A stretch of DNA of 44,193 nt from Acidobacteriota bacterium (GTDB lineage Bacteria > Acidobacteriota > UBA6911 > RPQK01 > JAJDTT01), in assembly GCA_028874215.1 (NCBI GenBank), contig JAPPLF010000041.1, forward strand, positions 1 through 44,193, written 5' to 3'. Position 1 is the stretch's first letter. Each line of letters opens with the position of its first letter. Positions 1-44,193 of the stretch are shown here, in pieces. The notes beneath the pieces are model-generated. The model searched no databases. It was not told the origin of the DNA and saw nothing but the letters and a program-made list of their open reading frames with translations. Made by a program: the position numbers and the translations under genes.

Positions 1-137
1 GCTCCTACAGCCAGTCATCGTACGGACCCGGCCTGGTCGTCGGAGTCCGGGTCGGTGGTTCCGGTGACCGGCTGCCCCACTCGGCCCCGGCCGCGGCGAC
101 TTCCCCATCCCGGTAGCCGGGATCCTTGTCTCCGCAA

Positions 138-1496
138 CTATCCGGACCGGTCCGATTCTCGGAAATGTCCGTTCGCAAGTGAACCCAGCATCTCATCCGC
201 GGCTTCCAGTGTCTTCCGGACATCCGCATCGGAGTGGGCGGCCGAGACGAAATTGGCCTCGAACTGGGAGGGCGCCGTGTAGACGCCGCGATCCAGCATC
301 CCGCGGAAAAAGGCGGCGAAACGTTGCAGGTCGCAGGTCTTGGCCTCGGCGAATCCCGTGACCGGTCCCTCCCGGTGAAACGGCGTGAACATGGAGCCGC
401 AACGCTGGACCTGAAGAGGGATCGAGTGGCGGCCGGCCGCCTCCCTCAATCCCCGGCACAGTTCGGACGCTCTCTCCTCCATGGCTTCGTAGGGGCGGTC
501 CCGTTCCAGGATCTCCAGCGTCTTCAGGCCGGCCGCCACGGCAATGGGATTCCCGGAAAGAGTCCCCGCCTGGTAGACGGAGCCCTGGGGAGCCATCATT
601 TCCATGATGTCCTTGCGCCCGCCGTATGCGCCGATGGGCAGCCCGCCGCCCACCACCTTGCCCAGGCAGGTCATGGGAGCCGTCACCGAGAATCGTTCCT
701 GAGCCCCTCCCAGCGCCAGCCGGAACCCGGTGATCACCTCATCGAAGATGACCACCGCGCCGTGAGCCTCACCCAGCTCCAAAACGCCCTGGAGAAAACC
801 CTCATGAGGAAGCAACACTCCCATGTTGGCGGGCACCGGCTCCAGGATGACGGCCGCGATCCGATCGGGATAGGCGCCGAAGGCGGCTTCCAACCGGTCG
901 AGATCGTTGAAGGGAACGGTCAGCGTCTCCCGGGCATAGCCTTCGGGGACTCCGGGGCTGTCGGCCAATCCCAGAGTCAGCACACCGGATCCCGCCTGGA
1001 CCAGCAGGCCGTCGGAGTGACCGTGGTAGCAGCCGTCGAATTTCACCACCAGGGAACGGCCGGTGTAGGCGCGGGCGAGCCGCAACGCGGTCATGGTGGC
1101 CTCGGTGCCCGAGTTGACCAGCCTCACCTTCTCGATGGAGGGAAACAGGCCGCAGATCTTCTCGGCCAGCAGCACCTCTCCCTCGGTGGGCGCTCCGTAG
1201 CTGGTCCCCCGCTGCGCCGCTTCGGTCACCGCCTGAACGACTTCGGGCCGGGCATGTCCCAGGATCAGCGGACCCCAGGAGCCCAGGTAGTCCACGTAGC
1301 GGTTGCCGTCCATGTCCACCACCTGCGAACCGTTCCCCGACCGCAGGAAGGGAGGACTCCCCCCCACCGCCTTGAAGGCCCGCACCGGACTGTTGACGCC
1401 GCCCGGCATGACCTGCCGGGCCCGATCCATCAAGGCATTGCTCTCGGCGTTGGCCTGGAGCCTGCCCGCTTCCGACGAGTCGTTCCGATTTTTCAA
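138..1496 (-). CDS. hemL: Glutamate-1-semialdehyde 2,1-aminomutase
   Basis: PLP enzyme converting glutamate-1-semialdehyde to 5-aminolevulinate in the C5 route to tetrapyrroles. The 452-residue reading shows the family signature PGGVNSPVRAF near residue 31, the aminotransferase core with FDEVITGFR (251-259), and the PLP lysine K280 in CLGKVVGGGLPIGA. I chose the TTG at 1496 because AGGGGGAA lies just upstream and the reading then starts close to the usual family start; an ATG at 1430 is possible but would remove part of the N-terminal helix. An open frame continues upstream to 1646, but it would overlap hemB and is not family-like. It lies 20 bp downstream of hemB on the same strand, so the two consecutive steps of the pathway are probably one transcript. 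Confidence 0.95.
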   Translation of the reverse strand: MKNRNDSSEAGRLQANAESNALMDRARQVMPGGVNSPVRAFKAVGGSPPFLRSGNGSQVVDMDGNRYVDYLGSWGPLILGHARPEVVQAVTEAAQRGTSYGAPTEGEVLLAEKICGLFPSIEKVRLVNSGTEATMTALRLARAYTGRSLVVKFDGCYHGHSDGLLVQAGSGVLTLGLADSPGVPEGYARETLTVPFNDLDRLEAAFGAYPDRIAAVILEPVPANMGVLLPHEGFLQGVLELGEAHGAVVIFDEVITGFRLALGGAQERFSVTAPMTCLGKVVGGGLPIGAYGGRKDIMEMMAPQGSVYQAGTLSGNPIAVAAGLKTLEILERDRPYEAMEERASELCRGLREAAGRHSIPLQVQRCGSMFTPFHREGPVTGFAEAKTCDLQRFAAFFRGMLDRGVYTAPSQFEANFVSAAHSDADVRKTLEAADEMLGSLANGHFRESDRSG

Positions 1497-1516
1497 GGAG
1501 TTCCCCCTGGTTTGTC

Positions 1517-2515
1517 CTATTCGGTCCAATCGCCGCGTCGAATCCTCTCGGCCACTTCGCACGCGAAATAGGTCAGAATGATGTCGGCTCCCGCTCGCCG
1601 GATCGAAAGCAACGTTTCCCTCACGGCCTGGTCCCGGTTCAGCCAACCCTGGGCGAAGGCCGCGCAGAGGGCGCTGTATTCTCCGCTCACCTGGTAGGCG
1701 GCCACCGGAACTTCGGACATTCGGCGGACCCGGTGGATGATGTCCAGATAGGGCAGCGCCGGTTTCACCATGACCATGTCGGCCCCTTCCTCCAGATCCA
1801 GGCGGACCTCCCGTTCGGCCTCGCGGGCGTTGGCCGGGTCCATCTGGTAGCTCTTCCGGTCACCGAAACTGGGGGCCGACTCGGCCGCTTCCCGGAAAGG
1901 TCCGTAGTAGGCGGAGGCGTACTTGGCCGCGTACGAGAGGATCGCCGTCTCCTGGAAACCTTCCGAGTCGAGAGTTTTGCGGATGGCCCCCACCCTGCCG
2001 TCCATCATGTCCGACGGGGCCACCAAGTGGGCGCCCGCCCGGGCGTAGGACAGGGCTTCCTGGGAGAGCAGTTCGAGCGTGCCGTCGTTGTCGACGCGGG
2101 GAGGATCGTCCAGCAGGCGTCCGCAGTGCCCGTGGTCCGTGTATTCGCAGAGGCAGACGTCCGCGATCAGCAGCAGGTCCTCGACTTTCTCCCTGCCTGC
2201 CTGGAGGGCCCGGCAGATGAGCCCGTCCTGGGCGTATCCCGGAGTTCCCAGTGCGTCCTTCTCCGACGGGTCCGGGATTCCGAAGAGCATCACTCCGGCG
2301 ATCTCCAACTCCTGGACCCGTTCCAACTCCTGGACCAGAACGTCCACCGAGTACCGGAACTGGCCCGGCATGGACGGGATCTCCTCCCGGACGCCCCGCC
2401 CCTCGCGAACGAACATGGGATAGATCAACTGTCCCGGCTCGAGACGGGTCTCCCGGACCATGCGGCGCAATCGGGGACTGGTTCGCAGACGGCGGGGGCG
2501 GATGGCGAGTGTCAT
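1517..2515 (-). CDS. hemB: Porphobilinogen synthase (delta-aminolevulinic acid dehydratase)
   Basis: Condenses two 5-aminolevulinate molecules into porphobilinogen in the cytoplasm. The 332-residue reading has both Schiff-base lysines, K198 (in SYAAKYASAYYGPF) and K251 (in DMVMVKPALPYLD). The zinc-site cysteines C121, C123 and C131 in DVCLCEYTDHGHCG are present, which marks the Zn-dependent type rather than the Mg-only type. ATG at 2515 is preferred over a TTG six codons upstream; neither has a strong ribosome site. The gene follows a tRNA gene and precedes hemL on the same strand, so it may be transcribed by read-through from the tRNA promoter or from its own unseen promoter. Confidence 0.95.
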   Translation of the reverse strand: MTLAIRPRRLRTSPRLRRMVRETRLEPGQLIYPMFVREGRGVREEIPSMPGQFRYSVDVLVQELERVQELEIAGVMLFGIPDPSEKDALGTPGYAQDGLICRALQAGREKVEDLLLIADVCLCEYTDHGHCGRLLDDPPRVDNDGTLELLSQEALSYARAGAHLVAPSDMMDGRVGAIRKTLDSEGFQETAILSYAAKYASAYYGPFREAAESAPSFGDRKSYQMDPANAREAEREVRLDLEEGADMVMVKPALPYLDIIHRVRRMSEVPVAAYQVSGEYSALCAAFAQGWLNRDQAVRETLLSIRRAGADIILTYFACEVAERIRRGDWTE

Positions 2516-2558
2516 GGGGAGATCCGGCTTCAATCCGACTGCGGTCGGTTATTTGGCA

Positions 2559-2631
2559 TGGCGGTGGAGGGACTCGAACCCCCGACTCGGCGGATATGAG
2601 CCGCCTGCTCTGACCACTGAGCTACACCGCC
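2559..2631 (-). tRNA. tRNA with CAT anticodon (elongator Met or Ile2)
   Basis: A full cloverleaf can be folded: 7-bp acceptor stem GGCGGTG/CACCGCC, D arm GCTC/GAGC, anticodon stem GGCGG/CCGCC around loop CTCATAT, and a T arm with TTCGAGT. The discriminator base is A and CCA is not encoded (the next bases are TGC). The anticodon is CAT. The G1-C72 pair excludes the usual initiator tRNA. The acceptor stem looks like elongator tRNA-Met, whereas the short D loop AGTGGTCA resembles the minor isoleucine tRNA whose C34 is modified by TilS. I cannot decide between the two by eye. Confidence 0.93.
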
Positions 2632-2642
2632 AACGGCGATCG

Positions 2643-2672
2643 AATATAACTGAACGGACGGCGCTACATCAA
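2643..2672 (-). promoter_or_regulatory. Probable sigma70-type promoter of the tRNA gene
   Basis: On the minus strand TTGATG (2672-2667) and TATATT (2648-2643) are 18 bp apart. The predicted start is near 2636, a few bases before the tRNA 5' end, as expected for a tRNA transcript. It may also serve hemB and hemL by read-through. Confidence 0.55.
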
Positions 2673-2712
2673 CGCGGCAGCGGCCATCGAGTCGGCACTG
2701 CGGTGGTCTGGC

Positions 2713-3972
2713 TCAGACGGCGGCCGACGCCACGATGGGCGTTTCTTCCCGGGATTCGTACCACTCCCGGAAGACCATGAGGTTGGGGCGCATCACCGTC
2801 GAGATCCGGGCGCTTCCCAGGAAGACGTCCTGGCTCTTGTAGCCGTTCCCGGTGATTCCGACCACCACCGATTCGTCGGGCCGGATCCGGTTCTGGCGGA
2901 GAAGCTTGATGGTGACGGCCAGAGTGGTTCCTCCGGCCGGTTCGGTGAAGACGCCCTCGGTCTCCGCCAGCAGCCGAATGGCAGCCAGGATTTCCTCATC
3001 CTCCGCCATCTCTCCCCAGCCGCCGGACTGGCGGACGTCCTGCAGCACGTAGGGGCCGTCGGCCGGGTCGCCGATGGCGATGGCCTTGGCCACCGTGTTC
3101 GGTTTCTCGGGGTTGATGTAGTCGAGACCCTGATGGAGGGCCCGGATCACCGGCGCGCAACCGGCCGCCTGGGCGCAGTGGATCTTGGTGTGGCCCTCGG
3201 CCCAGCCCAGGTGCACCACCTCTTGGAGAGCCTTGGCGACGCGGGGAAGCAGGGTTCCTCCAGCCGTGGGAAGGACCAGGTGGTCGGGAAGCCGCCAACC
3301 CAACTGTTCCACGATCTCGAAGCCCATGGTTTTGGCCCCTTCGGTGTAGTAGGGCCTGAGATTGACGTTGACGAATCCCCAGCCGTAGTGGTCGCCGATT
3401 TCGGCGCAGAGGCGGTTCACGTCGTCGTAGTTGCCCTCCAGTCCCACGAGTTCGGGCCCATGGATGAGCGAGCCGAGAATCTTGCTCGGTTCCGTCGTTT
3501 CGGGAATGAAGATGAGGCAGGGAAGACCGGTCCGGGCGCAGTGGGCCGCCACCGAGTTGCCGAGATTGCCGGTGGACGCACAGGAGAAGACCTCGTATCC
3601 CAACTCCCTCCCCCGGCTCAGGGCGATGGAGACGACCCGGTCCTTGTAGGAGAAGCTGGGATGATTGACCGAATCATCCTTGAGATAGAGTTCCTTCAGG
3701 CCCAGCCGGCGGGCCAGCCGGTCCGCCCGGATCAGGGGAGTGTAGCCGGAGTGGAATCCGGTCACCGGCGCTCCATCCAACGGCAGCAGCTCCCGGTAGC
3801 GCCATAGATTCGGGGGTCGGGTCGCGATCTTGGCGGGATTCAGATTGGCCCCGATCTTCTCGTAGTCGTACAGGACCTCCAAGGGCCCGAAGCACTCGAG
3901 ACAAATGAAACTCCGATCCGCCGGGTAGCGTTGGTCGCACTCCTTGCAGCCCAGACCCGTCAAGTAACTCAT
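2713..3972 (-). CDS. thrC: Threonine synthase with N-terminal zinc ribbon
   Basis: PLP enzyme that converts O-phosphohomoserine to threonine. The 419-residue protein begins with a zinc ribbon (C9, C12, C24, C27), has the PLP lysine K110 in SFSYKDR, and a phosphate-binding glycine loop LPTAGGTLL. ATG at 3972 is chosen because AGGGAAGCAGG lies directly upstream and the zinc ribbon then starts at residue 9; the longer open frame would include leader RNA. The zinc-ribbon form is shared by threonine synthases of several phyla and by cysteate synthase, so the exact substrate is inferred from overall similarity. Upstream are a promoter, a SAM-I riboswitch and a terminator, all on the same strand, so the gene appears to be controlled by S-adenosylmethionine. 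No other gene follows it closely; the tRNA gene is 81 bp downstream. Confidence 0.9.
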   Translation of the reverse strand: MSYLTGLGCKECDQRYPADRSFICLECFGPLEVLYDYEKIGANLNPAKIATRPPNLWRYRELLPLDGAPVTGFHSGYTPLIRADRLARRLGLKELYLKDDSVNHPSFSYKDRVVSIALSRGRELGYEVFSCASTGNLGNSVAAHCARTGLPCLIFIPETTEPSKILGSLIHGPELVGLEGNYDDVNRLCAEIGDHYGWGFVNVNLRPYYTEGAKTMGFEIVEQLGWRLPDHLVLPTAGGTLLPRVAKALQEVVHLGWAEGHTKIHCAQAAGCAPVIRALHQGLDYINPEKPNTVAKAIAIGDPADGPYVLQDVRQSGGWGEMAEDEEILAAIRLLAETEGVFTEPAGGTTLAVTIKLLRQNRIRPDESVVVGITGNGYKSQDVFLGSARISTVMRPNLMVFREWYESREETPIVASAAV

Positions 3973-4017
3973 CCTGCTTCCCTTTCCCTTGTCCCGGCAG
4001 GACGGATCGCCAAACAA

Positions 4018-4048
4018 CAAAAAAGCCCTTTCCCGCTGAGAAAGGGCT
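4018..4048 (-). terminator. Intrinsic terminator of the riboswitch expression platform
   Basis: Read on the minus strand, AGCCCTTTCTC and GGGAAAGGGCT form a strong stem (AGCCCTTTC paired with GAAAGGGCT) followed by TTTTTTGTTG. It sits about 14 nt downstream of the SAM aptamer and 45 nt before the thrC start. The 3' side of aptamer P1 is preceded by GAAAG (4072-4068), which could pair with CTTTC of the terminator to form the alternative antiterminator. Confidence 0.85.
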
Positions 4049-4062
4049 CCCACGCAACCGGG

Positions 4063-4173
4063 CTTATCTTTCAGACAAGCGGGCGAACCCGTCTGCGGGA
4101 TTTGGCACCGTACCATTCAAGGGCCGGTTGCCGTGACATCCTAGGGCCCGATCCCTCCGTCACTCTGGATAAG
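4063..4173 (-). promoter_or_regulatory. SAM-I (S-box) riboswitch aptamer
   Basis: The minus strand carries the S-box hallmarks in order: P1 strand CTTATCCAGAG (from 4173), GGAGGGATCGGGCCC, CGGCAACCGGCC, GGTGCCAAATCCCGC, and CTGAAAGATAAG closing P1 (ending 4063). P1 pairs CTTATC with GATAAG. In this class SAM binding stabilises P1 and lets the downstream terminator form, so high SAM should lower expression of the gene behind it, here thrC. The aptamer begins about 7 nt after the predicted transcription start. S-boxes usually precede methionine or SAM genes, so the target is unusual. Confidence 0.92.
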
Positions 4174-4186
4174 GACAAGAAATGGG

Positions 4187-4216
4187 ATAATAGGTTGGCG
4201 TCCACGTTTCTGTCAA
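4187..4216 (-). promoter_or_regulatory. Promoter of the riboswitch-thrC transcript
   Basis: TTGACA (4216-4211) matches the -35 consensus exactly, and TATTAT (4192-4187) follows after an 18-bp spacer. Transcription would start near 4180, just before the SAM-I aptamer. It reads away from tilS, whose start codon is 82 bp away on the other strand. Confidence 0.75.
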
Positions 4217-4297
4217 GAGCGTCGTTCTATTGGGTAGGAGGCAACCTCCTCTGCCGGCTCCTCTTGGTTCCGGCCGCAGCCGTCTTCGAGCAAAGCG

Positions 4298-5725
4298 ATG
4301 GACCTCTTCGTATCGGCAGTCAGGGACACCGTCAAACGGTTTTCGTTGCTGAAGCCGGGTGATTCGGTGCTGTGCGCGGTTTCGGGCGGTCCCGATTCGA
4401 TGGCGCTGCTCCAGGTCCTCAGGGAACTGAGCCGCGAGTGGCCGCTGTCGCTGTCGGCCCTCCACGTGAATCATGGCCTTCGAGGCGCCGAGTCCGATGC
4501 GGACGCAAGCTTCGTCGGAACGCTCTGCCGGCAATTGGAGGTCCCGCTCCACGTCCGGTCGCGCCCGCTGAAGCCGGGGCCGGGTACGAATCTTCAGGAT
4601 CTGGCCCGAAGGGTCCGCTACCGGTTCCTCTCCGAGACCGCGTCAGCCGCCGGGTCCGTCGTGGCCACCGGGCACAACCTGCAGGATCAGGCCGAGACCT
4701 TTCTGTTGAAGCTGGCGCGCGGCGCCGGCCCCACGGGTATGTCGGGGATCTTCCCGGCGCGCGAGATTCTTCCTCACGGGCCGGAAGCGAGCCCGGTCCG
4801 CATGGTCCGCCCGTTGCTGGAGAGGGACCGGGAAGAAATACTGGGGTTTCTCGAACGCCGGGGACAGCCCTACCGGGACGATTCCAGCAACCGGAATCTC
4901 CGCTACGATCGCAACTGGGTCCGCCACCACCTGATTCCCGACTTGCGCAGGCGCCTGAACCCGGCCCTGATTCCGACCCTGGGACGGACCGCCCGGCTCT
5001 GGCAGGAGGTGGCGGAGTTCCTGGAAGACGAGGGGCGCAAGGCCTTCCGGTCGTGCCGGGAGACGCCGTCGATCCGTTCCGGCGAGGTCAGGCTGAGGGT
5101 CGCGGCGCTCCTCGATCTGGCGCCGGCCCTCAGGAAAGAGGTGGTCCGGCATGCAGTGAGAACCTGCAAGGGGGATCTCCGGGACCTGGGCCTGGAGCAC
5201 GTCGACCGGGTACTGGATCTGGTCTCCGGACGAAGCGGGAGACGGGTCCACCTGCCGGGAGAAATTGAGGCCGGCCTCGAATTCGACCACCTGAGACTCG
5301 CAAGGAGGGTTCCGCCGGTCCGGTTCAGCCACCGGCTTCCGGTCCCCGGGGAGGTGGCCATTCCGGAAACCGGCCGGCACGTGGTCTGCCGCCGGATGAC
5401 GGCGCCCGCTGGAGATTCGGGTCAAACTCTGCTTCGTTTTCCAGGGTCCAGCCTGACGGTCCGGAACCGCGTGGCGGGGGACCGGTACCCGGGTCCGGGC
5501 GGGAAGAAGCTCAAGCGGCTCTTCCTGCAGCACCGCATCCCCAGGAGCGCCCGGGATTCCCTGGTGGTGGCGGAGGACGATGGCCGCCTGCTCTGGGTGG
5601 AGGGTCTTCCCGCGGACCCCAGGGTCCGCGCCTGTCCGGGCGAAAGGGAGGCGGTCCTGATCAAGGTACGTGACGGTCCTCACGCCGGGTCGAGGGAACC
5701 CGGCGCGAGTCGGCATCGTGTATAG
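4298..5725 (+). CDS. tilS: tRNA(Ile)-lysidine synthase
   Basis: Converts C34 of the CAU anticodon of minor isoleucine tRNA to lysidine, changing both its codon reading and its aminoacylation. The N-terminal PP-loop motif SGGPDS is at residues 29-34, followed by HVNHGLRG near residue 50 and the GHNLQDQAET segment, all typical of TilS. The 475-residue length fits the long form with a C-terminal tRNA-binding domain. ATG at 4298 gives the normal N-terminus, although the ribosome site is weak. It is divergent from thrC and lies 119 bp before ftsH, the same tilS-ftsH order seen in many bacteria. A CAT-anticodon tRNA that may be its substrate is 1.7 kb away. Confidence 0.93.
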   Translation: MDLFVSAVRDTVKRFSLLKPGDSVLCAVSGGPDSMALLQVLRELSREWPLSLSALHVNHGLRGAESDADASFVGTLCRQLEVPLHVRSRPLKPGPGTNLQDLARRVRYRFLSETASAAGSVVATGHNLQDQAETFLLKLARGAGPTGMSGIFPAREILPHGPEASPVRMVRPLLERDREEILGFLERRGQPYRDDSSNRNLRYDRNWVRHHLIPDLRRRLNPALIPTLGRTARLWQEVAEFLEDEGRKAFRSCRETPSIRSGEVRLRVAALLDLAPALRKEVVRHAVRTCKGDLRDLGLEHVDRVLDLVSGRSGRRVHLPGEIEAGLEFDHLRLARRVPPVRFSHRLPVPGEVAIPETGRHVVCRRMTAPAGDSGQTLLRFPGSSLTVRNRVAGDRYPGPGGKKLKRLFLQHRIPRSARDSLVVAEDDGRLLWVEGLPADPRVRACPGEREAVLIKVRDGPHAGSREPGASRHRV

Positions 5726-5774
5726 AGGAGCGCCGCGGGAACGGTGCGGACCATGTTGAAAGAATCGGCGGGCG

Positions 5775-5803
5775 TGTTCAGACTCGGGACATTCCCCTAT
5801 AAT
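5775..5803 (+). promoter_or_regulatory. Possible promoter upstream of ftsH
   Basis: A perfect TATAAT is at 5798-5803. The -35 region 17 bp upstream (TGTTCA, 5775-5780) is weak. The start would be near 5810, leaving a short leader before the ftsH ribosome site. Confidence 0.5.
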
Positions 5804-5831
5804 GGAACAATGTCCGACGTATCTGCGTCTC

Positions 5832-5837
5832 AGGAGG
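5832..5837 (+). promoter_or_regulatory. Ribosome binding site that sets the TTG start of ftsH
   Basis: AGGAGG at 5832-5837 stands 7 nt before the TTG at 5845. No ATG in frame lies at a suitable distance, so the TTG is the likely start. Confidence 0.8.
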
Positions 5838-5844
5838 TCCGGTC

Positions 5845-7788
<1,944 letters not shown>

Positions 7789-7884
7789 CGCCTTCCGGCC
7801 GCTCCCCGTATCAGGAGGTTGCAGGCCGGAGGAGCGCCGGTTCTTTTCTACCGCCGGCAGTGGCGCCAGTCCCATTTTTCTGGC

Positions 7885-8778
7885 ATGCGAGAGAATCGGC
7901 CAAAACGCGCAATTGGAGACGTCCGGAAATCTTTCACCCTGAGAGCCCGGGGCAGGAGTCTGGAGTTGGGTCCGGTCACCCGGACCATGGCGGTGATCAA
8001 CGTCACCCCCGACTCCTTCTCCGACGGCGGCAAGTTCCTCGCTGCCGACCAGGCCGTGGACCGTTGCCTGGAGTTGGCGGCCAAGGGCGCGGACATCCTG
8101 GACATCGGCGGCGAGTCCACCCGCCCGGGCGTGTCTCCGGTTTCGGCCGCCCAGGAGTTGGACCGCATTCTGCCGGTGCTGGCGGGAATCCGGGGCCGCA
8201 CATCCTGTCTCGTTTCCGTCGACACCTACAAGTCGCAGGTGGCGCGGGCGGCCCTGGACGCAGGCGCCCATATCGTCAACAACGTCGGCGCGCTGCAGTT
8301 GGACCCGGGTGTGGCGGAGGTTGCGGGCAAGGCCGGCGCCGCCATAGTGCTCATGCACATGCGGGGTACGCCACGCTCCATGCAGACCCTGCCTCCCAGC
8401 CGGGACATTCTGAAGGAGATCGAGCAAAATCTGGCCCAGGCGGTGGACCTTGCCGGCAGCTACGGAATCGCTCGTGATAGAATCGTTGTCGATCCCGGAA
8501 TCGGGTTTGGCAAGACAGTAGAAGACAACCTCAAGGTCCTGAATCGGTTGCCACGGTTGCGCCGGCTCCGGTTGCCAATTCTGGTGGGCACGTCCCGAAA
8601 GAGCTTTCTCGGCAAAATCCTCGACATCCCGGTGCAAGAGAGGCTGATTGCCACGGCGGCTTCGGTCGTGATGGCGGTGGTCGGGGGAGCCCACATCGTG
8701 AGGGTTCACGATCTCGATGAAATGGTCCACGCGCTCCGAATAGCCGATTCGATTCTGGGCGAAAGGAGAGTCTGCTGA
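7885..8778 (+). CDS. folP: Dihydropteroate synthase
   Basis: Joins p-aminobenzoate to the pterin pyrophosphate in folate synthesis. The signatures are clear: VINVTPDSFSDGG near residue 35, the pterin-site segment DIGGESTRPG, NNVGALQ, and near the end PILVGTSRKSFLG. With the ATG at 7885 the protein has 297 residues, normal for the family. The start is not certain: a TTG at 7819 is in frame, but its AGGAGG is directly adjacent and so too close, and ATG 7885 lacks a good ribosome site. The stop is one base from the GTG start of cdaA, so the two are translationally linked. Confidence 0.92.
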   Translation: MRENRPKRAIGDVRKSFTLRARGRSLELGPVTRTMAVINVTPDSFSDGGKFLAADQAVDRCLELAAKGADILDIGGESTRPGVSPVSAAQELDRILPVLAGIRGRTSCLVSVDTYKSQVARAALDAGAHIVNNVGALQLDPGVAEVAGKAGAAIVLMHMRGTPRSMQTLPPSRDILKEIEQNLAQAVDLAGSYGIARDRIVVDPGIGFGKTVEDNLKVLNRLPRLRRLRLPILVGTSRKSFLGKILDIPVQERLIATAASVVMAVVGGAHIVRVHDLDEMVHALRIADSILGERRVC

Positions 8779-8779
8779 G

Positions 8780-9586
8780 GTGGACGCGTTCTCCGGTCTT
8801 TTCGATCTGGGTGTCCGGGATCTGCTCGACATCCTGGTGGTGACCGTCCTCATCTACCACATCCTGCTTCTGTTCAAGGGCACCCGCGGCTTGCAGATCA
8901 CGCTGGGGGTCATGGGACTTCTGTTGGTCTACTACCTGGCCCGGACGCTGGAACTGCAGATGGTGGAGACCCTGTTCTCCAATTTCTTCGTCAACTTCAT
9001 CCTGGCCGCCATCATCATCTATCAGCGGGAGATCCGCCGGGGACTGGCCGCTCTGGGCAGAGGCAGATTCTTCCTGCCGTTGTTCACCTCTGCCCAACGG
9101 GCCAACTTGAATGGATTGGTGGCGACGACCGGCCACCTGTCCCGGGACAAGACCGGGGCCTTGATCGTCCTGGAGCGGGAAATCGGGCTCCGCAACTACA
9201 TCGAGACGGGAATCAAGCTGGACGCCCTGGTCGGAAATGATTTATTGCTGAGTATTTTCAGCCCCGGCTGTCCACTCCACGACGGGGCCGTAATCGTTCA
9301 GGCCGACCGCATCGCCGCGGCGGGTTGCTATCTTCCCCTGACCACGAGTCCGGATCTGGGTCGCCGTTGGGGAAGCCGCCACCGCGCCGGCCTCGGGATC
9401 TCGGAAGAAACCGACGCCATTTCCATCATTGTTTCCGAGGAGACGGGCAGCGTGTCGGTGGCGTTCCAGGGCAACCTGATCCAGGATCTGGAGGCCCCGA
9501 AGCTGCTGGCGCTGCTCCGGGAGTTGATGGGAACTCGCCGGAGTCCATCCACCCAAGCGGTCCAGAGGAGCCCCAAGCCGGCATGA
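8780..9586 (+). CDS. cdaA: Diadenylate cyclase (c-di-AMP synthase) CdaA
   Basis: Makes the second messenger cyclic di-AMP from two ATP, at the membrane. The 268-residue protein has three N-terminal hydrophobic helices (about residues 8-85) and a DAC domain with the catalytic DGA (168-170) in PLHDGAVIV and RHR (200-202) in SRHRAGLGISEETDA. The GTG start has AAAGGAGAG about 10 nt upstream, inside the end of folP. Its stop overlaps the start of cdaR by ATGA. The neighbours cdaR and glmM form the conserved cda module that ties c-di-AMP to cell-wall precursor synthesis. Confidence 0.95.
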   Translation: MDAFSGLFDLGVRDLLDILVVTVLIYHILLLFKGTRGLQITLGVMGLLLVYYLARTLELQMVETLFSNFFVNFILAAIIIYQREIRRGLAALGRGRFFLPLFTSAQRANLNGLVATTGHLSRDKTGALIVLEREIGLRNYIETGIKLDALVGNDLLLSIFSPGCPLHDGAVIVQADRIAAAGCYLPLTTSPDLGRRWGSRHRAGLGISEETDAISIIVSEETGSVSVAFQGNLIQDLEAPKLLALLRELMGTRRSPSTQAVQRSPKPA

Positions 9587-10530
9587 TCCGTCTGCGCCAG
9601 TGGATCCTGAACAATTTCGGCCTGAAGCTGATCTCTCTTGGCCTCTCCTTCCTGCTCTGGAATCTGTTGGGGGTCAAGGACGAAGTCATTCGAGTGGTGA
9701 CGGTTCCGGTCCAATTCGTCAACCTGGCGCCCGACCTTGAGATCTCCACCGACTACGAACATGAGGTGGAGGTGACGATTCGCTCCGGGCGGACGATTGC
9801 CATCGAGGAAGTGGCGGGCCGAATGTCGGCCGAAATCGATCTCCAGAGCATGGTGGCCGGCAAGGTCCAGATTTCCCTGACCGAACACAACATCAGCAAC
9901 CGCCCGCTTGGCGTGGACGTCTTGAGCATCGCCCCCAATCCGCTGCAGTTGGAGCTGGAGCAGATCCATCACAAGATGGTGGAGGTTCGGCCTCGGTTGG
10001 AGGGTGAGCCGGAGGAAGGGTATGCACTGGTCGAAGTCCGGAGTTCGCCCCCGGAGGTGAGAGTGTCGGGCCTGGAGGCGGTGCTGGCCAAGGTTTCCGC
10101 CGTCCCGACCGAAACCGTCGACATTTCCGGCCGCTCCTCCGGTTTCGATGCGGACGTCGACCTGGATTCTCAAGATCCCCGGGTCACGATCGACGGCAGT
10201 TCCCCCGTCGTTTTGCAGATCCTGATCGAGGAAAAAAGGCGCGAGCTGACGCTGTCGCGAGTCGCCGTGGAGCTGGAATCTCCGAGGGACGGGACCAGTC
10301 TCATGACCCGCTCGTTGAATCTGGTGGTGTCGGTCCCCATCTCCTTCGAGGGAGAGATCTCCAGCAAGGACTTTCGAGCCCGTGTGGCGGCGGACAATCT
10401 TGAGCCCAAGCGCCAGCCCCATGAGATTCTTCCCGAGATCGTGGCTGTCTCCGAACGCGAAGATCTGGAGGACGTCTACCGGGTGGAATCGACCCGTCCC
10501 GAGCAAGTCCGGATCCGGGTCAGGCGATAG
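9583..10530 (+). CDS. cdaR: YbbR-domain protein (CdaR-like regulator of CdaA)
   Basis: Membrane-anchored extracytoplasmic protein; in Firmicutes CdaR binds CdaA and modulates its activity. The 315-residue reading has an N-terminal membrane helix (about residues 11-26), then an all-beta region in which YbbR-type repeats can be seen, each built around VPV or PVQF-like strands followed by a D/E-rich turn. The start is the ATG of an ATGA overlap with the cdaA stop, preceded by AGAGGAG. The repeats are poorly conserved, so the family call rests on layout and context as well as sequence. It is followed by glmM after 8 bp. Confidence 0.85.
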   Translation: MIRLRQWILNNFGLKLISLGLSFLLWNLLGVKDEVIRVVTVPVQFVNLAPDLEISTDYEHEVEVTIRSGRTIAIEEVAGRMSAEIDLQSMVAGKVQISLTEHNISNRPLGVDVLSIAPNPLQLELEQIHHKMVEVRPRLEGEPEEGYALVEVRSSPPEVRVSGLEAVLAKVSAVPTETVDISGRSSGFDADVDLDSQDPRVTIDGSSPVVLQILIEEKRRELTLSRVAVELESPRDGTSLMTRSLNLVVSVPISFEGEISSKDFRARVAADNLEPKRQPHEILPEIVAVSEREDLEDVYRVESTRPEQVRIRVRR

Positions 10531-10538
10531 CTGCCCGA

Positions 10539-11924
10539 ATGTCCACTCTCTTCGGGACCGACGGAATTCGAGGGGTGGCGGGCGAACCTCCGCTGGACCC
10601 CGCGACCATCTTTCGAATCGGCCGGTGCCTCGCCCTCCAGGGGTGCAGGTCGGTGGTGGTGGGGAGGGACACTCGAGAGAGCGGCCCCTGGATGGAAGAG
10701 GCCTTGAGCCGCGGTCTCGCGGCCGCCGGCGCCCGCGTGACCCTCGCCGGAGTGTTGCCGACCCCCGCCGTCTCCATCCTCTGCCGGGATTCGGAATTCG
10801 ACGCCGGCGTCGTCGTCTCGGCCTCTCATAACGTCTACAGCGACAACGGCCTGAAATTCTTCACGGCGCGGGGGCGGAAGCTGTCGCGGCGTCGCGAGCT
10901 GGCGCTTGAGACGCTCATTGCGGCTGACGGTTCAAAGTCCCCCGCGCCGCCTCCTCCCCGTTCGAGTCCGCCGGCGTTGATCCGGACCGAACCCGGCTGT
11001 CTCGGGATGTACTCCAGGTTTCTGCGGTCGACCCTGGAAGTGGGGAATCTGAAGCCCCTGAAGCTGATTCTGGATTGCGCTTCCGGAGCCGCATCCCAGG
11101 TGGCGGCCCGGCTCTTCAGCAGCCTTGGGGCTCGCGTTACCCTCATCGATGCGCCGCCCGACGGCCGGAACATCAATCGGGACTGCGGGGCGGTCCATCC
11201 CCGGCGGATGGCTCGAGCCGTAGTCGAAACGGGGGCCGACTTCGGCGCCGCCTTCGACGGAGACGCCGACCGCGCCATCCTGGCCGATCACCGCGGACGG
11301 ATCCTGACCGGGGATCACATTATCTATGTTCTGGCCCGGCACCTGTCGGAACGAAACCGCCTGCCCACCCGCCGGGTGGTCGCCACCGTCATGTCCAACC
11401 TGGGGCTTGAGGCCGCCCTGGCGGGCCTGGGTGTGAGCCTGGTCCGGACGCAAGTCGGAGACAGAAACGTCCTGGAGTCCATGGTGGAGGGAGGAGACGC
11501 TCTGGGTGGCGAGCCTTCGGGTCACATCATTCTCGGAGAGCACTCCCTGGCGGGAGACGGTATCCTGACCACCCTGAAGATGGCTCAGGTGTTGCTTCAG
11601 GAACGCCGTTCGCTGGCCCGGTTGAGCGCCGGGCTGCGACTCTGCCCGCAGGTCCTCCGAAGCGTCATCGTGGGAGGGCGGGGGCAGGATCTCCTGGACG
11701 ACCGGAAGGTCCGCGGCCGCATCGAATCCGTTCAGGAGTCCTTGCAGGGCAGGGGCCGGGTCCTGGTGCGCTGCTCCGGGACCGAACCGGTGGTCAGGAT
11801 TATGGTTGAAGGAGAGGATCGGGAGCATCTGGAAGAATGCGTGGAAGGAATCGCCGCTCAGATCCGGAGCTCCCTGAAACGGCTGGCGGGAACGCCCGGC
11901 ACCAGACGGCGGGAGCGATCTTGA
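10539..11924 (+). CDS. glmM: Phosphoglucosamine mutase
   Basis: Interconverts glucosamine-6-phosphate and glucosamine-1-phosphate on the way to UDP-GlcNAc. The 461-residue protein starts with LFGTDGIRG, has the phosphoserine loop VSASHN with the catalytic S96, the metal loop DGDADRA, the sugar-binding GEPSGH and the C-terminal phosphate-binding RCSGTEP. It is the third gene of the cdaA-cdaR-glmM module. Its stop codon overlaps the TTG start of mfd (TTGA). Confidence 0.96.
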   Translation: MSTLFGTDGIRGVAGEPPLDPATIFRIGRCLALQGCRSVVVGRDTRESGPWMEEALSRGLAAAGARVTLAGVLPTPAVSILCRDSEFDAGVVVSASHNVYSDNGLKFFTARGRKLSRRRELALETLIAADGSKSPAPPPPRSSPPALIRTEPGCLGMYSRFLRSTLEVGNLKPLKLILDCASGAASQVAARLFSSLGARVTLIDAPPDGRNINRDCGAVHPRRMARAVVETGADFGAAFDGDADRAILADHRGRILTGDHIIYVLARHLSERNRLPTRRVVATVMSNLGLEAALAGLGVSLVRTQVGDRNVLESMVEGGDALGGEPSGHIILGEHSLAGDGILTTLKMAQVLLQERRSLARLSAGLRLCPQVLRSVIVGGRGQDLLDDRKVRGRIESVQESLQGRGRVLVRCSGTEPVVRIMVEGEDREHLEECVEGIAAQIRSSLKRLAGTPGTRRRERS

Positions 11925-14900
11925 GTCCGGATTCGTCCCTGCAACCATCTCCGGCGGCGTCGGGCCCACGGCCTCCCGCGGCTTCACAACTGTTCGAGAC
12001 CCTGGCCGGGAAAGCGCTCTGCAACCGGCGTCTCGACGGTCTCCGCGGAGCCGATTCGGCCCTGGTGCTGGCGTCCCTCTATCGAAGAGATCCCGGCTCC
12101 TATCTCTGGTTGGGCCGGAGCAATCGGGATCTGGAGACGATGGCGGCAAATCTTCGGCTTTTCCTGCCCGCAGAGTGCCGGAATCGGGTCCTGGTTCTTC
12201 CCGGGTCCGAAGCGGACCCCTATCGCGGGCTGTCTCCCCACCCCGAGATCGCTGCGGCTCGAGCCGCCGCTCTCTGGAAGATACTCCGCTGGAACCAGGG
12301 ATTGATCCTGACGACGCTGACCGCCTTGACCCCCCGGCTTCCTTCGCCCCAGACCTTCATGAGCCAGTGTCTCGACCTGGAAACGGGGAGGTTCTTCCCT
12401 CCGGATCACCTGACGCGAACCCTGGACCAGGTGGGCTACGTCCGGGAAGAACCGGTCGGCACAGTGGGGGAATACTCGGTGCGTGGCGGCATCGTCGACG
12501 TCTTTCCGCCGTCGGGTTCGGCTCCCGTGCGCATCGAATTTTTTGGAGACGAGATCGAATCGATTCGCGAATTCGATCCGAATTCACAGCGGTCGGTGGC
12601 GCTGGTGCCCGGTTGCCGCGTGGTCCCCATGAGGGAGCTGTCCGTCACGGCCCGCGACATCTCCCGATGGCACCGTGAAGCTCCGGATCACTGGTCGGAA
12701 GTTCGATTCGCGCAGGCCCTGGAGGAACGGCTCCAGTTCACCGCCAACGGCGAGCTCTTCAACGGCTTCGAAGCGCTGTTTCCCCTCGTGGTGCCGACCC
12801 GGCATCATCTGCTGGATTTCGTCCGGGCGGAGGGCCGATCCTCCCCGACGCTGGTCCTCTCCGACTGGGATGAACTCCGGGATGAGCACACGAAGATTCG
12901 GGAACGGTGGGAGGAGAGCTATCGGGAACGGACGGAAGACGGAGACCTCGCTCTGCCGCCGGACCGGCTGTACTGGTCCGCGGAGGTGGTGGAGAGCTGG
13001 ACGAAGAAATGCCCGTCCTTTTTTCTGAGCCGGCTTTTTCAAGGCCGGGAAGCGGTGGAACGTTTCGATTTCCGAAGCGAACGGCAGTATTCGGGTCAGC
13101 TTCGCGCGTTGTTTTCCGACCTCGAGGAATGGACCAGGCGGGAACGGGTCGTCTTCGTGATGAAGACGCCGGGAATGGTCGACCGATTGGTGGATATCTT
13201 TCGCGAATACGATATCCACCTGCATCGTGCTTCCGGGTTCGACAGCGCCCTGGATCACGGGACCGCCGTCATCCAGGGACGGCTTTCGCAAGGGTTCCAC
13301 TCGCCCGGCCTGGGTCTGCACCTGTTGGGCGAGGAGAACCTCTTCGCCGAGAGCCTCCGGCCCCCGGCGCCGCCCCGGACCAAACCGGACCCCGCCGCCG
13401 CCTTTCTGTCCGATTTCCGGGATCTGAAGTCGGGCGACTACGTGGTTCACGTCGATCATGGAATCGGACTCTTCCAGGGACTCCGGTCGCTGGGTGTCGG
13501 CGGCGACAGCCGGGAGTTCCTGGTGGTCAGCTTCCGGGGGGACGACAAGCTTTACGTCCCGGCGGATCGGTTGGACCAAATTCAGAAATACAGCAGTTCC
13601 GGAGATTCCCGGCCGCGGTTGGATCGACTGGGGGGCGCCTCCTGGGACAAGACCAAGAAGCGGATCAAGAAGTCCATGCGGAGCATGGCCCAGGATCTGC
13701 TCAAGTTGTACGCGCAGCGGGAGGTGGCCCGGGGGCATGTCTTTCCGGAGGACGACGCCCTGGTCAGGGAGTTCGAGGCGGCTTTCCCGTATGAGGAAAC
13801 CCCCGACCAGGCCGACGCCATCGAGGCCGTCAAGAAGGACATGATGGCGCCGCGTCCCATGGACCGCCTGGTCTGCGGAGACGTGGGATACGGCAAGACC
13901 GAAGTGGCCATGAGAGCCGCCTTCCGGGCGGTCAACGACAGCAAGCAGGTGGCCGTTCTGACCCCCACGACGGTCCTGGCGCTGCAGCACTACAACACCT
14001 TTCGCGAGCGCTTCCAGGGGTTCCCCGTCTCCATCGAGATGATCAGCCGCCTTCGCAACCGCAGCCAGCAACGGGGGATCCTCCGGAACACGGAATCGGG
14101 AAAGACCGACGTTCTCATCGGAACCCACCGGCTCCTCTCGCGGGACGTCCGGTTCCGGGACCTGGGGCTCATCGTGGTGGACGAGGAACAACGGTTCGGA
14201 GTCGCCCAGAAGGAACGGCTCAAGCGCCTGAAGACCCGGGTGGACGTGCTCAATCTGTCGGCAACGCCGATTCCCCGCACCCTGAGCATGTCGCTGACGG
14301 GCGTCCGCGACCTCTCCATCATCGAGACGCCCCCCAAGGACCGCCTGGCCATTCAGACCGCCGTGGTCAGGTTCAGCCGGTCGTTGATTCGCACCGCCAT
14401 CGACCTGGAGCTGAAGCGCCAGGGACAGGTTTTCCTGGTCCACAACTCGGTGGAGACCATTTACAGCATCGCGCGCATGATCCAGGACACGGTGCCCGAA
14501 GCTCGCGTCGCGGTTGGACACGGCCAGATGAGGGAGACCCAGTTGGAGAAGGTCATGCTGGATTTCCTCGACTATCGCTACGACGTGCTGGTCGCCACCA
14601 CCATTATCGAAAACGGTCTGGACATCCCGCGGGCCAATACTCTCCTGGTGAACCGGGCCCACCGGTTCGGACTCGCCCAGCTCTACCAGCTCAGGGGCCG
14701 GGTGGGCCGGTCCAATCGCAGGGCCTACGCCTATCTGCTGATTCCCTCGGAGGAGACTCTGAGCACCGACGCCGCCAAACGCCTTGCGGCAATTCGGGAA
14801 TTCAGCGATCTGGGTTCCGGATTTCGCATCGCCGCCATGGATCTGGAGATCCGCGGATCGGGCAATCTACTGGGACAGGAACAACATGGGCACATCAATG

Positions 14901-15445
14901 CCGTCGGCTTCGAGCTCTACCTGAAGCTGCTGCAGGAGGCGATCCGGGAGTTGAAGGGAGAGGAGACGGCGGAGGAGATCCAAATCAGCATCGACCTCGG
15001 CCTGGACATCCACATTCCGCAACATTACATCGCCGATCCGAGTCAGCGCCTCTGGCTCTACAAGCGGCTGAGTATTCTCTCGAGCCGGAGATCTCTGGAA
15101 AACCTGAAGGAGGAGGTCGAGGACCGGTTCGGAAAGTACCCGCGTTCCGTCTCCAATCTTTTCGAGTACGGAGCATTGCGGCTGGGGGCGAGTCGTTTGA
15201 GAATCAGTTCCATCGAACTCAGCGGGGGGCGGATTTCCCTCAGGTTCAGGGATGACACGCCGGTGTCTCCTCACGACGTCGTCGCTCTGGTCCAAGGGAG
15301 AACCGATCTCACCCTGGCGCAAGGCGGGGTTCTCAATGTTCGAGTGCCGTCTTCCGATCCCGCGACCCTCTTCACTTGCGTCGGCGACGTGCTCGAGCGC
15401 ATCGGCGAGAGGATCGGGAGCCGGGGAATCAAGAGTCCGGAGTGA
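11921..15445 (+). CDS. mfd: Transcription-repair coupling factor
   Basis: Displaces RNA polymerase stalled at DNA lesions and recruits UvrA. The 1174-residue protein has an N-terminal UvrB-like region (VGTVGEYSVRGGIVDVFPP), a CarD-like polymerase-interaction domain from about residue 503 (GDYVVHVDHGIGLFQGL), then a RecG-like motor with Walker A GDVGYGKTE (about 652-660), VVDEEQRFGV (near 753) and a C-terminal TRCF domain. I chose TTG at 11921 because it overlaps the glmM stop, has GGGAG five bases upstream and gives a normal length; an in-frame ATG further up would overlap glmM by 88 bp. No lesion is visible in the frame. Confidence 0.95.
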   Translation: MSPDSSLQPSPAASGPRPPAASQLFETLAGKALCNRRLDGLRGADSALVLASLYRRDPGSYLWLGRSNRDLETMAANLRLFLPAECRNRVLVLPGSEADPYRGLSPHPEIAAARAAALWKILRWNQGLILTTLTALTPRLPSPQTFMSQCLDLETGRFFPPDHLTRTLDQVGYVREEPVGTVGEYSVRGGIVDVFPPSGSAPVRIEFFGDEIESIREFDPNSQRSVALVPGCRVVPMRELSVTARDISRWHREAPDHWSEVRFAQALEERLQFTANGELFNGFEALFPLVVPTRHHLLDFVRAEGRSSPTLVLSDWDELRDEHTKIRERWEESYRERTEDGDLALPPDRLYWSAEVVESWTKKCPSFFLSRLFQGREAVERFDFRSERQYSGQLRALFSDLEEWTRRERVVFVMKTPGMVDRLVDIFREYDIHLHRASGFDSALDHGTAVIQGRLSQGFHSPGLGLHLLGEENLFAESLRPPAPPRTKPDPAAAFLSDFRDLKSGDYVVHVDHGIGLFQGLRSLGVGGDSREFLVVSFRGDDKLYVPADRLDQIQKYSSSGDSRPRLDRLGGASWDKTKKRIKKSMRSMAQDLLKLYAQREVARGHVFPEDDALVREFEAAFPYEETPDQADAIEAVKKDMMAPRPMDRLVCGDVGYGKTEVAMRAAFRAVNDSKQVAVLTPTTVLALQHYNTFRERFQGFPVSIEMISRLRNRSQQRGILRNTESGKTDVLIGTHRLLSRDVRFRDLGLIVVDEEQRFGVAQKERLKRLKTRVDVLNLSATPIPRTLSMSLTGVRDLSIIETPPKDRLAIQTAVVRFSRSLIRTAIDLELKRQGQVFLVHNSVETIYSIARMIQDTVPEARVAVGHGQMRETQLEKVMLDFLDYRYDVLVATTIIENGLDIPRANTLLVNRAHRFGLAQLYQLRGRVGRSNRRAYAYLLIPSEETLSTDAAKRLAAIREFSDLGSGFRIAAMDLEIRGSGNLLGQEQHGHINAVGFELYLKLLQEAIRELKGEETAEEIQISIDLGLDIHIPQHYIADPSQRLWLYKRLSILSSRRSLENLKEEVEDRFGKYPRSVSNLFEYGALRLGASRLRISSIELSGGRISLRFRDDTPVSPHDVVALVQGRTDLTLAQGGVLNVRVPSSDPATLFTCVGDVLERIGERIGSRGIKSPE

Positions 15446-15546
15446 CGAAAGGGGCGTGATCCTGCCGGGCTCTGAGCCGGCGGATTCTGCGCGGTCAGGC
15501 GGCCCGGCCCGGCGATATCGTGTGTGGGCTGATAGAATGGGCAGCG

Positions 15547-16503
15547 ATGCTCGCGAGTCTGAAAGCGATTCACGCCGGTGGGACGCTGGGCAGGGGTTGG
15601 ATCGGGACGGCGCTGCTGCTGCATCTGGGCTGGGCCGCCTGCGGGCTTCCGGCCGGAGACGCCCGATCGCCCGAACGGGAGACTCTGGTGGCGGAATTGG
15701 ACGCGGAGCAGATCACGCTTCGAGAATTCGAAGCCTACTTGGCGACGGAGCCGGACTCGGGACAGGTCCCGCCTCGGAAAAGCCGGTTTCGCGACTTTGT
15801 GGTGGAAAAAATACTTCTGCGCCAGGCTCAGGCTGACGGCATCAGCGTTGCCGACGAGGAACTGGAGGAGCAGATGGGGAATCTCCAGATCGAAGCGGGA
15901 GACGCTGAATTCTCCGAACGCTTGCGCCGATTCCTCACATTTCACAAGTTGCTGAAGCTGAAGGTGCAGGACCAGGTGGAAGTGACTCCGTCCGACGTTC
16001 GCGACTTCTACGGGAGCCAACACGAACAGTTTCGGGTGGGTGACTCGGGACGGGTCCTGGAGATCCTGGTCGCCGACCGGGCCCGAGCCCGGGAGATTCG
16101 AGGAATGCTGGAGCCGGGAGACGTCCGGCAGTTCCAGGAGGTGGCCCGATTGCACTCCGAGGGCCTGACCGCAGAAACCGGCGGAGTCCTGGGGACCTTC
16201 GAGCGGGGTCAATTGCCGAGCGAGTTCGAAAAAGTCATCTTGTCACTCGAGCCGGGTGAGATCAGTGACGTGTTTCGATCCCGGCATGGGTACCACCTCT
16301 TCATGGTGGAGGAATGGATACGGCGGCACCACAAGCGCCTCTACCTTGTCCAAGAGGGGATCTTCTCAACTTTGATTGCACAGCAGGAGAGCGCCGCAGT
16401 GGATTCCTACATCGAGGGTCTGCTGGCCGGGGCCTCGCTCCGGATCTACGACAGGGAGCTCGACTTCCGGGAGAGCGATGATCATGTTTCCGCAACGAAT
16501 TAG
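15547..16503 (+). CDS. PpiC/parvulin-type peptidyl-prolyl isomerase, probably envelope anchored
   Basis: Probable periplasmic folding factor of the SurA/PrsA type. The 318-residue reading from ATG 15547 has an N-terminal hydrophobic segment ending in GWAACG, an imperfect lipobox with C29-region cysteine, then a helical SurA-like N-domain and a parvulin domain at about residues 168-258 (LEILVADR ... GGVLGTFERGQLP ... FRSRHGYHLFMVEEW). A GTG nine codons upstream is in frame but less likely. An extended -10-like TGATAGAAT lies only 9 bp before the ATG, so a very short leader is conceivable. Its end overlaps the next gene, another SurA-like protein, by 20 bp. Confidence 0.82.
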   Translation: MLASLKAIHAGGTLGRGWIGTALLLHLGWAACGLPAGDARSPERETLVAELDAEQITLREFEAYLATEPDSGQVPPRKSRFRDFVVEKILLRQAQADGISVADEELEEQMGNLQIEAGDAEFSERLRRFLTFHKLLKLKVQDQVEVTPSDVRDFYGSQHEQFRVGDSGRVLEILVADRARAREIRGMLEPGDVRQFQEVARLHSEGLTAETGGVLGTFERGQLPSEFEKVILSLEPGEISDVFRSRHGYHLFMVEEWIRRHHKRLYLVQEGIFSTLIAQQESAAVDSYIEGLLAGASLRIYDRELDFRESDDHVSATN

Positions 16504-17572
16504 AGTGATTACGGTCGCTGGGGTCCTGCTGTTCGGTCCCCTCCACGGACAAGACCAGGGAGTGTCGGGAGATCCGCCCCGGCCGCCGCAGCGGAAGCAA
16601 CAGGCGCCGCCTCCCGAGCCGGTTCTCCTGGACGAGATCGTGGCCCGCGTCAACGACCAGATCATCACCCGCAGGGACCTGGACCACGAGCTGTACGTCA
16701 TCCAGTCCGAAGTCCGGAGCCGGATACAGGATCGGGAAAAGGCCATGCGGTTCTGGCAGACGCAAAGGCGGACGGTGCTGCGTGAAATGATCGACACCCG
16801 GCTGCTCCTGCAGAAGGCCGAGGAACTGGGCGTGGCCCCCAATGTGGACGATCACGTCTCGGCCCAGCTCGAAAATATGCGCAAGCAGAGTGGCATTCCC
16901 AGCCTGGAAGCCATGGATCAGGCCATGCGCCGGCAAGGCATGAGCCTCGCTCAAATGCGGGAGAAGCTGAGGCAGAGAGCCATCCAGGAACGCCTGTTGG
17001 GGATCATGGTCTATTCCCGGGTCACGCTGCTGACGCCGGAGATCCACGAGTACTACGACCAGAACCGCGAGCAGTACACCGAGCCCGAGGAGGTGGAGTT
17101 GGCCGAGGTCCTGTTTCTCACCGAGGGCAAGGAGAAGGAGCAGGTCCGTTCCAAGGCTCAGGGGGTCCTGGACCGGCTGAAGGCGGGCGGCTCGTTCGAG
17201 GATTTGGCCAAGGAGCACTCGGAGGGCCCCACCGCCAATCGGGGAGGGTCCATCGGGGCCTTCAAGCGGGGGTCCATGCAGGCGGTTCAGGAAGCCGCCG
17301 TATCCAAGTTGAAGGAGGGGGAACACAGTGGCCTGATCGAGGCCGACTACGGTTTCCAGATCCTCAGGCTGTTGAAGCGGAAACCTGCCCGGCAGTTGGA
17401 GCTGGAAACGGTACGGAGCCACATTGAACAACAGCTCTTCACGAAGAAGGCCGCGCCTCAGCTCAAGAAGTACGTGGATAGCCTTCGGGAGGAGAGCTTC
17501 ATCTACGTCGATCCCAGTTACCAGAAGGATTTCGACGTGGAAGAACTGGGACTGACGGCGATCGAATTTTAA
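16484..17572 (+). CDS. SurA-like periplasmic chaperone/peptidyl-prolyl isomerase
   Basis: Predicted periplasmic chaperone for outer-membrane proteins. The 362-residue protein has a signal peptide (about residues 1-20, cleavage after HG), a proline-rich spacer, a SurA N-domain beginning VLLDEIVARVNDQIITRRDL, and one parvulin domain at about 204-302 ending in ADYGFQILRLLKRKP. SurA of E. coli has two parvulin domains; this one has a single copy, as in many other phyla. ATG 16484 is preferred because GGGAGAG ends 8 nt upstream; an ATG at 16478 is also in frame. It overlaps the preceding isomerase gene, so the two tandem foldases are coupled. Confidence 0.86.
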   Translation: MFPQRIRVITVAGVLLFGPLHGQDQGVSGDPPRPPQRKQQAPPPEPVLLDEIVARVNDQIITRRDLDHELYVIQSEVRSRIQDREKAMRFWQTQRRTVLREMIDTRLLLQKAEELGVAPNVDDHVSAQLENMRKQSGIPSLEAMDQAMRRQGMSLAQMREKLRQRAIQERLLGIMVYSRVTLLTPEIHEYYDQNREQYTEPEEVELAEVLFLTEGKEKEQVRSKAQGVLDRLKAGGSFEDLAKEHSEGPTANRGGSIGAFKRGSMQAVQEAAVSKLKEGEHSGLIEADYGFQILRLLKRKPARQLELETVRSHIEQQLFTKKAAPQLKKYVDSLREESFIYVDPSYQKDFDVEELGLTAIEF

Positions 17573-17604
17573 GTCTTTGTAACCCCGCGTTCATCACGCC
17601 TGCC

Positions 17605-17620
17605 GGCGGCGTCCGCCGCC
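17605..17620. terminator. Hairpin between convergent genes
   Basis: GGCGGC GTCC GCCGCC forms a perfect 6-bp stem midway between the ends of the SurA-like gene and tatC. There is no T-run on either strand, so a role as a bidirectional terminator is only suggested by position. Confidence 0.3.
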
Positions 17621-17640
17621 CGTCCCGGCCGCTCTCGAAC

Positions 17641-18555
17641 TCAGAGCCCCGCCCGCTTCTCCGCTCTCCGTTTGAACACCCACGAGATGACGATGCTCAC
17701 CAGGTAGAGCAGGACCATGGGCCCGCTCCAGAGGAACAGGTTGATGGCGTCCGTGGTGGGAGACACCACGGCCGCGACCATGACCATGAGGAGGAAGGCG
17801 TAGCGGAAGTTCCTCCAGAGAAAGCCGGGAGTGATGAGTCCGAACATGGAGAGGAAGGCCACGATCACCGGAAGCTGAAAGATGGCGCCCATGCCCAGAA
17901 TGATGATCACCTCGAAATTGAAGTACTCGATGGCGGTGACCATGGGTTGGAAGGCTGCGCCGAACTGGTTGATCAGAAAATCCAGCGCCGTGGGGAGGAT
18001 GATGTAGTAGGCGAAAGTGCCGCCCAGCAGGACCAGCGCCGTCGACGAGACCAGGAAGGGGATGATGTAGCGCTTCTCCCGCTGGTACAGGCCCGGAGCG
18101 ATGAAGAGCCAGACCTGCGAGAGGATGGCCGGAGCGGCCAGGAAAACGGCCGCGACGAAGCAAACCTTCAGGTAGATCGTGAACGGTTCCGTCGGCTTGA
18201 TATAGGTCAACTTCTCGATGCCGGCGTTCTTGATGGGTACGGACAGGAATTCGAAGATGGGCTCGCGGAAAACCCAGCAGCCGATGAAAGCGACCGCGAC
18301 GGAGATCGCGCTCCAGAGGATGCGCTTTCGAAGCTCGTCCAGGTGCTCCAGAAAGGTCATCTTGGCGCCCAGCTCCTCCTCGTCGGGAGAATCCGGGTCG
18401 TCTTCGGCCTCTGCTGAGGCTACCGGCGCGGGAGGATCGGATGGAGGCGGGGAGGAACCGGAAGCGGGAACGATCTCCTGCCCGGCGTCTTCGGCCGCTT
18501 GAGTCTCGGACGCGCTTGGGTCTTGGGGAGGAGCGGAACCCGGGGAGTCATTCAT
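17641..18555 (-). CDS. tatC: Sec-independent translocase subunit TatC
   Basis: Multispanning receptor of the twin-arginine translocase that recognises RR signal peptides. The 304-residue reading has FLEHLDELRKRI at residues 68-79 followed by the six membrane helices of the family. Before it is a 65-residue Pro/Ala/Glu/Asp-rich segment without predicted structure. Neither the ATG at 18555 nor an internal ATG at 18360 (M66) has a well-placed ribosome site; AGGAGGAG lies 14 nt before the latter, so the true protein could be a standard-length TatC of about 239 residues. It follows tatA by 42 bp on the same strand. Two predicted Tat substrates are encoded in this window. Confidence 0.93.
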   Translation of the reverse strand: MNDSPGSAPPQDPSASETQAAEDAGQEIVPASGSSPPPSDPPAPVASAEAEDDPDSPDEEELGAKMTFLEHLDELRKRILWSAISVAVAFIGCWVFREPIFEFLSVPIKNAGIEKLTYIKPTEPFTIYLKVCFVAAVFLAAPAILSQVWLFIAPGLYQREKRYIIPFLVSSTALVLLGGTFAYYIILPTALDFLINQFGAAFQPMVTAIEYFNFEVIIILGMGAIFQLPVIVAFLSMFGLITPGFLWRNFRYAFLLMVMVAAVVSPTTDAINLFLWSGPMVLLYLVSIVISWVFKRRAEKRAGL

Positions 18556-18597
18556 GAAAGACGGTCGATTGGCTGAGCGGGAGCCACCGGGAGTCGA

Positions 18598-18813
18598 TCA
18601 TGACGATTCGATATCTCGCTGGATCTTCTTCAACTCTTCGCTCTCGGCTCGAACCTCGTCTTCCCAGGTTCGCTTCAACTCGTTGGAAGCCCGCTTGAAT
18701 TCGGCCAGGCTCTTGCCCAGAGACTTCCCCAGATCGGGAAGCTTCCGAGGGCCAAAGATCACAAGAGCGATGATGAAGATGATCACCACTTCCTGAAAGC
18801 CCAGATTCCACAT
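18598..18813 (-). CDS. tatA: Sec-independent translocase subunit TatA/E
   Basis: Pore-forming or membrane-thinning subunit of the Tat system. The 71-residue protein has one N-terminal membrane helix (about residues 5-20), the FGPRKLP hinge and the amphipathic helix LGKSLGKSLAEFK, then a charged tail. ATG 18813 is preceded by GAGGCAACT. It is the first gene of a tatA-tatC pair; no separate tatB is nearby, as in bacteria where TatA does both jobs. Confidence 0.95.
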   Translation of the reverse strand: MWNLGFQEVVIIFIIALVIFGPRKLPDLGKSLGKSLAEFKRASNELKRTWEDEVRAESEELKKIQRDIESS

Positions 18814-18950
18814 AGTTGCCTCGTCTCGCTGAAGGAAAATAGTAAGTCACCGCGTCAAATCAAGTCAACCGGCAAGGACCCGCGCAGGCGCCGGGACCGC
18901 CGTCATGAAGCCGTCCCGGGATGCGGACCGGGTCGGCGGCCGCGGCGACT

Positions 18951-18977
18951 TTTGCCACGGACACTAAATGTTATACT
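18951..18977 (+). promoter_or_regulatory. Extended -10 promoter of the ctpA-mltD pair
   Basis: TGTTATACT at 18969-18977 is an extended -10 element (TGn plus TATACT). A loose TTTGCC lies 15 bp upstream. The start would be near 18984, inside the longest possible reading of the protease gene, which supports the downstream TTG start at 19039. Confidence 0.5.
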
Positions 18978-19038
18978 GCCCGGCAACCAGCGCCATTCGG
19001 CGGTCTTGGGAAGATCTGGACGGAAAGGGCTCGCAAAC

Positions 19039-20700
19039 TTGGACTACTCTGGAGACCGGTCGAACAAGGGGCTGGGTATTTTTCTGGTCCTGGCGATCCT
19101 GGTCGTCACCCTCCTCGGTGGCTGGCTGGGAGAGAAGGTCAGCGCCGGCGCACCGCTCGAAGAAGATACCCACAGGCTGCTGAAGGCCTTCACGGCCACA
19201 TTGGATCGTATCCACTCGGACTACGCCCGCGAGGTGGATGGGGACCGCCTGATCGAGAGTTCCATTCGCGGTCTTCTGCGATCCCTCGATCCCCACAGTT
19301 CGTTTTTCTCCCGGGCCGACTACAGCAAGCTCCAGGAAGAACAGAAGGGCAAATACTACGGGCTGGGGATCAGCATCAAGGCGGAATCCCCGGGGAGCGG
19401 ACGCGTGGTGGTGGAAAAACCTCCCTCCGTCGGCACGCCGGCCTACAGGGCGGGCATCCAGGTCGGCGACGTGATCTCCAAGATCCGAGGCGAATCGATC
19501 GAGGACTGGGACCTTCTGGAAGAGGTCATCCCCAACCTGAAGGGGCCCAAGGGGACCACGGTCCAGATCACCATCGAGCGTCCCGGAGTCCCGGAACCGA
19601 TCGAAATGACCGTGGAACGGGACGAGATCCCCATGTACACGATCGAGTTTGCGTTCTACCTCCCGAACGAGATCGGCTATGTGAAGATCAAGAAGTTCTC
19701 CGAGACCACGGGTGAGGAACTGAACGAAGCGCTGAAGCGGCTGGACGAATCCAGGCTCCAGGCCTTGATCCTGGATCTGCGCGACAATCCCGGCGGCGCC
19801 CTCAACCAGGCGATCCAGGTTGCCGACCGGTTTCTCTCCAAGGGACAACTGGTGGTCCGGACTCGAATGCGAAAGGGAAGAGGCCACGAGTACGTGGCGC
19901 CCAAGGGTCGCGATCATGTCTATCCCATGGTCGTCCTCATCGACCGCAACAGCGCCAGCGCCAGCGAAATCGTGGCCGGCGCGCTCCAGGACCACGACCG
20001 CGCCCTGATCGTGGGCGAGACCAGCTTCGGCAAGGCCCTGGTCCAGACCATCTATCCATTGGAGCAGAACCGGGGCCTGGCCCTGACCACCGGCAAGTAC
20101 TACACCCCGAGCGACCGGCTCATCCAGCGCAGCTATTCGGACAGCTTTTACGAGTACTTTTCGGGCCGGCGCGATAGTTCTTCGTCGGAACGGACCGAGC
20201 ACAAGACCGACAGCGGGAGGCCCGTCTACGGTGGAGGCGGCATCACTCCGGATGAGGAGGTTTCCCGGCCGGCGCATCCCAAGATCGTGCGTCAACTGGG
20301 CCTCAAGGGCATTTTCCGTCAGTTCGTGGAAAAGCTGTCCCAGGGGGATCTCGATCCCAAATATCGTTTCCCCAGGCAGTTGGAACGCTGGAACGATCTT
20401 GCGGAAGCGGAGAAAGACCGGCTTCGGCAGCAGCACCGGGTGACCGACAAGATTCTCAACCGTTTCCGGCAATATCTCGACGACGAGAAGATCGTCTACA
20501 ATCACGCCGATTTCGACGACAACCGGCAACTGATCAAGACCCTTCTGGAACAGCAGCTCATGACTCGGGTTCTGAGTGAGGAAGAAGGCCAGAGGGTCCG
20601 ATTGAGCATCGACAAGATGCTGCGAAGGGCCATCGAGCTCCTTCCCCGGGCGAAATCTCTCTTCGACAACGTCGTCGCCCTCAAGCAGAGCGATACCTAG
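19039..20700 (+). CDS. ctpA: S41 C-terminal processing peptidase with PDZ domain
   Basis: Envelope serine protease that recognises C-termini and in other bacteria trims peptidoglycan hydrolases or clears misfolded proteins. The 553-residue reading has one N-terminal membrane helix (about 12-32), a PDZ domain (GLGISIKAESPGSG through a GDVISKIRGE core), and the S41 Ser-Lys dyad S307 in NSASASEI and K332 in TSFGKALVQ, with the same 25-residue spacing as E. coli Prc. The C-terminal 170 residues are charged and helical. TTG at 19039 with GGAAAGGG nine bases upstream is chosen; a TTG at 18952 would start inside the promoter. mltD begins 8 bp after the stop, so protease and lytic transglycosylase are probably co-expressed. 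Confidence 0.9.
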   Translation: MDYSGDRSNKGLGIFLVLAILVVTLLGGWLGEKVSAGAPLEEDTHRLLKAFTATLDRIHSDYAREVDGDRLIESSIRGLLRSLDPHSSFFSRADYSKLQEEQKGKYYGLGISIKAESPGSGRVVVEKPPSVGTPAYRAGIQVGDVISKIRGESIEDWDLLEEVIPNLKGPKGTTVQITIERPGVPEPIEMTVERDEIPMYTIEFAFYLPNEIGYVKIKKFSETTGEELNEALKRLDESRLQALILDLRDNPGGALNQAIQVADRFLSKGQLVVRTRMRKGRGHEYVAPKGRDHVYPMVVLIDRNSASASEIVAGALQDHDRALIVGETSFGKALVQTIYPLEQNRGLALTTGKYYTPSDRLIQRSYSDSFYEYFSGRRDSSSSERTEHKTDSGRPVYGGGGITPDEEVSRPAHPKIVRQLGLKGIFRQFVEKLSQGDLDPKYRFPRQLERWNDLAEAEKDRLRQQHRVTDKILNRFRQYLDDEKIVYNHADFDDNRQLIKTLLEQQLMTRVLSEEEGQRVRLSIDKMLRRAIELLPRAKSLFDNVVALKQSDT

Positions 20701-20708
20701 AGATCGAA

Positions 20709-22454
20709 ATGGCTCGGCCGGAAGCTGGAACAGACCGGGAATGGTTTTCTGCGCGGAGTTTTGAGCCCTCCCTCCGGCAGGGGCGCGCATTTCGACGATA
20801 CTTGATCCGGAACGTTGCTGCCCTGGCCGCCGTGGCCCTGCTTTCCGGCTGTAGTTCCCAGCGTCGAGTCACCCTTCCCGATCCCACCGGCAGTTCACCG
20901 GTAGCCGCAGATCGCCCGGCCGCCCATACCGCAGACGAGGCGCCGGAGCCGGATCCGGAGATCCAACGGAAGCTGGCCGAGAATCGCGTGAGGGAGCGGA
21001 TCCAGTCTTCCAGGGAGCTCTACCGGGAGGGAGAGTCGCTGTTCAACCAGGGCCAGCGGGACGGCGGCGGCTACTTCGAGAGAGCGCTGGATCAACTGCG
21101 CGAGCCCGCCGCGTTGCCCCTTCTGAACGGTCAATTGGAACAGGCGTATTTCTCACTGTTGGGCAGGATCGAGGATCTGCGGCTGGATGACCTGGACAGC
21201 GTCCCGGATGAGGACAGTTCCCTCGAATGGCTGGCCAACCGCAACGTCTTCACCATTCGGGTGGACCCGAAGTTGAAGCATCTGGCCAGCGAGGACCTGC
21301 TCACGTCGCAATTCGACGTCCCCGTGGTGCTCAATGAACGCGTGCTCCGATTCCTGACCTACTACCGGACGCGCGGCCGGGTTTTCATGGAGCGGGGGCT
21401 GCAGCGATCGGGCCGTTACCTGGAAATGTTCAAGGCGGTGTTCCGCCAAGAGGGGGTCCCCCTGGATCTGGTCTACCTGGCCCACATCGAGAGCCTCTTC
21501 CGGCCCCAAGCGCTCTCAAGGGCGCGGGCGAAAGGCATCTGGCAGTTCATTCGGGGAACCGGACGCCTGTACGGCCTCAGGCAGGACTGGTGGATCGACG
21601 AACGTTCCGACATCCTGAAATCCACCGTTGCCGCCGCCCGGTATCTGAAACACCTCTACGGCGAGTTCGGGGACTGGTATCTGGCCATGGCCGGATACAA
21701 CTGCGGTCCCCGGAGAATCGAGCGCAATCTGCGGCGCCACGGGCGCATCGACTACTGGGAGATGGCCCGACGCCGCCTTCTGCCCCGGGAGACCAGGAAT
21801 TACGTGCCCTCCTACCTGGCGGCCACCATCATTTTCAAGAATCCGGCCCGGTACGGCTTCCACGTCGAACGTGACCCGGAGCTGAGATTCGAAATGGTTC
21901 CCATGGAGCACCAGGTGGATCTGGATACGCTGGCCGAACTCATAGAGGTCCCGGCTCAACTGCTGGACGACCTCAATCCGGAGCTGAGGAGGCGAGTGAC
22001 CCCCCACAAGCTCCCTGGCTATCGGATGAAGGTGCCGGTCGGCATGGGAGCGATGGTTCAGGAAAAGGTGGCCCAGCTTCCACCCGAGAAAAGGATCCGG
22101 CTTGGCCACCACCAGGTCCGCAAGGGAGAGACGCTGTCGCTGATCGCCCGCCGTTACTCCACGTCGATTCAGGCCATCGCTCAGGCCAATCGGCTCCGCA
22201 ACATCCATCGGCTCCGGATCGGACAGGAGCTGGCCATTCCACTGTTCCCTTCCGCCAAGACCGGCGCGGCTCGGAGAGGGGGTTCGGCGGTCCGCCGTTC
22301 CAATTCGTCGGGGCCGCACGTCGTCAGCCGTGGCGACACGCTCTACGCCATCGCCCGCGCTTATGGCGTGAAACTCAAGGACCTGCTCCGCTGGAACAAT
22401 CTGAGTCCGAGGCAGCGGATCTTTCCGGGTCAGAAGATCCTGGTTTCGCCGTAG
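20709..22454 (+). CDS. mltD: MltD-like lytic murein transglycosylase lipoprotein with two LysM domains
   Basis: Cleaves peptidoglycan glycan strands with formation of anhydro ends. The 581-residue protein has an N-terminal hydrophobic segment ending in the lipobox LLSGC (C48), an SLT domain with the catalytic E261 in AHIESLF and the AGYNCGPRRI motif, and two C-terminal LysM repeats (about 463-510 and 536-581, HQVRKGETLSLIARRYS and HVVSRGDTLYAIARAYG). The n-region before the lipobox is unusually long with ATG 20709; a TTG at 20802 would give a shorter signal but has no ribosome site. It lies 8 bp after ctpA. Confidence 0.9.
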   Translation: MARPEAGTDREWFSARSFEPSLRQGRAFRRYLIRNVAALAAVALLSGCSSQRRVTLPDPTGSSPVAADRPAAHTADEAPEPDPEIQRKLAENRVRERIQSSRELYREGESLFNQGQRDGGGYFERALDQLREPAALPLLNGQLEQAYFSLLGRIEDLRLDDLDSVPDEDSSLEWLANRNVFTIRVDPKLKHLASEDLLTSQFDVPVVLNERVLRFLTYYRTRGRVFMERGLQRSGRYLEMFKAVFRQEGVPLDLVYLAHIESLFRPQALSRARAKGIWQFIRGTGRLYGLRQDWWIDERSDILKSTVAAARYLKHLYGEFGDWYLAMAGYNCGPRRIERNLRRHGRIDYWEMARRRLLPRETRNYVPSYLAATIIFKNPARYGFHVERDPELRFEMVPMEHQVDLDTLAELIEVPAQLLDDLNPELRRRVTPHKLPGYRMKVPVGMGAMVQEKVAQLPPEKRIRLGHHQVRKGETLSLIARRYSTSIQAIAQANRLRNIHRLRIGQELAIPLFPSAKTGAARRGGSAVRRSNSSGPHVVSRGDTLYAIARAYGVKLKDLLRWNNLSPRQRIFPGQKILVSP

Positions 22455-22514
22455 GTAGGAGGCGGTTTTCCTACCGCCCCGGGTTTGCTTACCTATTTGG
22501 ATGGGGAAAGCGTA

Positions 22515-22538
22515 TAGGGGGGACTGCCGTCCCCCCTA
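22515..22538. repeat. Perfect 10-bp-stem hairpin in the mltD/ack intergenic region
   Basis: TAGGGGGGAC and GTCCCCCCTA pair perfectly around a TGCC loop, followed by a further C run. It stands between the convergent ends of mltD and the acetate-kinase-like gene. No T-run follows, so it resembles an intergenic palindromic repeat unit more than a classical terminator. Just after the mltD stop there is also a GGCGGT/ACCGCC hairpin (about 22462-22481). Confidence 0.6.
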
Positions 22539-22551
22539 CCCCCCCCCTATT

Positions 22552-22591
22552 GGCGACAGGAAAGTCGCCGCTCCTCGGCGACAAGAAAGTC
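22552..22591. repeat. Two near-identical 15-mers, 25 bp apart, reaching into the ack stop codon
   Basis: GGCGACAGGAAAGTC (22552-22566) recurs with one change as GGCGACAAGAAAGTC (22577-22591). The first copy also folds back as GGCGAC/GTCGCC. The second copy overlaps the stop codon of the acetate-kinase-like gene. The layout looks like a short dispersed repeat unit, but I see no other copy in this window. Confidence 0.55.
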
Positions 22592-23789
22592 ATCTTTCGT
22601 CGCGGACCAGCTTCTCGGTCTCGCGGGCGATGACCAGTTCCTCGTTGGCCAGGATCACCAGAACCTGGGCCGGGGATCCGGGTGCGGAGATGCATCCCTC
22701 GCGGCCCCGGGAGTCGTTGGCGCCAGGGTCCAGGCGGATTCCAAGGAACTCCAACCCGCGACAGATCTTGCGGCGGATGGCGATGCCGTTTTCTCCGATG
22801 CCGCCGGTGAACACGAGGGCGTCGAGTCCCCCCAGCACCGCCGCGTAGGCGCCGATGTACTTGCGGGTCTCGTGCACCATCACATCCAGGGCCAGCGCGG
22901 CTCTCGAGTGTCCCTGTCCTGCCGCTTCCTCCAGGTCCCGGACATCGCCGCTCACCCCGGAGATTCCCTTGAGGCCGCCGTCCTTCACCAGCCGGTCCCG
23001 CAGTTGGGCCGGGGTGAGGTTCTCCTTGTCCAGGAGATAGAGAAGCACGAACGGGTCCAGATCGCCGTTTCTGGTGGCGTTGGGCAGACCGGACTGGGGA
23101 GAGAAGCCCATGCTGGTCTCCACCGAGACGCCCCCTTTGAGGGCGCAGACGCTGGAGCTGCCCCCGAGGTGACAGGAGACGATGCGCAGCTCGCGATCCG
23201 GATTTCCCAGTAGTTCCGGCGCCCGCAGGGAGACATAGCGGTGGGACGCTCCGTGGAAGCCATAGCGGCGAATGGCGTGCGTCCGGGACCATTCGTAAGG
23301 GATGCCGTAGGTTCGGGCGGGCTCGGGGATGGTCTTGTGGAACGCGGGCTCGAAGACACCCACAAGCGGTTTCTCAGGCAGTATTTCCTGGAATATCCGA
23401 AACGCCTGGATGTAGGGCGGATTGTGAGCCGGCGCCAGAGGCGTGTATTCCTCCATGGCGGCGATGATCGGATCCGTGATGAAGACCGAATCGGCGATCC
23501 CCTTGGCATGGACCGGTTTGAATCCCACGGCGTCCAGTTCTTCCAGGCTGTCCAGGACCCCGGTTGCGGGGTCGGTCAACAGCTTGAGAGCGTGGTCGAC
23601 GGCCGCTCGCTGATCGGGACACTTCAGTTTCCCCTTCAGCTCCGGTTCCCGGCCGCGCCGATAGTTGAAGGGAGAGGACCGGCTGCCCACCCGCTCCATC
23701 CTCCCGGCGGCCAGGATCTCTTCATCCTCCATTCGGAAGAGGCGGAACTTGAGGGATGTGGACCCGACGTTGACGACCAGAACCTGCAT
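22590..23789 (-). CDS. Acetate kinase family protein with altered active site
   Basis: Acetate/propionate/butyrate kinases exchange phosphate between an acyl phosphate and ADP. The 399-residue length, N7 in VNVGSTSLKF, H179 in RYGFHGASH, R240 in NATRNGDLDP and the ANEELVIARET end are family hallmarks and align almost without gaps with archaeal acetate kinase. Several key positions differ: the substrate-binding arginine of HRVVHGG is K91 in GFKPVHAKG, the catalytic aspartate of FDTAFH is E147 in FEPAFH, and HLGNGSS is HLGGSSS. The substrate may therefore not be acetate. It lies 19 bp behind a phosphate acyltransferase gene, so the pair could make ATP from an acyl-CoA. The stop codon overlaps a short repeat. 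Confidence 0.82.
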   Translation of the reverse strand: MQVLVVNVGSTSLKFRLFRMEDEEILAAGRMERVGSRSSPFNYRRGREPELKGKLKCPDQRAAVDHALKLLTDPATGVLDSLEELDAVGFKPVHAKGIADSVFITDPIIAAMEEYTPLAPAHNPPYIQAFRIFQEILPEKPLVGVFEPAFHKTIPEPARTYGIPYEWSRTHAIRRYGFHGASHRYVSLRAPELLGNPDRELRIVSCHLGGSSSVCALKGGVSVETSMGFSPQSGLPNATRNGDLDPFVLLYLLDKENLTPAQLRDRLVKDGGLKGISGVSGDVRDLEEAAGQGHSRAALALDVMVHETRKYIGAYAAVLGGLDALVFTGGIGENGIAIRRKICRGLEFLGIRLDPGANDSRGREGCISAPGSPAQVLVILANEELVIARETEKLVRDER

Positions 23790-23808
23790 GGCGGGAGTCC
23801 GATCCCGG

Positions 23809-24720
23809 TCAGCCGGCGGCGTATTGGGCGACCAGCCGACCGATGGCGATGGAACGTATCTTGGTTTCCGGAGTTTCGGCCCGGGAAAGGAGTATCAAGG
23901 GGACCTTGGCCCCGACTACGATACCACCCGATTCCCCGCCGGCCATGTAGAGAATGGCCCGGTAGAGAATGTTCGCGGCTTCGATGTCGGGAGCGATGAA
24001 GATGTCCGTGTTCTCGACCAGAGGAGTCTCGATCCCCTTGCGGTCGGCCGCAAACCGGCTCATGGGGACGTCCAGGGCGATGGGACCCTCCAGGTAGGCA
24101 CCCTTCAACTGGCCTCTCCGGTTCATCATGGTCAGAGCCGCCGCGTCCACCGTGGCCGGCATGGCGGGGTTGACGAACTCCAGAGCGCAGAGGAGCGCAA
24201 CGTTGGGTTCCTCGATGCCCAGGGCGTGGGCCACGTGAATGGCGTTGCGGCAGATCTCCGCTTTTTGGGCCAGTTCGGGGGCCAGGTTGATGGCGGCGTC
24301 GGTCATGATCATGAGACGGTCGATCCCGGGCACCTGAAAGACGATGACCTGGCTCAACTGGCGGCCGGTCCGGAGGCCCTTCTCCCGGTTCAGGACCGCG
24401 CGAATCAGCACGGAGGTGTTGATCTTCCCCTTCATCAGGAGATCCGCGGCACCCTCCCGAACCAGCCCAATGGCCTGGAGGGCCGCCGCGCTCTCATCCG
24501 GTTGGTGGATCAATTGTCCGGAGCCGAGGTGGAGTCCGGCGGCCGACGCCGCGGGCTCGATCTTTTTCCGATCCCCCACCAGCACTGCCTCGGCCAAGCC
24601 CATCTCCCGAGCCAACTGGAGCGACTCGATGACGTCCGGGTCGTGGCCCGCGGCCACGGCGATCCGGGCCGGACCCAGTGCGATGGCGGCCTCGACCAGA
24701 TCATCCAGGTTGCGAAACAT
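23809..24720 (-). CDS. Phosphate acetyl/butyryltransferase family protein
   Basis: Enzymes of this family exchange the CoA of an acyl-CoA for phosphate. The 303-residue length matches phosphate butyryltransferase rather than the longer Pta. Visible features are the N-terminal AVAAGHDPDVIES segment, LLMKGKINTSVLIRAVLN, the MTDAAINLAP stretch and the C-terminal GGIVVGAKVPLILLSRAE, all typical of Ptb/Pta catalytic domains. ATG 24720 is the natural start. It stands between a DRE-TIM carboxylyase-like gene (53 bp upstream) and an acetate-kinase homologue (19 bp downstream) on the same strand, which together suggest acyl-CoA to acyl-phosphate to acid plus ATP. The acyl group cannot be told from sequence. 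Confidence 0.85.
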   Translation of the reverse strand: MFRNLDDLVEAAIALGPARIAVAAGHDPDVIESLQLAREMGLAEAVLVGDRKKIEPAASAAGLHLGSGQLIHQPDESAAALQAIGLVREGAADLLMKGKINTSVLIRAVLNREKGLRTGRQLSQVIVFQVPGIDRLMIMTDAAINLAPELAQKAEICRNAIHVAHALGIEEPNVALLCALEFVNPAMPATVDAAALTMMNRRGQLKGAYLEGPIALDVPMSRFAADRKGIETPLVENTDIFIAPDIEAANILYRAILYMAGGESGGIVVGAKVPLILLSRAETPETKIRSIAIGRLVAQYAAG

Positions 24721-24773
24721 CTTTCACTGCTCCTCCGTTTGACTCCGGACCCGGGTGGAATTCCGGCGTTGCT

Positions 24774-25994
24774 TCAGGATCCCAGGACCTCGCCGGCGAT
24801 GGAATCGAACTCCTCGTCCGTCAGCAGCGCCTTGTTCCGGATCGAGAACTGCTTGACGCGATCCACGATCTCCTTGGTCTGTTCGGCGTCGGCGCTCAAG
24901 CCCCGGGCTTCCAGGACCTCTTCCACGTTGGCCAGGCCGGCGCCCTTGCCCAGGGCGATCTCGACGCCGGGACGGCCGACCACCCGGGGAAGAAAAGGAA
25001 TGTACTCCAAGGGCTCCACGTTCTTGCAGCGCCGGTGGAACATGGCCACGATGCCCGATTCGATCTTGTACAGGGAATCGCCGACGATGGGCCGGTTGGG
25101 CGGCAGTTCAACGTTGGACAGTTTCTGCACCAGCTTGGAGAGTTCGTAGAATTCCTCCGTTCTCACGCCGACATCCACCCCGTAGAGCACCTTCAGGGCC
25201 ATGACCGTGTCCTCCAGGGGCACGTTTCCGGCCCTTTCCCCAAGGGCCGACACGGTGACGTGGGCCACCGAAGCTCCGTTGGAGAGAGCGGCGATGGTGT
25301 TGGCGACGCCGAGGCCGAAATCCTCGTGGCAATGGATCTCGATGGGCTGCTGGAAACGGGCCTTGAGCTTCTTGAGCACCATGGCGATCCCCTCCGGAGA
25401 GCAGGCGCCGAAGGAGTCGGCCAGGGTCAGGGCGTCCATGTGCCCTTCGGTGGAGACCCGCTCGATCAGGTCCATGTAGCGGTCCAGGTCCGAACGGGTG
25501 CTGTCGATGGTGAAGAAGACGGTGTAGAGTCCTGCCTCCTTGGCGGCCAGGGTGGTGTCGATGGAGGCCTTGACGGCCCAGTCCATGTCCTTGCCGTAGG
25601 CGTTGGCGATGATGTGATCGCTGGAGGGGATCTCGGTGATGATCCCGTGGACACCGCACTCCTTGGCCTGCTTGACGTCCGCAGGCATGCAGCGGGCAAA
25701 AGAGAAGATCTCCGAATCCAGGCCCAGGGCGACGATGTCCTTGATGGCCGCCTCGTCTTCGTCGGAGACGGCCGGCATGCCGGCCTCGATTCGATGGACG
25801 CCGGCTGCCGCCAGCTTCTTGGCGATGGCCACCTTTTCGTCCCGTCGGAACACGATTCCCGTCTGCTGCTCGCCATCGCGGAGGGTCACGTCGTGAATGC
25901 GGATCTGGTCGGGAAAGTTGAGGTCCTGACGGGCTTCCTGCGAGAAATTCCAGGGGCTGGCAAACCAGTTGTCCGTTTTCCACTCTTGAGTCAT
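24774..25994 (-). CDS. DRE-TIM metallolyase, homocitrate/isopropylmalate synthase-like
   Basis: Members condense acetyl-CoA with a 2-oxoacid, or run related aldol reactions. The 406-residue protein has the N-terminal DVTLRDGEQQ motif with R39 and D40, metal ligands H221 and H223 in EIHCHEDFGLGVAN, and LGERAGNVPLE after it, matching the HMGL-like TIM barrel. The C-terminal part (about 290-406) has a helical subdomain but no LeuA-type regulatory domain, so feedback inhibition of the LeuA kind is unlikely. Homocitrate, citramalate, isopropylmalate and Re-citrate synthases are all possible. It is the first gene of a three-gene operon with phosphate acyltransferase and an atypical acyl kinase, which argues against plain leucine synthesis. 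Confidence 0.85.
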   Translation of the reverse strand: MTQEWKTDNWFASPWNFSQEARQDLNFPDQIRIHDVTLRDGEQQTGIVFRRDEKVAIAKKLAAAGVHRIEAGMPAVSDEDEAAIKDIVALGLDSEIFSFARCMPADVKQAKECGVHGIITEIPSSDHIIANAYGKDMDWAVKASIDTTLAAKEAGLYTVFFTIDSTRSDLDRYMDLIERVSTEGHMDALTLADSFGACSPEGIAMVLKKLKARFQQPIEIHCHEDFGLGVANTIAALSNGASVAHVTVSALGERAGNVPLEDTVMALKVLYGVDVGVRTEEFYELSKLVQKLSNVELPPNRPIVGDSLYKIESGIVAMFHRRCKNVEPLEYIPFLPRVVGRPGVEIALGKGAGLANVEEVLEARGLSADAEQTKEIVDRVKQFSIRNKALLTDEEFDSIAGEVLGS

Positions 25995-26253
25995 GCGAAG
26001 TTCCTCCCGGACGAGACACAGGGAACGAGCCCTGAAACGTTACTGTTCGGTTGCTCGAAGTACGGGACGGCGCCGATTGCGTACGAGTATCCGGGCCGAC
26101 CTCCGTCTCGAAAGAGCATGTATCATAGCATGGTCCATAGAGGAGGGAAGTCGAGGAGCCGGGGAAAAAGAAGTGTCCCGTTCGACACCAGCAGGTTCCG
26201 GCGCGACGCGGGCTCGCCGTTGATCCCGAACCTCCTCCTTCGCCGGAAGTAAT

Positions 26254-27603
26254 ATGAGCAGGAAGGGTCCCGACTGGCTCCTGGGAGAGCTTCCCGAACT
26301 GGTGTCGCGCGGGATTCTGACCACGGATGCAGCCGATCGGCTGCGCTCCCATTACCACGACGCCGGAAGGCCCGCCGCTCGCCAGCTCGGCCTGACCGTC
26401 ACCGCGGTTTTCGGTTCCGCCCTGATCGGTCTCGGGGTCATCCTGGTTCTGGCTTACAACTGGGAGGAGCTCTCCAGGCCGCTCCGCGCCGCAATCTCCT
26501 TTTCGATTCTGATGGGCGCTCAAGGGGCTGCCGGATGGGTGGTTTTCCGTTCCGTCCCCTCCCGGTCCTGGCGCGAAGGGACGGCCTGCTTCTGGTTTCT
26601 GGCCGTGGGGTCCGCCATGGCCCTGATTGCACAGACCTACCATATTCCCGGAGACCCCGGCCGCTTCCTCCTGACCTGGATGCTGCTGACCGTGCCGCTC
26701 GTCTATCTGACGGGAGCGGGATCGGCCGCGGCGCTCTATCTGGTTGGGGTAACGGCGCTGGGAGGGGTCGAGGCGGACGCCGGGGAAGGCCCCCTCCTCT
26801 ACTGGGTCATGCTGGCGCTGGTTGCGCCCTATCTCGGGTCACTGCTGCGGGGGGACCGGCAGAGCGCAGGAACCGTTCTCCTGCTCTGGATCGGCGCCGT
26901 CTCCCTCGGTTTCGGATTCGGTTTCACCCTCTCGGAGTCTTGGGAACACCTGCATCTGGCCGCTTACGCGGGGCTGTTCTCCGTCTTGTATCTGGTGGGC
27001 CGGATCTGGTTCGGACGGGCTCCCCGCGTTTGGCAGGGGCCCCTGCAATGCGTCGGCGGACTGGGAATCTTCGTGATGGCCTTCCGGTTCTCCTACGGCG
27101 ACGCTTGGCAACATCTCGGACGGATTGGCCCTGGGGAGTGGAATTGGACGGATGCCGCGCCGGGGATGGTTCTCATCGGAACCTGCCTGTCGCTGTCCGT
27201 GATCCTGGGCTGGTTCAGCCTGTTTCAGGGCCGTCCGCAGAGGCTGCTCTGGGGTTCCTTCGGCGCGGTTGCATTGCTTGCCCATGGTCTGATGCTGGCG
27301 CTGGAGTCCACGCTGGTCCCGGTGTTTCTGTTGAATCTCTATTTGCTGGCCGCCGGAGTCTCGGTTCTGGTTCGCGGCGTCCGCCGGGCGAGGATCGGGA
27401 CCGTCAATCTCGGAATGCTCATTCTGGCGGCGCTCATGGGGGCCAGATTCTTCGACACCGATTTGGGACTCATGGTCCGCGGGATCGGCTTCATTCTTCT
27501 GGGCGCCGCCTTCCTGTCGGCAAACGCCTTTCTGGTCCGCCGTTTTCGCGGCCTCCGGCGCTCGGAAGACGAGCCGGAACAGACGCCGGGGGCGGGAGCA
27601 TGA
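26254..27603 (+). CDS. DUF2157 multispanning membrane protein
   Basis: Function unknown. The 449-residue protein starts with a cytoplasmic DUF2157 segment (WLLGELPELVSRGILTTDAADRL, about residues 8-30, quoted in part: LVSRGILTTDAADRL) and then has about ten to twelve hydrophobic helices, including GSALIGLGVILVLAYNWEEL, which is the strongest family signature. ATG 26254 follows an AT-rich stretch without a strong ribosome site. Its stop overlaps the start of the GDYXXLXY-type gene (ATGA); the two families are very often adjacent, so they probably act together in the membrane. Confidence 0.85.
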   Translation: MSRKGPDWLLGELPELVSRGILTTDAADRLRSHYHDAGRPAARQLGLTVTAVFGSALIGLGVILVLAYNWEELSRPLRAAISFSILMGAQGAAGWVVFRSVPSRSWREGTACFWFLAVGSAMALIAQTYHIPGDPGRFLLTWMLLTVPLVYLTGAGSAAALYLVGVTALGGVEADAGEGPLLYWVMLALVAPYLGSLLRGDRQSAGTVLLLWIGAVSLGFGFGFTLSESWEHLHLAAYAGLFSVLYLVGRIWFGRAPRVWQGPLQCVGGLGIFVMAFRFSYGDAWQHLGRIGPGEWNWTDAAPGMVLIGTCLSLSVILGWFSLFQGRPQRLLWGSFGAVALLAHGLMLALESTLVPVFLLNLYLLAAGVSVLVRGVRRARIGTVNLGMLILAALMGARFFDTDLGLMVRGIGFILLGAAFLSANAFLVRRFRGLRRSEDEPEQTPGAGA

Positions 27604-28163
27604 TCCGGCTCAGGACGTTGGTGTTCGCCGCGGCGGTCCTCTGTCAGCTCGGCGTTCCCGCCTGGATGATCCTCCAACGCGAGTGGACTCTGCGCGACGG
27701 TGTCCGGGTCAAGTTCCGGGTGGAGCCCCTGGACCCCCGGGAAGAGGTTCTGGGGCGCCATGTGCGATTCAAGATTCCCGCTTCGAAGGTGACCCTGGAC
27801 GAGTCGGCCGCAAAGCCGTCTCTCGTCCGGGCCTACGGCGTCCTGGAGTTGGATCAGGAGGGTTTCGGCCGCTTCACGGCGGTTCGCAATGAACGCCCCG
27901 AAGCCGGCGCCTACCTGAGGGTGCAGGTCCGGAGAGAAGGGAAGTCAGGCACCATTCGGCTTCCTTTCGACCGCTACTACCTGCCGGAAGAGGTGGCTTC
28001 AAAAGCCGGGGCGGGGCGGAAACAGGCTCTTCGCTCCGGTAAAGTGGACGCCCATGTCACGCTGCGCGTGCATCGGGGCGACGGAGTGATCGAGGGTTTT
28101 TACCTCCAGGACACTCCGGTCCTGGACTATTTGAAGGCTCGTGCCGGGCCGAATGGAGAATAA
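27600..28163 (+). CDS. GDYXXLXY family membrane-anchored protein
   Basis: Function unknown. The 187-residue protein has an N-terminal membrane helix (about 5-24) and a beta-rich outside domain. The family motif appears as DPREEVLGRHVRFKI, where the usual GDYV is GRHV, and a later LPFDRYYLPEE segment is typical of the family. The ATG at 27600 overlaps the DUF2157 stop as ATGA. Its pairing with DUF2157 supports the call despite the degenerate motif. The next gene begins 11 bp downstream but is unrelated in function as far as can be seen. Confidence 0.78.
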   Translation: MIRLRTLVFAAAVLCQLGVPAWMILQREWTLRDGVRVKFRVEPLDPREEVLGRHVRFKIPASKVTLDESAAKPSLVRAYGVLELDQEGFGRFTAVRNERPEAGAYLRVQVRREGKSGTIRLPFDRYYLPEEVASKAGAGRKQALRSGKVDAHVTLRVHRGDGVIEGFYLQDTPVLDYLKARAGPNGE

Positions 28164-28174
28164 GGAGAGATGCC

Positions 28175-29518
28175 ATGAAGAAACAGAACCGGCGAGGATT
28201 CCTGACCGGGTCGGCGGCCCTGACGGGCGGGGCGGCCCTGGCCGCCGGCCGCCCTGCGTCCGCCCTGTCCTATGCCCGGACAGACGGGGCCAACGACCGG
28301 ATACGCCTGGGAGTGATCGGCTGCGGCGGCCGGGGACGAGGCAATCTCAGGCAGTTTCTCAAGATCGACGGGATCCAATGCGCGGCCATCTGTGACGTGG
28401 ACCGGGCTCAGATGGACCGCACCCAGTCCGAGATTCTGGATCCGGCCGGCCAGAATGCCGAATTCCGGACTTCGGATTTTCGGCGCCTTCTGGATCGAAA
28501 GGACCTGGACGCCGTTCTGGTGGCCACTCCCGATCACTGGCACGCCATTCCCACCGTCATGGCCTGCGAAGCGGGCATGGACGTCTATGTGGAGAAGCCG
28601 CTGTCTCTGACCATCCACGAGGGCCGGGTCATGGTGGATGCGGCGCGCGAACATGGCCGGGTCGTCCAGATGGGGACGCAGCAGAGGAGCGCCCCCCACT
28701 ACACCGACGCGGTCGACTACGTGAAGAGCGGGAAGCTGGGCAAGATCCGCCTGGTCCGGGCCTGGGCCTATCTGGACTGGAAGGGAGAAATGCCGGCGCA
28801 GCCGGACGCATCACCACCCCCGGGCGTGGACTACGACATGTGGCTGGGACCGGCTCCCGAACGTCCGTTCAACCTGAACCGCTTTCACTTCTCCTTCCGC
28901 TGGTACTGGGACTACTCCGGCGGCCTCATGACCGACTGGGGAGCTCACATGATCGACATCGCCAACTGGGCCATGGACGTGAAGGCGCCCCGGTCGGCCG
29001 TCTCGGTGGGGGGCAAGTTCGGCTATCCCCGGGACGCCATGGAAACGCCCGACACCCAGCAGGTCATCTGGGAGTTCGACGACTTCAGCATGGTCTGGGA
29101 ACACGCGCTGGGCGTGGGACGAGGTCCGGAAGCCCGGGAGCACGGCGTCCAGTTCCACGGCAACGACGGTGTGCTGGTGGTGGACCGCAACGGTTGGGAG
29201 GTCCACTCCGAGACGGACAAGATCGACAAGCCGGCGCGGGAGTTCCGGTCTCGGGGCAAGCCCCGCCACAACATCCGGGGCCGGGGCGCCTATCACCTGG
29301 GGCATGTCCGGAACTTCGTGGACTGCATGCGCACGAGGGAGCGTCCGCGATCGGACGTGGAGATCGGTCATGACTCGATGATCGCCCGTCATCTGGGCAA
29401 TATGGCCTTCCGGCTCGGGCGCAGAGTCGAGTGGGATCCGGAACGGGAACGCATCGTGAACGATCCGGAAGCCGAACGCCTGGCCGGCATCAACTACCGG
29501 AAGCCCTGGAAGCTGTAG
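28175..29518 (+). CDS. Tat-exported Gfo/Idh/MocA family oxidoreductase
   Basis: NAD(P)-dependent oxidoreductases of this family act on sugars, inositols and related compounds. The 447-residue protein starts with a twin-arginine signal (NRRGFLTGSA at residues 5-14, hydrophobic stretch, cleavage probably after ASA), then a Rossmann motif LGVIGCGGRGRGN and the family's EKPLSLTIHEG. The later region has RWYWDYSGGLMTDWGAHMID, common in exported Planctomycetes and Acidobacteria members that carry pre-bound cofactor through Tat. Substrate is unknown. The ribosome site AAGGAGAG precedes ATG 28175. A Nramp-like transporter follows 39 bp later, possibly in the same transcript. Confidence 0.92.
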   Translation: MKKQNRRGFLTGSAALTGGAALAAGRPASALSYARTDGANDRIRLGVIGCGGRGRGNLRQFLKIDGIQCAAICDVDRAQMDRTQSEILDPAGQNAEFRTSDFRRLLDRKDLDAVLVATPDHWHAIPTVMACEAGMDVYVEKPLSLTIHEGRVMVDAAREHGRVVQMGTQQRSAPHYTDAVDYVKSGKLGKIRLVRAWAYLDWKGEMPAQPDASPPPGVDYDMWLGPAPERPFNLNRFHFSFRWYWDYSGGLMTDWGAHMIDIANWAMDVKAPRSAVSVGGKFGYPRDAMETPDTQQVIWEFDDFSMVWEHALGVGRGPEAREHGVQFHGNDGVLVVDRNGWEVHSETDKIDKPAREFRSRGKPRHNIRGRGAYHLGHVRNFVDCMRTRERPRSDVEIGHDSMIARHLGNMAFRLGRRVEWDPERERIVNDPEAERLAGINYRKPWKL

Positions 29519-29557
29519 TAAGACACAGGTGCCGCGAGCGAGAGAAGAGGAAGGCGA

Positions 29558-31021
29558 ATGTCGGTGACAAGGTCCGGTGATCAGGATCCCGTCCGGTACC
29601 CGGAACTCTCGCCCCAGCTCCGCGATCGTTCCCTGACGGGAATGCTCAAGCTCTTCGGTCCGGGCGCCATCATCGCCTCGGTCACCATCGGAAGCGGCGA
29701 AACCGTCTTCGCTTCCCGGGGCGGCGCCGTCTTCGGCTATTCCCTCTTCTGGTGTTTTCTGGTCGGCTCCGCTCTGAAGGGACTCCAGGTCTATACCGGC
29801 GCCCGGTTCATCACCCTGACCGGCCGCCATCCCTTGCGGAGTTGGATGGACCTGCCCGGCCCCCGCGGCTGGTTCGTCCTGTTCGTCTCCGTCATGACCA
29901 TCGTCTGGATGCCCTTCTGGGTGGGCGGGGGACTCCCCAAGATGCTGGGAGAGTTCACCAACTGGGTGGTCGGTTTCCCGGACCCGGAAAACGTGTCCGA
30001 CTACGTCTTCTTCGGCCGGCTCTGGGGAACCTTCTTCATCCTGGTGGCGCTGACCTTCACCTGGGTTCAGAGCTACGGGTTCCTGGAGCGGGTCCAGACC
30101 GTCCTGGTGGGTCTGCTGCTCCTCTGCATGGTCCTGGCGGCCGCCGTGTCGAATCCCGATCTCCTGGCCCTATTGGGGGGCACCCTGGTCCCCACCCGGC
30201 CCAGGTACGACGGCTGGGTCCTGGAACGGTTCGCCGAGTTCCGGGGGCGCAATCCCTGGGTGGAGATGGTCACCTACCTGGGAGCGGTGGGAGGCGGGAC
30301 CCAGGACTATCTGGGATACGTGGGAATGCTGCGGGAGAAGGGCTGGGGACTGCTGGGCATCCGGGGCCGGGGTCCCCTGGACGCCGGCCGGGAGAATCTG
30401 AAACGGGGTCTGGCCTGGCTGCGGGCCCCGCGCACCGACGTGACGGTGTCGTTCACCTGCATCTTCATCTTCACCCTCTGTTTCGCCATCCTCGGGGCCA
30501 CCATCCTCTATCCCCGGCAGGAGATCCCCAGCGGGTTCGACCTTCTGACGCTGCAATTGGGGTACCTGGTCCGGCCGGACCAGTCGCCGCTGGTCCAGAC
30601 TCTGCTCGCCTGGCTCTACAAGACCGGCATCTTCTTCGCGTTCTTCGGCACCATCTACGGCGCCTACGAACTCTACACCCGGACCACCCGGGAATGCCTG
30701 GTGGCGCTCTTCCCCTCGCTGCGGAAGGTCCCCTTGAAGAAATTCCGCCTCTGGACGCTGCTCTGGTGCGCGGGGCCCGGCCTGAGCCTGCTCTGGTTCC
30801 TGGAACAGGACCCGGTCTTCATCGTCACGCCGGCGGCCCTGGTGGGTTCCGGTCTCATTTGCGGCCTCTGGTGCTTCGCCATGCTCTGGTCGGACCGATA
30901 CCATCTCCCGCAAGAGCTGCGGATGAGATGGCCGCTATGGCTGGGCACTCTCGTGGCCGGGATCGGGCTGACGGTGATCCCCCTGATCGGAATCGTGAAG
31001 TACGTTCAGAGCTTTCTCTGA
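29558..31021 (+). CDS. Divergent Nramp-related membrane transporter (first copy)
   Basis: Predicted inner-membrane transporter of the Nramp fold, 487 residues, about 11 membrane helices. TM1 has the family's GPG start (FGPGAIIASVTIGSGE), but the metal-binding DPGN of classical Nramp is replaced by GSGE (residues 45-48), and the TM6 MPH motif is absent. The usual Mn/Fe substrate therefore cannot be assumed. A long loop (about 245-290) between helices has many arginine and glycine residues. AGAGGAAGG lies before ATG 29558. It follows the Gfo/Idh oxidoreductase by 39 bp and is convergent with the SMP-30-like gene. Confidence 0.75.
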   Translation: MSVTRSGDQDPVRYPELSPQLRDRSLTGMLKLFGPGAIIASVTIGSGETVFASRGGAVFGYSLFWCFLVGSALKGLQVYTGARFITLTGRHPLRSWMDLPGPRGWFVLFVSVMTIVWMPFWVGGGLPKMLGEFTNWVVGFPDPENVSDYVFFGRLWGTFFILVALTFTWVQSYGFLERVQTVLVGLLLLCMVLAAAVSNPDLLALLGGTLVPTRPRYDGWVLERFAEFRGRNPWVEMVTYLGAVGGGTQDYLGYVGMLREKGWGLLGIRGRGPLDAGRENLKRGLAWLRAPRTDVTVSFTCIFIFTLCFAILGATILYPRQEIPSGFDLLTLQLGYLVRPDQSPLVQTLLAWLYKTGIFFAFFGTIYGAYELYTRTTRECLVALFPSLRKVPLKKFRLWTLLWCAGPGLSLLWFLEQDPVFIVTPAALVGSGLICGLWCFAMLWSDRYHLPQELRMRWPLWLGTLVAGIGLTVIPLIGIVKYVQSFL

Positions 31022-31048
31022 GGGTCGTCGACCCCCGCGGCCGTCCGG

Positions 31049-32095
31049 CTACCGGGGCGGAAGCTGGTAGCCTTCCCGCTTGACGTGGATCCGGTAGAGA
31101 CTCTTTCCGGCCGTAATGTAGAGGGTCTTGCTCTCGGTCCCGCGTCCGAACCCCACGTTGGTCGGCAGCTCGGTAGGAATGAAGGCCAGCTCCTCCCCTT
31201 CGGGGGAATAGACGGCGACTCCGGGGCGGGTCACATCGCGCACGGTCACATAGAGATTGCCGTCCACGTCCACCACCATGCCGTCCGGTCCATCCTGGGG
31301 AGAATAGTCCACCAGGACCTCCCGAAAGCTGGCCGTACCGTCGGGAGCCAGATCGTAGGCCAGCAGCGCCATGCGGTTCTTGTTCAACGGCGTTCCCTGC
31401 GGCAATCGGGAAAAGTCCATGGCCCCGTCGTCGTTGCTGACCACGTAGAGGGTCTTCTGGTCGGGGGAGACGGCGACGCCGTTGGGCTTGCCCGCGTCGG
31501 TGATGATCCGGTGCACCGAGCCGTCGGTGTCGATCCGATACACGGCCATGACCGCCTGGTCGATGGTTTCGTGACCCAGGTAGCGGGGGTCGCTGAAATA
31601 GATCCGCCCCTTTTCATCGATGGTGATGTCGTTGGGGGCATTGAACTTCCGGCCTTCGTACATTCCCGCGATGATGTAGCTCTTTCCGGTCTTCATGTCG
31701 GTGCGGATGATCCGCCGACCGCCGTAATCGGCGCCTTCGGCGATGATCATGTCGCCCCGGGCATCGAACTTGATGCCGTTGGACATGCCGCTGGGGGAAC
31801 GGAAGATACCGGTCTCGCCGGTCTTGGGGTCATACTTCCAGATGTGCCCGGCTTCGGGTTCACCCTTCTCGTTCTTACACGTGAACGTGAAAGTGATGTC
31901 GCTGAAGTAGATGGTGCCGTCCGGGGCCGCCGCGACCCCTTCGGTGAGAATGCATCCGCCTTCGAAGAGCTTCTCCAGGGTGACGCCGGCGGCGATGATG
32001 CTGGGGTCTCCGGAGGGGAACTGGGCCAGGCCCGGCTGGCTCATGACCAGGCAGGCCAGGGACCCGAGGATCAGGTTTCGGATTCTTTGAACCAT
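31049..32095 (-). CDS. Exported SMP-30/gluconolactonase-like beta-propeller protein
   Basis: Lactonases of this fold open sugar lactones with a bound divalent metal. The 348-residue protein has a signal peptide (about residues 1-24, ending GLAQ), then repeated propeller strands such as DGTIYFSDITF, SGMSNGIKFDARGDMIIAE, DEKGRIYFSDPRY and GKPNGVAVSPDQKTLYV. These include the acidic and asparagine residues expected around the metal (E near the start of blade 1, N in NDIT, D in SDPR). ATG 32095 is preceded by a good AAGGAGAG site. Substrate is unknown; export suggests a role on environmental sugars or lactones. Confidence 0.87.
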   Translation of the reverse strand: MVQRIRNLILGSLACLVMSQPGLAQFPSGDPSIIAAGVTLEKLFEGGCILTEGVAAAPDGTIYFSDITFTFTCKNEKGEPEAGHIWKYDPKTGETGIFRSPSGMSNGIKFDARGDMIIAEGADYGGRRIIRTDMKTGKSYIIAGMYEGRKFNAPNDITIDEKGRIYFSDPRYLGHETIDQAVMAVYRIDTDGSVHRIITDAGKPNGVAVSPDQKTLYVVSNDDGAMDFSRLPQGTPLNKNRMALLAYDLAPDGTASFREVLVDYSPQDGPDGMVVDVDGNLYVTVRDVTRPGVAVYSPEGEELAFIPTELPTNVGFGRGTESKTLYITAGKSLYRIHVKREGYQLPPR

Positions 32096-32275
32096 TGAAC
32101 TCTCCTTAATTGCTTGGCGCCGTGAAAGACTCTGCCGTCACCGGGCAGGTTAGCACCTGGGAACCGTCCGCAAAAGTCTTTGATTGGGCCGTTCTTGCGG
32201 GATTTGCGGGTGCTCGGGCCGATAGATACAATCCGCCGAAAGATCGCGCGGGATGAAGCCGGGAAGGAAATGCAG

Positions 32276-33199
32276 ATGAGAGTGCCTGCCTTGGGAACCA
32301 GGATCCTGTTGGCGCTTGCCGCCGCCTCGCTGTTTTCGGGGATGGTTGCGGCGCTGATTTCTTCCGAGCCGGGTTCGCTGACGGAGCTGGCGCCCGGAGT
32401 CTATTTTCGGAAGGGAGAACTGGAGCACCAGGGCCATTGCAACAACGGGGTCGTGGTCTTCAACGATTTTGTGGTGGTCATCGACGCCAACTTCCCGAGT
32501 GGCGCCGAAGCCTGCCTGGCCGACATCCGCCAGGTCACCGACAAGCCGGTGCGGCTGGTTTTCGACACCCATCATCACGGCGACCACGCTTACGGGAATC
32601 CGGTCTGGGTCTCCGCCGGAGCCGTGACGGTCGCACACGAGAACGTGGTCCAGGAGATGGATCGTTTCGAGCCGCTCCGCTGGAAGCAAGAAACCGCCAA
32701 ACGCAAGGATGTCGCCGCACTGGGGCTCAGGAGCGCCCAGCCCCCCATCGTGACCTATCCCGACCGGTTGGTCATCGACGACGGGACTCAACGCCTGGAG
32801 CTGCTCCACTTCGGAACCGCCCACACCCGCGGCGACGGCTTCGCCTACCTCCCCCGCCATCGGATCCTCTTTACCGGGGATGCCGTGGTCAACGGCCCCT
32901 ACAACTACATGGGGGACGGGGACACGCATTCCTGGATCGGCGTCATCGAGGCGCTGGAGAGGCTTCGGGTCGAGACCGTCGCTCCGGGACACGGCCCCCC
33001 CGCGGACCGCTCCCTTCTGGGCAAGCAGAAGGCGTTCATCCGCGCGCTGCACCGCGAGGTGGCGTTGGGGCTGGAGGCCGGGAAGAGCCTCGAGGAGCTG
33101 CAAAAATCCATCCGGCTCCCCGATTCCGTCCGCCTCCACGTGGGAAGGTGGTTCGAGTCGCAGGTCGCCAAGGTCTACAGCGAGAAGACGACCCCCTGA
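32276..33199 (+). CDS. Exported metallo-beta-lactamase-fold hydrolase
   Basis: Zn-dependent hydrolase of unknown substrate. The 307-residue protein has a signal peptide or anchor (about residues 8-28), then the metal motif H99-x-H101-x-D103-H104 in THHHGDH, further ligands in FGTAHTRGD and FTGDAVV, and PGHGP near the end of the fold. ATG 32276 is chosen because GGGAAGGA lies six bases upstream; ATG 32270 and an upstream start are less likely. The last 24 codons lie inside a 163-bp segment that is present again at 33867-34029, where a fragment of this gene's 3' end is found ahead of the second Nramp-like gene. Confidence 0.9.
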   Translation: MRVPALGTRILLALAAASLFSGMVAALISSEPGSLTELAPGVYFRKGELEHQGHCNNGVVVFNDFVVVIDANFPSGAEACLADIRQVTDKPVRLVFDTHHHGDHAYGNPVWVSAGAVTVAHENVVQEMDRFEPLRWKQETAKRKDVAALGLRSAQPPIVTYPDRLVIDDGTQRLELLHFGTAHTRGDGFAYLPRHRILFTGDAVVNGPYNYMGDGDTHSWIGVIEALERLRVETVAPGHGPPADRSLLGKQKAFIRALHREVALGLEAGKSLEELQKSIRLPDSVRLHVGRWFESQVAKVYSEKTTP

Positions 33200-33290
33200 A
33201 CGGCCGCCGCCCCTCACGGGTGTGACTTTCTCCCGGGATCAGAGGCCCAAAACCTTCACCGCCGAGTAGTATCCGCTGACGGCCGCCACG
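33128..33290. repeat. Direct repeat, copy A (163 bp)
   Basis: Matches 33867-34029 at a constant offset of 739 bp with six differences that I can count, about 96% identity. It contains the intact 3' end of the metallo-hydrolase gene and, on the other strand, a copy of the last 17 codons of the second Nramp-like gene (ending AVKVLGL). The real Nramp-like gene ends in copy B. See the paired entry. Confidence 0.95.
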
Positions 33291-33692
33291 TCGTATTCGC
33301 GCCGGTGAGCCAGTGCAATCACGTCGAGCGCGATCCGTACGTCGATTCCCTTCTCCTCTCCCGTCAGAAAAGAGTGTTGCGTGCCTTCGGGTAGTAACCT
33401 TCCGGTTCCGGTACCGGAGTGGCCTGCTATACACGACGACACCCTGTCGTCCCATCGCCGCGAGCTTATGAGTCCAGAAGAAGTGCCATCTGCGGTTATC
33501 GTCGACGTCGGGAATCCCGGTGTAGAAGCGTGTTTGGGCCAGCTCCCATCCCTGTCCCGTGCACACTTGTCCGGCGAGGGCCGAAACGTCGTAGTTGGGA
33601 TAGGGTTAGCCGAACGCTTCGCGAGCAGCGTGGAACAGGTTCTGGCCGTCTACGAAGGCGACCGCACGCTTGGCTGGAGGCTCGCCGTTCAA
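33291..33692 (-). pseudogene. Broken NYN-domain (PIN-like nuclease) gene
   Basis: Read on the minus strand from a TTG at 33692, the translation begins with AVAFVDGQNLFHAAREAFG, the hallmark N-terminus of the NYN/LabA-type family, then meets an in-frame TAA (33608-33606) where the family has tyrosine. After it the same frame continues with QTRFYTGIPDVDDNRRW and GVVVYSRPLRYRNRKV. At about 33390-33400 the frame shifts, and the other frame carries EGTQHSFLTGEEKGIDVRIA and LDVIALAHRREYDVA, the expected next part. Then it joins directly to the duplicated tail of the Nramp-like gene and ends. The last third of the domain (with the second acidic cluster) is missing. Inactivated by a stop, a shift and a 3' truncation. 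Confidence 0.75.
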
Positions 33693-33705
33693 AGGCCAAT
33701 CCGGG

Positions 33706-33743
33706 AAAAATAACCCCGCCCGAGGCCTTTCGGCGTGTCGGGC
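33706..33743 (-). terminator. Possible intrinsic terminator inside the insert
   Basis: On the minus strand GCCCGA ... TCGGGC encloses an inner GCC GAAA GGC, followed by GGGGTTATTTTT. It lies just upstream of the NYN remnant, so it would have ended an earlier gene on that strand, of which nothing recognisable remains. The rest of the insert, 33744-33866, shows no gene I can support. Confidence 0.45.
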
Positions 33744-33866
33744 AGGGAACAAGTATCCCGTAGGGTACTACACCATGGGGGACGGCCACCCGTAAGCCTT
33801 GGCCAACGGCGGCCCCGCCCGGCACCACGCCCGCCGCGGGCACGCTCGTCACCTCCTGGACCGTCG

Positions 33867-34029
33867 GTCCGCCTCCACGTGGGGAGTTGGTTCGAGTCGC
33901 AGGTCGCCAAGGTCTACAGCGAGAAGACGACCTTCTGAACGGCCGCCGCCCCTCACGGGTGTGACTTTCTCCCGGGATCAGAGGCCCAATACCTTCACCG
34001 CCGAGAAGTATCCGCTGACGGCCGCCACG
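33867..34029. repeat. Direct repeat, copy B (163 bp)
   Basis: Second copy of 33128-33290. It begins within a displaced fragment of the metallo-hydrolase 3' end (codons for SVRLHVG, then SWFESQVAKVYSEKTTF and a stop) and contains the true 3' end of the second Nramp-like gene. Together the copies bracket 576 bp, as if a segment had been inserted with duplication of the junction between two convergent genes. Confidence 0.95.
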
Positions 34030-35279
34030 GCGAACAGGAACCCCACCAGGACGTTGTCCCACCAGCGGTTTCGATATTCGGCACCGATATGGACTCGGCG
34101 AGCCGTCAAGATCCAGATTCCGGCCACCAGGAAGGGGAGGACCACCACCTGCGCGGCGTTGACCGTCACCGTCAGGCCGACGAAGTCCGAGTGGCCCAGA
34201 AACACCCAGATCAGGGGTGAGAGAACGACCCAGTAGGTGGCCAGACGAAGACTGGGATGCCGTTTGTAATCGCCGCCGCAGGCCTCCCGAGCCGAGGGCC
34301 GGAGCTGAATATAGGCGTCGGCGATGAGCACGGCGTAGGCGCTGCCGTTTCCCACCATGGAACTGAACAGGGCAGCGAAGACGCCCATGTAGAACAGTAG
34401 AGAACCCGCCTCGCCCATGGTTTCGCCCAGGAGCAGCGAGAGGCTCTCCAGGTCCACGACCTGGATGTTTCTGGGATGGAGGACTTCGGCCCCCACGACC
34501 CAGATGGAGAGATCCAGGACGATCAGCACGATGATGCCCAATATCAGGTCGTATTTCTGCACCCGCCGGTGGCCGGGTGTGACCCATCCTTTTTCCCGCA
34601 TGAAGTAGGGGTAGAGGAGATTCCCCAAGCTGCCGGCAATGGCGCCTACCATGGCCACCATGAGGTATATGGCGTCGAAGCGTCCCAGGGTCTCGGGAAC
34701 CTGTAAACCCAGAACACCCTTGACGATTCCTGTTGCTGACGGCCCGGACCAACCGGCCAGTCCGATCAGCGAAACCGACAAGGCGCCCGCGAGCACGAAA
34801 AAGATCACTTCGATTCGCCGGTAGTGGGGCCGGATCACCAGGAGCAGAACGGCCAGGGCCAAACCGGCTCCCCACACCGGAATGCTGCCGATTCCCGTCA
34901 CCTTGACGCAGATCCCGGCCGTTCCCACCAGCAGAAATACGCCGATGCCGTGGGTGAGCAACAAAGTCCCCGTGAGGACGATGAGCGCGAAGAGGGGGTG
35001 CAGACGCCCCAGGCCCGCCAACACCGTCTCGCCTCGCCGGTTGCAAAGCTGGTATTTGGCAATGAGGGAGACGAACAGGTAGCGGAGGATCAGGCAGAGC
35101 GCAAAGCCCCACATGAGGGAATAGCCGTAATTCCCCCCGGCCATGGCCGACTCGACGATGTCCCCGGCTCCCAGCCAGGTCAGGACGACCACGATTCCGG
35201 GTCCCATGGACCGGACGTATTCAAGAAAGGAGCGGGGAATGGGTGCCGGTTTATAAGACGAGTCGCCTCCTTCTCTCAA
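33978..35279 (-). CDS. Divergent Nramp-related membrane transporter (second copy)
   Basis: Predicted inner-membrane transporter of 433 residues with about eleven helices. TM1 reads GPGIVVVLTWLGAGD, so the classical DPGN is GAGD (residues 37-40), and TM6 has AGSLGNLLYPYF where Mn/Fe carriers have MPH. This differs from the first copy at 29558, so the two are paralogues, not a recent duplication. The start is a TTG at 35279 with GAGGTGA close upstream; no better start is visible. It lies 18 bp after the DMT permease gene on the same strand. Its last 17 codons are duplicated at 33239-33290. Confidence 0.75.
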   Translation of the reverse strand: MREGGDSSYKPAPIPRSFLEYVRSMGPGIVVVLTWLGAGDIVESAMAGGNYGYSLMWGFALCLILRYLFVSLIAKYQLCNRRGETVLAGLGRLHPLFALIVLTGTLLLTHGIGVFLLVGTAGICVKVTGIGSIPVWGAGLALAVLLLVIRPHYRRIEVIFFVLAGALSVSLIGLAGWSGPSATGIVKGVLGLQVPETLGRFDAIYLMVAMVGAIAGSLGNLLYPYFMREKGWVTPGHRRVQKYDLILGIIVLIVLDLSIWVVGAEVLHPRNIQVVDLESLSLLLGETMGEAGSLLFYMGVFAALFSSMVGNGSAYAVLIADAYIQLRPSAREACGGDYKRHPSLRLATYWVVLSPLIWVFLGHSDFVGLTVTVNAAQVVVLPFLVAGIWILTARRVHIGAEYRNRWWDNVLVGFLFAVAAVSGYFSAVKVLGL

Positions 35280-35297
35280 GTCTCACCTCGCTCCCTT

Positions 35298-36203
35298 TTA
35301 CCCTCGCAGCAGCAGGATCAGTATTCCCGTCACCACCAGCAGGACTCCCAGCAGTTCCCGTCCCGTGACCCGCTCACGAAAGAAAGCGGTGGACACCATG
35401 AAGGCGAAGAGCAGCTCCACTTGGCCCAATGCCTTCACGTGGGCGGCGTTTTGAATGGTCATGGCCGTGAACCAGCAGGCGGAGGCCGACATCCCGGCCA
35501 GACCGACGGCGCCTGAAATCCTCCAGGACCTGAAGACCAGGGTCAACTGTCCCGGCTCCCTCAGCCGCAGGTAGAGTCCCATGGTCACGGTTTGGAACAA
35601 GAGGGCGGCTGCGAGCGTGCACGCGGCCGATGCAACGTAGTCGCCGCCGAGGGAGAGGCTGCCAGCCCGGTAGGAGACGGCGGCAAGACCGAACCCGGCG
35701 CCGCTGGCCAAACCGATTCCCGCCGTCCTTCCGAACAGGGAGGCGAGCAATTCCCGGGCTGCCAACTGCCGCCTGGCGATGGCCATCAGCATGACGCCGG
35801 CCAGGCTCACGACAATGGCCAGCAGCGCCCATGCGGTAATGGAGTCCGAGAGGATGAGCATCCCGGCGATGGCCGCCTGGATCGTCTCCGTTTTCGAGTA
35901 AGCCGTGGCGACGACGAAGTTCCGGAACGAAAAGAGGTGGATCAGGAACGCCGTCCCGGCGATCTGGGCCGTGGAGCCCAGGACCACGAAGAAAAGAAAC
36001 CGCCGGTTGAACTCCGGGAAGTCATACTCGGCGCCGAAACGGAGGATCGCCAGATAGAGGAGGACGAAGGGCAGGGCATAGAAAAAACGCACGTAAGCCG
36101 CTGCCGACGTGCTCAACGATCCCTTGAGGTGTTTCTGCAGCGACGACCTGGCGTTCTGAAGGAATGCCGCCGCGATGGTGATCGGGACCCAGGTTTCCAA
36201 CAA
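35298..36203 (-). CDS. EamA/DMT-type permease
   Basis: Ten-helix drug/metabolite transporter family protein of 301 residues made of two five-helix halves, each ending in a typical last-helix pattern (first half AIVVSLAGVMLMAIARRQ, second half LLGVLLVVTGILILLLRG). Helix ends show the family's KTE segment (AYSKTETIQAAIAG) and QVELLFAFMVSTAFFRE. Substrate unknown. The start is TTG at 36203, with GGGAGAA about 11 bases upstream. It is followed after 18 bp by the second Nramp-like gene, so the two transporters are probably co-expressed. The divergent dehydrogenase-acyltransferase gene starts 200 bp away. Confidence 0.85.
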   Translation of the reverse strand: MLETWVPITIAAAFLQNARSSLQKHLKGSLSTSAAAYVRFFYALPFVLLYLAILRFGAEYDFPEFNRRFLFFVVLGSTAQIAGTAFLIHLFSFRNFVVATAYSKTETIQAAIAGMLILSDSITAWALLAIVVSLAGVMLMAIARRQLAARELLASLFGRTAGIGLASGAGFGLAAVSYRAGSLSLGGDYVASAACTLAAALLFQTVTMGLYLRLREPGQLTLVFRSWRISGAVGLAGMSASACWFTAMTIQNAAHVKALGQVELLFAFMVSTAFFRERVTGRELLGVLLVVTGILILLLRG

Positions 36204-36403
36204 CTGCTCAAATTCTCCCGGTCTGAGCCGTGCCGGCGCGTCGCGCGGTCATTGGATATTGGGGGAAAGTCCGCCGACTCTCAAATCTCCGGGGCCATTT
36301 CCATCGTCGCGAAACGTCCCTCCGGCTGGCGAGATCCTGGAGCCGTGCGGTGCCGCAGCCGGCGAATGTATAGTTGGAAAGGGTCGGATACGGAGGAGGA
36401 CGG

Positions 36404-38296
36404 ATGTCCAGGTTCGAAGGCCGGGTGGCCATCGTCACCGGCGCGGCAGAGGGTCTCGGCTTCGGTATCGCACAACGTCTCGCCAGTGAAGGAGCCCGGA
36501 TGACCGTCGTCGACGTGAACGCCGATTCCGCCCGGCAGGCGTCGCGCACTCTCGCCCGTCAGGGGGTGCCGTCAGAGGTCGTCGTCGGCGACGTGGGGGA
36601 CGAGGCGACAGCCCGTGAAGCGGTCCGGACGTCGATCGACCGGTGGGGCCGCATCGACATCTTGGTCAACAATGCGGGAATCGGCAGTCCTGTCGCCAAG
36701 ACCTGGGAAATGCCGGTGGAGGAGATGGACCGCATCTACCGGACCAACCTCCGCGGCGTGTTCGCCTTTTGTCATCATGTGATTCCGCACATGATGGAGC
36801 GGGACTATGGCCGCATCGTCAACGTCTCCTCCGCCTCCGGCAAGGAGGGGGTCGCCGGGGCCGTGCCCTATGCCGCTACCAAGGCCGGCGTCATCAGCCT
36901 CACCAAGTCAATCGGCCTGGAACTGGCGAAAACGGGCATACGGGTGAACTGCGTCACTCCCGGCGCGGTCATGACCCGTTTGTTGGAAAGACTGACGAAG
37001 GAGCGGATCGCAGGCATGATCAGCCGGATTCCCATGGGGCGCACCGGGACGGTGTCCGAGGTCGCGGCGCTCGTCGCCTGGCTGTCATCGGAAGAGTGTT
37101 CCTACAGCACCGGCGCGGTATTCGACGTCAGCGGCGGGCGTACGACCTACTTATCCAAGAGCAGGAAACCCTTGTCGCTGAGAGCATCCCGGACGAATGG
37201 AGAGCCGCCTGCCGTGAGCCGGATTCACGAACTCGACGCTCTGCGCGCCGTTGCCATGCTGCTCGTCGTCTTGTTGCACGCGTTGTGTTTCCTGATGCCC
37301 TTCTCGGACTTCTGGCCGGGGAAACATGTCTACGCCGAGGACACGGAACCTCATTACAACCCTTACGTCTACCTGTTCAGCGCCCTGGCCGGAATTCTCA
37401 TGCCGCTGTTTTTCATCCTGAGCGGATATTTCACCGCCATCCAATGGCGGCGCCGGGGGCTGGCGCAGATGGTCAGATCCCGCTTGAGGTACGTCGGACT
37501 GCCGCTGCTGCTGGCAATGGTCACCGTCATCCCCCTCACTCATTGGGCATTCACCGAAGGGGAAAACGGCCCGATCACCTGGCCGGAGCACTTCTACCAT
37601 CTCTGGTTTCTCTGGCACCTGTTGCTGATCGTCGGAGCTTTCGGCATCGCCGCCAGGCTGGGCTTGCGGTTCCGGCATCCCAGCTGGTGGTTGCTCGTCC
37701 CTGCGGCCATCGTGCCGCAGTACTTCATGCGCCAGATCGTGGGCGCCGACGTCTCCGGCGGATTCCTGCCCGAGCTTCCGATCATCGGTTACTACCTCGT
37801 CTTCTTCCTGGCCGGCGTTCTGCTCCATCAGCGGAGCGTCCCGGTGCGCCGGTGGTGGTCCTCAGGGCTCCCGATGGCGCTGCCGCTGCTGGCGCTGGCG
37901 CTGGTGTTTCTCTATCCCGGGAGAATCGGCTTCGTGGATCCGAAAACGGCCTGGGTGCCGGCGGGAGCGGCAGTGTTTCAGGTTGCGTACACCTGGATGG
38001 CCTGCTTTGGCCTGATGGGACTGTTCCGGCGGGTTGCGGCCCGGGAGCGATCCTGGGTGCGGTATGTCTCGGACGCCTCCTACTGGATCTACGTCATGCA
38101 TCTGCCGCTGGTGGTCTGGGGCCAGCGGCTGGCCGCAGAGAAGTCCCTCAATCCACACCTGGCGTTCGTGTCGATCTGCGTCGCCGTAACGGGTCTGCTG
38201 CTGGCGGTCTACGCGTGGGCAGTTCGATACACCTGGGTCGGGACCCTCCTGAACGGCAAGCGAGTCCGCGTTCGCCCCGTGCTTTCAGACGGGTGA
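36404..38296 (+). CDS. Short-chain dehydrogenase fused to a membrane acyltransferase (family 3)
   Basis: One open frame of 630 residues. Residues 1-250 are a complete classical SDR: T12-G13-x3-G17-x-G19, NNAG (89-92), catalytic S143, Y156 and K160, and the usual C-terminal GAVFDVSGG. After a 20-residue basic linker, residues 272-630 form an acyltransferase-3 domain: LDALRAVAMLLVVLLHAL, about ten membrane helices, and a late SYWIYVMHLPLVV. The SDR start is ATG 36404 with GGAGGAGGA. A GTG at 37214 has its own GGAGAG nine bases upstream, so the acyltransferase may also, or only, be made separately. No stop codon separates the parts. A TATAGT at 36369-36374 could be the -10 box. The 3' end overlaps the convergent MFS gene by 12 bp. 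Confidence 0.85.
   Translation: MSRFEGRVAIVTGAAEGLGFGIAQRLASEGARMTVVDVNADSARQASRTLARQGVPSEVVVGDVGDEATAREAVRTSIDRWGRIDILVNNAGIGSPVAKTWEMPVEEMDRIYRTNLRGVFAFCHHVIPHMMERDYGRIVNVSSASGKEGVAGAVPYAATKAGVISLTKSIGLELAKTGIRVNCVTPGAVMTRLLERLTKERIAGMISRIPMGRTGTVSEVAALVAWLSSEECSYSTGAVFDVSGGRTTYLSKSRKPLSLRASRTNGEPPAVSRIHELDALRAVAMLLVVLLHALCFLMPFSDFWPGKHVYAEDTEPHYNPYVYLFSALAGILMPLFFILSGYFTAIQWRRRGLAQMVRSRLRYVGLPLLLAMVTVIPLTHWAFTEGENGPITWPEHFYHLWFLWHLLLIVGAFGIAARLGLRFRHPSWWLLVPAAIVPQYFMRQIVGADVSGGFLPELPIIGYYLVFFLAGVLLHQRSVPVRRWWSSGLPMALPLLALALVFLYPGRIGFVDPKTAWVPAGAAVFQVAYTWMACFGLMGLFRRVAARERSWVRYVSDASYWIYVMHLPLVVWGQRLAAEKSLNPHLAFVSICVAVTGLLLAVYAWAVRYTWVGTLLNGKRVRVRPVLSDG
37199..37216 (+). promoter_or_regulatory. 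Internal ribosome site and GTG start for the acyltransferase part
   Basis: GGAGAG (37199-37204) stands nine bases before GTG 37214, exactly where a free-standing acyltransferase of 360 residues would begin (SRIHELDALRAV). It allows a separate product from the fused frame. Confidence 0.5.
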
Positions 38297-39910
38297 CCTC
38301 TTCAGAAAGAGGGTGATGGCCACGGCGCCCGCCATGACTGCGGCGCTGACCGTAAACACGTCTCCAACCGCTGCCGACAACGCGGAATTCAGGTCGCTGA
38401 GAAGAGTGTCCGCCAGCGCCGCAGTGTCGGCACCGGCGCCGGATAATCCGGATCTCAGTTCGTCGATGGCGGACGGATCGATCAGCGCCCGCGGGTTGTC
38501 CGTTATGGCGTCAAGCCGTCCGGGAGGGAGAGCGGCCCTTGTGGTGGCCGAAACCGTCTCTTCCACCCGCAGCGAGAACCTGTGCCTCAACAAGGCGCCC
38601 AGCAGGGCGAGACCCGTCGTCCCGCCGATCAGCCTGAAGAAATGTAGCGCCGACGTGGCGGTTCCCATGACCCGGGCCGAAACCGAATTCTGCACCGCCA
38701 CCGCAAAGGTGGCCAGCGTTCCTCCCACGCCGAGCCCCATGATCACGATGTATCCCACTGCGGCGCCGAAGCTGGTGCTCCCGGTCATGGCAGAGATGAG
38801 AATCATGCCGACGGCCATGCAGCCTGTGGTGGCCAGCCCCTGCCTCCGGTATTGACCGCCGGATCGGGAAAGCCGCCTGCCGGCCAGAATGGAGCCGACG
38901 ACGATTCCCAGCAACATGGGGGTCAAAAAGCCGCCGCTTCCCGTCGCGGAAGCGCCCAGGACAGCCTGGAAGAACAGCGGCAGAAAAATGATGCTCCCGT
39001 ACAGCCCGAACCCGGTCACGAATGCGACGAGCGCCGAGATGGATACCATCCGGTTTCTGTAGATTTCCAGGGGCATGATGGGGGAATCGGACCTGGATTC
39101 CACGACCACGAACAACCCGGCCATCGCCAACCCGAAGCCCAGGAGGCCCATGACCTGCGGTGACGCCCAATCGTACTGGTTTCCTGCCCACGACAACGCC
39201 AGCATCACGGGCACTACGGAAAGCACCAGAGCCATCATCCCCGGATAGTCCAGCTTGCGATCTCCGGCCACGGGCCTGATGTTGGGGAAGGTGCGCATAA
39301 CCAGCAGGAGCACTGGAACCCCGGCAGGAAGATTGACCAGGAAGACCCAGTTCCAGGAGAGCTGATCCGTGATGAAGCCCCCCAGCCCCGGCCCGATGAC
39401 CGAGGCCATGCCAAACACGAGGGCGATCAGTCCCTGAAACCTGCCCCGTTGCCGGGGCGGAAAAAGATCCGGGATGGAACGGAGGCTCATGGTCATGAGG
39501 ATTCCGCCGCCGATACCCTGAAAGGCCCGGGCAGCGATGAGCTGATCCATCGACTGGCTGAATCCGGCCGCTACGGAGCCGACGATGAATACGACGAGTC
39601 CCAGGACGAGAAATCCCTTGCGCGCGTAAATGTCGGTGAGTCTCCCGGCGATGGGGATGGCCACCGTGGACGCGATGAGATAGGCGGCCGCCACCCACGT
39701 GTAGCGGTCGAATCCACCCAGATCGGCGACGATGCGCGGCATGGCCGTGGCCACGACGGTCTGGCTCACCATGGCCAGAAATACCGCGGACATCACCCCC
39801 AGCATCGTCAGCACGATCTGTCTTCTGGGAAGCTGTACGAAATCCCGCTCAGCCGACTGATCGGTGCTGTTCCGCCTTTTTTTGCGGATACGTGGTTCAT
39901 GTTTTTTCAC
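38285..39910 (-). CDS. MFS multidrug efflux transporter, DHA2 (EmrB/QacA-like)
   Basis: Proton-driven exporter with 14 predicted helices, 541 residues. Visible signatures are the TM1 segment VSQTVVATAMPRIVADLGG, motif A GRLTDIYARKG between helices 2 and 3, FQGIGGGILM in helix 4, and motif C GPGLGGFI in helix 5. The basic N-terminus (KKHEPRIRKKRR) precedes the first helix. The start is GTG 39910 with GGAAAG upstream; a nearby ATG is out of frame. It is convergent with the SDR-acyltransferase frame and overlaps its end by 12 bp, and it follows a methyltransferase gene by 39 bp on the same strand. Substrate unknown. Confidence 0.9.
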   Translation of the reverse strand: MKKHEPRIRKKRRNSTDQSAERDFVQLPRRQIVLTMLGVMSAVFLAMVSQTVVATAMPRIVADLGGFDRYTWVAAAYLIASTVAIPIAGRLTDIYARKGFLVLGLVVFIVGSVAAGFSQSMDQLIAARAFQGIGGGILMTMSLRSIPDLFPPRQRGRFQGLIALVFGMASVIGPGLGGFITDQLSWNWVFLVNLPAGVPVLLLVMRTFPNIRPVAGDRKLDYPGMMALVLSVVPVMLALSWAGNQYDWASPQVMGLLGFGLAMAGLFVVVESRSDSPIMPLEIYRNRMVSISALVAFVTGFGLYGSIIFLPLFFQAVLGASATGSGGFLTPMLLGIVVGSILAGRRLSRSGGQYRRQGLATTGCMAVGMILISAMTGSTSFGAAVGYIVIMGLGVGGTLATFAVAVQNSVSARVMGTATSALHFFRLIGGTTGLALLGALLRHRFSLRVEETVSATTRAALPPGRLDAITDNPRALIDPSAIDELRSGLSGAGADTAALADTLLSDLNSALSAAVGDVFTVSAAVMAGAVAITLFLKRSPV

Positions 39911-39949
39911 TGGCTTTCCGTCCGATGGCCTTACGGCCTGATGCCGGCG

Positions 39950-40777
39950 CTACATCTTCTCGGCGACGATGCCGATCATGGGCGCGGCAAACAGGAACGT
40001 GCCCGGATCCCGTTCCCGATCCCGCCACTCGGCTTCAAACGCAAGACGTTCCGATTCCGTCAATAGGCCGTTTTCAACCAACTGTGGAATGAAGTTGGAG
40101 AAGAACTGAGTCGGCCACTTCCAGAAACTTGTCCCGGGCCGGATGAACCGCACGAGAGGGACCAGGTCGACCAGACGGCAGCCCGAAGCCGCGATCAGTC
40201 CCGGCAGCCGGTCGCCGATGTTGAGATCACCGCCGTTGCTCGCAAAGCTCTCGTAGACCGCCGCGTGGACGCGTTGGAATGCCGGGCTCCGTGGCAGGAG
40301 CGTCATCCCGTCGAAGTTCAGGAAGTCCCAGGCCACGAAGCGGCCACCGGGCCGCAGACCGTTTGCGACCCGGCCGATGACCGCGGCCGGATCGGGCAGG
40401 AAGCAGAAAAGCCAGCGCACGAAGGCGCCGTCCAGCGAGGCCGGTTCCAGCCGCACCATCTCGGCCCGCTCCACCCGCGCGGTGATTTGCTTGAACCCGA
40501 GCCGTTTCGCTTCGCGGGTCAGCCTGCCGATGAAACGCCCCGACTCGTCGACGGCGAGCACCCGGCCTCCTGCGCCGACCCGCTCCGCCAACTCGAGGGT
40601 GGCGAATCCCGGTCCGCAGCCGAGATCGAGCAGCCGTGCATCGGGCCCGAATCCCGCCCGGTCCCAGAGGCCGCGCGCCTCCCCCGCCCACAATCGGTGT
40701 TGAGTTTGCAGGCGGCTTTCCTCCGCCGCATGGGTGCCGAGCAGATACGGTTCGTTCGACTCAAGGTGCTTTCCCAT
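39950..40777 (-). CDS. SAM-dependent methyltransferase
   Basis: Class I methyltransferase of 275 residues. Motif I is LLDLGCGPGFATLELAE (DLGCGPG at 51-57), followed by AVDESGRFI (motif II) and the post-I segment GAFVRWLFCFLPDP, then RPGGRFVAWDF. The C-terminal part has two Phe/Trp-rich stretches with no match I can name, so the substrate is open; small molecules are more typical than nucleic acids for this layout. ATG 40777 with AAGGAG four bases upstream is chosen; a GTG at 40789 is also possible. It precedes the MFS exporter on the same strand, which could point to modification and export of one compound. Confidence 0.85.
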   Translation of the reverse strand: MGKHLESNEPYLLGTHAAEESRLQTQHRLWAGEARGLWDRAGFGPDARLLDLGCGPGFATLELAERVGAGGRVLAVDESGRFIGRLTREAKRLGFKQITARVERAEMVRLEPASLDGAFVRWLFCFLPDPAAVIGRVANGLRPGGRFVAWDFLNFDGMTLLPRSPAFQRVHAAVYESFASNGGDLNIGDRLPGLIAASGCRLVDLVPLVRFIRPGTSFWKWPTQFFSNFIPQLVENGLLTESERLAFEAEWRDRERDPGTFLFAAPMIGIVAEKM

Positions 40778-40922
40778 TTTCTCCTTCACTCCGCTTCCAC
40801 TGAATATTCGGCGGCTACCCCACCAATTTCAATACCACGTTCACGGGAACTTAAGCGTTCGGATCCAAGTTTTTCATTGCGACGTGATCCAGGTTTGCAC
40901 TCGATGTTCCCGCGTCATCGGC

Positions 40923-41003
40923 CGCATTTCACGAGAGAACCAGACGGCCGAAGCGCAGAACATGCAGTTCGGATACAACTGCGATTTCATCGGTTTCTAC
41001 TAA
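40923..41003 (+). pseudogene. Possible remnant of a PhoX-like (DUF839) phosphatase gene
   Basis: A short open stretch ends with AEAQNMQFGYNCDFIGFY and a stop. QFGYNxDF followed by aromatic residues is characteristic of the N-terminal part of PhoX-type alkaline phosphatases. Nothing before or after fits the family, so at most a fragment is left. The rest of 40778-41080 shows no gene, RNA or repeat that I can support. Confidence 0.3.
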
Positions 41004-41080
41004 GACCGAGTAGCTCAGAGGATCTCGAAATGACTTGGGATTTGGCAGGGTGAGGGCGTTGTGCTCTGGTTCGTGACCCG

Positions 41081-41426
41081 TTAGCGGCGCCTTGGAACAG
41101 GCAGCCCCGCGGATCGTCCTGCGGCGCCGAGTGCAATGTCCAGAGTCGCCAGCGGAATCAGTACTTCCATCACTCTTCGATCATCTGGACGTACCGAGAG
41201 GCCAGCGAGAGTGTGGGTCTCCTGAAACGCCTTCAGAGTCTCGATGGCAGCCCGGATTTTTCCGGCATCCCGCGGGATGTACGGAATCAACTCGGCGACC
41301 GGCCGATACCGCCGCCTGGGGAGACACGTCCCTGATTTGATCCTCGCCTGCCGCATTGCGAGCGGCACTGTCCGTTTCTCCTGCGATGATGCAGAGTATT
41401 TTTCTTGTGGGTAAAACTATCTGCAA
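41081..41426 (-). pseudogene. Decayed Phd/YefM-VapC-like toxin-antitoxin remnant
   Basis: A 95-codon open frame on the minus strand joins two recognisable pieces. RPVAELIPY followed by KIRAAIETLKAFQETH and LAGLSVR resembles the second half of a Phd/YefM-type antitoxin; the first half (ETDSAARNAA) can be seen in another frame just upstream, so there is a shift. Directly behind the antitoxin tail comes IPLATLDIALGAAGRSAGLPV, which resembles the last helix region of VapC-type PIN toxins. The central 100 or so residues of a PIN domain, with its acidic residues, are missing. Similarity is by eye only, so the call is tentative. Confidence 0.42.
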
Positions 41427-41461
41427 AAATATTTATCAATAGGGAAATGTTTCTGTAATAT
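41400..41461 (+). promoter_or_regulatory. AT-rich leader in front of the AAA/DUF4143 gene
   Basis: This stretch is clearly AT-rich, unlike the GC-rich surroundings, and contains several -10-like boxes (AATATT, TATCAA, TAATAT) and a loose TTGTGG. A promoter for the ATPase gene is likely somewhere here, but the exact boxes cannot be chosen. The ATG follows TAATAT directly and lacks a ribosome site. Confidence 0.4.
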
Positions 41462-42583
41462 ATGCAAATCGTGGAGCATCGATACCTGCGCGACCAAATC
41501 CAGGCGGATCTCCCCCGGAAGATGGTATTCGTCGCCGGCCCAAGGCAGGTGGGGAAGACGACATTGGGCCTTTCCCTGCCGGGCGCCCGGCAAGGCTACA
41601 TGAATTGGGATGTCCCCAGGCACCGGGAATGGATCCTTCGTCGGGAGTTACCATTCGGATCGCTCTGGTTCTTCGACGAGATCCACAAGTACCGGAGCTG
41701 GCGGAACTACCTCAAGGGGCTGTATGACGACCGGCCGGACAATCAAAGAATTCTGGTCACGGGCAGCGCTCGATTGGAGCTGTATCGCTATTCCGGAGAC
41801 TCGCTGCAGGGTCGATACCACCTGCTTCGTCTGCACCCCTTGTCAGTAGCCGAACTGGGGATCGAGTCCGCGGATGACTTCGAACAGTTGCTCATGCTGG
41901 GCGGATTTCCAGAACCGTTCTTTTCGGGTTCGGAAGTGCAGGCGCGGCGCTGGTCGCGCGAATATCGGAATCTGCTGGTTCGCGAAGAGATCAGGGAACT
42001 GGAACGGATCCAGGATCTGGGAAACCTCGAGCTGCTTGTCATGAGCCTGCCGGAACGGGTCGGTTCACTGCTGTCACTCAACGCGCTTCGCGAAGATCTG
42101 CAGGTGAGCCACAAGGCGGTCCGCAATTGGGTGGCCGCGCTGGAACGGCTCTACGCCCTGTTTCGGATCTCCCCGTTCGGCAGCCCCAAGATCAGGGCGA
42201 TCAAGAAGGCGCAGAAGCACTACCATTTCGATTGGTCGCTGGTTCCCCAACCCGGTCCGCGGCTCGAGAACCTGGTCGCCGGGCATCTGTTGAAGTGGGT
42301 CCACTATCGCCAGGACGCCGAGGGGCTTGACCTCGACCTCCAGTTTTTCCGCGATACCGATGGGCGCGAGGTGGACTTCATTGTCACCGACCGCAGGCGG
42401 CCTGTACTGGCGGTCGAATGCAAGATTTCCCAGTCGAGGCCGGACCGAAATCTTCGTTACTGGAAAAAACGGTTTCCGGAATGCGAGACGTGGCTGGTGA
42501 CGGCCCAAGCGGGACGGGAATTCGTAACGGCGGATGGAATTCGCGTTTGCCACGCACTCCGGTTTCTCAGTCGACTCATCTGA
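41462..42583 (+). CDS. AAA_14/DUF4143 family ATPase
   Basis: Protein of a large, patchily distributed family with no settled function. The 373 residues contain Walker A GPRQVGKTT (26-34), Walker B LWFFDEIHKYRSW (about 68-80), a sensor-like ILVTGSARLELYR, and the C-terminal DUF4143 region with an apparent winged-helix segment (LREDLQVSHKAVRNWVAALE). Near the end, REVDFIV followed by AVECKIS resembles the D...ExK core of PD-(D/E)XK nucleases. The frame is intact. It sits alone between a toxin-antitoxin remnant and a Tat-exported protein, behind an AT-rich leader, which suggests that it arrived by transfer. Family members are often found in such variable places. Confidence 0.88.
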   Translation: MQIVEHRYLRDQIQADLPRKMVFVAGPRQVGKTTLGLSLPGARQGYMNWDVPRHREWILRRELPFGSLWFFDEIHKYRSWRNYLKGLYDDRPDNQRILVTGSARLELYRYSGDSLQGRYHLLRLHPLSVAELGIESADDFEQLLMLGGFPEPFFSGSEVQARRWSREYRNLLVREEIRELERIQDLGNLELLVMSLPERVGSLLSLNALREDLQVSHKAVRNWVAALERLYALFRISPFGSPKIRAIKKAQKHYHFDWSLVPQPGPRLENLVAGHLLKWVHYRQDAEGLDLDLQFFRDTDGREVDFIVTDRRRPVLAVECKISQSRPDRNLRYWKKRFPECETWLVTAQAGREFVTADGIRVCHALRFLSRLI

Positions 42584-42667
42584 TGGGGTCGATGGGTGTA
42601 GAACCTTGTACCGTGCAGAACAAAGGCGCAATCCGCGGGGCCGCCGGGTCTTTTCGACCGTCTCCGC

Positions 42668-43930
42668 TCAACTCCGCACGAATTGGGACTGTCTTGGCGC
42701 CTGGTAACGGATCGACAGGTGGGGTGTCTCAAGGGTCTTACCGCCTTGGGCGAGTGACCGTACCCCAGCCTCGACCAACCCGGTGGTCAGCAGCGTCCGT
42801 TCCGGCGGATAGGGGGCTTCGCCGGTCAGGACCATCTCCTCCACCTTGGACATCTGGGCCGCGAAATGAACCACGTTGGGCACCGGCGACAGGTAGAACA
42901 GCGTGGAGAGAGGCTCGGAGCGGTCCTTCAGGCGCGCGGCGAAGGTGAAGTCTTCCACCAGGCCGTTCAGCAGCAGCATCGTCCCTTTCAATCCATCGTT
43001 GTGTTGGTACCGGTACACGACCGGTTCTTTCACCCATTGCCGGATCTGCTCCGGGGTGGGGTACCGGTGGTTCATGTTTTCCGGCTGAGTCAGCTTGTGG
43101 CTGCGGCAGAGGCACGCTCGGAACAGTTCCGGGTCCCAGCCGCCGCGGCCGAAGGAACCTTTATCCATGGCATCCCAGGCGGGATCGCCCCGTAGCGCCT
43201 GGAGCCACGCGACTCCGGTCTCCCCTCCCCGGCGGCGCTCCGCCATGCACTGAATCGTCTCCAGGGCGTGGATGTCGTAGCTGTCCACCCCGCCCGAGGA
43301 CACGCACATCACTTCGTCGACCTCGGCGCCATAGGGCATGTCGATGTCCGGCATTCTCCAGGTGACGGGCAAAGATGAGCCGGCCAGAAACGGAAATCCC
43401 ATGGTTCGGGCCGTGTCGACCATCTCCTTGGCCCAATCCCATCTCCAGGAAAGATGTTTGTCATTGAAGACGGGCACCGTGCGCCCATCCTGCTTGAAGA
43501 CCTCGACCACCTCCTTGAAGAACTCGTAGCGGGGGTAGAGCTTCTGGCCCAGTTCGTTGACCGGGTATCGACCGTGTTCGCCGATGATAAGGACCACGTC
43601 GACGGCCAATTTGTCCCCGCCGCAGCGAAGCGTCTCGGCGATTGTGGGATAAATTGGAAAACCGAACTCCCGTGCGCGGTCGCGGCTCAGGTCGTTCTCG
43701 GGCGTCTGGTCCACGTAGGCCGATACGAGCCTGATGGGGGACTGGTGCCAACGCCCCTCCACGGGATAACCCGCAAGAAACCGTTGACCCGTGTGCCAGG
43801 CGTGAGAATAGCGCCGCCACTCGGTGGCTACCACTGCCAGGCGCTTCGGTTTTGCATGGCCTTGTCCAAGGAGAGGAACGGCCGCCAAGCTGCCCCCGAG
43901 GGCGCCGATAAACGTGCGTCGGTGGATCAT
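42668..43930 (-). CDS. Tat-exported protein of unknown function
   Basis: I do not recognise a functional domain. The 420-residue protein opens with a twin-arginine signal (HRRTFIGALGG, hydrophobic stretch, cleavage near GHA). The mature part begins with a beta strand and Rossmann-like alternation (KRLAVVATEWRRYSHAWHTG ... DVVLIIGEHGRYPVNELGQ), and later has a metal-site-like DKHLSWRWDWA and GVDSYDIHALE. Several conserved-looking His, Asp and Glu residues suggest an enzyme. Paralogue-rich, Tat-exported proteins of this look are common in Acidobacteria and Planctomycetes. GAGGGAG precedes ATG 43930. The neighbouring Tat genes at 17.6-18.8 kb could export it. Confidence 0.8.
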   Translation of the reverse strand: MIHRRTFIGALGGSLAAVPLLGQGHAKPKRLAVVATEWRRYSHAWHTGQRFLAGYPVEGRWHQSPIRLVSAYVDQTPENDLSRDRAREFGFPIYPTIAETLRCGGDKLAVDVVLIIGEHGRYPVNELGQKLYPRYEFFKEVVEVFKQDGRTVPVFNDKHLSWRWDWAKEMVDTARTMGFPFLAGSSLPVTWRMPDIDMPYGAEVDEVMCVSSGGVDSYDIHALETIQCMAERRRGGETGVAWLQALRGDPAWDAMDKGSFGRGGWDPELFRACLCRSHKLTQPENMNHRYPTPEQIRQWVKEPVVYRYQHNDGLKGTMLLLNGLVEDFTFAARLKDRSEPLSTLFYLSPVPNVVHFAAQMSKVEEMVLTGEAPYPPERTLLTTGLVEAGVRSLAQGGKTLETPHLSIRYQAPRQSQFVRS

Positions 43931-44005
43931 AACGAATCTCCCTCAGTTCAATCCTGATTCGTTCCTCGAGCGGCACAACTCAAGGGCCGACCGAACGCCG
44001 GTCTG

Positions 44006-44193
44006 TCAGAAGATTCTGGAGGCGAGGAGGATGCCGACCACTCCGGCGCCTTGTACCCACAGGGCCCGGAACAGTTCGCCCCTGAGTTTGCCCATTTCGC
44101 CGCGCAATTCCGCTGCCGTCGCCGCGATTTCGGAACGCAATGCGGCTGTATTGGCCTCCATTTCGGAGCGCAACGCTGCCGTATTGGCCTCCA
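44006..44193 (-). CDS. C-terminal end of a coiled-coil protein with membrane anchor (partial)
   Basis: The frame enters from the right edge of the window and ends at TGA (44008-44006). The visible 62 codons read as two copies of MEANTAALRSE, a diverged third unit IAATAAELRGE, then GKLRGELFRALW and a hydrophobic tail (VQGAGVVGILLASRIF). Eleven-residue periods of this kind form straight coiled-coil rods; small proteins with such a rod and one C-terminal membrane helix are common and mostly uncharacterised. The start lies outside the window, so length and role are unknown. Confidence 0.7.
   Translation of the reverse strand, partial: EANTAALRSEMEANTAALRSEIAATAAELRGEMGKLRGELFRALWVQGAGVVGILLASRIF
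44096..44193 (-). repeat. 33-bp tandem coding repeat (three units, the last diverged)
   Basis: Units at 44193-44162 (one base short at the edge), 44161-44129 and 44128-44096 on the minus strand. The first two encode the same 11 residues but differ at several third positions, so the protein repeat is kept while the DNA has drifted. Confidence 0.85.

Follow-up and report, generated by a model that had tools for sequence, protein, structure and literature searches.

The DNA analysed here (the window, 44,193 nucleotides of an Acidobacteriota contig) carries a SAM-I riboswitch leader in front of a gene annotated as thrC, which raises the question of why a SAM switch should stand before a gene named for threonine synthesis. 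The original prediction, entitled a SAM-I riboswitch controlling threonine synthase, offered two ways out: that the protein serves another purpose in methionine or sulfur metabolism, with cysteate synthase as one pointer, or that the switch adjusts the branch in a direction that would not be expected. Examination of the leader, of the encoded protein (P0001) and of related loci indicates that P0001 is very probably an acidobacterial MetM under SAM feedback, its activity and its switching being predictions from sequence. The paradox of a SAM switch on thrC stems from the name of the gene.

The leader and its predicted switch

A promoter, an S-box aptamer, a U-tailed terminator and a thrC-like gene had been predicted, and all four are present in that order on the minus strand (Table 1), the predicted span of 3972-4216 agreeing with the 5' edge of the promoter at 4216 and with the ATG at 3972. 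The promoter combines TTGACA (4216-4211) and TATTAT (4192-4187) over an 18-nt spacer; one TTGACA-18-TATTAT site was found against 0.1 expected in shuffled sequence. A covariance search with Rfam RF00162, proposed from the outset as a check on the aptamer, gave 79.4 bits (E 3.3e-17) over the complete model, to be compared with a gathering score of 44.4 bits. The aptamer ends 88 nt before the ATG, and no further match to RF00162 was found in the source genome (5.7 Mb, 97.5% complete). Among 18 sequences of related leaders, 12 of the 26 predicted helix pairs are changed on both sides, and the conserved core and helices of SAM-I are kept by covariation.

Table 1. Features of the riboswitch unit and of its immediate surroundings in the window.
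Feature	Position	Strand	Basis
Sigma-70-type promoter of the leader	4187..4216	-	11/12 consensus bases; 0.1 sites expected by chance
SAM-I (S-box) riboswitch aptamer	4061..4175	-	RF00162, model 1-108 of 108
Intrinsic terminator of the expression platform, stem-loop then T-rich stretch	4021..4051	-	Terminator scan, hairpin folding
metM-like gene, annotated thrC (P0001, 419 aa, PLP fold type II)	2713..3972	-	ATG 3972, stop ends 2713
tilS-like gene	4298..5725	+	
tRNA-Met (CAU)	2558..2632	-	

The terminator hairpin by itself has a predicted energy of -20.8 kcal/mol. Two terminator-like sites were found in the 800 bases scanned, against 0.6 expected, and equivalents of the terminator are present in the 12 related leaders examined. 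When the window leader was folded before the 3' arm of the terminator, 10 of the 13 bases of the 5' arm were hidden with P1 free and 2 with P1 locked, a modelled behaviour that fits an OFF switch. The corresponding antiterminator pattern, in which the 5' arm of the terminator is hidden when P1 is free, was predicted in only 6 of the 12 leaders, so that the antiterminator is tentative; thermodynamic folding of these 12 leaders found no single antiterminator common to all. We propose that the leader RNA would start near 4179 and fold into the SAM-I aptamer. At high SAM, the predicted binding of the ligand would stabilise P1, the terminator would form and transcription would stop before the gene; at low SAM, the leader would refold, RNA polymerase would read through and MetM would be made.

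Two other genes flank the riboswitch-metM unit. The tilS-like gene is divergent from it, and a divergent tilS-like neighbour recurs at L003, L006, L008, L012, L013, L015 and L018, which are loci of relatives from the genus and from family f5. The tRNA-Met gene follows on the same strand as metM, approximately 80 nt after its stop codon.

The encoded protein and its substrate-phosphate loop

The name given to P0001 has a basis in profile scores, since it passes the thrC model TIGR00260 with 247.8 bits (cut-off 167.1); it narrowly misses PRK08197 with 293.8 bits (cut-off 303). The title of the original prediction stands to that extent, but the function that it names is probably wrong. TIGR00260 is passed by all MetM-type proteins and does not discriminate them from ThrC. 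In a maximum-likelihood tree of 86 proteins, built by a quick search that returned long-branch warnings, a branch with a support of 100 places 59 MetM-like proteins (P0001 and 58 relatives, those of cyanobacteria and Nonomuraea included) on one side and 27 threonine synthases on the other. The phylogeny that had been suggested for the thrC product consequently sets it in a clade apart from threonine synthases, and its kinship with cysteate synthase, the other possibility raised, fails by score (TIGR03844, 63.7 bits for a cut-off of 324.9).

This last score also bears on the wider idea that P0001 is some other sulfur enzyme of the same fold, for example a cysteine synthase that depends on a carrier, or a cysteate synthase. 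Such a role would suit the N-terminal Cys4 zinc-ribbon-like segment, whose four cysteines are invariant in close relatives, and the CysO-like carriers of related loci described below. It is nevertheless hardly credible given the cysteate synthase score, a regulatory signal that is SAM and not cysteine, and neighbours that are hom or aspartokinase and not serine genes.

A total of 24 alignment columns separate 89 MetM-like rows from 24 ThrC rows. In the substrate-phosphate loop, P0001 carries N204, R206 and Y209, and N, R and Y occupy these positions in 89/89 MetM-like rows, whereas S, N and R are found in 24/24 ThrC rows. In the Thermus threonine synthase the loop reads N154-S-V-N-P-H-R160, with numbering taken from the alignment, and S155 is equivalent to N204, N157 to R206 and R160 to Y209, with no exceptions. 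Because S155 and R160, which we take to help hold the substrate phosphate in threonine synthase, are replaced without exception, the phosphate site of the MetM-like clade seems to have been rebuilt, not lost. The motif N-x-N-L-R-P-x-Y provides a simple sequence signature telling MetM-like proteins from ThrC.

Pathway genes and gene neighbourhoods in relatives

Forty genomes were searched, the window's own included. Orthologues of P0001 occur in 13 of them with 50-100% identity, and a sharp gap separates these from the next best match at 37%. A SAM-I riboswitch lies directly upstream of the orthologue in 12 of the 13 genomes, a pairing far beyond chance, and the recurrence of the aptamer-thrC arrangement that had been proposed as a check is thereby found. 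Since the other SAM-I riboswitches of these relatives stand in front of homoserine dehydrogenase (L007), a MetX-like gene (L004) and MetY/MetB-type enzymes (L010, L016, L017), the element acts in this group like a regulator of methionine genes.

Other arrangements were observed among the relatives. At L004 (1-1437, minus strand), the SAM-I-controlled MetX-like frame enters the start of a Cys_Met_Meta_PP domain, through a genuine fusion or as the result of a frameshift. One bin, G016, carries two riboswitch-metM units (L012 and L018), and no strong Cys_Met_Meta_PP enzyme was found there. In two relatives, SAM-I aptamers at L019 (1501-1603, minus strand; 65.0 bits) and L020 (1501-1605, plus strand; 63.4 bits) lie before ATPase-like ORFs that carry P-loop-like motifs, and not before methionine genes; the ORF of L020 had no match in Pfam. 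L019 also harbors a SAM-I/IV aptamer (2906-3025, minus strand; RF01725, 50.4 bits).

The source genome encodes ThrB (contig C108, 236.9 bits) and a second, canonical thrC (C66, 279 bits), to which P0001 is only about one third identical. MetX and MetA, considered as a hidden route, gave no match in profile searches of this draft genome, nor did HcyBio, and its one Cys_Met_Meta_PP enzyme could act in transsulfuration. MetX or MetA was found in 1 of the 13 genomes with MetM and in 19 of the 27 without it (Fisher p 0.0004, kinship ignored), absences being read from profile searches of draft genomes, with some bins incomplete. Several family-f5 genomes with MetM (G007, G015 and G016) have no strong Cys_Met_Meta_PP enzyme either. 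The HcyBio/DUF39 route gave no match in the 40 genomes and was detected in three control genomes.

These data weigh on the simplest reading of the annotation, in which P0001 makes threonine like any other threonine synthase and the switch, at high SAM, reduces threonine synthesis or spares O-phosphohomoserine for methionine. A canonical ThrC encoded in the source genome, the lack of matches to MetX, MetA and HcyBio there, the separate clade, the changed phosphate-site residues and the sulfur-carrier and sulfur-assimilation neighbours of related genes make this very improbable, despite the annotation with its TIGR00260 score and the use of the same substrate by threonine synthases.

With a subfamily profile (A1), 80 loci spread over many phyla were reached, and a covariance model derived from 18 aptamers was used to search them for riboswitches. 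A riboswitch is present in 28 of the 80, always upstream and on the same strand. Approximately 20 loci, mostly from Binatota-type bins, show the order riboswitch, ThiF-family E1, metM-like gene and carrier. A ThiS-family carrier ending in GG is encoded directly downstream in 57 of the 77 loci with enough sequence; the carrier downstream of the metM-like gene is a 91-residue ThiS-family protein that ends in AGG. Among the neighbours in the 80 loci are a ThiF-family E1 (41), often upstream of the metM-like gene, a NIL-domain protein (34), homoserine dehydrogenase (20), TusA (18) and sulfite reductase (14); JAMM peptidase, ATP sulfurylase, aspartokinase and ApgM also recur. At L115 (6596-6766) and L119 (6793-6908), a SAM-I riboswitch is followed by homoserine dehydrogenase and the metM-like gene, and sulfite reductase is encoded further upstream. 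Nitrospirota have a TGSFKDRG-type ThrC in the same cluster as a MetM-like gene, which suggests that these two enzymes share the supply of O-phosphohomoserine.

The main rival of the MetM reading is a bifunctional P0001 that would form both threonine and homocysteine from O-phosphohomoserine, with the SAM switch tuning the shared enzyme. It owes this rank to a Microcystis member of the family, 51.6% identical to MetM, which made threonine from O-phosphohomoserine in vitro and apparently does not fully function as MetM in the cell (PMC12172450). P0001 itself passes TIGR00260, and no second ThrC was found in G007, a 91%-complete bin. We consider a bifunctional enzyme unlikely, however, as another thrC-type match over the cut-off is present in 40 of the 41 wider genomes with a MetM-like gene, as well as in the source genome, and the substrate-loop residues are fixed differently from those of ThrC.

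In the window, metM has no metO-type carrier gene beside it; the carrier matches of the source genome are on other contigs. The best of these is a fused protein of 475 aa, with ThiS (7-91), ThiF (109-344) and rhodanese (376-466) domains, whose gene lies approximately 100 bp downstream of a JAMM peptidase gene, on another contig than metM. In the sister genome G028, a carrier is encoded directly downstream of metM, as expected of metO. The JAMM peptidase next door is suggestive because the di-glycine is internal in the fused protein. The fused carrier system, which may serve MetM, may also serve other sulfur acceptors.

Proposed route and comparison with known systems

In the route that we propose, MetM would be a PLP enzyme derived from threonine synthase, predicted to form homocysteine from sulfur and O-phosphohomoserine, the latter supplied by Hom and ThrB. 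The sulfur would most likely be the C-terminal thiocarboxylate of a MetO/CysO-like carrier, and the JAMM peptidase could expose the di-glycine end of the fused carrier or release the product. Homocysteine would lead to methionine and then to SAM, which would in turn lower the homocysteine supply, and threonine would be made by the separate canonical ThrC encoded elsewhere in the genome. As P0001 is likely a homocysteine-making enzyme, the odd combination of switch and gene reduces to ordinary feedback control, and with SAM lowering homocysteine supply an unexpected control of threonine is not needed. Of the two ways out offered by the original prediction, another role for the protein within methionine or sulfur metabolism is strongly supported in the form of MetM, though not in that of cysteate synthase, and the unexpected balancing of the branch is superfluous. 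More tentatively, and with somewhat more doubt than confidence, we suggest that in Acidobacteriota a self-charging carrier-E1-rhodanese donor, opened by a JAMM peptidase, feeds the riboswitch-controlled MetM, and that one phosphate-loop arginine rearrangement marks the change from threonine to homocysteine across many thrC-annotated phyla.

The MetM reading removes an apparent paradox in branch-point control. A widespread family of thrC-annotated genes looks mislabelled, and many such genes in Acidobacteriota, Binatota, Nitrospirota, Omnitrophota, Planctomycetota and cyanobacteria probably function in methionine synthesis. Predictions of methionine auxotrophy would change for uncultured bacteria missing MetX, MetA and MetY. 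The riboswitch here acts as an annotation tool, the regulator revealing the pathway of a misnamed enzyme. The MetM/MetO kind of system was already known; the breadth of the family and the fused sulfur donor are added here. A literature search on SAM riboswitches, Acidobacteria and methionine found nothing, and the passages covered from the literature on S-box regulons held no precedent for a SAM-I-controlled thrC, one such paper placing thrC, in the part covered, under T-boxes and MetR only.

Systems in which a carrier thiocarboxylate, an E1 and a JAMM peptidase feed a PLP enzyme include HcyS/HcyF/HcyD with MetY in Wolinella and CysO/CysM/Mec in Mycobacterium. The logic is the same here, but the PLP enzyme is a member of the threonine synthase family, and O-phosphohomoserine is predicted as its acceptor. 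A protein thiocarboxylate pathway is named as such in PMC5764234.

The closest known system is that of Streptomyces, in which, according to a citing paper (PMC12172450), Hasebe et al. (2024, doi 10.1128/aem.01247-24) identified MetM as a ThrC-like homocysteine synthase using O-phosphohomoserine; passages of the citing paper mention a SAM riboswitch upstream of S. albulus metM and identify metO as a sulfur-carrier gene. The assignment of P0001 to MetM was made through these passages and through Nonomuraea and cyanobacterial proxies. In Nonomuraea gerenzanensis, a SAM-I aptamer (RF00162, 68.7 bits), a MetM-like gene and a MetO-like gene stand in a row, and the MetM-like protein is 48.6% identical to P0001. 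As far as those passages describe S. albulus metM/metO, the acidobacterial system shares with it a ThrC-like enzyme, an upstream SAM riboswitch, a ThiS-type carrier in the genome and ThrB supplying O-phosphohomoserine; it differs by its host and by a carrier that is fused to E1-rhodanese and encoded on another contig, beside a JAMM peptidase. The Microcystis gene has no riboswitch (PMC12172450) and the metM of the window has no carrier beside it, so the arrangement varies within the family.

Compared with classical S-box regulons, the unit has the same RNA family, a terminator-type platform and predicted feedback on methionine supply, but its target is metM and not metY, metB, metE, metK and the like. 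Finally, P0001 shares with canonical threonine synthase (TIGR00260; Thermus 1uim) the fold, the PLP lysine motif SFKD/SYKD and the likely substrate, whereas its clade has N-x-N-L-R-P-x-Y-x-EG where threonine synthase has N-S-x-N-P-x-R-x-EG, and KDRVV in place of KDxGM.
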